Source: Affinundibacterium amnicola (GTDB taxonomy: Bacteria; Pseudomonadota; Gammaproteobacteria; Burkholderiales; Burkholderiaceae_D). Taken from it: 64,000 bases of DNA. The position numbers and the translations under genes were made by a program. Of the stretch, positions 1 to 64,000 are shown in pieces; the stretch's first letter is position 1; every line of letters begins with the position of its first letter. Location: the NCBI RefSeq assembly GCF_014284275.1, contig NZ_JACOFU010000002.1, positions 62,001 to 126,000 of the forward strand, written 5' to 3'. The notes under the pieces were generated by a model, which was not told the DNA's origin, ran no database searches, and saw only the letters and a list, made by a program, of their open reading frames with translations.

Positions 1-1188
1 ATAAGCGGGCAAGTCCATCTTTGTGCGTGATTTTTCACCGATAATTTGACCGTTGGCGTCTTTAACCGGATCTACCACCTCAAAACTATAGGTCTCCGCC
101 AAACTCATTTCTGTGCGCAAAGGCAGACGTGCATCATTGTTTTTCCACTGATCTGCCCAGCGTGCTTTTGCGGCGAATTGTTCGCGCTTAACTTGCTCTT
201 TATTCGCAGCTAACCAACGCAACAACTCCACCACGTAGAGTCGATTATCTTCAATTCGGTCTTTAAAACTACGGTACACATAGGATTCCACCAAAATGCC
301 CAGCGCATATTGCAGGGTCGGATAATTACTCACCAAATTGGGCGAAGAAAATGCCGATTCCCAAGCAACAATCTGCTTATCTTTGTTAAAGCGGAAATTC
401 CCATAATCATAAGTGGGCATACCACGCGGCAGCATCGTGGCTCGCACATCCGTCAGCATTTTGCGATTCAGTGCCTGCAAAGGTGCATCACCACCTGTCG
501 CCCATGCAGGTTCATAGGTAATATGAAAGCCGTGATAGCTACCATTGGTCGTATGTAAATCAAAGACCGCCGCTGGTTGAAAGTCTTGATACATCGCCAG
601 CATCCAGCGTGTATTTGCCGCCGCAGCTTTCATCATGTCGCGATTCAAATCTATCCCAAAGACATTTTCACGTGGCCCAACACCATGATCTGGATTCGGT
701 TGATGGCGGCGATTTAAAGGATCTTGCGCATCAGCGCCATCTGCATTGTAGGTCGGCAAGGTGACGATTTCTATCGCTTGACGTATCTCGGGATATTTAC
801 CTTGCACTAATTCGCGCAAGATAATTTGCATCGCATCTTTTCCCTCAACTTCACCAGCATGAATACCTGCATTGATATACACGCGCAGGGGATCTTTTCC
901 CGTTGCAGCCAAACGCCAAGCATTTAATGCCTGCCCCGTTTCGGTATTGCGTGGCGCAGTTTTCGGCTGATAGGTTGTCAGCGATTTATCCTTCTTTTGC
1001 AAAGCCGCCATAAACTGCGCTACATCGGCAACGGTGCTTGTACTCTGATAATTATTTTGTTCGAAACGTGCTTGCGGCCAGTCCTGAGCCTTTGCTTGAG
1101 AGGATTTTTGCGCAAAACTGGACGCAGACATGCTACTCAAACAAGCAACTAGGCTGAGCGCTAATATGGATTGATTGTTAGATTTCAT
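1..1188 (-). CDS. M14-family zinc carboxypeptidase, exported (3' end outside the window)
   Basis: The reading frame is open from the ATG at 1186-1188 to the left edge of the window, giving 396 visible codons without a stop, so the C-terminus is missing. The protein starts with a signal peptide (MKSNNQSILALSLVACL, cleavage expected after SFAQ). The M14 zinc site is visible as HAGEVEGKDA (His and Glu ligands, about residues 120-130), followed by DLNRD and FDLHTTNGSYHG, which carries the third ligand His. The motif order matches M14 metallocarboxypeptidases, which remove C-terminal residues from peptides. Location in the periplasm or outside the cell is inferred from the signal peptide. It lies downstream of, and in the same orientation as, an M28 peptidase, with a terminator between them. 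Substrate is not predictable. Confidence 0.85.
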   Translation of the reverse strand, partial: MKSNNQSILALSLVACLSSMSASSFAQKSSQAKAQDWPQARFEQNNYQSTSTVADVAQFMAALQKKDKSLTTYQPKTAPRNTETGQALNAWRLAATGKDPLRVYINAGIHAGEVEGKDAMQIILRELVQGKYPEIRQAIEIVTLPTYNADGADAQDPLNRRHQPNPDHGVGPRENVFGIDLNRDMMKAAAANTRWMLAMYQDFQPAAVFDLHTTNGSYHGFHITYEPAWATGGDAPLQALNRKMLTDVRATMLPRGMPTYDYGNFRFNKDKQIVAWESAFSSPNLVSNYPTLQYALGILVESYVYRSFKDRIEDNRLYVVELLRWLAANKEQVKREQFAAKARWADQWKNNDARLPLRTEMSLAETYSFEVVDPVKDANGQIIGEKSRTKMDLPAY

Positions 1189-1248
1189 TTTTATTTTTTG
1201 AGCTTAAAACTAGAAAATTAGGTGTCAAATCGATTCTGACTGAACATA

Positions 1249-1290
1249 AAAAAAACGACCTGAGTAAAAGTTTACTCAAGTCGTTTTTTT
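1249..1290 (-). terminator. Rho-independent terminator after the M28 peptidase gene
   Basis: A strong inverted repeat (ACGACCTGAGTAAA against TTTACTCAAGTCGT, two-base loop, one mismatch) is flanked by A-runs and T-runs on both sides, so it can end transcription in either direction. It lies directly after the leftward M28 gene and before the leftward M14 gene. Confidence 0.85.
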
Positions 1291-1316
1291 GCAAAGATAA
1301 GCGAGGGCTCCGTGAA

Positions 1317-2474
1317 TTACTGAGCAGATTGACGCTGTTTCCAAGCATTCAGATATTTCGATGCTTTAGGATTTTTCTCATCCCATTTAGGAATCGTTTT
1401 GCTATTGGCAATCTGTTCAACCGCAACCGCAACCGCACGATTTACCTTTGCCATATTATCGTAATCAATTTTGTGCGCTTCATCGCCAAGGCCATGATAG
1501 TCAGGGAAGCCATAGGCAACGCTGATGGTATGCGCCGGAATTCCTTGATCTGCAAGCGCTTGATTATCGCTGGCACCAAAATATTTATCACTATTCACAG
1601 GATGCTTCCAAACATTGATGCCGGTTTTATCACCAGCCTGTTTGATAATGGCACCAACTTCCGAGAAATCAAATCCGGTGACACCAACTGAAGCAACTTG
1701 CGGGCCTTCGGAATCATCAGTACGACCAACTTGTTCAATATTGATACCAGCTATCGTTTTTTCGATAGGGAAAACCGGGTTCTTACCGTAGTAACGCGAA
1801 CCGACCAAGCCTTTTTCTTCACCAAAGAAAGTCATGAACACGATACTGCGTTTTGGACGTTCTTTCATACCAGCGAAAGCTTTGGCTAATTCGATCACAG
1901 ATACGGTTCCACTAGCATCGTCATTCGCACCATTAAAAATCTTATCGCCTTCTGCATTCGCCTTGATACCGACGTGATCGTAATGCGCTGTCACCAACAC
2001 ATAACTATCACGCAACACAGGATCTGATCCGCGCAGCACACCGATCACATTTCTAACGATGGTTGGAGAAGTCGGTTCCGCCTCTGCCGGTGGCACTGGC
2101 GCACCTGGACGACGACGAATTTCTTTCTTTAAAATATTCCAATCGGCATTTTGAAAATAACCATCACCACCTGCTGGTTCTAAACCAATTGCACGAAATT
2201 GCGCCGCGATGTATTCCGCCGCCAAATCCAAACCACGCGATGGCGTATCACGTCCTTCTAACAAATCAGAAGCCAAAAAGCTCAAATGCCCACGCATGGA
2301 ATCCGCCGAAATACGTTCCACAGTTGCCTGCATAGCCGCTGGCAAGGCTGGAGCTGTTTTAGCCGCAGCGATGTTATTAGTCTGAGCATAAGCAGTACCA
2401 GACAAAATCAGACATTGAGAAATCAATGCCAAGGAGCACAGCGCTTTTATGTTCACGGTCATCTTTTTATTCAT
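1317..2474 (-). CDS. M28-family zinc aminopeptidase, exported
   Basis: About 385 residues. The frame is open to 2510, but I prefer the ATG at 2472-2474 because GAAGAGTGG lies at ribosome-binding distance and the protein then begins with a clean signal peptide (MNKKMTVNIKALCSLALIS, cleavage near TAYAQ). The dinuclear-zinc aminopeptidase signature of family M28 is present in order: AHYDHVG (His ligand), NGANDDASG (bridging Asp), FGEEKGLVGS (catalytic Glu and ligand Glu), NIEQVGR (Asp/Glu position) and a C-terminal YGFPDYHGLGDEAH with the last His. It should cleave N-terminal residues from peptides in the periplasm or medium. The preceding gene relA ends about 160 bases upstream in the same direction; no strong hairpin separates them. 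Confidence 0.88.
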   Translation of the reverse strand: MNKKMTVNIKALCSLALISQCLILSGTAYAQTNNIAAAKTAPALPAAMQATVERISADSMRGHLSFLASDLLEGRDTPSRGLDLAAEYIAAQFRAIGLEPAGGDGYFQNADWNILKKEIRRRPGAPVPPAEAEPTSPTIVRNVIGVLRGSDPVLRDSYVLVTAHYDHVGIKANAEGDKIFNGANDDASGTVSVIELAKAFAGMKERPKRSIVFMTFFGEEKGLVGSRYYGKNPVFPIEKTIAGINIEQVGRTDDSEGPQVASVGVTGFDFSEVGAIIKQAGDKTGINVWKHPVNSDKYFGASDNQALADQGIPAHTISVAYGFPDYHGLGDEAHKIDYDNMAKVNRAVAVAVEQIANSKTIPKWDEKNPKASKYLNAWKQRQSAQ

Positions 2475-2635
2475 TTTTCCACTCTTCAATTTGTTAGTAC
2501 GCGTTACCAATCAAGATAACACTTCATTTTTATCAGTTTTACTACACAGCCTTCAGAACTAAAAATAGCGAATAAGTTCCAACAGATTCACATTAGATTC
2601 ACACGTGATCAAAAAAATTGCACACATCTAAACAA

Positions 2636-4873
2636 TTATGCACGACGCACTTCCTGCACGCCGCCGACTTCACGGATAACCGTCATGGCTTTTTGCAACT
2701 GGCTGGTTCCATTAATTTCAGCAGTGAAAGACATCTTCGCCTGCCCTTTCGCGCTTTGCGTATTCACACCAATCACATTGATCTTTTCGCGAGAAAACAC
2801 TTCGGAAATATCCCGCAGTAAGCCCTGTCTGTCTTGTGCCATGACAAAAATATCAACCGGATAGACCGTATCTTTTCCACCGTCGCCCCACGTCGTCTGA
2901 ATCACTCGCTCCGGTGCCTTATTACGCATCTCGGCAAAATTTTTACAACTTAAACGATGAATTGAAACGCCTTTGCCACGCGTGACAAACCCGACTATAT
3001 CGTCTGGTGGCGCAGGCTTACAACAACGTGCTAACTGCGTCATCAAACCATCCGTACCAACAACCAATACGCCAGACTTCGCGCCATGAACAACACTGGA
3101 TGCGCGAATTTTATGAGAGATAACAAATTCAGGGCTTTCCTCGACAACAGGATCATCGCGCAACGCTGTCTCAACCTGACGTAAACTAAATTCTTCTTTG
3201 CCAACCGCCAAAAATAAATCATCGAGACTAGCAAAACTGAGCTTACGTGCCAGCTCTTCCAAATTCACCGAGGTTTTACCTTCGCGCTGCAAGGTCTTTT
3301 CGATCAAACCACGACCTGTCGACAAAGTAATTTCTTGGTCAATCGCATTAAACCATGCGCGAATTTTGCTGCGTGTACGTGTACCAACGGTATATTCAGG
3401 CGTCAACCAATCACGTGAAGGGCCCGTTTGAATCGAGCCAATTTTAAGCGTAATGATTTCAACTGTCTGACCATTTTTCAATTTAGTATTGAGCGGCACC
3501 ATCACGCCATCGACGCGCGCACCACGGCAACGATGACCGACATCGGTGTGCAGTTGGTAAGCAAAATCTACTGGCGTTGCGCCGGTTGGCAATTCAATGA
3601 CGCGTGCTTGTGGAGTCAAGACATAAATCCTATCGTCCAGCGTCGCCGCCTTTACTTTCTCTACCCATTCGCGCTGCAATTGTTCATGATCAACAACCAC
3701 ATCAGAAACTTCATTTTTCCAAGCTAATAATTGACGCAGCCAAGCAATTTTCTCGTCATATTCTTGTGCAGAAAAATTCGAGCCACCAGTTTCTTTATAA
3801 CGCCAATGCGCTGCCACACCGAATTCAGAAAACTGATGCATTTCCTTGGTGCGAATTTGCACTTCTAAAGGACGACCGTCATCAACAATCACAACTGTAT
3901 GCAGTGATTTATAGCCATTTGGTTTTGGACGTGAAATGTAATCGTCGAATTCCTTGGGAATAGGCGTCCACAAATTATTTAAGATGCCCAACACCGTATA
4001 ACAATCTTTAATGTCATCAACGATGACACGAAAAGCCCGCACATCATAAAGTTCATCGAAGTCGACCTTCTTGCCCTTCATTTTTTTCCAGATACTGAAG
4101 ATGTGCTTAGGCCGTCCACTGACCTCAGCTTTCACATCAACCGCCGCCAATTCTTTTTCCAAGCGTGCGATCGCAGACACCACAAAACTTTCGCGCTCTA
4201 CCCGTTTTTCTTCCAGCATTTTAGCGATGCGTTTGTATTGTTCAGGCTCTAAAAAGCGGAATGATAAATCTTCCAATTCCCACTTTAATTGCCACACACC
4301 CAAACGGTTTGCCAGCGGCGCATATAAATCCATGGTCTCACTGGCATACTGCTGAACCGCACCGTCATCACGCTTACATTCTGCAAAATAACGTAGAGTC
4401 GTGACGCGAGATGCCAAGCGCACAAGTACAACGCGCATGTCATTCGCCATCGCCAACACCATTTTGCGCAGCACTTCCATTTGCGACGCCGTGCGCTCCG
4501 CTTCATCTTTACCACGCCCAACATCGTGTTGCGTCAAAGTGGCTTCTCGTAAGCGCATTAAACGTCTGACACCAGCAACCAACTCAGCTATTTCGTTGCC
4601 AAATTTCGCTTCGATTTTTTCTGCCGCCAGAGGATTCATTTCCGACAGCTCAAACAATATTCCTGCAATACGCGTATCGGCATCGGTTTTCAACATCGCT
4701 AAAGTCGATGCCACACCAATCGCAAATTGCAAAGTATTTTGCTCAGTAACGATAGTTCTATCTTCAAAGAATGGCGTAACGAATTCTAATGCCTGCGCTA
4801 TACGTGCAGCATCAGCAAGCGACAAGCCTTCGACCAATTGTGCTTCAGAAAGCGTAGCAGAGAGAGAGACCAT
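2636..4873 (-). CDS. relA: (p)ppGpp synthetase, RelA type
   Basis: 745 residues, the usual length of long RSH enzymes. Domain order: degenerate HD hydrolase region (about 40-190), synthetase domain (about 245-365, with YDVRAFRV, PKPNGYKSLHT and EVQIRTKEMH), TGS domain (about 410-475, RIYVLTPQ), the zinc-finger/RIS region containing CCKPAPPDDIVGF, and a C-terminal ACT domain (about 668-745). Two features mark it as the RelA rather than the SpoT branch. The HD metal-binding motif is replaced by FELSEMN near residue 75, so hydrolase activity should be lost. The synthetase carries EFDD (308-311), the acidic motif of monofunctional RelA, where bifunctional enzymes have RxKD. It should make (p)ppGpp from ATP and GTP/GDP on ribosomes with uncharged tRNA. 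The start codon lies 12 bases after the ridA-like stop, suggesting translational coupling. Confidence 0.95.
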   Translation of the reverse strand: MVSLSATLSEAQLVEGLSLADAARIAQALEFVTPFFEDRTIVTEQNTLQFAIGVASTLAMLKTDADTRIAGILFELSEMNPLAAEKIEAKFGNEIAELVAGVRRLMRLREATLTQHDVGRGKDEAERTASQMEVLRKMVLAMANDMRVVLVRLASRVTTLRYFAECKRDDGAVQQYASETMDLYAPLANRLGVWQLKWELEDLSFRFLEPEQYKRIAKMLEEKRVERESFVVSAIARLEKELAAVDVKAEVSGRPKHIFSIWKKMKGKKVDFDELYDVRAFRVIVDDIKDCYTVLGILNNLWTPIPKEFDDYISRPKPNGYKSLHTVVIVDDGRPLEVQIRTKEMHQFSEFGVAAHWRYKETGGSNFSAQEYDEKIAWLRQLLAWKNEVSDVVVDHEQLQREWVEKVKAATLDDRIYVLTPQARVIELPTGATPVDFAYQLHTDVGHRCRGARVDGVMVPLNTKLKNGQTVEIITLKIGSIQTGPSRDWLTPEYTVGTRTRSKIRAWFNAIDQEITLSTGRGLIEKTLQREGKTSVNLEELARKLSFASLDDLFLAVGKEEFSLRQVETALRDDPVVEESPEFVISHKIRASSVVHGAKSGVLVVGTDGLMTQLARCCKPAPPDDIVGFVTRGKGVSIHRLSCKNFAEMRNKAPERVIQTTWGDGGKDTVYPVDIFVMAQDRQGLLRDISEVFSREKINVIGVNTQSAKGQAKMSFTAEINGTSQLQKAMTVIREVGGVQEVRRA

Positions 4874-4885
4874 ATTATTCAGGTA

Positions 4886-5230
4886 TTATTTTTGTGCTGC
4901 AGTAACGACGATTTCAATTAACCATTCGGAATTGGCCAAAGCCGCTTGTACAGTCGCACGCGGTGGCGTATTCCCTGCTGCAACCCAGGCATCCCAAGCT
5001 TGATTCATGCCTGCCATGTTCGCCATATCCGTGATAAAAATCTGGCACATCAAGATACGAGATTTATCACTCCCAGCTTCTTCCAGCAAGCGATCAATTT
5101 GCATGAGTACATTATTGGTTTGCCCAATGATATCTTGACTAGTATCTTCTGGCACTTGTCCAGCTAGATAAATTGTTTTATTGAATATAGCAAACTCAGA
5201 CAAACGTGGTCCGACATGAAAACGTTGCAT
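4886..5230 (-). CDS. RidA/YjgF-family protein
   Basis: 114 residues, normal for the family. The conserved block PPRATVQA supplies the arginine that binds the carboxylate of 2-aminoacrylate-type imines in RidA proteins, and the C-terminal E-WLIEIVVTA strand matches the family. Start ATG at 5228-5230 has GGAG about 10 bases upstream. Known members hydrolyse reactive enamine/imine intermediates formed by PLP enzymes. This copy diverges from classical RidA at the N-terminus (MQRFHVGPRLSEF), so it may belong to another Rid subgroup and the exact substrate is unknown. The stop is 12 bases from the relA start, and the two genes are very likely one transcript. Confidence 0.88.
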   Translation of the reverse strand: MQRFHVGPRLSEFAIFNKTIYLAGQVPEDTSQDIIGQTNNVLMQIDRLLEEAGSDKSRILMCQIFITDMANMAGMNQAWDAWVAAGNTPPRATVQAALANSEWLIEIVVTAAQK

Positions 5231-5284
5231 AGTGATCTAACTCCAAAAATATTTCAATTTCAAACGATACATCCACTGAATCAA

Positions 5285-6187
5285 TTAGCTCAGTAAAAAT
5301 TCTTTTGCGATAGCGATTTGATCTTCACTGACAAAGGTCGGCGCATGTCCAACGCCAGCGATCTCCACCAATTTGGCATGTGGCCCACGTCTCTGCATTT
5401 CTTGTGCTGTCGCCGTACTCAGTAAATCGGACTCACTACCGCGCACTAATAAAGTATCGCAGCTTATTGCATCATAAGCTGCCCACAACATTTTTTCGCC
5501 AATAGCAGCTGTTTCTGCAGTCGTTGCCTGCACGGGAACCGCCAGGCCTAAATCGTAATGACGTATCCATTTACCATCCGCATTTTGCTTTAACACGTCG
5601 CGTGCCAACTTTTCCCATTGGGCCTCCGTGTGTGGGCCAAAGGAATTAGAAACCTCACGAATAAATTGAACACCTTGCGCGAAGGTATCGAAACGAACAT
5701 CTTGACTGATCAAATCACCGATGCGTTTTAATCCATCAAAATTCAAACTCGGCCCAACATCATTTAAAATCAATTTGCGTATAGGATTATTTTTCATTGA
5801 CGCCAGAATCAAACCGATTAAGCCCCCCATCGACGTACCAAACCAATCCACTGTTTGTGGCTTTAATCGCGCCAGCAAAGTCACCATATCACTCACGTAC
5901 TGAGGAATTTGATATAGCTGTGGATTGGGTAAAGATTCTGATTGTCCGCGCCCAACCACATCTGGGCAAATCACACGATACTCATCCTGCAAAGACGCTG
6001 CTAATGCATCAAAATCATCTCCCACCCGGGTTATGCCGTGGACACAAATAAGCACTTTAGAATTTTGCGGATCACCCCATTCTTTATATGACATCTTATG
6101 GAGGCCTGCGGGAGAAATACACTGCACAAATTGACGGCTAACTGTCATAGCAAAATTCTTTGTTAGATTAGGAAAGTAAGCTGCCAT
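5285..6187 (-). CDS. Alpha/beta-fold hydrolase
   Basis: Up to 300 residues. An in-frame ATG at 6148 (MTVSRQFVQC) would give 287; neither start has a convincing Shine-Dalgarno sequence. The fold signature is clear: an oxyanion-hole strand VCVHGI-like (CVHGITRVGDDF), nucleophile elbow GTSMGG, an acid in RGSESDLL and the catalytic His in GVGHAPTF. These form a Ser-Asp-His triad. The substrate is unknown: the family includes esterases, lactonases and C-C hydrolases. It lies upstream of ridA/relA on the same strand with about 54 bases between, and is divergent to the 3-hydroxybutyrate dehydrogenase gene. Confidence 0.85.
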   Translation of the reverse strand: MAAYFPNLTKNFAMTVSRQFVQCISPAGLHKMSYKEWGDPQNSKVLICVHGITRVGDDFDALAASLQDEYRVICPDVVGRGQSESLPNPQLYQIPQYVSDMVTLLARLKPQTVDWFGTSMGGLIGLILASMKNNPIRKLILNDVGPSLNFDGLKRIGDLISQDVRFDTFAQGVQFIREVSNSFGPHTEAQWEKLARDVLKQNADGKWIRHYDLGLAVPVQATTAETAAIGEKMLWAAYDAISCDTLLVRGSESDLLSTATAQEMQRRGPHAKLVEIAGVGHAPTFVSEDQIAIAKEFLLS

Positions 6188-6265
6188 TTTACCGAGGGTT
6201 TAGCATAAAATCCTTGTGAACATCTTTTTTCTCTCACTATTTTTGATTTTTCTATAGGAAACAGC

Positions 6266-7060
6266 ATGCAATCTCGATCACTCGTCGGAAAAACTGCCTT
6301 AGTCACTGGATCCACCTCAGGTATTGGCTTGGGAATCGCGCGGTCACTTGCTGCCGAAGGAGCAAACATTTGCTTAAATGGATTTGGTGATACGCAAGAA
6401 ATTGCGAATTTACGCACAGCCATTGAGCAAGAATTCCAGGTCAAAACCAGTTACTCCAATGCAGACATGACACAAGCAAATCAAATTGCCGACATGATGG
6501 CGCAGGCACAAAGCGATTTCGGTGGTGTCGATATTCTGGTGAACAACGCGGGCATTCAGCATGTGGCTGCGATTGAAGATTTCCCTGTTGAGAAATGGGA
6601 TGCGATCATTGCGATCAACTTAACCTCAGCCTTCCACACAACCCGTCTGGCTTTACCATCAATGCGCGCAAAAAATTGGGGACGTATCATCAATGTCACG
6701 TCGGTACATGGCTTGGTCGCCTCCGCACAAAAATCCGCCTATGTCGCCGCTAAACATGGCTTAGTTGGATTCACCAAAACCACCGCTTTAGAAACAGCCG
6801 ATAGCGCCATCACCTGCAATGCGATCTGCCCAGGATTTGTGTTAACACCTTTAGTACAAAAACAAGTCGATGCGCGTGCAGAGCGCGATGGGATTAGCAA
6901 TGAAGAAGCAAAGAAATCTCTACTTTCTGAGAAACAACCCTCAGGCGAATTTGTCACCCCGGAGCAGTTAGGTGCTTTAGCCGTATTTTTCTGCAGCGAC
7001 GCTGCGACACAAATCCGCGGTGTTGCTTGGAATATGGATGGTGGCTGGGTTGCGCAGTAA
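6266..7060 (+). CDS. bdhA: 3-hydroxybutyrate dehydrogenase
   Basis: 264 residues, a classical short-chain dehydrogenase. It shows the NAD-binding TGSTSGIGLGIA, NNAGIQH, the catalytic Ser-Tyr-Lys set (TSVHG and YVAAKHG) and a C-terminal NMDGGWVAQ typical of D-3-hydroxybutyrate dehydrogenases. AGGA sits 7-8 bases before the ATG. It should oxidise (R)-3-hydroxybutyrate, for example from PHB breakdown, to acetoacetate with NAD+. The facing scoA/scoB genes encode the CoA-transferase that activates acetoacetate, so the two loci complete the route from 3-hydroxybutyrate to acetoacetyl-CoA. Gene assignment rests on similarity to the family and on this context. Confidence 0.85.
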   Translation: MQSRSLVGKTALVTGSTSGIGLGIARSLAAEGANICLNGFGDTQEIANLRTAIEQEFQVKTSYSNADMTQANQIADMMAQAQSDFGGVDILVNNAGIQHVAAIEDFPVEKWDAIIAINLTSAFHTTRLALPSMRAKNWGRIINVTSVHGLVASAQKSAYVAAKHGLVGFTKTTALETADSAITCNAICPGFVLTPLVQKQVDARAERDGISNEEAKKSLLSEKQPSGEFVTPEQLGALAVFFCSDAATQIRGVAWNMDGGWVAQ

Positions 7061-7137
7061 CTCACTCACGATATTGATCGCGGGAATATCAAATTTTGTG
7101 TTACGCGATTCATTTATGAATAACGCGAAATTTACTG

Positions 7138-7218
7138 GTAGGGTGCGCCGTGCGCACCATGATCATCAGCACTAAGGATCGATTTGAAGTTCAAAGCGGT
7201 GCGCACAGCGCACCCTAC
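7138..7218. repeat. Dispersed GGGTGCGC palindromic repeat, copy 1
   Basis: Arms of 21 bases (7138-7158 and 7198-7218), starting GTAGGGTGCGC and ending GCGCACCCTAC, with one mismatch, are separated by 39 bases. The same arms recur at 59511-59559 and, diverged, at 62824-62880, with a shorter relative at 58131-58154. This is REP-like non-coding DNA between the convergent bdhA and scoB genes. Confidence 0.85.
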
Positions 7219-7246
7219 TTCACTAGCTTAAACATTACCTTTAAAT

Positions 7247-7283
7247 AAAAAAACCTGAGGCTTTGTTTGCCTCAGGTTTTTTT
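7247..7283. terminator. Bidirectional terminator between bdhA and scoB
   Basis: A perfect 15-base stem (AAAAAAACCTGAGGC against GCCTCAGGTTTTTTT) with a short loop has A- and T-runs on both sides. It lies between two convergent genes and can serve both. Confidence 0.9.
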
Positions 7284-7301
7284 ATTTTTAAAACACGAAT
7301 T

Positions 7302-7940
7302 TTAGATAGCGTTCATATCAAGGACAGCTTCTGTCTTCGCTTGAATTTCTTCTTTCGTAACACCTGGTGCCAATTCCACCAATTTCAAACCATTCGCCGT
7401 AATATCAATCACGCCTAAATCAGTAATAATGCGATCGACTACGCCGACACCGGTCAATGGCAAATTACAGGCTTTTAGAATTTTGTGTGCATCGCCTTTG
7501 GCGACATGCTCCATCAAGACAACTACGCGACCTACACCAGCGACCAAATCCATAGCGCCGCCCATACCCTTAACCATTTTACCTGGGATCATCCAATTTG
7601 CCAGATCACCTTTTTCGGATACTTGCATCGCACCCAAAATCGCTACGTTGATTTTGCCGCCACGAATCATGGCAAATGAATCTGCGGAGCTAAAAATTGA
7701 TGAGCCAGCCAAAGTCGTTACTGTTTGCTTACCCGCATTAATCAAATCGGGATCAACCTGATCCTCCGTTGGAAACGGTCCAATACCGAGCAAGCCATTT
7801 TCTGATTGCAACCAAACTTCCATATGACTTGGTACATGATTTGCCACTAAAGTTGGCAGACCGATTCCCAAATTCACGTAAAAACCATCTTGTAATTCTT
7901 GGGCCGCACGCGCAGCCATTTCGTCACGATTCCATGCCAT
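7302..7940 (-). CDS. scoB: 3-oxoacid CoA-transferase, subunit B
   Basis: 212 residues. The conserved [10 protein letters not shown] block contains the Glu that forms the glutamyl-CoA thioester intermediate in class I CoA-transferases. [12 protein letters not shown] and [14 protein letters not shown] are also diagnostic of subunit B. A Shine-Dalgarno sequence (AGAGGA) precedes the ATG at 7938-7940. With ScoA it should move CoA from succinyl-CoA to acetoacetate (3-ketoacid CoA-transferase). The gene follows scoA by 25 bases and ends at a bidirectional terminator, so scoAB is a two-gene operon. An acetoacetate:butyrate/acetate transferase (AtoAD-like) is the main alternative. Confidence 0.92.
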
Positions 7941-7965
7941 GATGATGTCCTCTTTTTCTGTGTGA

Positions 7966-8664
7966 TTAGCTAGGCGTTACAGTGCGTTGTTCGATGCGCT
8001 TTTCTGGATTCGCATTCACAACGATACGATGTACGTAGATGCCGGGAGTATGCACTTCATCCGGATCGATCTCGCCAATTTCCACCAGGTGTTCCACTTC
8101 CACAATCGTAATCTTGCCAGCCATCGCTACATTCGGATTGAAGTTGCGTGCTGTTTTTCGATAGACCAAATTGCCAGCCTTATCTGCCTTGTAAGCTTTG
8201 ACCAAAGACACGTCAGCAACCAGAGCGCGCTCCATCACATATTGTTCGCCATCAAATTCGCGCACTTCTTTACCTTCTGCGACTATCGTACCGACGCCAG
8301 TTTTAGTAAAGAATGCTGGGATGCCTGCACCGCCAGCACGCAATTTTTCAGCCAAAGTGCCTTGTGGTGTAAACTCTAATTGCAATTCACCAGCCAAATA
8401 TTGGCGTTCGAATTCCTTGTTTTCACCAACATAAGATGAAATCATTTTGGTAATTTGACGGGTCGTTAATAATTGACCCAGGCCGAAACCATCGACACCT
8501 GCATTATTAGAAATCGCGGTCAAATTTCTCTTACCACTATCGCGCAAAGCACCGATCAGGGCTTCAGGAATACCACACAAACCAAATCCACCAACCGCAA
8601 TGGTTTGACCATCTTGGACTATATCTGCCAGTGCCGTTGCGGCATCAGGATAGAGCTTATTCAT
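7966..8664 (-). CDS. scoA: 3-oxoacid CoA-transferase, subunit A
   Basis: 232 residues from the ATG at 8662-8664, chosen because AGGGAGA precedes it and [12 protein letters not shown] is the family N-terminus; the frame stays open upstream to 8808 but that extension is not family-like. [13 protein letters not shown] carries the glycine-rich CoA-binding turn, and [13 protein letters not shown] and [17 protein letters not shown] are family blocks. Subunit A of succinyl-CoA:3-ketoacid CoA-transferase; partner is the adjacent ScoB. It is transcribed divergently from a PAS-LuxR regulator, with a MITE-like palindrome in the shared intergenic region. Confidence 0.92.
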
Positions 8665-8698
8665 ACGTCTCCCTTTTCTAGGTGTACCAAAAAAATCT

Positions 8699-8727
8699 AG
8701 GATAGAGTGCAATTGAGGACAATGCAA
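8699..8727 (-). promoter_or_regulatory. Candidate sigma-70 promoter of scoAB
   Basis: Reading leftward, TTGCAT (8722-8727) and TATCCT (8699-8704) are 17 bases apart, 35 bases upstream of the scoA start. Each hexamer matches the consensus at four of six positions. Sequence-based only. Confidence 0.4.
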
Positions 8728-8827
8728 TACCGTAGAACTACTACATGAAAATCGCACAGCGGATATGCAGTGATGCACAAACCAGTTTGTTGCCCCTCGC
8801 CAGAACAACTACTTCGTTGTATTCTAT

Positions 8828-8956
8828 GCAGGAGACCTCTGCACAACCTACTGCGCGACCGAATTTTGAATCTCCGATGCTCGCTGTGCCACAGCACAGG
8901 TGCGCTTCTCGATCCAAACTTCGACCGCTCGCTACGGTTGTGCAGAGGCCTCGCAG
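8828..8956. mobile_element. MITE-like palindromic element with 4-bp target duplication
   Basis: The 121-base unit 8832-8952 starts GAGACCTCTGCACAACC and ends GGTTGTGCAGAGGCCTC, 17-base terminal inverted repeats with one mismatch. It is imperfectly palindromic through to the centre (around TGTGCCACAGCACA). GCAG is repeated directly at both borders (8828-8831 and 8953-8956), as expected for transposition. It contains no gene. The ends resemble those of IS5-group insertion sequences, which is inference from memory. Confidence 0.7.
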
Positions 8957-9006
8957 CGTGTAATTCGTACTAGCCACTAATTTTCTGATCCCTTCCTGCC
9001 CCATTT

Positions 9007-9564
9007 ATGTCCACAGCCCTGCCTATCGACTTTGCAAGCATTTTTGAATTAGCGCCGATAGGCATGTGTGTCTCGCAAAATCGTCGTATCGCTGCCTGTA
9101 ATCAGGCTTTAGCAACGATGTTTGGCTATCGTCAAGACGAACTGATCGGGCAGTCATTTTTGATGTTGTATCCAAGCTCAGATGAATTTGAACGGACGGG
9201 TGCGCGCATTGTGCCTATCATCAACGCGGTTGGTAGCTATTCAGACGAACGTATCATGAAACGCGCGAATCAAGACCTGTTTTGGTGTCATGTAACAGGC
9301 CGTTCTTTACATCCTGAAGATGTGCATGCCGCTGGCATCTGGACTTTTGATGATCTGAGCGCGAAACGTCAAGTCTCGCAGGAGCTATCAACACGTGAAC
9401 GCGAAATCGCAGCCTTGTTGGCCGATGGGCAGACCAGCAAATTAATCGCCCGCAATCTCAATCTCAGCCCACGCACGGTAGAAATGCATAGAGCCAAATT
9501 AATGAAAAAACTCAATGCATCGACATCGAGCGAATTGATTAATAAATTATTACGGATCAACTAA
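9007..9564 (+). CDS. PAS-LuxR transcriptional regulator
   Basis: 185 residues. The N-terminal PAS domain (about 8-115: FELAPIGMCVSQ, FGYRQDELIGQSF, W-HVTGRSL) is followed by a LuxR/FixJ-type helix-turn-helix (about 120-185: LSTREREIAALLADG, SKLIARNLNLSPRTVE). No receiver domain is present, so it senses through PAS rather than by phosphorylation. The ligand is unknown. The ATG at 9007 lacks a clear Shine-Dalgarno sequence. It is divergent from scoAB and separated from it by a MITE-like element; control of the ketone-body genes is a reasonable inference from position, not shown. Confidence 0.88.
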   Translation: MSTALPIDFASIFELAPIGMCVSQNRRIAACNQALATMFGYRQDELIGQSFLMLYPSSDEFERTGARIVPIINAVGSYSDERIMKRANQDLFWCHVTGRSLHPEDVHAAGIWTFDDLSAKRQVSQELSTREREIAALLADGQTSKLIARNLNLSPRTVEMHRAKLMKKLNASTSSELINKLLRIN

Positions 9565-9599
9565 TTTGCAACCACCTTCAACTGACTTGCACCAAAATG

Positions 9600-9633
9600 A
9601 AAAAATCCCCATACCTCTCACAGCATGGGGATT
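9600..9633 (-). terminator. Terminator between luxR-like gene and SDR gene
   Basis: AATCCCCAT (9604-9612) pairs with ATGGGGATT (9625-9633). On the leftward strand the stem is followed by TTTTTTC, so it mainly ends the SDR transcript; it may also act rightward on the regulator gene, where the T-run is poor. Confidence 0.7.
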
Positions 9634-9674
9634 CTAGGTTTCGGCTAGTTGACGATTTTGACGACTTTAAGGAT

Positions 9675-10451
9675 TTACGAAGCGCTCAAACCATCATCTG
9701 CAGACACAATTGCACCATTAATAAAGCGTGACTCTTCTGCCGCCAACAGCAACAACAAGCCATCTAAATCCTCCGGCGTACCAACGCGTTTGCGTGGCAA
9801 CATATCAATTAATTTCTGACCTTGTTCGGTTCTGAAATGATCTTCGTTAATTTCAGTTTCGATATAGCCGGGGCAAATCGCATTCACATTAATACCAAAC
9901 TTACCCCACTCCACCGCCATCGCTTTCGTCATTTGCACCACAGCGGCTTTGCTCATGCAGTAAATGCCTAATTGCGGAATCACGCGCAGACCTGCCACTG
10001 AGGCGATATTGATAATCCGGTGTTGTTTTTTGTGATCGCCTTTATAGCGAGTGATCATGCGTTTTGCGGTTTCTTGCGCCACGAAAAAAGCACCGCGCTG
10101 ATTGGTATCCATCACGAAAGCGTAATCTTCTGGAGTCACGTCGACCAACTTCTGTTGTGTCGACACACCAGAATTATTGATCAAAATGTCGATAGGACCA
10201 GCTTCGGTTTCTGCGTGGGCAATTGCTGATTTAATGCTCGCATAATCCGTCACATCCAGAGCGACCACATGCGCTGCGCCACCATCGGCCTCTATCTCCG
10301 CGCGCAACTCTTTTAGTCGATCTATACGGCGCGATGCCAGCACAACTTGTGCGCCCGCCATGGCTAATACTTTGGCAAAACGCGCGCCTAAGCCACTTGA
10401 TGCACCTGTAATGAGGGCTACTTTACCCTCAAAATTAACTTCTATTCCCAT
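9675..10451 (-). CDS. Short-chain dehydrogenase/reductase (SDR)
   Basis: 258 residues from the ATG at 10449-10451. This start was chosen because GGAG stands six bases upstream; two further ATGs immediately before it would overlap that site. Classical SDR features: TGASSGLGARFA (NAD(P) binding), NNSGVS, ASVAGLR and the catalytic YCMSKAA. RR in ASRRIDR after the second strand favours NADP(H). The Asn-Ser-Gly variant of NNAG is tolerated in the family. Substrate not identifiable; FabG-like acetoacetyl-CoA reductases and alcohol dehydrogenases are both possible. No operon partner. Confidence 0.85.
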   Translation of the reverse strand: MGIEVNFEGKVALITGASSGLGARFAKVLAMAGAQVVLASRRIDRLKELRAEIEADGGAAHVVALDVTDYASIKSAIAHAETEAGPIDILINNSGVSTQQKLVDVTPEDYAFVMDTNQRGAFFVAQETAKRMITRYKGDHKKQHRIINIASVAGLRVIPQLGIYCMSKAAVVQMTKAMAVEWGKFGINVNAICPGYIETEINEDHFRTEQGQKLIDMLPRKRVGTPEDLDGLLLLLAAEESRFINGAIVSADDGLSAS

Positions 10452-10862
10452 CATCATCTCCAACAATTTATCGATCTAAGTTTCATTCACCGCAAAATTT
10501 TGCCGAGCTACACAGCCACCTATTTCACTCCACAACTTTTTCCGAATCATACTCGCAATCAACATCATGATGGGAAATTGCCACAGCCGAAATCAGGCAT
10601 AAATCAATGTCTTATCAAAAAAATTCTACTTTTGATGGCGATTCATGGCGTTACCGGTGCTGATATACAGGCATTTTGACGAAAATCTGGGATAATTCAG
10701 ACCGATAACGCAAACGGCACATCACGAATTCAAATTACAACAACAATGCCGCATTAGAAATCCACCACTAGTCGATCACCTTGCACATTTGCACAAGTGC
10801 CCATAAGATCGTGCATCAACTTTTGCTAGCGATTGCATTCCCATTAGAAAGCCCTTATTACT
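10452..10862. other. Non-coding region between SDR and ETF-QO genes
   Basis: About 410 bases between divergent genes, with no supported ORF, no strong hairpin and no promoter that fits both hexamers and spacing. It presumably holds promoters for both genes. Confidence 0.5.
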
Positions 10863-12533
10863 ATGACTACTTCACAACAATTACTAGAAGAATACGGTCC
10901 ACGTGACGCAATGGAATACGACGTCGTCATCGTCGGCGGCGGCCCAGCTGGTTTATCTGCCGCAATCAAACTCAAACAATTGGCAGCAGCAAGCGGTAAG
11001 GAAGTGTCTGTCGTCGTATTGGAAAAAGGCGGCGAACCGGGTGCGCATATCTTATCGGGCGCGATTATGGATCCGATTGCCTTGACCGAACTTTTTCCGA
11101 ATTGGAAAGAACTCGGCGCACCGCTAAATACACCAGTCACGGAAGACCGCATCTATGTTTTGACAGAAAATAGCGCTTTCAAGACACCGAATTGGTTGGT
11201 TCCAAAATGTTTTCATAATGAAGGCAACTACATCGTCTCATTAGCCAATGTCACACGTTGGTTAGCGCAACAAGCCGAAGCACTGGGTGTAGAAGTTTTC
11301 CCAGGCTTCACGGCTGCCGAAGTCTTGTTCAATGAAGATGGCTCGGTCAAAGGTGTAGCGACTGGCAATATGGGTGTGAACCGCGAAGGTGAAGCTTCCC
11401 CGTCATTTCAGATCGGCATGGAGCTGCATGCTAAGTACACCTTGTTCGCAGAAGGTGCGCGCGGCCATCTTGGCAAACAAATGATTGCAAAGTACGAACT
11501 CGACAAAGGCAAAGATCCTCAGTCTTACGGTATCGGCATTAAAGAATTGTGGGAAATTGATCCATCCAAACATCAAGAAGGTCTAGTCGTACATACGACA
11601 GGCTGGCCGATGATGAGTGAATACGCGGGTTCTTTCCTATATCACCTAGAGAACAATCAAGTCGCAGTGGGCTTTGTCGTCGGCCTCGCTTACGAAAATC
11701 CTTACATCTCACCATTTGAAGAATTCCAACGCTTTAAAACCCATCCAACAATTCGTGATTTCTTCGAAGGGGCAAAACGTATTTCTTACGGCGCACGGGC
11801 GATCACTGCGGGCGGTTTGCAATCTCTGCCTAAATTGACTTTCCCAGGCGGTGCTTTAATCGGCTGTGATGCCGGCTTCTTAAATATGAGCCGCATTAAA
11901 GGTAGCCATGCTGCGATTAAGACTGGCATGCTGGCAGCCACGGCGGCGTTTGAGGCCTTAGGTGCAGAACGTCAACACGATGAGTTGACCGCGTACACAA
12001 CAGCATTTGAAGCATCCTGGTTACATGAAGAATTGCACGTCGCCCGTAACGTCAAAAATCTCTTGAAGAAAGGTGCCTACGGTTCACCATTCGTCTGGTT
12101 GGATCAGGTGTTATTGCGCGGCAAAGCGCCATGGACTTTGCGTCACTCCAAGCCAGATCACGCTTGCTTGCGTCCAGCTTCCGAATTCACGCCTATCAAT
12201 TATCCTAAACCAGACGGTAAACTGACTTTTGATCGCTTATCTTCCGTATTTATCTCCAACACGAATCACGCTGAAGATCAACCCATCCATCTGACCTTAA
12301 AAGACGCCAGCGTGCCAGTCAATATTAATTTGGCGAAATATGCTGGACCAGAAAGTCGCTACTGCCCTGCTGGCGTATATGAATTTGTAAAAACAGATGA
12401 AGGCGCAGATCGCCTGCAAATCAACGCACAGAATTGCGTGCACTGTAAAACTTGCGATATCAAAGATCCGACACAGAATATCGTGTGGGTGACACCTGAA
12501 GGTGGTGGTGGACCGAATTATCCGAGTATGTGA
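10863..12533 (+). CDS. Electron transfer flavoprotein-ubiquinone oxidoreductase
   Basis: 556 residues, the full length of ETF-QO. N-terminal FAD-binding VIVGGGPAGLSAAI (about 22-35), ubiquinone/FAD domain with GCDAGFLNMSRIKGSHAA, and a C-terminal 4Fe-4S ferredoxin-like domain with cysteines in YCPAGVYEF and CVHCKTCDIKDP (four ligands), ending GGGGPNYPSM, the usual C-terminus. It passes electrons from reduced ETF, loaded by acyl-CoA and other dehydrogenases, to ubiquinone at the membrane. The etfAB genes are not in this window. It stands alone, with long non-coding flanks. Confidence 0.95.
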   Translation: MTTSQQLLEEYGPRDAMEYDVVIVGGGPAGLSAAIKLKQLAAASGKEVSVVVLEKGGEPGAHILSGAIMDPIALTELFPNWKELGAPLNTPVTEDRIYVLTENSAFKTPNWLVPKCFHNEGNYIVSLANVTRWLAQQAEALGVEVFPGFTAAEVLFNEDGSVKGVATGNMGVNREGEASPSFQIGMELHAKYTLFAEGARGHLGKQMIAKYELDKGKDPQSYGIGIKELWEIDPSKHQEGLVVHTTGWPMMSEYAGSFLYHLENNQVAVGFVVGLAYENPYISPFEEFQRFKTHPTIRDFFEGAKRISYGARAITAGGLQSLPKLTFPGGALIGCDAGFLNMSRIKGSHAAIKTGMLAATAAFEALGAERQHDELTAYTTAFEASWLHEELHVARNVKNLLKKGAYGSPFVWLDQVLLRGKAPWTLRHSKPDHACLRPASEFTPINYPKPDGKLTFDRLSSVFISNTNHAEDQPIHLTLKDASVPVNINLAKYAGPESRYCPAGVYEFVKTDEGADRLQINAQNCVHCKTCDIKDPTQNIVWVTPEGGGGPNYPSM

Positions 12534-12732
12534 TTTTTGGAGTGCGCCAAATTGGATTTCAATAAATAATCGTGGCTCATACAACGCAATAAATTAAATC
12601 CATTGAGCTCTGCTAAATTAGTTATCTCAATTCTGAAATTTAACAACAATGCGTCGTTTAAACCTAAATCGTTATTCTTAATTGCAAAATTCATGAATCG
12701 TTTTTATAAAATGATCCATCAAAGGTTCTCGA

Positions 12733-13329
12733 ATGAAATTTAATCAATCAATTCAAGTGATTTTCTTTTCTCTAATTATTACTTTCGCTACAACCACAAA
12801 AATTCTTGCGGTGGAAAAACTAAAAGAACAACACTATAACAATGATGAAGAAAAAATAAAGAAGGGAAAACAATGCATTTCTCGCTACAAGGAAAAAGTC
12901 ACAGCAAAGGTTGCGGAAGATTGGGACTCAGTTATCCGCTTATCAAAGCTCGCCAGCTTGGAGTGTAAAAATATATTCGATGACAAATTCACATCCGAAA
13001 TACATCAAGATCTCGCAAATGCTTATTACGCTCAAAGTAAATTTAAAGATGCACTGTTAGTATCTAATACTTGTACAGCAGTATATTATGCAAACTATGG
13101 ATGTCACATTGAGAAATCTCGTGCACTCATTGCTCTTGGCAAAAAGGTTGAAGCTAAAGAATCATTAAGGATTTCAAAAAAAATTGGCGAACTTGCTCTA
13201 GACGATGCTCATCGAAACTTACAAAAAGCAACCTCTGAAAATGATAAAGAGTTATATACACTTACTATTTCCAATATTAAAGTACATATTCAACTTATTG
13301 ATGTATTAAGCAAGGTGCTAGCGCAGTAA
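12733..13329 (+). CDS. Unrecognised exported protein with TPR-like helices
   Basis: 198 residues with a signal peptide (about 1-26: FFSLIITFATTTKILAV). I do not recognise the family. The mature part is lysine-rich and helical; residues about 95-150 (IHQDLANAYYAQSKFKDALL, then ALIALGKKVEAKESL) have the spacing of two tetratricopeptide repeats. It contains four cysteines (CISRY, LECKN, NTCTAV, YGCHI), which could pair in the periplasm. AAAGG precedes the ATG. The gene and its flanks are clearly richer in A and T than all neighbours, suggesting recent acquisition. Confidence 0.6.
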   Translation: MKFNQSIQVIFFSLIITFATTTKILAVEKLKEQHYNNDEEKIKKGKQCISRYKEKVTAKVAEDWDSVIRLSKLASLECKNIFDDKFTSEIHQDLANAYYAQSKFKDALLVSNTCTAVYYANYGCHIEKSRALIALGKKVEAKESLRISKKIGELALDDAHRNLQKATSENDKELYTLTISNIKVHIQLIDVLSKVLAQ

Positions 13330-13752
13330 TATGTATTCTATTTGATGCTTCATTGTCAACCAACTACGATTCAATTCAAAAAAATACGTTTATACAAATA
13401 AAATACTTTATTAGCACCTGAGCGGCCACCACTCAAACAAATTGACACTTACAGAGAGATCATTATCGATTTAAAAACCACTTAGATATTAAAAATAAAA
13501 AATCATTTAAATACTTAATATATTCATTCCAATTGCATTTGCAGGTCTGAAATGTAATCTCCAAAGATTGTTTGTCTATCTAGCTAACAAGAACAGGACT
13601 TAATTATTTGATAACAATAAGATAGCCGACATAAAACGCTATCTGATATATACAATTTAAGAAAAACGTATTTTGACCAAAGCTTAACAGTGTCAACTAT
13701 AAAACTGAACTCTAGACTAATGTCTACATCTATTCGAGAGATTATTTCTCAA
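13330..13752. other. AT-rich non-coding region
   Basis: About 420 bases of very AT-rich sequence between convergent genes, with no supported ORF and no strong terminator (only GAGA/TCTC near 13735). It shares the base bias of the neighbouring unrecognised gene. Confidence 0.5.
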
Positions 13753-14334
13753 TCACAAAGTCCATTCTTGCTTAAGAATTTTGTCCAACCAAAACGCACC
13801 GATGACGGTTTTCACATCGGTGATTTTTCCTGATTTGACCCATTCCAATACTTCAGAGACTGGTGCAGTAAAAGTTTCCAGAAACTCTTCTTCATCGAGT
13901 TTGGCATCACCGGCAACTAAGCCACGTGCCAGATAGATATCCAGATGTTCATCGGCATAAGCGATCGCGTTATGGATGGTACAGAGAAATTGCCAGTCGC
14001 TGGCGGTGTATCCCGTTTCTTCTTTTAGTTCACGTTTTGCGCAAACTAAAGAGTCTTCATTTGGATCAATTTTACCAGCTGGGAATTCGAGAAAGACTTG
14101 ATGAAGTGGATAACGGAACTGGCGTTCCATCAAGACAGTGCCATCATCGAACAAGGGAAGTATCACTACTGCGCCCGGATGTCTGATGTACTCACGCGTA
14201 ACCAAATTCCCGTCTGGAAGCCTGACGGTATCTTTTTCAACGTGCAAGAAATTACCTTGATAAACACGCTGGCTATCAACCTTTATTTCTGCTAGTTGGG
14301 GGTTTTGATCCGAACCCAGATCAAGAATATTCAT
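13753..14334 (-). CDS. Nudix hydrolase, ADP-ribose pyrophosphatase type
   Basis: 193 residues. The Nudix box is intact: G at GKIDPNED, then REL-KEETGY (GX5EX7REUXEEXGU, about residues 88-110), giving the metal-binding glutamates. The flanking VILPLFDDGTVLMERQFRYP and the EFPAGKID context match NudF-type ADP-ribose pyrophosphatases, which cleave ADP-ribose to AMP and ribose 5-phosphate. It is the last gene of the leftward nuo transcript, 14 bases after DUF2818. Other nucleoside diphosphate sugars are possible substrates. Confidence 0.88.
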   Translation of the reverse strand: MNILDLGSDQNPQLAEIKVDSQRVYQGNFLHVEKDTVRLPDGNLVTREYIRHPGAVVILPLFDDGTVLMERQFRYPLHQVFLEFPAGKIDPNEDSLVCAKRELKEETGYTASDWQFLCTIHNAIAYADEHLDIYLARGLVAGDAKLDEEEFLETFTAPVSEVLEWVKSGKITDVKTVIGAFWLDKILKQEWTL

Positions 14335-14348
14335 GCTGAGTCAATTCT

Positions 14349-14651
14349 TTAGTCAGAATTTTTACGTAAATAGCGATACACGAAACCTGGGAACGCGAAC
14401 ACGATAAACAAACATGCAGTGATCGCGAAAAATTCCCAACGCTGATCAAAGCGATTGCCAGCATTCGATTCAAGCAAAAATCCCAAGCTACCAACGACAA
14501 AATACAAGACGATCAATTCTAATAATCGCAACCAAACCGTTTTCTTGCTATTCAATCGAAGAACACCAAATACGCGTTCAGTGAAAAATGGGAGACTTGC
14601 GGCAAGAAGTGCCACAATAATCACAAGCCAACTTGATAGTGATGTATTCAA
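14349..14651 (-). CDS. DUF2818 small membrane protein
   Basis: 100 residues with three predicted membrane segments (about 8-28, 42-62 and 73-94). Members of DUF2818 are found directly after nuoN in many betaproteobacteria, exactly as here (30-base gap). Function unknown; an accessory role in complex I assembly is only an inference from the constant position. Confidence 0.82.
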   Translation of the reverse strand: MNTSLSSWLVIIVALLAASLPFFTERVFGVLRLNSKKTVWLRLLELIVLYFVVGSLGFLLESNAGNRFDQRWEFFAITACLFIVFAFPGFVYRYLRKNSD

Positions 14652-14681
14652 AGCACTTCTCTTTTATGTAGAAGATAAAAC

Positions 14682-16160
14682 TTAGGAAGCTAAAGTGCTC
14701 TTAATTGCATCAACACAGCTTTGCAATAAAGAACCCGGCATGATGCCCAAAGCTAACACAGCCAAACCATTAGCACTCAAAACAATTTTGAGATCCATGT
14801 GCGCAACAATAGGTGTCGTATCAACTGGCTCGTCAAAGTACATTACTTTAACAATGCGTAAGTAGTAGAAAGCGCCAATCAAAGAAAACAGCACTGCTAA
14901 TACTGCCAACCAGACCTGACCAGCTGCAACGACTGAACTCAAGACGGATAACTTTGCATAGAAACCCATCAATGGCGGAATACCTGCCAGTGAGAACATC
15001 AACAGCAACATGATAAAGGCGAACCATTTGCTACGCTTATTCAGACCTTTAAGATCTGCAATATTTTCAGCTTCAAAACCTGCACGGGACAACAGTAAGA
15101 TAATGCCGAACGTACCCAAAGTTGTCATCACATAGGTGATTGCATAGAACATCGAAGCGCTATATGCCTCGCCAGCTAATGTGATGTTGCCATTCGACAC
15201 ACCGGACAAGAAGCCCAACAACATAAAGCCCATTTGTGAAATGGTCGAATACGCCAACATACGCTTCAAATTGGTTTGTGCAATCGCAGTGATGTTACCT
15301 ATTGCCATTGACATCACAGCAAGTACCATCAACATTTGCTGCCAATCGATCACTTGTGGGAACAAGCCTTCTACTAATAAACGGAAGGTAATGGCAAACG
15401 CCGCCAATTTTGGTGCTCCACCCAGCAGCAAAGTCACAACCGTCGGAGAACCTTGATACACGTCTGGTACCCACATATGGAATGGCACAACACCTAACTT
15501 AAACGCCAAACCAGCGACTAGGAAAACAATGCCGAACACCAAGATAGTCTTATTTGCCGTTGCAGACGCCGCAATTTTTGACATTTCATTGAGATTCAAA
15601 GTACCTGTCGCACCGTACAACATGGAAATGCCGTACAACAGAAATCCTGAAGCCAAAGCGCCTAAGACAAAATACTTCATCGCAGCCTCGGTAGATACCG
15701 TATGATCGCGACGCAGTGCAACCAAGGCATATAAAGCCAAGGACATCAATTCCAAACCGAGGTAGATAATCAAAAGATTATTACCAGAGATCATCACCAT
15801 TTGACCAAGCAATGCGAATAATGCCAGTACATAATATTCACCACCGAGCAGGCCATTTGTCATAGCGCGGTCGGTCGCATATTGGCGGCCATAGATAAAC
15901 GTCACACCCACCGCAATATAACTAAACATCTTCAGCAAATTCGACATCGCATCAGACACGAACATGTTATTGCTCAAATAGACCGAGCTCGGTGCTGTTG
16001 CATTCATTGTCAACACGCCGCAAACACCCAGAGCCACTAAGCTCAGGGCGTATGTCACATTTCGCTTATCGTCAGGAAGAAACATATCGATCAGCAAGAT
16101 CGCGCAAATCGACAGTAGCAAAAATACTTCTGGATAAAGTGATGGTGGAATCAGGTTCAT
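14682..16160 (-). CDS. nuoN: NADH-quinone oxidoreductase subunit N
   Basis: 492 residues, multi-spanning antiporter-like membrane subunit of complex I. Blocks typical of the family include [14 protein letters not shown], the TM5 Glu, [17 protein letters not shown] and [16 protein letters not shown] with the channel lysines. Last of the fourteen nuo genes. Confidence 0.97.
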
Positions 16161-16188
16161 ATTATTGATTTCTAATTTCTAATGACGA

Positions 16189-17682
16189 CTATGGTGCAAT
16201 TTTGGATGTGGCGACATGCTTCAACAAATCAGCCACGGAGACTTGCATAGCATCGGTGAACGGCGCTGGATATACACCCATCGCAATCACTGCAATCGCC
16301 AGCACACCCAACATAAAGAATTCACGCGTATTCAAATCGGTCAATTTTGCGACATGATCGTGGGTGATCGCACCGAACACGACACGTTTTACCATCCACA
16401 AAGAATATGCTGCACCGAAAATTAAGGCTGTTGCAGCCAACAAACCAATCCAGAAATTAAACTTAACCGCACCGATGATGACCATGAATTCACCAACAAA
16501 ACCTGAAGTCGCTGGTAAGCCACAATTTGCCATTGAGAACAAAACAAATAAGGCTGCGAACTTTGGCATCGTATTGACAACGCCACCGTAATCAGCAATC
16601 TCACGTGAATGCACGCGGTCATACAAAACACCGATACACAAGAACATCGCAGCAGAAATAAAGCCGTGAGAAATCATTTGTACGATTGCGCCCTGCACTG
16701 CCAATTCATTAAACATGAAGAAGCCAAGCGTGACGAAACCCATGTGCGCAATCGAAGAATATGCCACCAATTTCTTCATATCTTTTTGCACCAAGGCGAC
16801 TAAACCGATATAAATCACTGCGATCAAAGACAAAGTAATCATCATGCCAGACAAGTAATGACCAGCATCTGGCGCGATTGGTAAAGAGAAACGTAAGAAA
16901 CCATAAGCACCAAGTTTCAACATAATCGCTGCCAATACAACAGAACCACCGGTAGGCGCTTCAACGTGGGCATCTGGCAACCAAGTATGTACAGGCCACA
17001 TCGGGACTTTGACCGCAAATGCCATCAAGAAAGCGATGAACAAGAAAATTTGCTCATGCAAAGTCAACGGTAACTGATGCCAAGCCAAGATATCGAAAGA
17101 CTGATTCGATTTGAAGTAGAGATAAATAATCGCGACCAAGGTCAACAAAGAACCCAACAAGGTGTAGAGGAAAAACTTAAACGCTGCATAAACCCGATTC
17201 GGACCACCCCAGACACCGACAATGATGTACATAGGGATCAAAGTCGCCTCAAAGAATACATAGAACAACAGGCCATCAGTAGCGCAAAAAACGCCAATCA
17301 TGAGGCCGGACAAAATCAGGAAAGCACCCATGTACTGAGCGACGTTTTTCTCTATCACTTCCCATGCAGCAATCACCACAATCACCGTAATGAATGCCGT
17401 CAATGGCACCAACCACATAGAAATACCATCAACGCCCAAAGCATAGAAAGCATTGAAACGTTCGATCCAATTCATGCGTTCAACAAACTGCATGCCATGT
17501 GCGGCGTTATCAAATCCTTGAATTACAGGGATAGTGACAGCAAAACTAATTAGCGAGCCAACCAAGGCAATCAGACGAACCAAACCAGGGTTCTTATCAC
17601 GACCAAAAGCTAATACGAAAACGCCAAATGCGATTGGTAACCAGATCGACAGGCTTAATAATGGAGAGTTTGACAGCATCAT
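16189..17682 (-). CDS. nuoM: NADH-quinone oxidoreductase subunit M
   Basis: 497 residues, proton-pumping antiporter-like subunit. It carries YVFFEATLIPMYIIVG with the conserved TM5 Glu, KVPMWPVHTWLPDAHVEAP with the TM7/8 lysine-histidine pair, and KKLVAYSSIAHMGFV. Between nuoL and nuoN in the standard order, with gaps of about 20-28 bases. Confidence 0.97.
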   Translation of the reverse strand: MMLSNSPLLSLSIWLPIAFGVFVLAFGRDKNPGLVRLIALVGSLISFAVTIPVIQGFDNAAHGMQFVERMNWIERFNAFYALGVDGISMWLVPLTAFITVIVVIAAWEVIEKNVAQYMGAFLILSGLMIGVFCATDGLLFYVFFEATLIPMYIIVGVWGGPNRVYAAFKFFLYTLLGSLLTLVAIIYLYFKSNQSFDILAWHQLPLTLHEQIFLFIAFLMAFAVKVPMWPVHTWLPDAHVEAPTGGSVVLAAIMLKLGAYGFLRFSLPIAPDAGHYLSGMMITLSLIAVIYIGLVALVQKDMKKLVAYSSIAHMGFVTLGFFMFNELAVQGAIVQMISHGFISAAMFLCIGVLYDRVHSREIADYGGVVNTMPKFAALFVLFSMANCGLPATSGFVGEFMVIIGAVKFNFWIGLLAATALIFGAAYSLWMVKRVVFGAITHDHVAKLTDLNTREFFMLGVLAIAVIAMGVYPAPFTDAMQVSVADLLKHVATSKIAP

Positions 17683-17702
17683 GATTATCTTATTATGGTC
17701 AC

Positions 17703-19739
17703 TTATTTAGCAAACGGGAGAGGCATGAAATAAATCAAGAAGCCTAATACACCCAAAATCATCACCAGCGCATAGTGATAGATGAAACCAGTCTGGAACA
17801 GGCGAATTAATTTGGAGAATAAACCAACCAACTTCGCACTACCATTCACGACCAAGCCATCAATCAAACCTTTGTCACCGATATTCCACAAACCACCACC
17901 CAATAAGCGTGCACCACCAGCAAACACCACTTCATTGAATTTGTCCATGTAGTATTTATTGTCGAGCAAAGTAAATACAGCACTAAATTTCTGTTTAATC
18001 ATGGTTGGAATCGAAGGTTTCACCATGTAGAAGTAGTAAGACAAAGCAACACCAGCTACCGCTAACCAAAATGGTGCCGTCTGCAGAGAATGGATTCCCA
18101 TTGCCTGCCAACCATGGAAGTGCTCTTTCAACTCACTCATTGCCGGATGCGCAGCAGCATCAATGAAAATGACATCTTTAAAGAAATCACCGTATAACAT
18201 CGGCTCAACCGCATATAAACCAATCAATACAGATGGAATTGCTAATAGAACCAAAGGAACCCAAACCACCGCTGGAGACTCATGCGGTTTTTGTCCTGGC
18301 GCCAAACCATGATGGTGGTCATCATGATGATCATCGTGACCATGTGCGTCGTGAGCATGCCCAAAGTTTTCCTTACCGTGGAATACGAGGAAATACATAC
18401 GGAAAGAATAAAAAGCGGTTACAAAAACACCTGCCAATACAGCGAATTTTGCAAAGCCAGAACCAGGCAAGTGCGACAACATCACTGCTTCAATAATCGA
18501 ATCTTTCGAATAGAAGCCGGAGAAAAATGGCGTACCGATCAACGCTAAAGAACCGAGCAATGAAGTAATCCATGTAATTTTCATGTATTTGCGCAAGCCA
18601 CCCATATTGCGGATGTCTTGGTCATGATGCATACCGATAATCACCGAGCCAGCCGCTAAGAACAACAAGGCTTTAAAGAAGGCGTGCGTCATCAAATGAA
18701 ATACTGCAACGGAATAGGCAGACGCGCCCAGCGCAACAGTCATATAACCCAACTGTGACAAGGTCGAATAAGCAACCACACGTTTAATATCATTTTGAAT
18801 GATGCCTAAGAAACCCATGAACAAGGCGGTAATAGCGCCGATGATCATGATGAAACTCAAAGCCGTTTCGGACATCTCGAACAGTGGCGACATACGCGCC
18901 ACCATGAAAATCCCTGCAGTAACCATCGTCGCAGCGTGAATCAGAGCTGAAATTGGTGTTGGACCTTCCATCGAGTCTGGCAACCAAACGTGCAATGGAA
19001 ATTGCGCTGATTTACCCATGGCGCCAATAAACAAACAGATACACGCAACCGTGATCAACATCCAATCTGTACCAGGCAACATTAGTGGTGCCAGTTCATC
19101 TTTCTTCGCGAACACTTCCGCGTAGTCCATGGAACCAGCGTAAGCAACCAACAAACCAATGCCTAAGATAAAACCAAAATCACCAACGCGATTCACCAAA
19201 AAGGCTTTCATGTTCGCATAAATTGCGGTTGGCTTTGTGTACCAAAAACCGATCAATAAATAAGAAACCAAACCAACTGCTTCCCAACCAAAGAACAATT
19301 GCAGGAAGTTATTGCTCATAACGAGCATCAACATCGAGAAGGTGAAAAGGGAAATATAAGCGAAGAAACGGTTGTAACCTTCGTCTTCTGCCATGTAGCC
19401 TACCGTGTAGATGTGCACCATCAGCGACACAAAAGTCACTACGCACATCATCATTGCAGTCAAGCTATCGACCAGAAAACCAACTTCCAATTTCAAACTA
19501 CCAACGGTCATCCAATGATACAAAGTCGCATTGTATTTTGCGCCGTCCAAGACTTCAGACAAAGTCATACAGGACAAAACGAAAGCGACCAAAACACCAA
19601 GTATCGTCGCCGTATGCGAAACCTTGCGTCCGACCAGATTGCCGAAAAATTTCGTACCTAACAGACCTGCGATTGCTGCACCAGCAAGTGGTGCTAACGG
19701 CACTGCCAGCAATAAATGTGGGTTAAGTTGCCCCGCCAT
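17703..19739 (-). CDS. nuoL: NADH-quinone oxidoreductase subunit L
   Basis: 678 residues, the most distal antiporter-like subunit with the long lateral helix at its C-terminus. Motifs: FFGWEAVGLVSYLLIGF, SAQFPLHVWLPDSMEGPTP and KRVVAYSTLSQLGYM. A loop at about residues 456-478 is unusually rich in His and Asp (HAHDAHGHDDHH and following); such a loop is not part of the catalytic or pumping core and could bind metal ions. Otherwise ordinary. Confidence 0.97.
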   Translation of the reverse strand: MAGQLNPHLLLAVPLAPLAGAAIAGLLGTKFFGNLVGRKVSHTATILGVLVAFVLSCMTLSEVLDGAKYNATLYHWMTVGSLKLEVGFLVDSLTAMMMCVVTFVSLMVHIYTVGYMAEDEGYNRFFAYISLFTFSMLMLVMSNNFLQLFFGWEAVGLVSYLLIGFWYTKPTAIYANMKAFLVNRVGDFGFILGIGLLVAYAGSMDYAEVFAKKDELAPLMLPGTDWMLITVACICLFIGAMGKSAQFPLHVWLPDSMEGPTPISALIHAATMVTAGIFMVARMSPLFEMSETALSFIMIIGAITALFMGFLGIIQNDIKRVVAYSTLSQLGYMTVALGASAYSVAVFHLMTHAFFKALLFLAAGSVIIGMHHDQDIRNMGGLRKYMKITWITSLLGSLALIGTPFFSGFYSKDSIIEAVMLSHLPGSGFAKFAVLAGVFVTAFYSFRMYFLVFHGKENFGHAHDAHGHDDHHDDHHHGLAPGQKPHESPAVVWVPLVLLAIPSVLIGLYAVEPMLYGDFFKDVIFIDAAAHPAMSELKEHFHGWQAMGIHSLQTAPFWLAVAGVALSYYFYMVKPSIPTMIKQKFSAVFTLLDNKYYMDKFNEVVFAGGARLLGGGLWNIGDKGLIDGLVVNGSAKLVGLFSKLIRLFQTGFIYHYALVMILGVLGFLIYFMPLPFAK

Positions 19740-19808
19740 AATGACCCTTTGTTATCTTGATTCTTTTAAATTCTCGAAATGTTTTCAAACCAGGAAGACT
19801 ATTACTAA

Positions 19809-20117
19809 TTAGCCTTTGAGTGTACCCAAGTCATCTACATTAATCGTGTCCAGATTACGGAACATAACAACTAAAATCGCCAAACCAATTGCAGATTCTG
19901 CTGCCGCCACCGTCAAAATAAAGAACACAAATATCTGTCCTGCTGCATCCCCAAGATAATGTGAGAATGCGACAAAATTCATATTTACTGCCAACAACAT
20001 CAATTCAATCGACATCAACAACACGATGATGTTTTTACGATTCATGAAGATACCGACGATTGAAATGGCGAATAAGATCGCACCCAAAATCAAGAAGTGA
20101 GTCAGTGTCAAAGTCAT
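19809..20117 (-). CDS. nuoK: NADH-quinone oxidoreductase subunit K
   Basis: 102 residues with three transmembrane helices. The conserved Glu in [13 protein letters not shown] and the second in [11 protein letters not shown] are the proton-path residues of the family. Its ATG directly abuts the nuoJ stop codon, so translation is coupled. Confidence 0.97.
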
Positions 20118-20753
20118 TTATGCACCTGTGTTTTCTGCATTTGCCTGCGTATTTGCGCGCTCAGACTCTGCTTTCATACTAACGATACGAATACGATCAG
20201 CGCGTTTCACTTTTACTGCCGCAGCTGGATCAAAATATTTACTATCTTTACGGCGACGCAAGGTCAAAGCAACTGCTGCAACGATTGCCAACAACAGAAT
20301 CACTGCGGCAACTTCAAACGCAAAAATATAGTTAGTGAAAATCTCAATACCTAAAGCTTTCGTCGAGCCGATCTCTGAAGCAGCTGCAGGAACTGTATTG
20401 TCCGGACGCAGGAAACCTTTTAACAATACCGCAGACATTTCCAATGCAACAATCACACCGACGATAGCCGCCAATGGCAAACGCCCCCAGAAGCCTTCAC
20501 GCAACTTATCCATGTTGATGTCTAACATCATGACTACGAACAAGAATAAAACCATTACCGCGCCGACATACACCAGCACCAATACGATCGCTAAAAATTC
20601 CGCTTTCAATAACAACCAAATACCGGCCGCAGTAAAAAACGACAAGACCAAAAACAAAGCAGCATGCACCGGATTACGTGCAGTAATCACTTGAGTCGCA
20701 GCGAGAATTAAAATCGCTGAGAATGCATAAAATAAGGCAGTAACAAAATCCAT
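20118..20753 (-). CDS. nuoJ: NADH-quinone oxidoreductase subunit J
   Basis: 211 residues with five membrane helices, including the pi-bulge helix region VLVYVGAVMVLFLFVVMML typical of NuoJ. The C-terminal tail (about 165-211, basic then Ala/Asn/Glu-rich) extends beyond the core and is likely cytoplasmic. Confidence 0.97.
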   Translation of the reverse strand: MDFVTALFYAFSAILILAATQVITARNPVHAALFLVLSFFTAAGIWLLLKAEFLAIVLVLVYVGAVMVLFLFVVMMLDINMDKLREGFWGRLPLAAIVGVIVALEMSAVLLKGFLRPDNTVPAAASEIGSTKALGIEIFTNYIFAFEVAAVILLLAIVAAVALTLRRRKDSKYFDPAAAVKVKRADRIRIVSMKAESERANTQANAENTGA

Positions 20754-20771
20754 AGTTCAGCTCTTCCAGTC

Positions 20772-21260
20772 TTAGCGGTATTTAGCGTCAGCTTGACGTG
20801 CTGCCGCGATTTCTGGCTCGTAACGATCACCCACTGCGAGCAACATCTCTTTCGTGAAATACAAATCACCACGTTTTTCACCGTGATATTCAAGCACATG
20901 GGTTTCTACGATTGAATCAACAGGGCAAGACTCTTCGCAAAAACCACAGAAAATACACTTGGTCAAATCAATATCGTAACGCGTGGTACGACGTGAACCA
21001 TCTTCACGTTGATCAGATTCAATCGTGATCGCCATTGCTGGGCAAACTGCTTCGCATAATTTACAAGCGATACAACGCTCTTCACCATTTGGGTAGCGTC
21101 GCAATGCATGCAAACCACGAAAACGTGGTGACTGCGGTGTTTTTTCCTCAGGAAATTGCACCGTAATTTTGCGCGCAAACATATAACGACCTGTCAAAGC
21201 TAAACCTTTGATCAACTCGCGCAGCATTAAACTGCCAAAGAAATCCTTAATTGCTTCCAT
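20772..21260 (-). CDS. nuoI: NADH-quinone oxidoreductase subunit I
   Basis: 162 residues, peripheral arm ferredoxin-like subunit with two 4Fe-4S motifs, [12 protein letters not shown] and [12 protein letters not shown], that carry clusters N6a and N6b. An N-terminal amphipathic helix anchors it to the membrane arm. Confidence 0.98.
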
Positions 21261-21300
21261 TATTTGCTTCCATTATTTGCTGGCATTTTGCTTTAGCCGA

Positions 21301-22386
21301 TTACTTCCAAATATTCCAGGAGGTTTGCATCCATGCAGCGACGATAACCAAGTAGACCAAGGTGAGAGGAATAAACACTTTCCAACCCAAACGCATAATT
21401 TGATCGTAACGATAACGTGGGAAAGAAGCACGTGCCCAGATAAACAAAGACACCACGAAGAAAGTCTTCACACCCAACCAAATCCAACCAGGCAAGTAAG
21501 CCAACAAACCTAATACAGGAACCGCATGACCAATTGGTGAGTTCCAACCACCGAGGAACATCAAGGAAGCCAATGCAGAAATCAAAATCATATTGGCATA
21601 CTCTGCGAGGAAGAACATCGCAAACGACATACCAGAATATTCAACCATATGACCTGCAACGATTTCAGATTCCCCCTCAACCACGTCAAACGGATGGCGA
21701 TTCGTTTCGGCGATACCAGAAATAATGTAGATCACAAACATAGGTAGCAATGGCAGCCAATTCCAAGAAAGGAAATTCCAGCCATGCTCAGCAAAATAGC
21801 CTTTAGTCTGGCCATTCACAATATCAATTAAATTCAAGCTACCAGAGACCATCAAGACGATCACCAATACGAAACCCATCGCAATTTCATAAGAAACCAT
21901 TTGCGCAGAAGCACGCATCGCACCTAAGAAAGCATACTTCGAGTTAGACGCCCAACCAGCAATGATGATGCCGTAAACTTCCATGGACGTGATTGCCATG
22001 ACCAATAACAAACCGGCGTTTACATTGGCCAATACCACATCGGGGCCAAACGGAATCACTGACCAGGCAGCCAAGGCTGGCATAATCGTCATGATCGGCG
22101 CAATCACAAACAAAACCTTATTCGCTTTTGCTGGAATGATGATTTCTTTAAGCAGTAATTTTAAAGCATCAGCAATTGGTTGCAGCAAACCAGCAGGGCC
22201 AACACGATTTGGGCCGAGACGAACGTGCATCCAGCCTATCATTTTACGTTCCCACAAAGTCAGATAGGCGACACAGCCCATGACTGGCAAGGTGATGCAG
22301 ACGATCTTGACCAATGTCCATACCAACGGCCATAAACCACCAAGGTACTCCACACCGTAAGATTGAACCGTATCTAAGAAATTCAT
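21301..22386 (-). CDS. nuoH: NADH-quinone oxidoreductase subunit H
   Basis: 361 residues, membrane subunit forming the quinone entry site. Signature blocks: [39 protein letters not shown] and [13 protein letters not shown]. The start codon overlaps the nuoG stop (TAATG). Confidence 0.98.
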
Positions 22387-24716
22387 TATGCACGCTCCAC
22401 ATTAATTGGGCCGAACATCGCACCCAGTTGATGCGTTGCCAAAACACCGGCAGCCACGCGTACTACAGTCGCAGGCAAGGTTTTATCAAGCTTAGCCGCA
22501 CCTAACACCGAGCTACCTGCTTGCGTCAATTTCACAAAATCACCATCGGCAAGACCTAGGCGTGCAAACTCTGCGGCACTCAAGCTAATGGCGGCAACTT
22601 TTGCATCTGCGGTACGCTGCAAGGATTCAGAACGACGCACGATGGCATCGGTACTATAGATAGGCACATCAGAAACACGTTCCAAACCAGAAGTCGCAAC
22701 GCCACTAGTCACAGCTACGTCGGCAATATTATTGAGCTTAGCGGATAAGTCAGTTTGTCCTTGACCTAAAACGGCGTCACGAATCGCTTCAGCCGTTTCG
22801 AACTCAAAGTTATCCAAACCTAACAAATTGCCTAGTACACGCAATACTTTCCAAGCTGGACGCGTATCGCCTAATGGTTTCACCACGCCGTGGAAGCTTT
22901 GCGCACGACCTTCGCAATTGACGAAAGTACCGGCTGTTTCTGTAAATGGAGAAATCGGCAACAAGACATCCGCGTATTCCATACCATGTTTAAACGCGGA
23001 CATGACAACCACCATATCAGCTTGTGATAATACTGCTTGGGCCTGATTGGCATTCGCAAAATCAAATGTTGGTTCAGCATTCAACAGCACCACCGCTTTA
23101 CGCGCATCGCTTAATACATTCGCGGCTGTATCTGCATTGGTAGGAACCGCATCCGCAAGATAAGCACCAACGGTATTTGCCGCTTCAGTTAAGTAACCGA
23201 AACCAGCACCGGTATTTTGTGCAATCCATTGTGCTAATGCGTGGATCTTAGAAGCATCTGGATGTTGCGCCGCTGTGTTACCTAAGAATACGCCAGCTGA
23301 TTGCGCATCAGTACCTGACAACAAACTTGTTGCGATCGCTTGGGCTGCATCCGATACTGCGACGTCGGCCAAACCAGTTGGTTTAGTAATTTGTTTAGCG
23401 CTGGCAACCGCTGTTGCGACTTCAGCCAAGAAAGACAACCATGCGGATGGCGCAAGAACCGCTTTGTTTGCGACCTTCATCAAGAGCTCATCATCTGTCG
23501 CATGCAAGACACTTAATTTCGTGCCAGACTTGACCGCTTGGCGCAGGCGAGCCGCTAACAGTGGATGGTCTTTACGCAGGAAAGAACCAACCACAAAGAC
23601 TTGCTTTAATTGCGCAAATGCGGCGATTGACATGCCCAACCATGGTTTGATTTTGCCAGTTAAAGCAAAATCAGATTGACGCAAACGCGTTTCGATATTA
23701 TCCGAACCCAAGCCACGCACGACACGTGACAACAAGCTCAATTCTTCTAATGTGGAATGTGCAGAAGCCAAACCAGCAATAGAGTTTGCACCATGCTCAT
23801 GCTTCACATTTTTCAAACCATGTGCCACATATTCCAGCGCAGTTTGCCAGTCAGTTTCTTGCCATTGACCGCCCTGCTTCAACATTGGTTTAGTCAAACG
23901 ATCTTCGCTATTTAAACCTTCGTAGGCGAAACGATCTTTATCGGAAATCCAGCATTCATTCACCGCATCATTTTCCAAAGGAACGACACGCATCACTTTA
24001 TTATTTTTGACCTGAACGATCAGATTAGCACCCAAGCCATCATGCGCACTGACAGATTTACGACGAGACAATTCCCAAGTACGTGCTGAGTAACGGAAAG
24101 GTTTCGAAGTCAGGGCACCGACTGGACACAAGTCAATCATGTTTCCAGATAATTCAGAATCAACTGTCTTGCCAACGAAAGAGGTAATTTCTGAGTGCTC
24201 GCCACGACCAAGCATACCGAGTTCCATCACGCCGGCAACTTCTTGACCAAAACGTACGCAACGTGTGCAATGAATGCAGCGGCTCATCTCTTCCATCGAG
24301 ATCAAAGGGCCAACATTTTTATGGAACACTACACGTTTTTCTTCTTCGTAACGTGAACTGGTTTTACCGTAACCGACTGCCAGATCTTGCAATTGACATT
24401 CACCACCTTGATCACAAATCGGGCAATCAAGCGGATGGTTAATCAACAAAAATTCCATCACGTCTTTTTGTGCCTTGACCGCCTTATCGCTATTGGAACG
24501 AACGATCATGCCTTGTGTCACTGGTGTGGCGCAAGCAGGCAAAGGTTTAGGCGCTTTTTCAACCTCAACCAAACACATGCGGCAGTTTGCAGCAATCGAC
24601 AATTTTTTGTGATAGCAAAAATGAGGAATGTAGGTGCCAAGTTTATTGGCAGCGTCCATCACCATGCTGCCCGCAGGGACTTCTACTTTCTTGCCGTCTA
24701 TTTCAATTTCAACCAT
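22386..24716 (-). CDS. nuoG: NADH-quinone oxidoreductase subunit G
   Basis: 776 residues. The N-terminal 2Fe-2S ferredoxin domain has cysteines at about 34, 45, 48 and 62 ([10 protein letters not shown]); next come [14 protein letters not shown] (cluster N5, His ligand) and [10 protein letters not shown] with a distal DLCPVGAL (cluster N4). The molybdopterin-oxidoreductase-like domain follows. The cysteines for the extra cluster N7 seen in some bacteria are absent at the start of that domain ([12 protein letters not shown]), as in most betaproteobacterial forms. Its stop overlaps nuoH. Confidence 0.97.
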
Positions 24717-24795
24717 GGTGTGCTCTGGGTACGCTAAGCGAATAAATATTCAGACTTGAATGAATTCTCAATTCAAGAACAAACTACAGCCTTGT

Positions 24796-26091
24796 TTATA
24801 AATAAGTCGGAACCAAGCAGTGCTTATGCTCGATATGGTATTCAAACTCTTCACGGAAATTCTTGATAAATGCACGAACTGGCATTGCTGCGGCATCACC
24901 TAAGGCGCAAATCGTGCGACCTTGAATACCGTCAGCTACTGCATTTAACATATCTAAATCATCTGGGCGACCTTGACCGTTTTCGATGCGATGCACCATG
25001 CGATACAACCAGCCTGTACCTTCACGGCATGGCGTGCATTGACCGCAAGATTCTTCGAAATAGAAGTAAGACAAACGCAACAAAGACTTGACCATACAAC
25101 GCGTTTCGTCCATCACGATGACCGCGCCAGAACCAAGCATAGAACCAGCCTTAGCGATAGAGTCATAATCCATATCCGTCGCCATCATCACGTCACCAGT
25201 CAAGACTGGCATGGAGGAACCACCTGGAATAACCGCTTTGATTTTTTTACCATCGCGCATACCGCCAGCCAACTCTAACAAGGTCGCAAACGGCGTTCCC
25301 ATCGGAACTTCGTAATTACCTGGCTTAGCCACGTCACCTGACATAGAGAAAATCTTGGTTCCACCATTATTCGGTTTACCAAGTGCAGCATAAGCCTCGC
25401 CGCCCATCGCCAAGACAAATGGCACAGCAGCAAAGGTTTCCGTGTTATTGATGGTCGTCGGCTTACCGTACAAACCAAAACTTGCGGGAAATGGCGGTTT
25501 GAAACGCGGCTGACCTTTTTTACCTTCTAAGGATTCCAACAAGGCTGTTTCCTCGCCACAGATGTAAGCACCGTAACCGTGGAAAGCATGCAACTGGAAT
25601 GAAAAATCGGAACCATGAATGCGATCACCCAACATGTTGGCTGCGCGTGCTTCTTCTAAAGCTTCTTCGAAACGGTCATAGTCAGCAAAAATTTCGCCGT
25701 GAATATAGTTGTAACCAACGGTGATGCCCATTGCATACGCACCAATCGCCATACCTTCGATCAAAGCATGTGGATTGTAACGAATAATGTCGCGATCTTT
25801 AAATGTGCCTGGCTCGCCTTCATCTGTATTACAAACCAGATATTTTTGACCTGGGAATTGACGTGGCATGAAACTCCACTTCAAACCCGTTGGAAAACCT
25901 GCGCCACCACGACCGCGCAAGGAGGAAGCTTTCAGCTCCGCAATCACTTGCTCTGGCGGGATTTTTTCATCCAGAATACGTTTTAAAGATTGATAGCCAC
26001 CGCGCGCGATATAGTCTTGCAGGTGCCAGTTTTTTCCGTCTAAGCCAGCTAGAATCAGTGGCTTGATATGGCGATTATGTAGACTCGTCAT
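24796..26091 (-). CDS. nuoF: NADH-quinone oxidoreductase subunit F
   Basis: 431 residues, the NADH- and FMN-binding subunit. [13 protein letters not shown] and the [20 protein letters not shown] block form the FMN/NADH site; [15 protein letters not shown] plus a downstream Cys bind cluster N3. Start overlaps the nuoE stop (TAATG). Confidence 0.98.
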
Positions 26092-26588
26092 TATTTACCT
26101 GCTTCTGTTGTTTGGCTTAATTCAATCACTAATGCATCAATTTTGTCATTCGACATAAAGCTGCACATACGCTTATTGTTCACCAACATGACTGGCGCAT
26201 CACCACAAGCGCCCATGCATTCACCTTCCATCAAGGTGAATTTACCGTCAGCACTGGTTTTTTTATAGTCGAGGCCGAGTTTTTGCTTCAAGTGATGCGC
26301 AGCACGTTCGCCACCAGACAAGGCGCACGGCAAATTTGTACAAACTGTAATTTTATGTTTACCGACTGGTTTGGTGTTATACATATTGTAGAAGGTCGCC
26401 ACTTCTTGCACCGCAACGGCAGGCATGCCGATGTAATCAGCAACGAACTGCAATACTTCAGGAGATAACCAACTAGTTTCATCCTGGGCAATCGCCAAGG
26501 CCGCCATCACCGCAGACTGACGCTGATCCGCAGGGAATTTCGCCAATTCGCGATCAATTTTTTTTAATGCTTGCTCTGATAAGACCAT
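26091..26588 (-). CDS. nuoE: NADH-quinone oxidoreductase subunit E
   Basis: 165 residues, thioredoxin-like 2Fe-2S subunit. Cluster N1a ligands are visible as CTNLPC and CMGAC. It is translationally coupled to nuoF. Confidence 0.98.
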
Positions 26589-26660
26589 CGCTTTTGCCTC
26601 AAATATCGACTCTCAAAAAGAGCCGATCATCTATCAATATTTATTTCTACCAACAATCAA

Positions 26661-27914
26661 TCAACGATCGATTTCGCCGAATACGATATCTTGCGTACCA
26701 ATAATCGTGACCGCATCAGCAATCATATGACCTTTGGCCATTTCATCTAAACCTTGCAGATGCGGAAAACCAGGTGCGCGGATTTTCATACGATACGGCT
26801 TGTTCGCACCATCCGACATCAGGTAAATACCAAATTCGCCTTTAGGATGCTCGACTGCGGCATAAGCTTCGCCAGCAGGAACGTGAAAGCCTTCAGTAAA
26901 TAATTTGAAGTGATGGATCAACTCTTCCATATTCGACTTCATATTCACGCGGCTTGGCGGCGCAACTTTATGATTCGTTGACATCACAGGACCGGCATTA
27001 TTACGCAACCATTCCACACACTGTTTGATGATGCGATTTGACTGGCGCATTTCTTCAACGCGAACCAGATAACGATCGTAACTATCACCATTCACACCAA
27101 CTGGAATATCGAAATCCAGCAAATCATAAACTTCATAAGGCTGTTTCTTGCGCAAATCCCATTCGATGCCAGAACCACGCAACATAGGACCAGTGAAGCC
27201 CATCGCCAAAGCACGCTCAGGAGAAACAACGCCGATACCGACCAAACGCTGTTTCCAGATACGATTATCTGTCAACAAAGTCTCGTACTCATCAACGTAT
27301 TTCGGGAAACGATTGGTAAAGTCTTCGATAAAATCGAGCAAAGATCCTTGACGATTTTCATTTAATAAACGAATAGCTTTTTCATTTTTCAGAATCGATG
27401 CCTTGTGCTTAGGCATTTCATCTGGTAAGTCGCGATATACGCCACCTGGACGATAGTAAGCAGCATGCATACGCGCACCAGAAACTGCTTCGTAGCAATC
27501 CATCAAATCTTCACGTTCACGGAAGGCGTACAACATCACCGCCATCGCACCAACGTCGAGACCATGTGCACCAATCCACAACAAGTGATTCAAAATACGT
27601 GTAATTTCATCAAACATCACACGAATATACTGCGCACGCAAAGGCACTTCCAAACCAAGCATTTTCTCAATCGCCATGACATAGGCATGCTCATTGGACA
27701 TCATGGACACATAATCCAAGCGATCCATGTAAGGAACTGATTGCAAGAATGTTTTTTGTTCAGCTAATTTTTCAGTTGCACGATGCAACAAGCCGATATG
27801 CGGATCCGCACGTTGAATAACTTCGCCATCCAATTCGAGCACCAAACGCAAAACGCCGTGGGCTGCCGGATGCTGAGGACCAAAGTTTAAGGTGTAATTT
27901 TTAATTTCTGCCAT
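26661..27914 (-). CDS. nuoD: NADH-quinone oxidoreductase subunit D
   Basis: 417 residues, 49-kDa-type subunit that builds the quinone cavity together with Nuo[21 protein letters not shown] includes the conserved His near the quinone headgroup; RSHLDYVS-type block appears as [17 protein letters not shown], and the protein ends DIVFGEIDR as expected. Confidence 0.98.
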
Positions 27915-27923
27915 GATCCGTCC

Positions 27924-28523
27924 TTAACCCTTAATCCCATAGTTCTCTTCGCGAATAATTCGCGGGGTATTTTCACGCGGCTCTATCGTCACCGGTTGAT
28001 AAATCACACGTTTTTGATCAGCGTCATAGCGCATCTCGACGTAGCCAGAAACTGGGAAATCTTTACGGAAAGGATGACCAATAAATCCGTAGTCTGTCAG
28101 GATGCGACGCAAGTCATTATGACCATCAAACAAAATACCAAAGAAGTCAAAAGCTTCACGCTCGTACCAATTCGCAGTACTCCACACGTCCACCAAAGAA
28201 GCGACGATCGGAAATTCATCATCTTCTGCAAACACGCGAACTCGAAGACGCCAATTATGCTTAACCGAAGTCAAATGTGACACGACAGCAAAGCGCTTAC
28301 CATCCCAAACACCATCACCGTAGGTTGAGTAGTCAACACCACAAAGATCAATCAACTGCTCAAAGTAAGTTTCTGCGCTATCACGCAAATCAAACATCAC
28401 TTGCAGGTAATCTTTAGCAGAGACAACAATAGTAAGCTCTCCAAGCGCCAAATGCGACTGCATGAGCCGCTCGCCAATAACAGCCTTTACTGCCGACTCG
28501 AGATTTTCTAGTTTGGTAGTCAT
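27924..28523 (-). CDS. nuoC: NADH-quinone oxidoreductase subunit C
   Basis: 199 residues, 30-kDa subunit of the hydrophilic arm. The signature [24 protein letters not shown] and [15 protein letters not shown] region is intact. It is separate from nuoD, not fused as in enterobacteria; the gap is 9 bases. Confidence 0.97.
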
Positions 28524-28558
28524 TTTGCTTTAATTTGTAAATTTCTCTATCAGACCAA

Positions 28559-29035
28559 TTAGCGAGCAATAGTATTGGTGCGCTTAATCTTATTCTGCAA
28601 TTGGATAATGCCGTAAATTAAGGCTTCGGCTGTCGGAGGACATCCTGGCACATAAATATCAACAGGAACAATGCGATCACATCCACGCACAACAGAGTAA
28701 GAGTAATGATAATAGCCACCACCATTGGCACAAGAACCCATGGAAATAACCCAACGCGGCTCTGCCATCTGATCATAGACCTTACGCAAAGCTGGCGCCA
28801 TTTTATTACACAAGGTTCCGGCAACAATCATCACATCTGACTGACGCGGTGACGGACGAAACACCACACCAAAACGATCCAGATCGTAACGAGAACAACC
28901 AGCATGCATCATCTCAACCGCACAACAAGCCAGACCAAACGTCATCGGCCACATTGAACCTGTTTGCGTCCAGTTAATCAGCTTGTCCAAACTAGTGGTA
29001 ACAAAGCCTTCGCTTAACACGCCTTCAATTGACAT
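28559..29035 (-). CDS. nuoB: NADH-quinone oxidoreductase subunit B
   Basis: 158 residues, holds the terminal cluster N2. The tandem cysteines in [19 protein letters not shown] and [14 protein letters not shown] supply the ligands. Standard position between nuoA and nuoC. Confidence 0.98.
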
Positions 29036-29052
29036 AAGCTTTTCCTATTAGG

Positions 29053-29412
29053 TCACTCCCAATCCAGGGCGCCCTTTTTCCAGATGTACCAAAAACCGAC
29101 CGCAAATTCCAAGATGAAACCTAGCATCACCAAGAAACCAGTCCACCCTAACTCTTTCACAGACACAGCCCATGGGAAGAAGAAAGCAGTTTCCAAGTCG
29201 AACAAAATAAAAAGAATTGCAATGAGATAGTAACGCACGTCAAACTTCATACGTGCATCTTCAAAGGCTTCAAAGCCACACTCATAAGCGGAAGTTTTTT
29301 GATTATCAGGCCGATGCGGCGCAAGAACACGCCCAAGAACTTGCGGCACAATACCCACCGCAATACCGACCAAAATAAAGAGAAGAACTGGGAAATAATT
29401 TTCGAGGTTCAC
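29053..29412 (-). CDS. nuoA: NADH-quinone oxidoreductase subunit A
   Basis: 119 residues with three membrane helices and the conserved loop [20 protein letters not shown], whose Cys sits near the quinone entrance. First gene of the nuo operon, about 130 bases after tRNA-Leu on the same strand. I found no strong terminator between the two, so read-through from the tRNA promoter is possible. Confidence 0.97.
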
Positions 29413-29540
29413 GTTAGCTTATCCGTATAAAAACGCAACATTGAGATGTTAATTGCATGATTGAGTGATTGCTCAATTCAAACTTAATTCGCAACCACTT
29501 CCTCGATCAAGTCATATGTAGAAAAACTTGACTTATTCTT

Positions 29541-29625
29541 TGGTGCCGACGACGAGACTCGAACTCGTACAGCTTTCGCCACTACCCCCTCAAGATAGCG
29601 TGTCTACCAATTTCACCACGTCGGC
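29541..29625 (-). tRNA. tRNA-Leu (anticodon GAG)
   Basis: An 85-base class II tRNA with encoded CCA. The acceptor stem GCCGACG pairs with CGTCGGC; the anticodon stem CTATC/GGTAG encloses the loop TTGAGGG, giving anticodon GAG for CUC/CUU leucine codons. A long variable arm and the T-arm (GTTCGAGTC) are visible. Located between secG and nuoA, a common arrangement in betaproteobacteria. Confidence 0.97.
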
Positions 29626-29636
29626 ATAAGCCCAGC

Positions 29637-29665
29637 ATTGTACTCGGTTCAGCTCAATTGTTCAA
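29637..29665 (-). promoter_or_regulatory. Sigma-70 promoter of tRNA-Leu
   Basis: Reading leftward, TTGAAC (29660-29665) and TACAAT (29637-29642) are exactly 17 bases apart, and the -10 element ends 12 bases before the mature tRNA. Each hexamer has one or two departures from consensus. Confidence 0.75.
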
Positions 29666-29720
29666 CGCACAATTGCAGCAATTCAAGATTTTTTTGCCGG
29701 ACGAACTGATCTACATTAAG

Positions 29721-30098
29721 TTATTTTGGAATTTCTGCCGCTTGACCAGATGCCGAAGTTGATGATGCAGGAGCAGGCACCGCATTCGATGCTGGAGCAG
29801 TTACTGGAACAGTTTTCGCGGCAGGCAAATTATCCATCACACCAACAGATGGCGCTTTATTTGCACCGAACGAAGTCAAAATAAGCGTCGCAACAAAAAA
29901 CACTGCCACTGCAACAGCCGTTGATTTGGATAAGAAATTAGATGATCCAGTTGCACCAAACAAGCTACCTGACGCACCCGAACCAAACGACGCGCCCATG
30001 TCCGCGCCCTTGCCATGTTGCAGCAAAACCAAACCAACAATTATCAATGCCGAAATTACCTGAACGATCATCACCAACGTAGCTAAAGAAGTATTCAT
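29721..30098 (-). CDS. secG: Preprotein translocase subunit SecG
   Basis: 125 residues. Two membrane helices (about 8-28 and 58-77) flank the cytoplasmic loop LLQHGKGADMGASFGSGASG, the SecG signature. The Ala/Pro-rich tail after residue 85 is variable in the family. Works with SecYE in protein export. Downstream of tpiA with an 86-base gap. Confidence 0.95.
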   Translation of the reverse strand: MNTSLATLVMIVQVISALIIVGLVLLQHGKGADMGASFGSGASGSLFGATGSSNFLSKSTAVAVAVFFVATLILTSFGANKAPSVGVMDNLPAAKTVPVTAPASNAVPAPASSTSASGQAAEIPK

Positions 30099-30184
30099 TT
30101 AAAACATCCAATCCAATTTAATCTTTTATAAAACACGAACAGAGAAACCAATACAGCTCCTCAAAACTTTTACACCAACTCAAA

Positions 30185-30949
30185 TCAGGCCGCCGCCACA
30201 ATCGACAAAAAGTCAACAGCCTTCAACGATGCACCACCAATCAAACCACCATCAATATCTGGCATCGCCAACAATTCTTTTGCATTCTCAGGCTTCATAC
30301 TTCCACCATAAAGAATACGCACTTTTTCGGCCGCAAAATCACTACGCACGGCTAAAGTTTTACGCAACACCGCATGTACGTCTTGCGCCATCTCTGGCGT
30401 TGCCGTCTTGCCTGTACCAATTGCCCAAACAGGTTCATAAGCCACAACAATTCGCGCCAATGCGCCTTCATCAAGCACATCCATCACCGCTTGCAGTTGA
30501 GCGACTACCACCTCATTTGTTTTACCAGCCTCACGCTGCTCCAAAGTCTCGCCCACACAAACAATCGGGTAAATATTTGAACGCAAGGACTGCAGAGCCT
30601 TTTGCGCGACCAACTCATTCGATTCATGATGGTACGCACGACGCTCGGAATGGCCGACTATCGCATATTTACATGAAAAATCTGCCAACATTGCTGGCGA
30701 AATTTCACCAGTATAGGCACCAGACTGATGCGGAGAAACATCTTGAGCGCCAAATGCGATTTGCGTTTTCGCCAAGAATACTTCACATTGCGGAATATAA
30801 ACAAACGGTACGCAAACTAGGACCTCGCAAGCAGAGGCAATAGATGCGCCTGACAACTCTCCCAGTAAAGCAGAGTTCGCAGAAAGACTGCCATTCATCT
30901 TCCAATTTCCGGCTATTAGTGTTCGTCGCTGTTGTGCCATAGGATTCAA
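30185..30949 (-). CDS. tpiA: Triosephosphate isomerase
   Basis: 254 residues. GNWKMNGS carries the active-site Lys, VGHSERR the His electrophile, and [14 protein letters not shown] the catalytic Glu and the mobile loop; [10 protein letters not shown] binds phosphate. Interconverts glyceraldehyde 3-phosphate and dihydroxyacetone phosphate. Gene order qor-tpiA-secG, all leftward. Confidence 0.97.
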
Positions 30950-31118
30950 AATTTAATTAACTGGCTATTGTATCGCGCCAGAGCTATGGGGGTCAATTTT
31001 CCAGCCAAAAGTTTAATAATGGAAAACAATGGTTTACATGCCACAACAACAAAATACCTTACCAAGCAATTAGCCAGTCACGAACATCCTCCAAACAAAG
31101 TCAGTGCAACTTATCAAA

Positions 31119-32096
31119 TCACAGCTCAAGTATAAGCTTTCCAATATGTTGACTGGACTCCATCATTTCATGCGCCTTACTGGCATCCTTCAACGAAAAG
31201 ACACGATGAATAACTGGCTTAATCTCACCTCGCGCCAACAAAGGCCAAACTTTTTTTAATAAAGCATTTGCGATCTCCGCCTTGAATTCAGTTGAGCGTG
31301 GACGCAAAGTCGATCCGGTCACATGCAAACGGCGACGCAACACTTGCGACAGATCCAATTCAGCCTTTGCACCACCCAGCAAGGCAATCACGACCAATCG
31401 CCCATCATCAGCCAAACTGTCAATATTTTTAGATAAATACGTTCCAGCCACCATATCAAGAATTACATCCACACCCCTGCCGACCGTTTCCGCTCGCACA
31501 ACATCAAGAAAATCTTCGACGCGATAATTGATCGCGCGAACTACACCCAACTTTTCTACCGCACGACATTTCTCATCGGAACCCACCGTAGCAATGACCT
31601 TCACCCCCATGGCTGTCGCGAGCTGTATCGCTGCGACACCAATACCCGACGTACCACCATGCACCAACAAAGTTTCGCCGACAGACAATCTACCGCGATC
31701 AAACACATTCGACCACACCGTAAAAAAAGTTTCCGGCAGTGAAGCCGCCTCTAGCAAACTCAACCCCTTTGGCACTGGCAAACACTGCACCACGGGCGCC
31801 ACACAAAATTCAGCATACCCACCACCCTGCACCAAAGCACAGACCAAATCCCCAATCGAGAATCCACTTCCGGACAAATCACCATCAACAATTTCACCCG
31901 CCACCTCCAAGCCAGGCAAATCGGAAGCACCAGCAGGCACAGGATAATGCCCCATACGCTGCAACACGTCAGGTCGATTCACGCCAGCAGCTCGAACACG
32001 TATCAATACCTCACCTGCAGCAAAAACAGGCATCGGTCGCTCACATAACTGCAGAACCTCAGGCTTACCATATTGCGTAATTTCTATTGCTCGCAT
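31119..32096 (-). CDS. NAD(P)H:quinone oxidoreductase, zinc-free MDR family
   Basis: 325 residues, medium-chain dehydrogenase/reductase fold. AGVNRPDVLQRMGHYP near the N-terminus is typical of quinone oxidoreductase/PIG3-like members, and LLVHGGTSGIGVAAIQLA is the NADP-binding motif. The structural and catalytic zinc cysteines of alcohol dehydrogenases are absent. It should reduce quinones or other alpha,beta-unsaturated carbonyls; exact substrate unknown. Upstream of tpiA, downstream of the pnp terminator. Confidence 0.9.
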   Translation of the reverse strand: MRAIEITQYGKPEVLQLCERPMPVFAAGEVLIRVRAAGVNRPDVLQRMGHYPVPAGASDLPGLEVAGEIVDGDLSGSGFSIGDLVCALVQGGGYAEFCVAPVVQCLPVPKGLSLLEAASLPETFFTVWSNVFDRGRLSVGETLLVHGGTSGIGVAAIQLATAMGVKVIATVGSDEKCRAVEKLGVVRAINYRVEDFLDVVRAETVGRGVDVILDMVAGTYLSKNIDSLADDGRLVVIALLGGAKAELDLSQVLRRRLHVTGSTLRPRSTEFKAEIANALLKKVWPLLARGEIKPVIHRVFSLKDASKAHEMMESSQHIGKLILEL

Positions 32097-32143
32097 TAAT
32101 TTACTCCAACATTCTCAAGCCACAAGGACATTAATTTCCAAAT

Positions 32144-32178
32144 AAAAAACCGTTCGCAGCTTCCCACGAACGGTTTTT
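32144..32178 (-). terminator. Rho-independent terminator after pnp
   Basis: AAAAACCGTTCG pairs with CGAACGGTTTTT over a 10-base loop, followed by a U-run when read leftward. Confidence 0.88.
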
Positions 32179-32236
32179 ATTTTACGCTGATTTGTTTTCG
32201 ACAATACATCGATTGTCGGCTAACAAAACCAAATTT

Positions 32237-34387
32237 TTATGCTTCCGGCGCAGACTCTGCTGGAGCAACATCTGCCGTTGGCGCAGCAGCTTCAGCAGCA
32301 GCCTTCATCGATAATTTAAAGCGACCGCGATCATCTGTTTCCAAGACTTTCACGCGCACTTGCTGACCTTCTTTGAGGTAGTCAGCAACTGCATTCACGC
32401 GCTCATTAGCGATTTGGCTGATGTGCAACAAGCCGTCTTTACCTGGCATGATTTGTACAATCGCACCGAAGTCCAACAACTTCAATACTGTGCCTTCGTA
32501 GATCTTGCCGACTTCAACTTCTGCCGTCAATTCTTCGATACGGCGTTTTGCTTCTTGGCCCGCAGCTGCATCAACAGAAGCGATCGTTACTACGCCTTCA
32601 TCGCTGATATCGATTTGCGTACCAGTTTCTTCCGTCAATGCACGGATGACCGCACCGCCCTTACCGATCACATCACGGATTTTTTCCGGATTGATTTTCA
32701 CAGTAATCAAGCGTGGCGCAAAATCAGACAATTCCACTTTACCGACTGGAACTGCTTTTTGCATTTCGCCCAAGATATGATCACGGCCTTCTTTAGCTTG
32801 CGCCAAAGCGACTTGCATGATTTCTTTCGTAATACCTTGAATCTTGATATCCATCTGCAAAGCAGTGATACCTTCTGCAGTACCAGCAACTTTAAAGTCC
32901 ATATCGCCGAGGTGATCTTCATCACCCAAAATGTCCGTTAAAACAGCAAATTTATTGCCATCTTTAATCAAGCCCATCGCGATACCAGCCACATGCGCTT
33001 TCATCGGCACACCCGCATCCATCAATGCCAAACAACCACCGCAAACGGATGCCATGGAAGAAGAACCGTTGGATTCTGTAATTTCAGACACCAAACGCAC
33101 TGAGTAGCTAAAATCTTCTGGTGCTGGCAATGCAGCTTGCAATGCGCGCTTTGCCAAACGGCCATGACCAATTTCACGACGCTTAGGTGTACCAACGCGA
33201 CCTGTTTCACCAGTAGCAAACGGAGGCATGTTGTAATGCAGCATGAAGCGGTCAGAGTATTCGCCCATCAAAGCATCAATTTTTTGCTCATCACGGGAAG
33301 TACCCAAAGTCGCAATCACCAAAGCTTGCGTTTCACCGCGTGTGAACAAGGCTGTACCGTGCGTACGTGGCAATACGCCAGTACGGATCGTGATTGGACG
33401 CACTGTGCGTGTGTCACGACCATCGATACGTGGCTCACCATCCAAAATTTGGGAGCGAACGATTTTGGATTCCAAGTCAAACATGATGTTACCAACATCG
33501 CCAGAATCTGGCGCCGCAGTACCAGCCGCTGCCGCCTGTTCAGCCAAAGCCGCGCTGACCGCTGCACTTGCTGCTTTTAACTGCTCAGTACGTGCTTGTT
33601 TTTCTTTAGTTTGATACGCAGCGCGCAACAATGGCTCAGCTACTGCAGTAACTGCCGCAATCAAAGGCTCGTTCTTAGCTGCTGGCGCCCATTGCACCTC
33701 CGGCTTGCCGCCATCACGTACCAAATCATGAATCGCATCAATCACTGCTTTCATTTGCGTGTGACCATACACAACCGCGCCCAACATCACTTCTTCAGAC
33801 AATTGTTGCGCTTCAGATTCCACCATCAACACGGCAGATTCTGTACCAGCAACAACCAAGTCCATCGCCGAAGTTTTCAATTGCGTTGCAGTCGGGTTCA
33901 ATACATATTGACCATCGATATAACCAACACGTGCCGCACCTACTGGACCGCTAAATGGAATACCGGATACGCAAATCGCTGCAGACGCACCGATCATCGC
34001 TGCGATATCTGGATCGATTTCTGGGTTCACAGACAACACATGCACAATGACTTGCACTTCGTTCAAATAACCTTCTGGGAACAATGGACGAATCGGGCGA
34101 TCAATCAAACGCGACGTCAATGTTTCTTTTTCTGATGGACGACCTTCACGCTTGAAGAAACCACCTGGAATACGACCAGCCGCGTAAGTTTTTTCCAAAT
34201 AGTCCACAGTCAATGGGAAGAAATCCTGACCTGGCTTGGCATCTTTTTTCGCAACAACGGTTGCCAATACGACGGTATCTTCAATCGACACCATTACTGC
34301 GCCAGAAGCCTGACGTGCGATTTCACCTGTTTCCAAGGTCACTGTATGTTGACCGTATTGGAATGATTTTGTAACTTTATTAAACAC
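32237..34387 (-). CDS. pnp: Polyribonucleotide nucleotidyltransferase (PNPase)
   Basis: 716 residues from a GTG start at 34385-34387. The frame extends to another GTG at 34402, but GAAAGGA lies at the right distance only for the inner GTG, and the protein then begins with the family N-terminus ([12 protein letters not shown]). Two RNase PH domains (first with [19 protein letters not shown], second with [10 protein letters not shown] and [17 protein letters not shown]) are followed by a KH domain ([18 protein letters not shown]) and S1 domain ([20 protein letters not shown]). It degrades RNA 3' to 5' using phosphate. Placed after rpsO as in many proteobacteria, with a terminator between them. 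Confidence 0.97.
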
Positions 34388-34557
34388 GATGTGTCCTTTC
34401 ACTATTTTCCGACAGATTTCCAGGGGCTGTCGTTCACCTCACCACAAGTAATTCAACCTCGAATCACCCTTACTATTTCCAACATTTTCACTACTTTTAC
34501 CACTCAGAGCGCCCAAAATTTAAGCAAATTTCAGCGCTAATTCAGCACCACAAAGGC

Positions 34558-34594
34558 AAAAAGCCTGCATCAGTCAAACTGACGCAGGCTTTTT
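34558..34594 (-). terminator. Hairpin terminator between rpsO and pnp
   Basis: AAAAAGCCTGC pairs with GCAGGCTTTTT, extended inward by CAG/CTG-type pairs, followed by a U-run leftward. It would end most rpsO transcripts, leaving about 170 bases in which pnp may have its own promoter. Confidence 0.88.
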
Positions 34595-34639
34595 ACTTTA
34601 ATTCTTTGCTGTGTTTAGCAAAATACTCTGATGAGTAGA

Positions 34640-34909
34640 TTACTTACGCAAGCCGAGTTTTTCGATCAATGAACGATAACGGTTCAAATCTTTACCTTTC
34701 AGGTAAGACAACAAACTCTTACGACGGTTAACCATCATGATCAAACCACGACGTGAGTGATGATCTTTAGAGTGAGATTTGAAATGACCGTTCAAGTCAT
34801 TGATACGTGCAGTCAACAAAGCAACTTGCACTTCTGGAGAACCTGTGTCGTTTTGACCACGGGCATTATCCGCAACGATAGCGGCTTTTGCACTTTTTTC
34901 GATAGACAT
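34640..34909 (-). CDS. rpsO: 30S ribosomal protein S15
   Basis: 89 residues, the usual length. [38 protein letters not shown] and the C-terminal [12 protein letters not shown] are family hallmarks. AAGGAAA precedes the ATG. Binds 16S rRNA with S6/S18 in the platform. A 5' UTR of roughly 100 bases leaves room for autoregulation. Confidence 0.98.
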
Positions 34910-35014
34910 CTTATTTCCTTTACATGCGATACCAAGAGTTAGGTTTTTGAACCAACACCTTCGATATCGTGAAATACCATTAAATAAATCCCATCAGAAT
35001 TTGATGAGACCGCG

Positions 35015-35044
35015 ACTATAGCATGAAAAATAGCGAAAACTCAA
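35015..35044 (-). promoter_or_regulatory. Candidate promoter of rpsO
   Basis: Reading leftward, TTGAGT (35039-35044) and TATAGT (35015-35020) are 18 bases apart, about 105 bases before the rpsO ATG. Each hexamer has one or two mismatches to consensus. Confidence 0.5.
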
Positions 35045-35114
35045 GGCAAAACATGAAATGCCTCTCGCAATACGAATTCTGTTGCAAGAAGCTTTTCAAA
35101 AATACAAAGAAATA

Positions 35115-36653
35115 CTAAATCTGAGGATTCAACTTCTCAACCTTAGAGTGCAATTTATTCAAAGCCGAAATGTAAGCCTTCGCAGAAGCCACCACGATAT
35201 CAGGATCCGCACCCACACCATTGACGATACGGCCAGCTTTACTTAATCGTATAGTTACCTCACCTTGCGATTGCGTGCCAGCTGTGATCGCGTTAATTGA
35301 GAACAGTAACAGCTCTGCTTCACTCTTTACTTCGGATTCAATTGCACCAACGATAGCATCGACCGCGCCATTACCTTGCGCGATGCAGGATTTTTCTTTG
35401 TCGCCTATCGTCATCACTACGACCGCCGAGGAGCGCTCACCCGTTTCTGAATGCTGACTAATGGACACCAGACGATAGTGATCGGCATCGTGTGAATGCT
35501 CTTCATCCGCAACAACCGACATAATGTCTTCGTCGAATATTTCAGATTTTTTATCGGCAAGTTCTTTAAAACGTGCGAAGGCGGCGTTGATTTCAGTTTC
35601 CGATTCCAAGGCAATCCCGAGCTCTTGCAAGCGCTGCTTGAAAGCGTTACGCCCTGAAAGTTTGCCGAGAACGATTTTATTGGCACTCCAACCTACATCT
35701 TCCGCACGCATGATTTCGTAGGTGTTGCGCGCTTTCAAAATGCCGTCTTGATGAATACCGGAGGCATGAGCAAAAGCATTGGCACCGACGATCGCTTTAT
35801 TCGGCTGCACAGCAAAGCCTGTAATTTGCGAAACCATTTTCGAAGTCGCCACAATTTGCGTAGTATCGATTCCAATATCCAAATTGAAGTGATCTTTACG
35901 TGTACGTACCGCCATCACGATTTCTTCCAATGCGGTATTCCCTGCACGTTCACCGAGGCCGTTGATCGTGCATTCGACTTGGCGCGCACCACCGATCATC
36001 ACGCCCGCCAAGGAATTCGCTACCGCCATGCCTAAATCATTATGGCAGTGCACCGACCAAATTGCCTTATCGGAATTAGGAATGGTTTCACGCAAACGCT
36101 TCAATGTACTACCGTACAACTCTGGAACGCCGTAACCAACCGTATCCGCAAAATTAATGGTCGTTGCGCCTTCTTTAATCACCGCCTCAATCACACGGCA
36201 AAGGAAATCAAAATCAGAGCGACTTGCATCTTCCGGGCTAAATTCCACATCGTCAGTAAATTGTCGTGCGAAACGAACTGCTTGAATCGCTTGCTCCAAC
36301 ACTTGATCAGGGCTCATACGCAACTTCATTTCCATGTGCAAAGGTGACGTCGCGATGAAAGTATGAATACGTTTGCGCTGCGCTTTTTGCAAAGCCTCGG
36401 CGGCGCGTGAAATATCTCTGTCATTCGCACGCGACAAAGAACAGATAATTGGTTCACGTACAGCAGCGGCAATTGCTTTAATCGATTCAAAATCACCAGG
36501 AGAAGCGGCAGCAAAACCCGCTTCGATCACGTCGACTTTCAAACGCTCTAGTTGGCGAGCAATACGCACCTTTTCATCCTTAGTCATTGATGCGCCAGGG
36601 GATTGTTCGCCGTCACGCAAAGTCGTGTCGAATATGATGAGTTTGTCTGCCAT
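35115..36653 (-). CDS. leuA: 2-isopropylmalate synthase
   Basis: 512 residues from the ATG at 36651-36653, which has a strong GGAGG six to seven bases upstream; a longer frame from a GTG at 36674 would overlap that site. N-terminal TIM barrel with [13 protein letters not shown] (catalytic and metal-binding residues), HCHNDLG and NGLGERAGN, and a C-terminal LeuA dimer/allosteric domain (about 390-512) that binds leucine for feedback inhibition. Condenses acetyl-CoA with 2-oxoisovalerate, first step of leucine synthesis. Upstream lies a leucine-rich small ORF that may be a leader. Confidence 0.96.
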
Positions 36654-36716
36654 GTTTGCCTCCGAAAGGTACACAAATAAGTACCAAAATAAAATAATAA
36701 AAATAAATGCAATTGA

Positions 36717-36801
36717 TTAAAAAAATTGAGTAAAACTCGATGACTTGAATAGATCTTTCCCGCCCCTTGCAAGACGCACACGGGTGAGAGACTACTCAAG
36801 T
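36717..36801 (-). promoter_or_regulatory. Candidate attenuator-like structures before leuA
   Basis: Reading leftward, ACTTGAGTAG (36792-36801) can pair with CTATTCAAGT (36743-36752; ten pairs, one wobble) or, alternatively, its TTGAGTA part with TACTCAA (36726-36732), which is directly followed by seven T. A weak local hairpin GAGT-TTT-ACTC lies before the same T-run. Mutually exclusive pairings ahead of a T-run and after a Leu-rich ORF resemble an attenuator, but the stems are weak. Confidence 0.35.
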
Positions 36802-36817
36802 TGTGGGGTAATGGGAT

Positions 36818-37009
36818 TTAGCGCGCGAGCGCTAGTAGCGTGTTCGCTAGAGACAATGCTAGTAGAGATGCCAGGATAGCGGCAACTGGTAATGCCAACG
36901 ACAAAAGCAGACCGGAGCGATCTGCTTTAATGAATGCTTTTTGAGCATATGATGTCGTGGATGGGAATTTCATGGAAAAGACTATAAGCGGGATTCCACA
37001 AAAGCGCAA
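36818..37009 (-). CDS. Leucine-rich small ORF upstream of leuA (leader peptide or small membrane protein)
   Basis: 63 codons from a TTG at 37007-37009 with GAGGGCGAG just upstream, starting 14 bases after the pssA stop; an internal ATG at 36971-36973 would give 51 codons but lacks a Shine-Dalgarno sequence. The last 32 residues contain 13 leucines, of which five are encoded by CTA, clustered in the last 18 codons. It ends about 165 bases before leuA. Two readings are possible: a leucine-sensing leader peptide controlling leuA, or a one-helix membrane protein made with pssA. I recognise no homologue. Confidence 0.4.
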   Translation of the reverse strand: MRFCGIPLIVFSMKFPSTTSYAQKAFIKADRSGLLLSLALPVAAILASLLALSLANTLLALAR

Positions 37010-37023
37010 GAGCTCGCCCTCAA

Positions 37024-37887
37024 TTATTTCTTAATGTCCTCGGCTTCGTCATGGTGTGCCTCTGGTGTCAACTGCACCAAGCTCACAGGGCGGCCTTTGC
37101 GCCAACGCCACAGCAGCAACACATAGCCAGACAAAGCGTAAATAACAAACAAAGCGAATAAGACTTTTGGCGGATCACTCACCACCGCGACGTAAGCTAA
37201 CACAATCAAAAATGGCGCAATGAAAGGCACTGAGCGCTTCAAGTTCACATCTTTAAAGCTATAAAATGGCACGTTCGTCACCATCGTTAAACCAGCAAAC
37301 AAGGCGACTGCCCAAGCAAACCAGCGCACTTCAACACCAGGAATCGCCAAATCATCCATCAACAAGATAAATCCTGCGACTAAAGCTGCAGCAGCGGGAC
37401 TTGGTAAACCTTGGAAGTAACGTTTGTCTACCACGGTAATGTTTGCGTTAAATCGTGCCAAGCGCAAAGCCGCACCAGCGCAATACACGAATGCAGCCAA
37501 CCAACCCAATTTACCCATACCTTTTAAGGCCCATTCATAGGCAATCAAAGCTGGCGCAACGCCGAACGACACCATATCTGACAAACTGTCATATTGCGCG
37601 CCAAATTCACTTTGTGTATTAGTCATACGGGCAACGCGACCATCTAGGCTATCCAAGACCATCGCCGCAAAAATCGCTAAACCAGAATGTTCAAACTTTT
37701 GATTCATTGCCATGACGATGGCGTAGAAACCGCAAAACAATGCTGCCGTCGTGAATGCGTTCGGCAGCAGATAAATGCCGCGTGACGGCTTACGTGGAAC
37801 GCCAAGTGGTTCTCCATTATTTTTTCTCGCGCCACGAGGAAACAACTTAAAACTACCTTTAGGTTTGCGATTTTTAACTGAACTCAT
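37024..37887 (-). CDS. pssA: CDP-diacylglycerol-serine O-phosphatidyltransferase
   Basis: 287 residues, membrane enzyme of the CDP-alcohol phosphatidyltransferase family. The family motif DGX2ARX8GX3DX3D is seen as LDGRVARM then GAQYDSLSD (about residues 80-102). Several hydrophobic helices follow. Makes phosphatidylserine, the precursor of phosphatidylethanolamine. The partner gene psd is not in this window. No clear Shine-Dalgarno sequence precedes the ATG. The gene runs towards leuA. Confidence 0.95.
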   Translation of the reverse strand: MSSVKNRKPKGSFKLFPRGARKNNGEPLGVPRKPSRGIYLLPNAFTTAALFCGFYAIVMAMNQKFEHSGLAIFAAMVLDSLDGRVARMTNTQSEFGAQYDSLSDMVSFGVAPALIAYEWALKGMGKLGWLAAFVYCAGAALRLARFNANITVVDKRYFQGLPSPAAAALVAGFILLMDDLAIPGVEVRWFAWAVALFAGLTMVTNVPFYSFKDVNLKRSVPFIAPFLIVLAYVAVVSDPPKVLFALFVIYALSGYVLLLWRWRKGRPVSLVQLTPEAHHDEAEDIKK

Positions 37888-38171
37888 GCTGAATAATTAA
37901 GAAATGGAAAAATATCTGGCGAATAACAACACGCATTTAACTATGCGGCGATGACCTCCCAAGTCGGCAAGGATCCAGACCTGTGAAGGATGCGAGTAAG
38001 TATAACCGTGAAATGCTGTTCAGAAAACAGTTTCACAAATTAGACAACTCTATACGCCCATGCCTTCGCCTTTCCTTTGGGCTAATCCAAAACGAAATTT
38101 AAATCAAACGCCCAATAACAAAATTGCAAAATAACCAAGCAAAAACCTCCAATTTCGACGCAGCTAAAAAC
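37888..38171. other. Non-coding region between acs and pssA
   Basis: About 280 bases before the acs terminator, with no supported ORF. It probably holds the pssA promoter, but I could not assign one. Confidence 0.45.
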
Positions 38172-38203
38172 AAAAGGCTTTGCCAAACGACAAAGCCTTT
38201 TTT
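38172..38203 (-). terminator. Rho-independent terminator after acs
   Basis: AAAAGGCTTTG pairs with CAAAGCCTTTT over an eight-base loop, and A-/T-runs flank it on both sides. Confidence 0.88.
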
Positions 38204-38220
38204 CATTCAAGCAAATCAAC

Positions 38221-40200
38221 TTATTGTGCTTGCTTCAATTGCTCAAGAATCGCTGGATTTTCCAATGTAGAAATATCTTGCGTAATCTCCTCACCTTTTG
38301 CTAAAACACGCAATAAACGACGCATGATTTTTCCGGAGCGTGTTTTCGGCAAATTATCGCCAAAACGAATTTCTTTTGGTTTCGCGATTGGACCAATTTC
38401 TTTGGCTACCCAATTACGCAACTCCAAAGCAATTTGCTTCGCCTCTTCGCCCGTTGGACGACTGCGTTTCAGGACTACAAAAGCGCAAATCGCTTCACCC
38501 GTCGTATCGTCAGGCTTACCAACGACCGCCGCTTCCGCCACCAATGGATTGGCAACCAAAGCCGATTCGATTTCCATCGTCCCCATGCGATGACCTGAGA
38601 CATTCAACACGTCATCGATACGACCGGTAATGGTGAAGTATCCCGTATCTTTATTACGAATCGCGCCATCACCCGCCAAATAAGTTTTACCGCCCAATTC
38701 TTCCGGGAAGTAACTTTTCTTAAAGCGCTCAGTGTCACCCCAGATATTACGGATCATCGAAGGCCATGGACGTTTCACCACCAAAATACCGCCCTGCCCG
38801 TTTGGTAAATCGGCACCCGTTTCATCGACAATCGCCGCCATAATTCCAGGCAAAGGTAAGGTGCAAGAACCTGGAACTAAAGGCGTGGCACCAGGCAACG
38901 GCGTGATCATATGGCCGCCTGTTTCTGTTTGCCAGAAGGTATCGACGATAGGACATTTTTCACCACCGATATTGCGGTAGTACCACATCCAGGCTTCAGG
39001 ATTGATCGGTTCACCGACTGAGCCAAGTAAGCGCAAAGAAGTTAGATCATATTTATTCGGATGAATTGCCGCATCGCCATCGGCTGCTTTAATCAAAGAA
39101 CGAATCGCGGTCGGTGCAGTGTAAAAAATCGTCGCTTTGTGCTTCTGTATCATGTCCCAGAAACGGCCTGCGTTTGGATACGTTGGAATACCTTCGAAAA
39201 CGATTTCCGTCGTTCCCATCGCTAGTGGGCCATACGTGATGTAAGTATGGCCAGTGACCCAACCGATATCCGCTGTACACCAGAACACGTCACTAGGCTT
39301 AATGTCGAAAGTCCACTTCATCGTGAGCATCGCCCACAATAAATAACCGCCTGAAGAATGCTGTACACCTTTCGGTTTACCAGTCGAACCAGAGGTATAA
39401 AGAATGAATAGCGGATGATCTGCATTCACCCACTCAGGTTCACATTCTGTCGCTTGATTCGCAACCAATTCATGCATCCATAAATCACGTGCTGGATTAA
39501 ACGGTGCATTGCCACCTGTACGTTTATAGACCACAACTTTAGAAACTTTTTCGCAATCACCGAGAGCTAGAGCTTCATCAACAATGGATTTCAATGGCAA
39601 ATGTTTACCGCCACGTACTTGTTCATCCGCCGTGATCACCAATGTAGCACCAACGTCAACGATACGTTCTTGCAAGGATTTAGCGGAGAAGCCGCCGAAC
39701 ACGACAGAATGTGTAGCGCCGATACGAGCACATGCTTGCATGGCAACCACACCTTCGACCGACATCGGCATGTAAATAACGACGCGATCACCCTTTTTTA
39801 CACCTAGGGAGCGCAAGCCGTTTGCGAATTGACACACTTTGGCATGTAATTCTGTGTAGGTAACTTTGATGACATCGCCACCATCAGCTTCGAATATGAC
39901 AGCGACTTTGTCACCCAAGCCTTTTTGCAAATTTACATCTAAGCAATTGTAGGAAACATTAAGTAGTCCATCGTCAAACCACTTATACAATGGTGCCTCA
40001 GATTCATCCAGAGTTTTTGTAAAGGGCTTATGCCAATGCAGATGTTCGCGAGCGAGCTTTGCCCAAAAACCTTCATAGTCATCAGCGGCTTCAGCACAAA
40101 GTGCGTTGTACGCATCCATACCTGAAATCGCGGCGTTAGCTACAAAATCCGCTGGTGGGGGGAATATGCGTGATTCAGTCTTAATTTCGAAGTCCGACAT
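38221..40200 (-). CDS. acs: Acetyl-CoA synthetase (AMP-forming)
   Basis: 659 residues, full length. Adenylate-forming motifs: [11 protein letters not shown] (P-loop), [29 protein letters not shown] (hinge) and [12 protein letters not shown] with the lysine that is acetylated for control in known Acs proteins. GGAGA precedes the ATG. Converts acetate, ATP and CoA to acetyl-CoA, AMP and PPi. Monocistronic: a terminator follows and a long non-coding region precedes it. Confidence 0.97.
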
Positions 40201-40614
40201 TTTGTCTCCATGCTGTTGTGAATATCAGAAAAACTCGGATTGATGATGCCAGTAACATGTATAGACAAGTTCAACATCACACTCGACGAAAATTCGCTAA
40301 TTCGCCTTCAAGCCTTTTTGATATTCACCACTTACTATGTTTTGACGTTGATTCTAAGGCTAGCAGCCCAAAAAAGCTATTTTTTAGTGAGTGGTATTAG
40401 GGGCATCTACTACAGGTTTAACTTGATTTAACACAATAAAACCGCAATTAATGTTAGCCGCAGACATTGCACCTTCATCGGTGTAAAATGCGGGCAAATT
40501 TTGCTTCTGTTTTTATATCTGTTTCTATATTGGTTTCTCACTTAGCCTAAAACTTCTGTTCTTAGAAATTTAACTGGGCTAAGAGTTTATTTATTGGTTA
40601 AAAAAAGGCCTCGA
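40201..40614. other. Divergent intergenic region acs / UPF0114
   Basis: About 410 AT-rich bases with no supported gene. It must contain promoters for acs and for the UPF0114-fumarase-murI unit; several TTGAAC- and TAAAAT-like hexamers occur but none have proper spacing. Confidence 0.45.
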
Positions 40615-41232
40615 ATGTCACAATCATCTTCCGCACTTCCTCCACAAAAACTCTCGGCATTATCCAAATTTATTTTTGCTAGTCGCTGGTTGCAGTTACC
40701 ACTTTATCTTGGATTGATTTTGGCGCAGTGCGTCTATGTATTCCATTTTTGGGTTGAATTAGTTGACCTAATTCGCGCAGCAATGGGAAATGAAGTTGCA
40801 TTAAAACATTTATTGGATGCCGTTTCGGTTGCTGGTGCTGAAACGGTACGCCCAACAAAACTGAATGAGACGACTATCATGCTCGTCGTTTTGGGACTAA
40901 TCGACGTCGTCATGATTTCTAACTTACTAATTATGGTCATCGTTGGTGGATATGAAACTTTTGTGTCTCGATTAGGTTTGCAAAACCATCCTGATCAGCC
41001 TGAATGGCTGTCACATGTGAATGCAACCGTTTTAAAAGTTAAATTAGCGATGGCAATTATCGGTATTTCATCGATTCACTTACTCAAAACTTTTATCAAT
41101 GTAAAGTCTTACGACGCCCAAGAATTGATCGCGCAAACCGTAATTCACGTAGTGTTTCTTTTATCTGCATTAGCAATCGCCTACTGCGATCAACTCATGT
41201 CCAAGACACATCAACAGACACAAAAACACTAA
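40615..41232 (+). CDS. UPF0114 (YqhA/TIGR00645) membrane protein
   Basis: 205 residues from the ATG at 40615, which has AAAAAGG seven bases upstream; an in-frame TTG at 40594 is less likely. Four hydrophobic segments (about 30-50, 90-120, 130-155 and 175-195). SRWLQLPLYLGLILAQ near the N-terminus and the LIDVVMISNLLIMVIVGGYE block are characteristic of the family. Function unknown. It precedes the fumarase gene by 34 bases, so co-transcription is likely. Confidence 0.88.
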   Translation: MSQSSSALPPQKLSALSKFIFASRWLQLPLYLGLILAQCVYVFHFWVELVDLIRAAMGNEVALKHLLDAVSVAGAETVRPTKLNETTIMLVVLGLIDVVMISNLLIMVIVGGYETFVSRLGLQNHPDQPEWLSHVNATVLKVKLAMAIIGISSIHLLKTFINVKSYDAQELIAQTVIHVVFLLSALAIAYCDQLMSKTHQQTQKH

Positions 41233-41266
41233 ATTTCCTTTTTCATTCCTTAGCCAAGAGCCAACA

Positions 41267-42787
41267 ATGACAACCATTATTAAACAAGATGACCTCATCG
41301 AATCCGTTGCAGCTGCTTTGCAATACATCAGCTACTACCACCCTGCTGATTACATCGCGCATTTAGCACGTGCTTACGAGATCGAACAAAGTCCGGCAGC
41401 GAAAGATGCGATTGCGCAAATTTTGACGAATTCACGTATGTGCGCAGAAGGCAAACGCCCGATCTGCCAAGATACTGGTATCGTCAATGTATTCTTAAAA
41501 ATCGGCATGGGCGTGCGCTTTGAAGGCTTCTCTGGTTCGATTATTGACGCCGTGAACGAAGGTGTGCGTCGTGGTTATGCTTTTTCAGACAATGTATTGC
41601 GCGCATCCATCGTTGCCGATCCATTATTTGATCGCAAAAATACCAAAGACAATACGCCAGCAGTCGTGCACATGGAACTCGTGCCTGGCGATACCGTTGA
41701 CGTGCAACTGGCAGCAAAAGGTGGCGGTTCAGAAAACAAATCTAAGTTCGTCATGCTTAACCCATCCGACTCTTTGATTGACTGGGTTATGAAAACCGTA
41801 CCAACCATGGGTGCAGGCTGGTGTCCACCGGGCATGCTCGGCATCGGTATCGGCGGTACCGCAGAAAAAGCCATGTTAATGGCGAAAGAATCCTTGATGG
41901 AAGACATCGACATGCATGAACTCAAATTGCGTGGGCCACAAAATAAGACAGAAGAATTACGTATCGAACTCTGCGACAAGATCAATGCACTCGGCATAGG
42001 CGCGCAAGGCCTGGGTGGTTTAACCACCGTACTCGACGTGAAGATTAATATGTATCCAACCCATGCAGCATCTAAACCAGTTGCAATGATTCCTAACTGC
42101 GCAGCGACCCGTCACGCGCATTTCGTGTTGGATGGTTCAGGTCCGACTTATATGGAGCCACCATCACTCTCTAACTGGCCTGATGTGCATTGGGTTGCGG
42201 ATACGGAAAAATCCAAACGCATTGATTTGAATACTTTGACCAAAGAAGAAGTCGCCTCCTGGACACCAGGTCAAACTTTGCTGTTAAACGGCAAAATGTT
42301 GACGGGTCGTGATGCCGCACATAAGCGCATTCAAGACATGCTGGCAAAAGGCGAAACTTTGCCAGTTGACTTCACCAATCGCGTGATTTACTACGTTGGT
42401 CCAGTTGATCCAGTGCGTGATGAAGCAGTTGGTCCAGCAGGTCCGACTACTGCAACACGGATGGATAAATTCACCGACATGATGTTGGAAAAAACTGGCT
42501 TGATCTCGATGATCGGTAAAGCAGAACGTGGCCCTGCTGCGATTGAATCCATCAAAAATCACAAATCAGCGTATTTGATGGCTGTCGGTGGCGCTGCCTA
42601 TTTGGTTTCCAAAGCGATCAAAACGGCGAAAGTCGTTGGCTTCGCCGATTTGGGCATGGAAGCCATCTACGAATTTGATGTCGTCGATATGCCAGTAACG
42701 GTCGCAGTCGATTCCACTGGTACCTCTGTGCACAATACAGGTCCAAAAGAATGGCAAGCAAAAATCGGGATTATTCCAGTTGCTTAA
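41267..42787 (+). CDS. Fumarate hydratase, class I
   Basis: 506 residues, single-chain class I (4Fe-4S) fumarase with both alpha and beta domains. RPICQDTGIVN, PNCAATRHAHF and GAGWCPPGMLGIGIGG hold the conserved cysteines expected to bind the cluster; the beta domain starts near DLNTLTKEEVASW. Converts fumarate to malate in the TCA cycle; oxygen-sensitive in known members. The 3' end overlaps murI by eight bases. Confidence 0.95.
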   Translation: MTTIIKQDDLIESVAAALQYISYYHPADYIAHLARAYEIEQSPAAKDAIAQILTNSRMCAEGKRPICQDTGIVNVFLKIGMGVRFEGFSGSIIDAVNEGVRRGYAFSDNVLRASIVADPLFDRKNTKDNTPAVVHMELVPGDTVDVQLAAKGGGSENKSKFVMLNPSDSLIDWVMKTVPTMGAGWCPPGMLGIGIGGTAEKAMLMAKESLMEDIDMHELKLRGPQNKTEELRIELCDKINALGIGAQGLGGLTTVLDVKINMYPTHAASKPVAMIPNCAATRHAHFVLDGSGPTYMEPPSLSNWPDVHWVADTEKSKRIDLNTLTKEEVASWTPGQTLLLNGKMLTGRDAAHKRIQDMLAKGETLPVDFTNRVIYYVGPVDPVRDEAVGPAGPTTATRMDKFTDMMLEKTGLISMIGKAERGPAAIESIKNHKSAYLMAVGGAAYLVSKAIKTAKVVGFADLGMEAIYEFDVVDMPVTVAVDSTGTSVHNTGPKEWQAKIGIIPVA

Positions 42788-43652
42788 TATTGTAGAGACT
42801 CAAGCAGAAAACAAACACGCCGACAGCAATGCGCCTGTCGGCGTGTTTGACTCTGGCATCGGTGGTTTGTCAGTGCTCAAGCATTTGCGCAAACAACTAC
42901 CGCTTGAAAAATTTTTGTATGTTGCAGATACAGCGTATGCGCCATACGGCGAACGCAGCAACGAAGAATTAATCAACCGTAGTATCAAGATTACCGAATT
43001 CTTTTTAGCGCAAGGTATTAAGGCCTTGGTTATTGCCTGCAATACCGCCACCGCGGCAGCCGTCGCCACCTTACGTGAACGCTACCCTAATTTAATTATC
43101 ATCGGCATGGAGCCAGGCATCAAACCTGCAGCGGCAAGAAGTGCCAGTAAAATTGTCGGTGTATTAGCGACCCGCAGTACTTTGCAAAGCGAAAAATTTA
43201 ATCGACTAAGTGAACAACTAGGACGAGAAACCCAGACGCAATTTATTCCGCAAGCCTGTGTCGGCTTGGTGAATGAAATCGAACAAGGCGATCTGAGCTC
43301 TGCCGCCATTTTGAATTTGCTGCGACGCTACGTTTCCCCCTTGCTGGATCAGGGCGTGGATACATTGGTACTGGGTTGCACCCACTATCCTTTCGTCGAA
43401 CCGCAAATACTCCAGGTCATTCGCGAACATCAGATAGATAAGATCAAGCCAATTCACATCATCGACACCGGCGATGCAGTTGCGCGACGCTTATCTGATC
43501 TTTTGGAAAAGCAACATTTACGCAATGCTAGTCATCAAACACCACAATCTTTTCAGGCATGGACAACAGGTGACGCCAGCACTTTACAAATGGCTTTAGG
43601 ATTTATCACACAAGGCGAAACAAGCCCTGTCGCACGGACATTAGATATCTAA
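42780..43652 (+). CDS. murI: Glutamate racemase
   Basis: 290 residues. GVFDSGIGGLSVLK, the first catalytic cysteine in ACNTATAAAV and the second in LGCTHYPF define the family; YVADTAYAPYGERS binds substrate. Provides D-glutamate for peptidoglycan. No ATG exists upstream of the conserved start of the protein, and the best start is a TTG at 42780 that overlaps the fumarase stop, so translation is probably coupled. Confidence 0.95.
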   Translation: MLNIVETQAENKHADSNAPVGVFDSGIGGLSVLKHLRKQLPLEKFLYVADTAYAPYGERSNEELINRSIKITEFFLAQGIKALVIACNTATAAAVATLRERYPNLIIIGMEPGIKPAAARSASKIVGVLATRSTLQSEKFNRLSEQLGRETQTQFIPQACVGLVNEIEQGDLSSAAILNLLRRYVSPLLDQGVDTLVLGCTHYPFVEPQILQVIREHQIDKIKPIHIIDTGDAVARRLSDLLEKQHLRNASHQTPQSFQAWTTGDASTLQMALGFITQGETSPVARTLDI

Positions 43653-43707
43653 AATTTCAAACACTGTGCAAGCACAGCACCACACCGCTGCGCCGCCAAC
43701 CGGCAAT

Positions 43708-43737
43708 AAAAAAGGACAGAAAACTCTGTCCTTTTTT
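43708..43737. terminator. Bidirectional terminator between murI and tyrB-like gene
   Basis: AAAAAAGGACAGA pairs perfectly with TCTGTCCTTTTTT around a four-base loop; it separates two convergent genes. Confidence 0.92.
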
Positions 43738-43757
43738 ATTTTGAGCAACTAAACGAA

Positions 43758-44951
43758 TTAAGCCAATACCGCCGCCATCGCTGCTGCCGTTGCTTCCACA
43801 TTACGGGTATTCAAACCCGCCACGCACATACGGCCTGAGCGCACTACATACACGCCAAATTCTTCTTTCAGGCGATCACACTGCGCTGCCGTCAAACCAG
43901 TGTAGCTAAACATGCCGCGCTGCGTTAAGAAATAGCTGAAATCACGACCAGGTACTTTCGCTACCAATACGTCGTGCAATGCTTTACGCATTGCTTGAAT
44001 ACGATCACGCATCGCCACCACTTCTGCTTCCCACATTGGGCGCAAAGTTGGATCGGTCAATACTGTTGCCACCAACTGGCCGCCGTGCATAGGCGGATTA
44101 GAGTAATTACGACGAATGATGGCTTTCATTTGTCCTAAGACATTGACGGCCTGTGCAGCATCTGGACAAACCACACTCAATGCACCACAACGCTCGCCAT
44201 ACAAACTCATACTCTTGGAGAATGAATTCGCCACAAAGAAACTTAAGCCTTGATCAGCCAACAAACGAATTGCAAACGCATCTTCTTCAATACCATCGCC
44301 ATAACCTTGATAGGCCAAATCCAAAAATGGAATCAGGTTGCGCTCTTTCAAGACCGGTACTAATTGTTCCCACTGCGCTTTCGTTAAATCCACACCAGTT
44401 GGGTTATGGCAGCAAGCATGCAACAAGACCACTGATTTTTCTTCGGCTTGTTTCAGACTCGCCAACATTTCGTCAAAACGCAAACCACCTGTTTCAGAGT
44501 TATAGTAAGGATAGGTTTTGACTGGTAATCCTGAACCTTCAAATACCGCACGATGATTGTCCCAAGTTGGATCGCTGACTAACATCGTCGTGTTTGGGAA
44601 ATAACGCTTAACGAAATCTGCACCAACTTTCAAACCACCGCTAGATCCCACCGTTTGTAATGTCACGACGCGGCCTTCTTTAACAGCAGGACGATCAGCA
44701 CCAAACAACAAATGCTGAACCGCTGTGCGGAAATTTGCAGCACCTTCCATTGGCAAATAAGGACGTGCACCAGCAGCTTCGACCACTTTTAATTCTGCAG
44801 CGCGAACAGAAGGCAACATCGGAATCTTGCCATTATCGTCAAAATAAATCCCAATCGACAAATTAATCTTGTTTGGGCGGGTATCTTTACCGAACGCTTC
44901 ATTCAAGGAGAGGATAGGATCGCCTGCATAGGCTTCGACGTGCTGAAACAT
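43758..44951 (-). CDS. tyrB: Aromatic/aspartate aminotransferase (class I, PLP)
   Basis: 397 residues. Class I aminotransferase of the AspC/TyrB group: the PLP lysine in NSFSKSMSLYGERCGAL, the cofactor-binding DLAYQGYGDG and HACCHNPTGVD, and a substrate-binding Arg near the C-terminus (VRSGRMCVAGL). Transfers amino groups between aromatic amino acids or aspartate and 2-oxoglutarate. The TyrB/AspC split cannot be settled from motifs alone. It stands alone between a terminator and a long intergenic region. Confidence 0.88.
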   Translation of the reverse strand: MFQHVEAYAGDPILSLNEAFGKDTRPNKINLSIGIYFDDNGKIPMLPSVRAAELKVVEAAGARPYLPMEGAANFRTAVQHLLFGADRPAVKEGRVVTLQTVGSSGGLKVGADFVKRYFPNTTMLVSDPTWDNHRAVFEGSGLPVKTYPYYNSETGGLRFDEMLASLKQAEEKSVVLLHACCHNPTGVDLTKAQWEQLVPVLKERNLIPFLDLAYQGYGDGIEEDAFAIRLLADQGLSFFVANSFSKSMSLYGERCGALSVVCPDAAQAVNVLGQMKAIIRRNYSNPPMHGGQLVATVLTDPTLRPMWEAEVVAMRDRIQAMRKALHDVLVAKVPGRDFSYFLTQRGMFSYTGLTAAQCDRLKEEFGVYVVRSGRMCVAGLNTRNVEATAAAMAAVLA

Positions 44952-45522
44952 GTTAAAACTCCAATATGAGAAAAATCGACATTACAAAAATTAATAGAAC
45001 AAGAAAAACTAAATCAAACGAGAAGGCAACTCAATCCGTTGACAATAAAACTTACTTGCCAATAAATGTGACCTATATTCCACAATTCAATTCTTCATAA
45101 GCAAATGGTTCAAGCCGATCAACTTCAAACAAGTCAACTTGTGAAGGCTCAAGCTGAGCAACATGGGTATGCTGCCATTGCCATTTCGATGCTGTGGGAA
45201 AATGGATGTTTTCCAAGAATTTATGCTCATCTTGTGAGCTAATGCAGCAAAAAGAAACGAATCACGCGGAAGTTCGATAAGCCGATATTTTGACACATTA
45301 TCAAAGCGAAAAGCCGTGCAACCAGGATTTTTTCAGTGTTTTTCCAGAGTTCAAAATAAATTTCGGTCAATGTTTGGTAAAAGTTTTGCTTTATCGTTTT
45401 ATATATAGCTTGCGATTCGACGCATCGCTTTCTACACTTCTGAATTGCTATTGAAGTCTGTACTTTCAGTTGCAAAATTCACTTTACAACACCGAATAAG
45501 CTTACCTCAAAGGAATACGATC
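44952..45522. other. Long divergent intergenic region
   Basis: About 570 bases between tyrB-like and DUF1428 genes. Two short leftward frames (45087-45296 and 45239-45475) overlap each other, lack ribosome-binding sites and family-like composition, and are rejected. No hairpin terminator or repeat seen; promoters for both genes should be here. Confidence 0.45.
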
Positions 45523-45876
45523 ATGCTCTATGTAGATGGATTCATTGCAGCAGTACCGACAGCAAATAAAGAAGCATATAAAGCCTATGCAGAACAATCG
45601 GCAGTTTTATTTAAAGAATATGGCGTACTAAGCGTTATTGACTGCTGGGGTGATGATGTTCCGCCAGGCAAGCTCACATCATTCCCGCAAGCTGTGATGT
45701 GCAAAGAGGATGAAACTGTGGTCTTTTCTTGGATGACGTGGGCATCAAAAGAAGCACGTGACGCGGGATGGGAAAAAATGATGGCAGATCCTCGCATGTC
45801 ACCAGAAAATATGCCTATGCCGTTTGATGGAAAACGTTTGATTTATGGTGGTTTTCAGCAAATAGCGGTCAGTTGA
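45523..45876 (+). CDS. DUF1428 (YbaA-like) protein
   Basis: 117 residues from the ATG at 45523 (AAAGGA eight bases upstream); the frame is open to 45445 but the extension is not family-like. MLYVDGFIAAVP at the start and the WMTWASKEARDAGWEKMMADPRM block are characteristic of DUF1428. These small alpha/beta-barrel proteins resemble dimeric ferredoxin-like folds; no function is established. Cytosolic, no signal peptide. Confidence 0.88.
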   Translation: MLYVDGFIAAVPTANKEAYKAYAEQSAVLFKEYGVLSVIDCWGDDVPPGKLTSFPQAVMCKEDETVVFSWMTWASKEARDAGWEKMMADPRMSPENMPMPFDGKRLIYGGFQQIAVS

Positions 45877-45966
45877 AAATCGATCATCCAAACTTAATAC
45901 AGCTTACGCAAAATTGTTCCCGCTAGGCGTGCTAACGAAGGCAGTACTAAACAAAATGAACCAAAC

Positions 45967-45997
45967 GAACAAGGGCAAACTAAGTTTGCCCTTGTTC
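45967..45997. terminator. Hairpin between DUF1428 and RND genes
   Basis: GAACAAGGGCAAAC pairs perfectly (14 bases) with GTTTGCCCTTGTTC around a three-base loop. U-runs are weak on both sides, but it lies between convergent genes and probably ends both transcripts. Confidence 0.7.
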
Positions 45998-46065
45998 ATT
46001 GTCGCGGCGTTCTTCTACATTTAATCCTAAAACAAACACGTAATATAAAGCGTCATGTCAAAGAA

Positions 46066-49000
46066 CTAGGATTTAACCCGCGCCAGCATGCGTTTCATCC
46101 AGTGCTCAAAATCATCGACATAAGTAAATACTGCTGGAACGACCAACAAACTTAATAAAGTCGAGGTAATCAATCCACCAATCACCGCAATTGCCATCGG
46201 TGAACGGAAACTAGGATCGGCACCCCACCCTAATGCTAGTGGCATCATGCCTGCCCCCATTGCAATCGTCGTCATAATAATAGGACGACTACGTTTATGG
46301 CAGGCGTCAACCAATGCCGCAAATCTGTCCATACCAGCATTGCGGGCAAGAATTGCATAGTCAACCAGCAAAATCGAATTCTTAGTCACGATGCCCATCA
46401 ACATAATCAAACCAATCATCGACGGCATGGATAGTGCTCTGCCGGTGATCAATAAGGCGACAAACGCACCACCAATACTCAAGGGTAAGGCAGCAAGAAT
46501 CGTTACTGGTTGTAAGAAATCTTTGAACAACAATACCAACACACCATAAATACACAAGACGCCGATTAACATGGCGATGCCAAAACTAGCGAATAAGGCA
46601 GCCATTTCTTGCGCATCCCCCAACTCCGCAATACTGACAGAAGGAGGCAAGTTTTTCATCGTTGGTAAAGCGCGCGCCTCTTCGTTAACTTCACCTAATT
46701 GACGACCACCTAACTCCACATCAAGCGTCACGTTACGGCTGCGATTCAAGCGATCAATCTGAGCGGGTCCAGAATCCATCGTCACGGTGGCGACACTTCC
46801 TATCATCACTGGTCCAGACTTTCCTGGAACTGTTAGGCGCTCAATCGCCGCCAAATCAGCCCTGACGTAGTCAGGCAATTTGACGCGAATCGGCACTTGT
46901 CGCTGCGCCAGATTCATTTTCGACAAAGCCATATCATAATCACCAGCTGTCGCAACGCGTACGGTTTCACCAATACTCTCGGCAGTAACGCCAAGATCCG
47001 CTGCTTTGGCAGAATCAGGTTTCACAATAATTTCTGGACGAACCAAAGATGCGCTAGAACTGACGTTCCCTATTCCTTTTAAAGTGCGCAGTTCTCGTTC
47101 CACCTGACGAGCCGTTTCCAACAAAGCTACCGGATCTTCGCTCTTCAAAACTAACTGCAATTTAACGCCTGTGTCTAATGGCCCAACTGAAAATTTCGCA
47201 CCAGAAATGTCATTCATTTTGCTGCGAATCACATTGTCTAAATCTGACATGGATTCTTTACGATCATTTCTATGCACGGCCGTCACCGTCAAGACCGCAC
47301 GACGCGCCTCTGCCGCAGCACCTGGCGCAAACGCATCACCACTGGAACCGCCACCAATTGAACTAAATACCCCAGTGATGCCCTTAACGGACATAATCGC
47401 AACCCTGGCCTGTTCAGAAATTTCACTGGTTTCAGACAAAGTACTTCCAGGAGGCAATTCAATATTCACCTGTGTTTGTGCACGATCCGATGGCGGCACA
47501 AAACCAGTGGGTAATAAACCCACAAGCGCAATCGATCCTACGAAAAATGCTGCCGCAGAAATGATCGTCACAAGACGATGTCGCAAGCACCATTGCATGG
47601 TTGCCATATAGCGTTTCATCATCCAGCTATCTGGCTTTTCATGAATATTTCCTTCGGCATCTTTCTTCGGCGCTTTCAAAATATAAGCCGCCATCATTGG
47701 TGTCAGCAATCGCGCCACAACGAGCGAGGCGAGAATCGCGATGACCGCAGTCCAGCCAAACTGTTTAAAAAACAAACCTGGTACACCACCCATAAATGCC
47801 GTTGGCAAAAATACCGCTACCAGCGCAAACGTGGTTGCGATCACCGCCATACCAATTTCATCAGCTGCCTCGGTTGCTGCTTCCATCGGTGTTTTACCCA
47901 TTTGCAAGTGCCGGGCGATATTCTCAATTTCGACAATCGCATCATCAACCAACACACCAACTACCAAAGCTAAAGACAACAGGGTCACGGTATTTAATGT
48001 GTAGCCAAAATACTGCAGGCCTAAGAAAGTAGGAATCACGGACAAAGGCAAGGCAGCAGCAGCTACCAAAGTAGAACGCCAATCGCGCAAAAACCACCAC
48101 ACAACTAACACTGCTAGCAAAGCGCCTTCATACAATAACTCCATCGAGCCTTCGAAGTTTTCTTCGACCGGTTGGGCATTATCAATCGCATGCTTAAACA
48201 AGTATTTTGGATGTGCTTTTTGCAGTTCGTTCACTGCATCACGTGTGCCATTTGCTACGTCGACTTCAGAAGCGCCTTTAGTACGAAACACTTCAAACCC
48301 GACTACCGACTTACCATTGTATGTAGCACGTGAACGCGGCTCGCTGATGGTATCCATCACCTGCGCAACTTGATCAAGTCTGATGTGACGCCCGTCTGGC
48401 AATGGAATTTCCATTGCAGCTAACTCTTCTGCATTTTTGACGGTAGCGATTGTACGTACCGCTTGCTCTGCACCACTGACATCACCCCTTCCACCTGGTG
48501 CTTCTTTTTGTACGATTTTTAATCGACGAGAAACATCAACGGCAGAAACATTCAAGGCTGCCATCTTATTCGCATCTAATTCGATTCGTACTTCGCGACT
48601 GACGCCGCCCATACGTTTAACCGCGCCGACGCCAGGCACAGTTCGCAAACGTTTAGAGACAGTATTATCGACAAACCAGCTCAGATCTTGCTCATCTGGT
48701 GTGGTGCTATCTCCAGCAACGCTAGGATTATCTTTAGCAGGTGGCGCAGCTTCGATGGTGTAGGTCAAAATCACACGTCCGGCTGTCGACATTTTCGTCA
48801 CGGTCGGATCACGCATTTCACTCGGCAAATCAGCACGCACAGTGGCAACCGCATCGCGTACCTCATTCACCGCTTCAGATAAAACTTTCTCTAAAATGAA
48901 CTCAACGGTAATAGAGACATTACCATCCAGCACTTTGGTATAAACGTTTTTAACACCTTGCAAACTAGCGACAGCGTCTTCAATTTTACGCGCGACTTCG

Positions 49001-49182
49001 GTCTCTAACTGTGCTGGTGCGGCGCCAGGCAAACTCGCGTTGACCGTTACCAATGGCAATTCAATATCGGGAAAATCTTGTACTATCGTACTGCGGAAAG
49101 ACAGAATACCCGCCAGTGACAACAATGCGAACAGCATAATCGCCGGAATAGGGTTTCGAATAGAAAGCGTAGAAAAATTCAT
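46066..49182 (-). CDS. RND-family multidrug efflux transporter, inner-membrane subunit
   Basis: 1038 residues, full-length AcrB/HAE1-type pump. The N-terminal NPIPAIMLFALLSLAG helix, two large periplasmic loops and the TM4 proton-relay pair in LALVVGVLVDDAIVEIENI (about residue 405-420) are present, as is GFVPPSDRAQTQV at the start of the second loop. The periplasmic sequence PPAKDNPSVAGDS looks like a local insertion. Works with the membrane-fusion protein encoded immediately upstream (gap 9 bases). No outer-membrane factor gene is adjacent, so a channel encoded elsewhere is needed. Confidence 0.95.
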   Translation of the reverse strand: MNFSTLSIRNPIPAIMLFALLSLAGILSFRSTIVQDFPDIELPLVTVNASLPGAAPAQLETEVARKIEDAVASLQGVKNVYTKVLDGNVSITVEFILEKVLSEAVNEVRDAVATVRADLPSEMRDPTVTKMSTAGRVILTYTIEAAPPAKDNPSVAGDSTTPDEQDLSWFVDNTVSKRLRTVPGVGAVKRMGGVSREVRIELDANKMAALNVSAVDVSRRLKIVQKEAPGGRGDVSGAEQAVRTIATVKNAEELAAMEIPLPDGRHIRLDQVAQVMDTISEPRSRATYNGKSVVGFEVFRTKGASEVDVANGTRDAVNELQKAHPKYLFKHAIDNAQPVEENFEGSMELLYEGALLAVLVVWWFLRDWRSTLVAAAALPLSVIPTFLGLQYFGYTLNTVTLLSLALVVGVLVDDAIVEIENIARHLQMGKTPMEAATEAADEIGMAVIATTFALVAVFLPTAFMGGVPGLFFKQFGWTAVIAILASLVVARLLTPMMAAYILKAPKKDAEGNIHEKPDSWMMKRYMATMQWCLRHRLVTIISAAAFFVGSIALVGLLPTGFVPPSDRAQTQVNIELPPGSTLSETSEISEQARVAIMSVKGITGVFSSIGGGSSGDAFAPGAAAEARRAVLTVTAVHRNDRKESMSDLDNVIRSKMNDISGAKFSVGPLDTGVKLQLVLKSEDPVALLETARQVERELRTLKGIGNVSSSASLVRPEIIVKPDSAKAADLGVTAESIGETVRVATAGDYDMALSKMNLAQRQVPIRVKLPDYVRADLAAIERLTVPGKSGPVMIGSVATVTMDSGPAQIDRLNRSRNVTLDVELGGRQLGEVNEEARALPTMKNLPPSVSIAELGDAQEMAALFASFGIAMLIGVLCIYGVLVLLFKDFLQPVTILAALPLSIGGAFVALLITGRALSMPSMIGLIMLMGIVTKNSILLVDYAILARNAGMDRFAALVDACHKRSRPIIMTTIAMGAGMMPLALGWGADPSFRSPMAIAVIGGLITSTLLSLLVVPAVFTYVDDFEHWMKRMLARVKS

Positions 49183-49191
49183 AGTGCGCCT

Positions 49192-50355
49192 CTATTTCTT
49201 TACCGGTGCCGCAGCACTCGATGAAGCGGTCACCAATTTGACTAAATCGCCGTCATTTAAGAAACCAACACCACTCGCAGCAATTTGAGTTCCGGCATTA
49301 ACACCACTCAAGATCTCAATCATTTCGCTACCATTGATCTGCATACGACGGCCAGTCTGCACTTTGACTTGTGTTACGCGTTGATCTGCGTTCAGTTTAA
49401 ATACATAACTAAAACCATCGCGAACCACCACGGCTTGCTGTGGTACGGTCATCGCCTGTGAGCTACCAAAAACAAATTCTCCACGAGCAAACATGCCAGG
49501 TTTAAAGGAGTGCATTTGCTTTTTATCTTTGGGCTGCAACAAATCAACATAAACTAAACCGGTACGATTACTGACGTCGACTGTTGGTGCAACCATCCGT
49601 ACTTTGCCCTGAATTTGCTCGCCGTTTGGTGCGATCACAATCGCTTGCGCACCATTTGAAATCTTGCTCAAATCTGCAGAAGTTACTTCAGCGCGCCATT
49701 CCAAACGCCCTTGTCTGATCATGCGAAATAATTCAGCACCATTGCCAACAACCGCACCAACCGTCGCTGTACGTGCGGAGATCACACCGGAGTCCGGCGC
49801 CAATACTTGCGTGTATTTCAAACGTAGTTGTTGCACGTCCAAACTCGCTTTTGCCGCAGCAACACGCGCTTTCGCAGTTTGCTCGGCGGTTAGGTATTGT
49901 CCAATCTGCTGTTTACTGATGGCACCACTTGCTTGCAAGCCTCGCGCACGATCAGCGTTGACTGTCGCCTCAACGGCAGTTGCTTCTGCTTCGGCGAGCG
50001 CAGCTTTTGCTTGCGCTACGTCGGCACTCACCGCCTCATTCGCGAAACGCGCCAGCACTTGGCCACGACTCACTACATCGCCAATATTCACCAGCACTTC
50101 CGAGATCCGCAGACCATTTGATTCAGATCCAATGATCGCTTCTTGCCATGCAGCTACACTGCCATTCGCAACAAGCTTAGTCGACATTTGTGATTGCCCG
50201 ACCTGCGTTGCCGTCACCGTTAGCGATGGTTTTGTGCCACCTGTGACACTTGCTGAACTAGCTTTCGCGCTCGCAGAACTTTGCGCATACGCCGGAATCA
50301 CTACACTAAGCAAGACTACTACTAACAACTTCAATGGCATCATGGTGTTCTTCAT
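49192..50355 (-). CDS. RND efflux membrane-fusion protein
   Basis: 387 residues from the ATG at 50353-50355, chosen because AAGGA lies seven bases upstream; an ATG at 50370 would include that site in the coding sequence. Signal peptide (LKLLVVVLLSVVIPAYAQ). HlyD/AcrA-type order: lipoyl half (VNIGDVVSRGQVLARF), alpha-helical hairpin (about 125-175), second lipoyl half (LAPDSGVISARTATVGAVVG) and beta-barrel (RMVAPTVDVSNRTG). Bridges the RND pump and an outer-membrane channel. No lipobox is present, so it is not a lipoprotein. Confidence 0.93.
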   Translation of the reverse strand: MKNTMMPLKLLVVVLLSVVIPAYAQSSASAKASSASVTGGTKPSLTVTATQVGQSQMSTKLVANGSVAAWQEAIIGSESNGLRISEVLVNIGDVVSRGQVLARFANEAVSADVAQAKAALAEAEATAVEATVNADRARGLQASGAISKQQIGQYLTAEQTAKARVAAAKASLDVQQLRLKYTQVLAPDSGVISARTATVGAVVGNGAELFRMIRQGRLEWRAEVTSADLSKISNGAQAIVIAPNGEQIQGKVRMVAPTVDVSNRTGLVYVDLLQPKDKKQMHSFKPGMFARGEFVFGSSQAMTVPQQAVVVRDGFSYVFKLNADQRVTQVKVQTGRRMQINGSEMIEILSGVNAGTQIAASGVGFLNDGDLVKLVTASSSAAAPVKK

Positions 50356-50463
50356 TGTCACATCCTTCATCTGGTTAATTCATCAAATCTGTGTTCACTA
50401 TCTAACTTTATTCATCGCTTCGAAATGCATACAGCATCAACGGCTGTCGGCTCACTTGCCAGA

Positions 50464-51243
50464 TCACTTACCAGATCGCTTGGACTGTCGACGCAGTCGC
50501 TCCTGCTCGCACATACTCATGCCGTAGTCAACCAGCCGTTCTGCGTAATCATCGATCGATTTTTCTTTACTGATTAATCCTGGTCGTATCGCCAAGATCA
50601 CGTCACTGCTGACCATTAAAGTCAAAGCCAATCCAGAGAGGGCAAATGCAAGCCGATGTAAATCATCATCGATGCGTTGAATACCGAGTTGCTTTGCCAG
50701 AAAGCTGACGAAGGCTTGATGTGCCGGTTTAATTTGGTGGTCAATCTCTTCTAACCACAATCCAGTTGGCTCAAGCATTTCGCGGATATGCAATTTCATG
50801 CAATTTTGGGCACGCTCACTTTGCTTAAAGCTATCGACAAATGTTTGCATTAATAGTTCCAAGCCTGCACGTAAAGTCAGGCCGGGCTGCAAAAATTGCG
50901 TTGGATGTATCGTAGGATTACCTACAGGATCATTAAAAATCGTGCGATAGAGATTTGCTTTATCGCCAAAATAGTAGCTAATCGCAGAAATATTCACCTT
51001 CGCCGTCATGGCGATTTCACGCGTTGAAGTACGCGCATACCCTTTTTCAGCAAACAAGCGCATAGCGCAACTAAACAACCGTTCGCGCGCCTCTTGCCCA
51101 TCAGCACGGAGATTTTTATCCGCAGCATTTTTTTCAACTGCTGGTGTGCGAAAGCCAGAATCGGTCGATTCTGATCCGAGACAATTACCGGAAGGACTTG
51201 TCTTACCTTCTGCATGTGATCCAATTTTTTTCATGAGGCGCAT
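50464..51243 (-). CDS. TetR-family repressor, likely controls the efflux genes
   Basis: 259 residues. N-terminal helix-turn-helix at about 50-100 (ARERLFSCAMRLFAEKGYA, STREIAMTAKVNISAISYYFG) after an atypical 48-residue extension that is polar and probably disordered. The C-terminal half (MREMLEPT-like IREMLEPTGLWLEEID) resembles the CecR/DUF1956 ligand domain. It precedes the MFP and RND genes by about 108 bases in the same direction, the usual layout for a local repressor. A palindrome lies 13 bases before the ATG. No Shine-Dalgarno sequence is clear; an ATG at 51234 is an alternative. Confidence 0.88.
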   Translation of the reverse strand: MRLMKKIGSHAEGKTSPSGNCLGSESTDSGFRTPAVEKNAADKNLRADGQEARERLFSCAMRLFAEKGYARTSTREIAMTAKVNISAISYYFGDKANLYRTIFNDPVGNPTIHPTQFLQPGLTLRAGLELLMQTFVDSFKQSERAQNCMKLHIREMLEPTGLWLEEIDHQIKPAHQAFVSFLAKQLGIQRIDDDLHRLAFALSGLALTLMVSSDVILAIRPGLISKEKSIDDYAERLVDYGMSMCEQERLRRQSKRSGK

Positions 51244-51256
51244 GCTAGCATATAAA

Positions 51257-51272
51257 TCAAACGTTTGTTTGA
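51257..51272. promoter_or_regulatory. Candidate TetR operator
   Basis: TCAAAC and GTTTGA form a perfect inverted repeat around GTTT just upstream of the tetR start. TetR-family operators of this form (short palindromes overlapping their own promoter) are common; binding is inferred. Confidence 0.55.
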
Positions 51273-51386
51273 ACTAAATATGTAGCAGGCGACGATTTTT
51301 TATCACTAGTTTTATCCCGGGTTTTGTCCCTAGTGGTGACAGGATAGCCATTGAATCACTTTGAAATGTCGAATAACTTCATGCAG

Positions 51387-52340
51387 TCAAGTAGCGACCT
51401 TTGACAGTCTCCGCTCGCGATACGCAGAACTCAATAAAGTGATCGCAACAATGAATACCACCAACACCACAATCCAACGCACGTAATCAAGCGGTAAAGA
51501 TTTCACGATAAAGGCAGCGAGCAGTACGGCAGGCACGCCACCAATTGCGACACCGAGTGCGGCTGATGGCAAATATTTTTGATTGCGAATAAATCCTATG
51601 CTACTGATAGGCATCAAGAAAGCACAAGATCCCATCATGATCGGGAATGCAGCCAAAGGGCTCATCCCAAGCAAGCTAACCATAATCATGCAAGGCGCAT
51701 AGAGTCCAATTCCTAGCGGCATTAATAGCCCTAGCACGAAATTTCCAATGACGCCAACCCACCACTTCCAACCAGTCAGCTCCAGTGCATCCAATCCTGC
51801 CGGCAACAATCCTAGCAAAGACATCAGCATAATCAATGCTGCAAGTAAGAGCGCGGCACCCATACCTAAGCGGATATGAAAGCGCGGTAAGCTCCCAACG
51901 ATCGCCGTTCCCAGCCAAGCGCCAGCGCCAGCCGTCAAGATCATCGGCAACAAAGTCGTAGGAGCAACATCAACAATTTGAATGAATATGAGCGCCTGCG
52001 TGATGGTTCCTAAAGTGTGTCCAACATTTAAGGTTCCCGGAATCAATTCATCTGGAACTATTTTCCCCAAGCGAAAAAATGCTGTGCTTGGTGCAAAGGA
52101 ACCGATTCCCAATGTATCAAAAAAATCAGTAATGGCGCCAATCAGAATTTCCACTGGTCGAGGCCATCGCCATTGAATCCCAGCAATACGCATCGCGTAT
52201 AAATTCTTAGCCCAAATTCCGATAAAGAGAATGGCGAGCGAGGCGAAGCACAGCAGCAAACCTGCGCTAAGCTCCTTACTTTGCAAAGTACATGCAGATA
52301 GCAGCAGCGTCATCACAACTAAGAAAAAACTTTTCATCAT
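51387..52340 (-). CDS. TSUP (TauE/SafE) family permease
   Basis: 317 residues with about eight membrane helices. The two glycine-rich half repeats typical of TSUP proteins are seen in ITDFFDTLGIGSFAPSTAFF and GLLMPLGIGLYAPCMIMVS. Members move sulfite, sulfoacetate or other organosulfur anions; the substrate here is unknown. The first 18 residues look like a lipoprotein signal (LLLSACTLQS), odd for a permease: either a cleaved leader or just the first helix. GGTGGA precedes the ATG. Separated from the tetR unit by about 140 bases, same strand. Confidence 0.85.
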   Translation of the reverse strand: MMKSFFLVVMTLLLSACTLQSKELSAGLLLCFASLAILFIGIWAKNLYAMRIAGIQWRWPRPVEILIGAITDFFDTLGIGSFAPSTAFFRLGKIVPDELIPGTLNVGHTLGTITQALIFIQIVDVAPTTLLPMILTAGAGAWLGTAIVGSLPRFHIRLGMGAALLLAALIMLMSLLGLLPAGLDALELTGWKWWVGVIGNFVLGLLMPLGIGLYAPCMIMVSLLGMSPLAAFPIMMGSCAFLMPISSIGFIRNQKYLPSAALGVAIGGVPAVLLAAFIVKSLPLDYVRWIVVLVVFIVAITLLSSAYRERRLSKVAT

Positions 52341-52616
52341 TGATCCACCATTAAATAAAATTGATCCAAACCTAGATCCAAATTGACCAAAATTTGAACT
52401 AAAAACAGAACTAAATACACAAAAAGCTACCGATACACACTGCTAATATATTTAAAAAATATGTGCAAGTATCTAGTGATAAGGAGAGTAAGGCAAGCAT
52501 TTTTAGCGGATTAAATCAATTAGACAAATTCACCACATTCACTTGAGATTTTCGATAATAAGTAAGGTAAAAAACGAGTAGAATAAAAAATCATTTACTG
52601 CTATTCGTGGAAGATT

Positions 52617-55112
52617 GTGAATCAGTCAGTTCAACATCAATCAATGAATCACTTTTTTCGTCGATTCATTTTAGGCTTGGTTGTGCTCAGCTTGCTGGCA
52701 CTGTATGCCAATGAGCATTGGATAAAGCGCCGCCTACAAGTTGACTTCATGTCTGAAGGCAAAGTATCTGCCATAGATGACCGTCCGGAAGGTGGAAATA
52801 GCGTCGCAAAATTAATCAAAAGTGAGCGCGCATTGACAATGGAATGCGAAATTGCCGCCACCTATCAATGGCCATTTTGCGAACTAGCGATCAAATTAAA
52901 AGACGACAATTCTGGAATTAATCTTCATCAGTTTGATACCTTACGATTACAAATTCGCAGCACTGGTCCTGAACAACATAATCCTGTCCGCGTCTTCTTG
53001 CGCAATTTCAATCCTGCATATTCAAACGACACAGCTGGCTCGCTCAAGCCCCATGAAGTCGTCTATGACCCAAATCTGGTTGCTGAATCTGTGGAGTTTA
53101 GATTAAGTCAATTTATGGTGGCGTCTTGGTGGACACAATCCCATCCCACTAGCATTGAACATCTGGGGCCTCAGTTAGACCAAGTTGTTGCGATCAGTTT
53201 TATCACTGGAGGTAATGTCATTCCCGGTAAGCACAGCATCAGCTTAGAGTCAGTCGAACTAACTGGGCAATGGATACCAACAGAACATTTTCGACTAGGT
53301 ATTATCTTTCTTTGGCTAACAGGAATTGTCGCTTATCTGATTTGGGATTCCCGACAATCAAGACGAGAGTTACGCGAATCTGTGCGCCTAAAACGTGAAC
53401 TAGAATTGAGCAACCAAGTATTGGAAACACGAGTGGATGAGCGCACCCGTGCTTTGGCCGCGAGCAACGCGCAATTAATCGACACCTTACAAAATCTGGA
53501 AGGCACCCGTTCCGAATTAGTACAAAATGAAAAAAATGCTGCACTTGGTTCATTGGTGTCAGGCATTGCGCATGAACTCAACACCCCTATTGGCAATGCT
53601 TTGTTAGTTAGCAGTACCTTGGGCGATAAAATCAAAGAACTGGAAATCATTAGCGAAACCAGATTCACACGCAAAGCCCTCAAAGATTTCTTTACTGAGG
53701 CGACCCACGGCACCACAATTTTGCAACAAAATTTGGAACGGGCAGCGACTTTAATTTCCAGCTTTAAACAACTCTCCGCGGATCAACATTCGGAACAAAG
53801 ACGGCAATTTCGTTTAATTGATGTGGTCGAAGAAACGCAATTAGCCATGCTTCCATGTATTAAGCAAACGCCACATCAACTGAATATCGATGTCGCACCT
53901 GACATCATGATGGATGCCTACCCCGGCCCACTGAGCCAGATTTTCATCAATCTCATTAACAACGCGCTACTCCACGCATTTGACAATATCGAACATGGAC
54001 ACATGTTTTTGACAGCAAAATTACAAGATCAAGATAGAGTTGAAATTATCTTCAGCGATGATGGAAATGGTATTTCAGCGACCATCCTACGGCGCGTTTT
54101 CGAGCCATTCTTCACCACCAAATTAGGAAAAGGTGGCAGCGGCTTAGGTATGCACTTAGCGCATACTGTGGTTAATCAGTTATTTGGTGGAAAAATTGAA
54201 ATTGAATCCTTACCCGGTGAAGGTACTAGTATCCGCATGCTCTTACCTTTAATCGCGCCGCAAATCGATTTGAATCTAATTCGATTAGGTGTACCGAAAG
54301 ATGTACTTGAAGATTATCAATTGTTTTTAAACTCACGCAAAAATAAAGATGTGAATGAATTTGGAGGTATGTACAGTCGTCGCGACGTCGTTGAGCTGGC
54401 ATTTTTTATCCGAGCATTAGAAACCGTAAGGCCTAATTCAGACTATAAATTAATTGCGATTGATAGCTATGCGAATGGCATAGAGCAACTACGCCAATCG
54501 ACCATCACCTGCTTGGCGACGACTTGTTGGGAGTCTGATTTAATCGCTTATGCAGAAGAGATTTGTATTTCGCCACCTATGATTGCTGATGGACTTTCTA
54601 TCGTCGGAATTTATACCGCAGCACATAATCAGCATGCACTCAATTGCAAATCACTGGACGATTTTCAACAGTTACGTTTGGTTTCTAATCGTGATTGGAG
54701 TGCCGACTGGAACACATTAAAGCAATTAGGAATCGACAATTGTCTGGATGTAAAAACATGGCGGCAGATGGTCTACATGGTTAGTAGTAACGAAGTCGAT
54801 GCCTTACTCGCACCGTTCGCTACTCACCATGAATTAACAATAGAACTCGATGATTGCCAATTGATTCCAGTACCGGGATTAAGAATTGGTTTAACAGGAT
54901 CACGCCATTTCGCATGTGGCAAAAGCCCACAAGCGACAGCCTTGGCGAAAGCAATTTTTGCTGAACTAAAATGCTATCTTGATGATGGAAGTTTTGTTCG
55001 GGCGCTTGAACAATGTGGATTCATCAATACACTGACATCGTCATGGACAATATTAAATTCCAGCGGCATAGACGATAAAGAAGTTAAGGCAGAGAAGCCC
55101 TCCGCCTTTTGA
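52617..55112 (+). CDS. Hybrid-architecture sensor histidine kinase with C-terminal solute-binding-like domain
   Basis: 831 residues from a GTG at 52617 (GGAAGA upstream); ATG at 52644 is an alternative. Order: TM1 (about 12-30), an extracytoplasmic domain (31-224), TM2 (225-243), a coiled coil (250-310), a HisKA region with phospho-acceptor H319 (SGIAHELNTPIGN), then HATPase (N-box INLINNALLHAF, G-boxes DDGNGIS and GSGLGMHLAH). Residues about 560-831 follow the ATPase and resemble a periplasmic-binding-protein (SBP_bac_3) fold: LIAIDSYANGIEQLRQ, LVSNRDWSADWNTLKQLGI, SSNEVDALLAPF and a final FVRALEQCGF. There is no receiver or response regulator gene next to it, so its output partner is unknown. 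Confidence 0.88.
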   Translation: MNQSVQHQSMNHFFRRFILGLVVLSLLALYANEHWIKRRLQVDFMSEGKVSAIDDRPEGGNSVAKLIKSERALTMECEIAATYQWPFCELAIKLKDDNSGINLHQFDTLRLQIRSTGPEQHNPVRVFLRNFNPAYSNDTAGSLKPHEVVYDPNLVAESVEFRLSQFMVASWWTQSHPTSIEHLGPQLDQVVAISFITGGNVIPGKHSISLESVELTGQWIPTEHFRLGIIFLWLTGIVAYLIWDSRQSRRELRESVRLKRELELSNQVLETRVDERTRALAASNAQLIDTLQNLEGTRSELVQNEKNAALGSLVSGIAHELNTPIGNALLVSSTLGDKIKELEIISETRFTRKALKDFFTEATHGTTILQQNLERAATLISSFKQLSADQHSEQRRQFRLIDVVEETQLAMLPCIKQTPHQLNIDVAPDIMMDAYPGPLSQIFINLINNALLHAFDNIEHGHMFLTAKLQDQDRVEIIFSDDGNGISATILRRVFEPFFTTKLGKGGSGLGMHLAHTVVNQLFGGKIEIESLPGEGTSIRMLLPLIAPQIDLNLIRLGVPKDVLEDYQLFLNSRKNKDVNEFGGMYSRRDVVELAFFIRALETVRPNSDYKLIAIDSYANGIEQLRQSTITCLATTCWESDLIAYAEEICISPPMIADGLSIVGIYTAAHNQHALNCKSLDDFQQLRLVSNRDWSADWNTLKQLGIDNCLDVKTWRQMVYMVSSNEVDALLAPFATHHELTIELDDCQLIPVPGLRIGLTGSRHFACGKSPQATALAKAIFAELKCYLDDGSFVRALEQCGFINTLTSSWTILNSSGIDDKEVKAEKPSAF

Positions 55113-55126
55113 GAAATCAATCAGCT

Positions 55127-55741
55127 CTACTTCCTAACAACCTCACAACTAGCGCCATTACATACTTCTGATTTCAAGTTAAGTAATTGATAGATGTGGC
55201 AACCAGCGCAGTAAGCAAAAGCAGACTCCATCCAAGTAAACAATACGCACACGGCACAGATTAACTGCGTATTTAAACCGTTATTGCCAGTCCAAAAAAG
55301 GAAGGCGACAATCCCAGAAAGTATCACGCCTATCGTCCATGCAAATCGTTTCGGCATCGCAGAAACCCATTCAGCTTGCATATTCAAAACGCGCTGACTA
55401 ATCCATGCAGAGATCAACATCGTTGGTGAATACTGCACACCAACAAAAACCCGCAACACAAAATCAAAAAAAGAATAGGTCACAAATAAAGTAATCGGTA
55501 AAAATAGGCCATAGAAGAAAGCGAGACAAAATACCCAAATTGCCGCCATCATCGTCAATCCCGCAGATGCCCTGACTGCGCGCTCATCAACCACACCCTG
55601 ATTCACAAACTCCGCATCAGAAATCGCATTCGCCAAGTGGGGGTCTTTATTAAAAGCATCAAGTTCGTAAATCTTGCCAGCATATTTTACTAACTGCTTT
55701 TTGTAACCGTAATCAGCCGTAGTATAAAAATTTTTAATCAT
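55127..55741 (-). CDS. DUF4395 membrane protein
   Basis: 204 residues from the ATG at 55739-55741, which has GGAAAG eight bases upstream; the frame is open to 55822 but upstream starts lack a binding site. Four hydrophobic segments (about 62-90, 98-118, 138-160 and 163-180). NQGVVDERAVRASAGLTMM and the C-terminal FAYCAGCHIYQLL (CxGCxxY) match DUF4395, whose function is not known; the cysteine pair suggests a redox role. A final CNGASC adds two more cysteines. Convergent with the kinase gene, 14 bases apart. Confidence 0.82.
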   Translation of the reverse strand: MIKNFYTTADYGYKKQLVKYAGKIYELDAFNKDPHLANAISDAEFVNQGVVDERAVRASAGLTMMAAIWVFCLAFFYGLFLPITLFVTYSFFDFVLRVFVGVQYSPTMLISAWISQRVLNMQAEWVSAMPKRFAWTIGVILSGIVAFLFWTGNNGLNTQLICAVCVLFTWMESAFAYCAGCHIYQLLNLKSEVCNGASCEVVRK

Positions 55742-55883
55742 ATTCGCTTTCCAGTCGCGGTTTTCAGGCTGCAAGAATGAATGAGCATTCCTACTCACCA
55801 TATTTGAATAATGAATCATCAATCACATTGATATTCAATTTACCAATAAGGCGAGATTGTACAATCTGTCTTTACATTGCGCC

Positions 55884-55923
55884 AAAAAAAATCCCCAATG
55901 CGTATGAAAAGCATCAGGGATTT
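55884..55923 (-). terminator. Terminator of the PDH operon
   Basis: AAATCCCCAATGC pairs with GCATCAGGGATTT (two mismatches); read leftward the stem is followed by an eight-base U-run. It lies about 90 bases after lpdA. Confidence 0.85.
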
Positions 55924-56010
55924 CTTAACTGAATGAATACTACGACAAAAACTTTAGCTCAACTTACTTTTTTTTACTCGGGCTAATTTTCTTGTGCAAA
56001 TTTATGTCGT

Positions 56011-58104
56011 CTATTTTTTGCGCTGCGGTGGCAAATCAGTACAAACACCTTTGTACACTTCAGCAGCCATGCCCATAGACTCACCCAAGGTTGGATGTGG
56101 ATGAATAGTTTTGCCGATGTCAACTGCATCTGCGCCCATTTCGATTGCCACAGCTAACTCACCTATCATGTCACCAGCATGCGTACCGACAATAGCGCCG
56201 CCAATAATGCGTTTGCTTTCCGCATCAAAAATCAACTTCGTAAAGCCTTCAGCACGACCATTGGCGACCGCGCGACCCGATGCTGCCCAAGGGAACACGC
56301 CCTTCTCAACCGCCAAACCTTTGGCTTTGGCTTCATCTTCGGTCACACCTACCCACGCCACTTCAGGATCAGTGTAAGCAACTGAAGGAATCACTGTCGC
56401 GTCAAAATAAGCCTTATGACCTGCGGCAGCCTCTGCCGCGACATGCGCTTCATGCACCGCTTTATGCGCCAACATCGGCTGACCGACCAGATCGCCAATC
56501 GCAAAGATGTGTGGCACATTGGTGCGCATTTGCTTATCGACATTGATAAAGCCACGATCCGTGACTGTCACGCCGGCTTTGTCAGCCGCAATTTTTTTAC
56601 CATTCGGGCTACGTCCGACCGCGACCAAAACCAAATCATAGACTTGAGGTGCCGGAGCAGCAGCACCTGCTTCTGCTGCTTCAAACGTGACTTTAATTCC
56701 TTCGGTCAGTGCTTCTACGCCGACTGTTTTAGTCTTCGTCATTACATTGTCGAAGCGATGCTGATTATGCTTTTGCCAGACTTTGACCATGTCGCGATCA
56801 GCGCCTTGCATCAAGCCGTCCATCATTTCTACCACGTCAATACGTGCGCCTAACGTGGAATACACTGTTGCCATTTCGAGACCGATAATGCCACCGCCGA
56901 TGACCAGCATACGCTTAGGAATTTGACGTAATTCAAGTGCACCCGTGCTATCAACGATGCGTGGATCTTCTGGCACGAACGGTAATTTCACCACAGAAGA
57001 ACCCGCTGCGATAATCGCTTGTTTGAACTGTATGGTTTTCTTACTGCCATCAGCGGCCGTTACCTCGATATGATAAGGACTGACGAATTGACCGTTACCT
57101 TGTACCACATTGACCTTACGCGCTTTCGCCATGCCAGCTAAGCCACCGGTCATTTGCTTGATCACGCCATCTTTATGTGCGCGCAAGGCATCAAGATCAA
57201 TTTGCGGTTTTGCAAAAGTTACGCCATGTCCTGACATCGCTGCTGTTTCATCGATCACTGCTGCAACGTGCAATAAAGCTTTCGATGGGATACAACCCAC
57301 GTTCAAGCACACACCGCCCAAGGTCGCATAGCGTTCAATCAGAACCACATTCATACCGAGATCAGCGGCACGGAAAGCGGCTGAATAACCGCCCGGCCCT
57401 GCGCCCAAAACCATCATGTCGCATTCGATATCGACTTTGCCGCTGTAATTTGATGCAATTGGTGCAGGCGCTGATGTAGACGCGGCGACTACCGCAGGCG
57501 CTGAAACTGGTGCGGCTTCTACAGGTGCAGAAACACCGGCGCCTTCAACTAAGACCAACAAACTACCTTCAGCAACTTTGTCGCCAACTTTAACTTTGAT
57601 TTCTTTGACGACACCTGCATGACTGGACGGAATTTCCATACTGGCTTTGTCGGATTCAACTGTGATCAAAGACTGATCGACTTTGACCGTATCACCAACT
57701 TTCACCATCAGCTCAATCACTTCTACTTCTTTGAAATCGCCTATGTCGGGAACTTTGACTTCGATAATGCCGACGGATGCAGGAGCGACGGCTTGTGCTG
57801 GCGCTGACACTGCGGCTGCAGCGGCTGGCACAACTACCGCTGCAGGTGCCGCAGACGCTACTGCTCCAGCGGCTTCCACGATAATCATCAAGCTACCTTC
57901 AGCCACTTTATCGCCGACTTTAACTTTGATTTCCTTAACGACACCAGCATGACTGGATGGAATTTCCATACTGGCTTTGTCGGATTCAACGGTGATTAAA
58001 GATTGATCGACTTTAATCGTGTCGCCAACTTTAACCATGACTTCAATAATTTCGACTTCTTTAAAATCGCCGATATCTGGGACTTTGACTTCAATTGTGC
58101 TCAT
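56011..58104 (-). CDS. lpdA: Dihydrolipoamide dehydrogenase (PDH E3) with two lipoyl domains
   Basis: 697 residues from the ATG at 58102-58104 (TTGGAG nine bases upstream; the frame is open further to 58239 but that part is not E3-like). Two lipoyl domains, residues about 2-78 and 113-190, each with [15 protein letters not shown] and lipoyl-lysines K43 and K153, are joined by Ala/Pro-rich linkers. The flavoprotein follows from about 225: [15 protein letters not shown] (FAD), [13 protein letters not shown] with the redox disulfide C266/C271, NAD-binding [15 protein letters not shown] and the C-terminal HPHPTLGES active-site His-Glu. Reoxidises dihydrolipoamide of the complex to give NADH. One lipoyl domain is usual for E3 in this operon type; two is more. 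Confidence 0.96.
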
Positions 58105-58130
58105 ATTTTTTGCTCCAATTTTATTCTTCG

Positions 58131-58154
58131 TAGGGTGGGCACTTGCCCACCCTA
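58131..58154. repeat. Short GGGTGGGC palindrome between aceF and lpdA
   Basis: TAGGGTGGGC and GCCCACCCTA pair perfectly around four bases (ACTT). A T-run follows on the rightward side only, so it is not a terminator for the leftward operon. It shares the GTAGGGTG / CACCCTA ends with the GGGTGCGC repeat family. Confidence 0.75.
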
Positions 58155-58162
58155 GGTTTTTT

Positions 58163-59488
58163 TTAAAGCATCGTCTTACGCAAATCAGCAAGCACATCTG
58201 CCAGATAAGCTGTGAACTTCGCCGCCATCGCGCCGTCAATCACACGGTGGTCATAAGACAAGGACAATGGCAACATTAAACGTGGCACAAATTGTTTGCC
58301 ATCCCAAACTGGCTTCATCGAAGACTTGGACAAACCAAGAATCGCGACTTCAGGCGCATTGATAATCGGCGTAAATGCGGTGCCACCGATGCCGCCCAAA
58401 GAAGAGATGGTGAAGGTTGCACCTTGCATATCGGCTGGTTTCAATTTGCCATCACGTGCCTGCGCCGACAATTCACCCATTTCTGTAGCGATTTGTGACA
58501 GCGTTTTTTGATCCGCGTTTTTGATGACAGGAACCACCAAACCATTTGGCGTATCGGCTGCGAAACCAATGTTGTAGTACTGCTTCAAAATCAGGTTTTC
58601 ACCAGTCGCATCGAGCGATGCGTTGAAGGCTTTGAATTTCTTCAATGCTGCTACGCTAGCTTTGATCACAAACGCCAACATCGTCAATTTCACGCCTGAT
58701 TTTGCCAAAGCATCATTCGATGATTTACGGAAGTCTTCGAGACCGGTGATATCGGCTTCGTCAAATTGCGTTACGTGCGGGATCATGACCCAGTTGCGAT
58801 GCAAATTTGGGCCACTGAGTTTTTTGATGCGTGACAATGGCAATAATTCTGTCGTGCCGAATTTACTGAAATCCAAAGAAGGCCATGGTAAGAGATTCAT
58901 GCCGGAACCACTACCATTGGTATTTGCCGCAGCTACTGGTGCGTTCGCAGCGCCAGCAACTACACCCTTCACATAGTTTTGTACGTCTTGTTGGGTAATG
59001 CGACCTTTTGGTGCGGTACCTGGAACTTTACTTAAATCGACACCGAGTTCACGTGCAAATTTACGGATGGATGGAGACGCGTGTGATTTGCCTGCTGCGG
59101 CAGTTGCAACGGCTGGCGCACTCGCTACTGGAGCTGCTATCGGAGCGGCGATTGGAGCAACGGATGGAACAACTACGGCTGGTGCTGCCACATGTGCTGG
59201 TGCTGATGATGGTGCTGCCGCCACTGGCGCAGTTGCAGGAGTGGCGGTGCCGTCTGCATCCACAATCACCACCAAAGAACCTAAGGCAACTTTATCGCCC
59301 ACCTTCACTTTAATTTCTTTCACCACGCCAGCATGACTAGATGGAATTTCCATACTCGCCTTGTCGGATTCTACGGTGATCAAGGACTGATCGACTTTAA
59401 TCGTATCGCCGACTTTGACCATCAACTCAATCACTTCAACTTCTTTGAAATCGCCGATATCCGGGACTTTGACTTCTACTGTACTCAT
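58163..59488 (-). CDS. aceF: Pyruvate dehydrogenase E2, dihydrolipoyllysine acetyltransferase
   Basis: 441 residues. One lipoyl domain (2-78, lipoyl-lysine K43 in [11 protein letters not shown]), an Ala/Pro linker, a peripheral-subunit-binding domain (about 137-175: [27 protein letters not shown]) and the catalytic domain ending in [15 protein letters not shown] with catalytic H414. Transfers acetyl from lipoyl to CoA and forms the core of the complex. The single lipoyl domain here contrasts with two in the neighbouring E3. Separated from lpdA by a short palindrome and from aceE by a longer one. Confidence 0.97.
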
Positions 59489-59510
59489 AATGTTTGCTCC
59501 ACTATTTCAG

Positions 59511-59559
59511 GTAGGGTGCGCCGTGCGCACCTCGGTTTGGTGCGCACGGCGCACCCTAC
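59511..59559. repeat. Dispersed GGGTGCGC palindromic repeat, copy 2 (within PDH operon)
   Basis: Perfect 21-base arms (59511-59531 and 59539-59559) around a seven-base loop; the left arm starts GTAGGGTGCGC. In the aceE-aceF gap, it would form a very stable RNA hairpin in the operon transcript, without a U-run for leftward termination. Confidence 0.9.
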
Positions 59560-59591
59560 TTTGCTATTCTTTAAAATCGCATCAACAATAA

Positions 59592-62285
59592 TTACACAGT
59601 CACCGGATTAGGCTTATTCGGATTAATGCCATATTTCTCAATCGCTTGCGCCACCACAGAAGCAGAAATTGCACCTTCATCAGCCAAAGTTTTCAAAGCG
59701 GCGATCGTCACGAAATAACGATTCACCTCGAAGAATTCACGCAATTTAGCGCGGCTATCGGAGCGACCAAAACCATCGGTCCCCAAAACTTTATAGCTAC
59801 GATCTTTAGGAATAAACGCACGCACTTGTTCCGCATAAGTACGCATGTAATCCGTAGAAACGACGATAGGACCAGCCGTGTCTTTCAAGCATTCAGCAAT
59901 GTAAGGAACACGTGGTGTTTCGGTTGGATGCAACATATTCCAACGTTCTGCATCCTGACCATCACGCGCCAATAAAGTGAAAGACGGTGCAGACCAGATA
60001 TCCGATGCAATGCCCCAGTCATTCATCAACAAATCGGCAGCAGCAATCACTTCACGCAAGATCGTGCCTGAGCCTAACAACTGCACGCGATGCTTAGTTT
60101 GTGCTTCGGATTTTTTGAAGGAGTACAGACCTTTGATAATGCCTTCTTCCTGACCAGCAACCAGACCCGGATGCGCGTAGTTCTCATTCATCACCGTGAT
60201 GTAGTAGAACACGTCTTCCTGATTCGAGACCATACGACGCAAACCATCGTGAATGATCACGGCGACTTCATGTGCAAAGGTTGGATCATAAGGAACGCAA
60301 TTCGGAATTGTCGACGCCATCACATGGCTATGACCATCTTCATGCTGCAAACCTTCGCCGTTCAATGTGGTACGACCCGCGGTACCGCCGATCAGGAAAC
60401 CACGTGCGCGCATATCCGCTGCTGCCCACGCCAAATCGCCGATACGTTGCAGACCGAACATCGAGTAGTACGTGTAGAAAGGAATCATCACGCGGTTATT
60501 GGTGGAGTAAGAAGTCGCCGCAGCGATCCATGAACTCATACCACCGGCTTCATTGATACCTTCTTGTAAAATCTGACCCGCTTTATCTTCGCGGTAGTAC
60601 ATCACCTGATCTTTATCGACTGGCTCGTACAACTGACCAACCTGGCTGAAAATACCAATTTGACGGAACAAACCTTCCATACCGAATGTACGGGATTCGT
60701 CGACCATAATTGGAACCACGCGCTGACCGAGACTGCTATCGCGCAACAAGGATGTCAATACGCGCACATAAGAAGCTGTCGTGGAGATTTCACGACCTTC
60801 AGCTGTTGGTTCCAACATCGCTTGGAATGCAGACAATGGCGGCACTGTCAGCATTTCATCCGCTTGTTGACGGCGCTGCGGCAAATAACCACCGAGTGCC
60901 GCACGGCGCTCTTGCAGGTACTTCATTTCTGGCGTGTCGTCAGCCGGTTTGAAGAATGGAATCTCTGGCAGATGTTCGTCCGCAATCGGTAATTGGAAAC
61001 GATCGCGCAATGCCTTAATGGCTTCATCATCGAGCTTCTTCGTGTTGTGCGCTGTGTTACGCGCTTCACCAGATTTACCGAAACCAAAACCTTTAATACT
61101 TTTCGCCAAGATCACGGTTGGTTGATCAACGCTTTCTTGTGCGACTTTAAATGCTGCGTAAATTTTATGTGGATCATGACCACCACGAGTCAAGCGCCAG
61201 ATATCATCATCCGACATATGTGCAACCATGGCCAAAGTGCGTGGATCTTTAGCAAAGAAATTGGCGCGAACGTAAGCACCGTCTTTGGCTTTGTAGTTCT
61301 GATATTCACCATCAACGGTTTCCATCATGATCTTACGCAAAGCACCTTCTTTGTCTTTGGCCAGCAACTCATCCCAGCCTGAACCCCAAATCACTTTGAC
61401 GACGTTCCAACCTGCACCACGGAAATCGGATTCGAGTTCTTGAATGATCTTGCCATTGCCGCGCACTGGGCCGTCCAGACGTTGCAAGTTACAGTTCACC
61501 ACGATCACCAGGTTATTCAACTTCTCACGACCCGCCATACCAATCGCGCCCATGGATTCTGGTTCGTCCATTTCGCCATCGCCGCAGAAGGCCCACACTT
61601 TGCGCTTTTCAGTATCAGCGATACCACGTGCATGTAGGTATTTCAAAAACCGTGCTTGGTAAATCGCCATCAATGGACCCAAGCCCATAGACACGGTTGG
61701 GAATTGCCAGAAGTCTGGCATCAGTTTTGGATGTGGGTAAGAAGACAGACCTTTGCCATCAACTTCGCGACGGAAGTGTATCAATTGTTCTTCGCTCAAG
61801 CGGCCTTCAAGGAAGGCGCGAGCATAAATACCTGGAGATGAGTGACCTTGAATGTACAAAAGATCGCCACCGTGATCAGCGGTTGGCGCATGCCAAAAGT
61901 GATTGAAACCTATGCCCAACATGTTCGCCAAAGACGCAAAGCTGGATAAGTGACCACCAAGGTCGCCGTCAACGCGATTCGCTTTCACCACCATCGCCAT
62001 CGCATTCCAACGCATGTAAGAACGCAGGCGCTCTTCGATTTCCAGATTACCCGGGCAATGTGCACCCTTGTCTGCAGGAATCGTATTCACATACGCCGTA
62101 TTGCTGGAGAACGGAATATTCGCACCACGACGACGCGCCAAATCCATCATGCGTTCCATCAAATAATGCGCGCGATCCGGACCTTCTGTATCAATCACCG
62201 ATTCCAAAGCATCGAGCCATTCATTGGTCTCGATCACATCTGGGTCATTCACGGCTTGCGCCAAAATTTGGTCTATTTGTGACAT
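59592..62285 (-). CDS. aceE: Pyruvate dehydrogenase E1 (homodimeric type)
   Basis: 897 residues, full length. The thiamine-diphosphate motif GDGEMDEPESMG ... VVNCN is present (GDG to N spacing about 30), with HFRREVDGKGLSSYPHPKLM and GLGPLMAIYQARFLKYLHARG upstream. GAGGAGA precedes the ATG. Decarboxylates pyruvate and passes acetyl to the E2 lipoyl group. First gene of the aceE-aceF-lpdA operon. Confidence 0.98.
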   Translation of the reverse strand: MSQIDQILAQAVNDPDVIETNEWLDALESVIDTEGPDRAHYLMERMMDLARRRGANIPFSSNTAYVNTIPADKGAHCPGNLEIEERLRSYMRWNAMAMVVKANRVDGDLGGHLSSFASLANMLGIGFNHFWHAPTADHGGDLLYIQGHSSPGIYARAFLEGRLSEEQLIHFRREVDGKGLSSYPHPKLMPDFWQFPTVSMGLGPLMAIYQARFLKYLHARGIADTEKRKVWAFCGDGEMDEPESMGAIGMAGREKLNNLVIVVNCNLQRLDGPVRGNGKIIQELESDFRGAGWNVVKVIWGSGWDELLAKDKEGALRKIMMETVDGEYQNYKAKDGAYVRANFFAKDPRTLAMVAHMSDDDIWRLTRGGHDPHKIYAAFKVAQESVDQPTVILAKSIKGFGFGKSGEARNTAHNTKKLDDEAIKALRDRFQLPIADEHLPEIPFFKPADDTPEMKYLQERRAALGGYLPQRRQQADEMLTVPPLSAFQAMLEPTAEGREISTTASYVRVLTSLLRDSSLGQRVVPIMVDESRTFGMEGLFRQIGIFSQVGQLYEPVDKDQVMYYREDKAGQILQEGINEAGGMSSWIAAATSYSTNNRVMIPFYTYYSMFGLQRIGDLAWAAADMRARGFLIGGTAGRTTLNGEGLQHEDGHSHVMASTIPNCVPYDPTFAHEVAVIIHDGLRRMVSNQEDVFYYITVMNENYAHPGLVAGQEEGIIKGLYSFKKSEAQTKHRVQLLGSGTILREVIAAADLLMNDWGIASDIWSAPSFTLLARDGQDAERWNMLHPTETPRVPYIAECLKDTAGPIVVSTDYMRTYAEQVRAFIPKDRSYKVLGTDGFGRSDSRAKLREFFEVNRYFVTIAALKTLADEGAISASVVAQAIEKYGINPNKPNPVTV

Positions 62286-62513
62286 ACGGTCTCCTCGTTG
62301 ATCAATCTTAAATTTGCGGAATTTACCTGCGTTTCCAATTTATCTGCGATTGCGAATGCTTTTACCTTATAAATTTCATCTCAAATGGCCTCAAACAAAC
62401 CCTTTCAGAAAATTTAAATAAATTACTTTATCCAGAATTTCCAGCTTGTCTGAATTACCCAAAAAGCGCAATGCAGCTGAATAAATTTCGGAACAGATTT
62501 TTAGAACTGAGGC

Positions 62514-62542
62514 ATTCTAACAGCAGTTTTTGCAAATTTCAA
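62514..62542 (-). promoter_or_regulatory. Sigma-70 promoter of the PDH operon
   Basis: Reading leftward, TTGAAA (62537-62542) and TAGAAT (62514-62519) are exactly 17 bases apart, and TG one base before the -10 gives an extended -10. About 229 bases upstream of aceE, leaving a long 5' UTR. Confidence 0.6.
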
Positions 62543-62754
62543 ATTGCGATATGTGATTTCATATTATGATATTTGTGATGCAGCGCAACATACGCATTTG
62601 CTGGTGTTTTGATATTTTTTGTGACAATCAGCCAAAAACCAAAACCCCTCAACGCCGAGACGCAGAGACTCCGAGGGAAAGTGAAAGGAGAGAAAACCAT
62701 GTTTTTGTGACTCTCTCAAAACGACTTAACTCCAATGCAAGAGATAAAGAGAAT

Positions 62755-62922
62755 AGGACTTACGCAAAACAGACACTGGCTAAAGATGAAAGCCGCACTG
62801 ACCTCAAAAATAGCTGACGTAAGCTAGGGTGCGCCATGCGCACCGTGGCAGCCAATGAATGTGGTGCGCACTGCGCACCCAAGGTAATAAAGCTTTAACC
62901 AGTGCAATTTTGCGTAAATCCT
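62755..62922. mobile_element. MITE-like element with AGGACTTACGC ends
   Basis: 168 bases bounded by about 30-base inverted repeats: AGGACTTACGCAAAA then ACTGGCTAAAG on the left, and CTTTAACCAGTGC then TTTTGCGTAAATCCT on the right, with a few mismatches. No gene within. No clear target duplication seen. It contains a copy of the GGGTGCGC palindrome. Confidence 0.55.
62824..62880. repeat. Dispersed GGGTGCGC palindromic repeat, copy 3
   Basis: Arms 62824-62844 (CTAGGGTGCGC start) and 62863-62880 (GGTGCGCACTGCGCACCC) with two mismatches; the outer few bases have diverged relative to copies 1 and 2. Confidence 0.8.
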
Positions 62923-63252
62923 AAAGAAAAAGGCCAATAAATTCTCGGCACTCCTCTGCGCAACTCGGTGCCTCTGCGTCTCAGCGTTGAAGGGGTTTTC
63001 TCGAATTCAACATCAACGAATATTAGATTGCCTTGTGTCGCACCCATTCAAAAAAGTGGTATTTGTAAAACAATTTTGTTCGTCGTTTTTTACCCCCCAT
63101 CTTTTCAAAAGCTCCAAACACAGATTCAGTAATCTATCGTCACAAGTCAAAAACCATTAAGTCAAAGCTGATTTAAGTTGATTTGAACTGATTTTTCCTA
63201 CTAAACACTTGGTTTTTGAGCGTCAATTGAAATGAAAAAGCCCGTCATCCTT

Positions 63253-63258
63253 TATAAT
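63253..63258 (+). promoter_or_regulatory. Candidate -10 element of folD
   Basis: A perfect TATAAT lies 90 bases before the folD ATG. A TTGAAA stands 20 bases upstream, longer than ideal, so the promoter is only tentative. Confidence 0.4.
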
Positions 63259-63348
63259 CATGGCTTATCCTTTCTTTGCAATCTTGGCTAAATAGAAGTT
63301 AAGGAATCTACTAACTTCCACATCAGCCACCTTTCCGAGTCCACCATC

Positions 63349-64000
63349 ATGACGGCACAAATCATCAGCGGCACCCAGCTTTCTCAACAAATTCGTGAAG
63401 ACGTGACTAAACGCGCAGCCGCGCTCACTGCGCAAGGCAAACAACCTGGTCTGGCAGTGATTTTGGTTGGTGAGAATCCCGCTTCACAAGTCTACGTTCG
63501 CAACAAAGTCAAAGCTTGTGAAGATTGCGGTTTTTACTCCGTGCTGGAAAAATATGATGCTGATTTGAGTGAAGCGACTCTGTTAGCGCACATAGAACGC
63601 CTAAACAATGATCCCAAGATCAACGGCATCTTGGTGCAATTGCCTTTGCCAGCACACATCAACGCGAATAAAGTGATCGAAGCGATTGCAGCTGAAAAAG
63701 ACGTTGACGGTTTCCATATCAGCAACGCTGGCTTACTGATGACAGGTCAGCCTTTATTCCGTCCTTGCACTCCCTATGGCGTCATGAAGATGCTGGAGTC
63801 AATTGACTATCCAGTACGTGGTGCCAATGCAGTAGTTGTCGGCGCTTCGAATATTGTAGGCAAGCCGCAAGCGATGTTGCTCTTGCAAGCAGGCGCAACC
63901 GTCACCATATGTAACTCTAAGACCCGTGATCTGGGTGCGCATACTCGCAATGCCGACATTTTGGTCGTAGCGACCGGCAAACGAAATATCGTCACTGCTG
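63349..64000 (+). CDS. folD: Methylenetetrahydrofolate dehydrogenase/cyclohydrolase (3' end outside the window)
   Basis: 217 complete codons are visible from the ATG at 63349 to the window edge, about three quarters of the usual length. The N-terminal catalytic part has [10 protein letters not shown] (active-site Tyr and Lys) and [13 protein letters not shown]; the NADP-binding part has [14 protein letters not shown] and [12 protein letters not shown]. It should interconvert methylene-, methenyl- and formyl-tetrahydrofolate. The glycine-rich loop reads GASNIVGKP where most FolD proteins have GRSNIVGKP, so the Arg that contacts NADP phosphate in many homologues is an Ala here. Confidence 0.95.

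Follow-up and report, generated by a model that had tools for sequence, protein, structure and literature searches.

A leucine-rich leader peptide and covarying RNA hairpins upstream of leuA suggest a leucine-responsive attenuator in Burkholderiales

The window, that is the whole stretch of 64,000 nucleotides that was analysed, carries on its minus strand the gene for 2-isopropylmalate synthase (leuA) downstream of a gene for a CDP-alcohol phosphatidyltransferase, which is called pssA here after the first-pass annotation of this DNA, and between the two lie a small ORF rich in leucine codons, its promoter and a series of RNA hairpins (Table 1). The ORF runs from an ATG at 36973 to a TAA at 36820-36818, and 164 nt were counted from its stop codon to the leuA ATG (36653), in agreement with the small gap that the annotation had claimed. 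The annotation had started the ORF at a TTG at 37009, which would give 63 amino acids. Since this TTG is the TTG of a conserved -35 box, the start was placed at the ATG at 36973 instead, and a leader of 51 amino acids is the most likely product.

Table 1. Features of the leader region and the flanking genes (positions in the window).
Feature	Position	Strand	Remarks
pssA, CDP-alcohol phosphatidyltransferase, upstream neighbour	37024..37887	(-)	Pfam PF01066
-35 box TTGCGC of leader promoter	37004..37009	(-)	TTGCRC ahead of TATAGT in 37/39 genus loci
-10 box TATAGT, 17 nt spacer	36981..36986	(-)	TATAGT in 39/39 genus loci
Leader peptide ORF	36818..36973	(-)	51 aa, MKFPSTTSYAQKAFIKADRSGLLLSLALPVAAILASLLALSLANTLLALAR; probably leaderless; ATG 7 nt after -10
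Hairpin H0 (AAAGCAGATCG-CTC-CGGTCTGCTTT)	36904..36928	(-)	Inside ORF; 3' arm holds first Leu codons of cluster
Terminal tandem CTA CTA Leu codons	36833..36838	(-)	LL within last 8 residues in 135/142 leaders
Hairpin H1 over last codons and stop (UAGCGC...GCGCUA)	36819..36834	(-)	97.1% of cells paired; double-sided changes in 3/6 pairs
C-rich, G-poor linker, candidate rut site	36802..36817	(-)	Directly behind leader stop
Outer helix H3, 36801-36792 with 36752-36743	36743..36801	(-)	72-74% of cells paired; double-sided changes in 9/9 pairs
Inner hairpin H2 (CCC-g-UGU-7 nt-GCA-a-GGG)	36764..36784	(-)	96.1% of cells paired; double-sided changes in 6/7 pairs
leuA Shine-Dalgarno GGAGG	36663-36659	(-)	
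leuA, 2-isopropylmalate synthase	35115..36653	(-)	NCBIfam NF002087, 892.6 bits vs cut-off 729

The richness in leucine and CTA codons that had been claimed for the ORF was confirmed on the letters of the window: the last 32 leader codons contain 13 leucine codons, five of which are CTA. At the leucine frequency of the window (9.7%) at least 13 leucines in 32 codons have a binomial probability of 3.9×10−6, and 13 were reached in just two of 14502 segments of 32 residues (32 window CDSs used). At least five CTA among 13 leucine codons have a probability of 1.1×10−4 at a CTA fraction of 4.1% (61/1501 leucine codons in the window CDSs). The annotation had proposed a genome-wide count of this fraction, and the rarity of CTA was borne out as counted over the genes of the window.

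The conserved -35 and -10 boxes indicate that the leader has its own promoter, shared by its relatives. In all 100 leaders with a recognised -10 box, a TTGNNN motif was found 15-19 nt ahead of it. In 95 of 106 leaders from the order the ATG follows the -10 hexamer at a distance of 6-7 nt and in five at 4, 5 or 8 nt; in the remaining six, of which four had a wrongly chosen start, the -10 box went unrecognised. Given that the -10 box is only 6-7 nt from the ATG, we infer that the leader mRNA is leaderless, with transcription starting at or beside the leader ATG. The annotation had suggested that a leader coupled to the translation of pssA controls leuA; the leucine leader for leuA was retained and the coupling was given up, as a promoter of its own precedes the leader and an adjacent pssA was not found in part of the loci. 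A promoter between the ORF and leuA had been named as an observation that would speak against the annotation's reading: the promoter that is conserved precedes the ORF, and a consensus scan found no site on that strand between the ORF and leuA, which is weak evidence since the leader promoter, conserved as it is, likewise escaped this generic scan, whose silence elsewhere therefore means little.

Leader ORFs with clustered leucine codons were found in 106 loci, where the length drifts between 24 and 66 amino acids, the N-terminal part is not conserved between genera, and the leucine codons beside the stop persist while the residues outside the leucine cluster drift. The alignment of the pssA-leuA gap from relatives, proposed in the annotation, gave what was predicted for a leader, i.e. 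conserved leucine codons, covarying stems and drift in length and in the other residues, and the doubt that the ORF is long for a leader was removed by relatives that carry versions of 24-37 amino acids with the same layout. Judged from these comparisons, it is nearly certain that the small ORF encodes a leader peptide. The 35 leaders of the genus (Undibacterium) are 29-66 amino acids long and contain 339 leucine codons among 1357, of which 157 (46%) are CTA as compared with 4% in the window CDSs. CTG was the most used leucine codon (144/262) in 33 leaders of other families, which means that the rare CTA is a trait of the genus and not of the element. Outside the window's family LLR was found near the end in 68/69 leaders from 29 families; 55/69 end in LLRxAR plus at most two further residues, and the exact form GLLLR(P/L)AR fits 16/69. 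Within the family the leaders end in LLVR in 24/73 and in LLR in 17/73. The stop codons of the 106 leaders were TAA (90), TGA (12) and TAG (4). Two loci, L001, which coincides in position with L002, and L026 (77 nt upstream), were excluded before the genus loci were compared. Four loci with a wrongly assigned start (L162, L172, L192 and L197) were kept in most counts over the 106 loci and excluded from the synonymous-codon shuffles described below.

Hairpin H0 was represented by 27 distinct best hairpins in the genus leaders, with a stem of at least 7 bp in 25 of them and letters that vary on both sides. H1 persists from family to family with peptide ends as different as LAR, PAR, VRAH, ASAH, RRR and LGR, and outside the family it was apparently rebuilt with other letters and other peptide ends (both by eye), as expected for a hairpin under selection. 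The clearest hairpin was H2, in which ACCC/GGGU, AUCC/GGAU and GCUC/GGGC were all seen. The main stem of the annotation, 36801-36792 with 36752-36743, was present with 10 pairs, one of them G-U, and is contained in H3, which is weaker than H2. In an alignment of 72 matches (71 distinct) 86.8% of the cells were paired and 18/22 pairs had a double-sided change. The covarying stems that had been predicted for a leader were recovered as 133 double-sided cells and 18 pairs versus 52.1 cells and 11.0 pairs in shuffles; in slid controls the counts did not exceed 10 pairs and 41 cells. Given that this alignment was fitted to the model, these counts lean towards the model. An unfitted genus alignment (A1), made from 32 of 34 usable stretches (L003 and L008 were left out; L010, L016, L017, L019 and L040 gave none), had 89.5% paired cells and double-sided changes in 8 pairs and 29 cells versus 5.6 and 10.3 in shuffles; RNAalifold predicted H1 and H2 from it and not H3.

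When the leaders were compared with synonymous-codon shuffles, the leader end folded better (p≤0.05) in 19/33 genus leaders and in 5/37 and 5/30 leaders elsewhere; for the part with H0 the numbers were 14/33, 5/37 and 6/30, respectively. These folding predictions support selected RNA structure in the genus, and do so weakly outside it. A further pairing, of the C run behind the stop codon with the GGGU of H2, was rejected: in the register named it was formed in 64.8% of cells versus 68.4% in shuffles. Slid by +1, it was formed in 72.7% of cells with eight double-sided cells.

The linker behind the stop codon forms together with 36801-36792 a core, CCCACAAYUYGWGUAG, that is conserved in the family and looser outside. 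In the 106 loci the first 16 nt after the stop have a mean C content of 0.49 and a G content of 0.08, and the first 28 nt have 0.42 and 0.11; in 36 further loci the linker has 0.41 C and 0.10 G, with C above G in 35 of the 36. The linker's mean excess of C over G is reached by 1.7% of background 28-mers. The predicted mean unpaired probability of positions +3 to +20 behind the stop is 0.71 as compared with 0.44 for the rest of the leader RNA; the linker is predicted to be less paired than the remaining leader RNA in 101/105 loci and has an unpaired probability of at least 0.7 in 51. RNA that is rich in C, poor in G and little structured has the look of a Rho loading site, and a stretch of this kind behind the leader ORF is what was found here. 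This resemblance is the reason why Rho is favoured in the model below, and the C-richness fits other single-stranded roles too.

Model R1 gave matches in 63/293 genomes of the family (10/40 genera). In the order Burkholderiales, from which 399 genomes in 164 genera were drawn, the core model R2 matched in 39 genomes (27 genera) and the core model R3, built from 99 sequences with L181 included, in 110 (58 genera); under stricter filters 289/399 genomes had no R3 match. The leader was found upstream of leuA in 33 of the 34 R2 matches read outside the family. The remaining one, L181 (G353, f2), lacks a separate leader rich in leucine and has, ahead of leuA, a linker-like core (CCCCCAATTCGAGTAG) that immediately follows the stop codon of pssA; it was excluded from the leader, codon, pairing, terminator, Shine-Dalgarno, shuffle and linker counts. 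R3 gave 71 matches in the order beyond those of R2; 36 were read, and each of them is followed by a leuA, which was found by tblastn in 33 cases, 98-334 nt from the core, and by family scan as a yeast-type leuA in the other three. A recognised -10 box and an ATG leader were present in 29 of the 36. One R1 match without the layout, L105 (g38), was excluded.

Taken from sequence comparison, we consider it probable that the leader is a leucine-responsive, ribosome-mediated attenuator of leuA and, if it is an attenuator, that the chance of Rho being the terminating agent is about even or slightly better. Transcription would begin at or beside the leader ATG, and a ribosome loaded on the leaderless end would pass H0 and reach the leucine-codon cluster that adjoins the stop codon and H1. 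If the supply of Leu-tRNA suffices, the ribosome would reach the stop and leave, H1 would close, and the C-rich, mostly unpaired linker would be exposed to Rho, so that the transcript would be ended before leuA, with H2/H3 or an equivalent hairpin just beyond the linker. Under leucine shortage a ribosome would stall on the CTA/CTG cluster, block the closure of H1 and shield the approach to the linker, and RNA polymerase would read on into leuA. Several observations speak against this model: the first leucine codons of the window's cluster lie about 30 codons ahead of the stop, and a ribosome stalled there would therefore not shield the linker; most of the order genomes gave no match and leuA can do without the element; some lineages have a terminator-like hairpin; the synonymous-codon shuffles are weak outside the genus; and L181 has the linker-like core without the leader.

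A classical attenuator, in which H2/H3 or the small GAGTTTTACTC hairpin together with the seven T would terminate transcription and AGUAG would be the switch partner of the leucine codons, is an unlikely reading. It agrees with the covariation of H2/H3 and with the pairing CUACU:AGUAG, which is formed in 89.2% of genus cells and is matched by eye in some other families, where AGCAG meets CUGCU; however, double-sided changes of the pairing were not seen in the genus, and entire genera such as g5 lack it. As a universal antiterminator the pairing of leucine codons with the linker was rejected, since it is missing in several genera in a survey made without shuffle control (L178 had no anchor in it). 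Intrinsic terminators between leader and leuA occur near the chance level, in 7/106 loci versus 4.7 expected and in 5/36 further loci versus 2.4 (expected from 20 letter shuffles per locus), counts that are too low given that the scan missed L162, where a terminator was seen by eye. In this locus (g19) a strong hairpin followed by TTTTT lies between linker and leuA, in the place of H2, as in a textbook intrinsic terminator. Terminator-like hairpins with a U run were also found in L172 among the 106 loci, in L237 and L212 among the 36, and in others, and some lineages may have a classical terminator version. The seven T that the annotation had pointed to are present in the window (36725-36719) but are not conserved, being lost in the nearest relative L003 and in L004. 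Neither this run nor 36726-36732, which had been named as an alternative partner of the main stem and as part of a weak terminator stem, is conserved in relatives. The small GAGTTTTACTC hairpin lies at 36724-36741, between H3 and leuA, and is common to the relatives L005, L006 and L008. By its anatomy the leader counts as a leucine leader attenuator, though it was not placed among the classical ones, given that a general intrinsic terminator was not found.

Control at the level of translation, as in the actinobacterial LEU element, would mean that the leucine codons or the leader structure sequester the leuA Shine-Dalgarno, and this has a rather small chance of being correct. The Shine-Dalgarno is predicted to be on average more paired than not (0.30-0.44 unpaired), and its predicted accessibility shifts by more than 0.3 between ribosome positions in 9/32 loci of other families, e.g. 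L193. Against this, such a shift was predicted in 4/73 loci of the window's family (means 0.37 and 0.36), and the stretch between H3 and the Shine-Dalgarno varies freely in length and letters when relatives are aligned. Judged through this accessibility, which in the family hardly depends on ribosome position, sequestration was rejected as a general mode, and the folding predictions make translational control unlikely, though less so in the nine other loci with a shift.

For trpL of Sinorhizobium, a small RNA or peptide that is released after attenuation is reported to act in trans. A leader acting mainly in this way, as a leucine-regulated small RNA or peptide, would explain the strongly conserved CCCACAAUUYG, and both the linker core, which few stretches in the family match in conservation, and the peptide end kept in the 29 outside families are compatible with it. 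We regard it as very improbable: the peptide end shifts by eye where H1 was rebuilt, so that codons and H1 explain much of the conservation, and the loci read lie upstream of leuA with a core that is looser outside the family. That the ORF encodes a one-helix membrane microprotein located by chance before leuA, a doubt raised in the annotation and in line with the hydrophobic Leu/Ala-rich end of the window's copy, can practically be dismissed given the variable length and N-terminal part, the lack of any Pfam or NCBIfam match for the three leaders scanned, and the RNA structure selected in the genus at H1. Rfam gave no gathering-level match at the leader, neither to T-box nor to other leader families, and two weak unrelated matches (E up to 5); the sole gathering-level match in the window was a tRNA gene (RF00005) at 29544-29625 on the minus strand.

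Attenuators in proteobacteria were reportedly treated by Vitreschak et al. in 2004. Enteric leuL and trp-type attenuators have a leader peptide with clustered control codons, their own promoter, hairpins and a U-tract terminator, and tnaC is a case of Rho-dependent control through a leader ORF. The enteric leu attenuators are among the nearest described cases, as far as the accessible part of the source goes (PMC6123439). The element found here resembles the enteric leu and trp-type systems in its clustered control codons, its own promoter, its position upstream of a biosynthetic gene and the hairpins around codons and stop, and differs from them in having no general U-tract terminator, a start codon 6-7 nt behind the -10 box in an apparently leaderless mRNA, and H1 on the stop codon followed by a C-rich, mostly unpaired linker. 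In the actinobacterial LEU element before leuA, the available text proposes a pseudoknot whose base is formed by pairing of a leucine run with the leuA Shine-Dalgarno (PMC1262725), and LeuL1 of Streptomyces lividans is described as leaderless in the portion consulted (PMC8079986). As far as these excerpts describe them, the two share with the present element a leader peptide with a leucine run before leuA, leaderless in S. lividans, and no obvious terminator, whereas the hairpins that covary in the present element are located far ahead of the leuA Shine-Dalgarno. Salmonella speF orf34 is, in the text available, a leader ORF with consecutive control codons that can be linked to Rho, which acts when orf34 is not fully translated, while high arginine acts via RNA decay (PMC6386406). 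On the same excerpt, both systems have a short leader ORF with control codons in succession and pausing tied to the ON state, and both lack an intrinsic terminator; they differ in the amino acid sensed, the likeness is one of layout, and in the present case Rho is a putative factor.

In nine of the loci scanned (L172, L204, L207, L209, L214, L225, L233, L237 and L238) the leuA behind the leader has its best score with yeast-type models (TIGR00970/PRK03739-like) and not with the bacterial type. The presence of the leader before two types of leuA suggests that the control region was either retained when the enzyme was replaced or gained on two occasions, and that such a region can persist after a change in the type of enzyme it controls. 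More tentatively, with a likelihood somewhat below even, the leaderless peptide, H1 over the stop codon and the C-rich linker may jointly gate Rho in an undescribed element of the order Burkholderiales, an attenuation without intrinsic terminator that was kept or re-acquired before two leuA types. Leucine attenuation is a textbook example from enteric bacteria, and the findings point to a second, widespread design of it in Burkholderiales, most of which would escape a search for U-tract terminators, and to a testable case of possible Rho-linked amino acid sensing with a role for a run of rare CTA codons. Among the matches listed in searches of the open literature no report of a Burkholderiales leuA leader was found, and novelty is limited to that scope. 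The covariance-model core can also serve to annotate small ORFs of the kind that Pfam and NCBIfam left unrecognised, as with the three leaders that were scanned.

The family loci without an R1 match show what the region looks like without the element. Among 40 that were read, leuA lies 36-148 nt behind pssA in 24, so leuA can do without the element, and a diverged element was seen by eye in three; the comparison indicates that the element is often lost. Within the genus the core gave no match in L017, L019 and L040 and a weak match in L016. In L016, L017 and L019 (G032, G036 and G030) a TTGCAC/TATAGT promoter is kept and the leucine-rich leader and core are degraded or gone, and these loci are, judged from the remaining promoter, recent losses of the attenuator. 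In L132 and L133 (g30) a TATAGT promoter-like site lies upstream of leuA, though leader and core were not found. Class-wide, R3 matched in 4/370 genomes including that of the window; of the other three matches one does not precede leuA and two do, and L216 (G971, f143) and L218 (G792, f154), which belong to other orders of the class, may carry related elements ahead of leuA.
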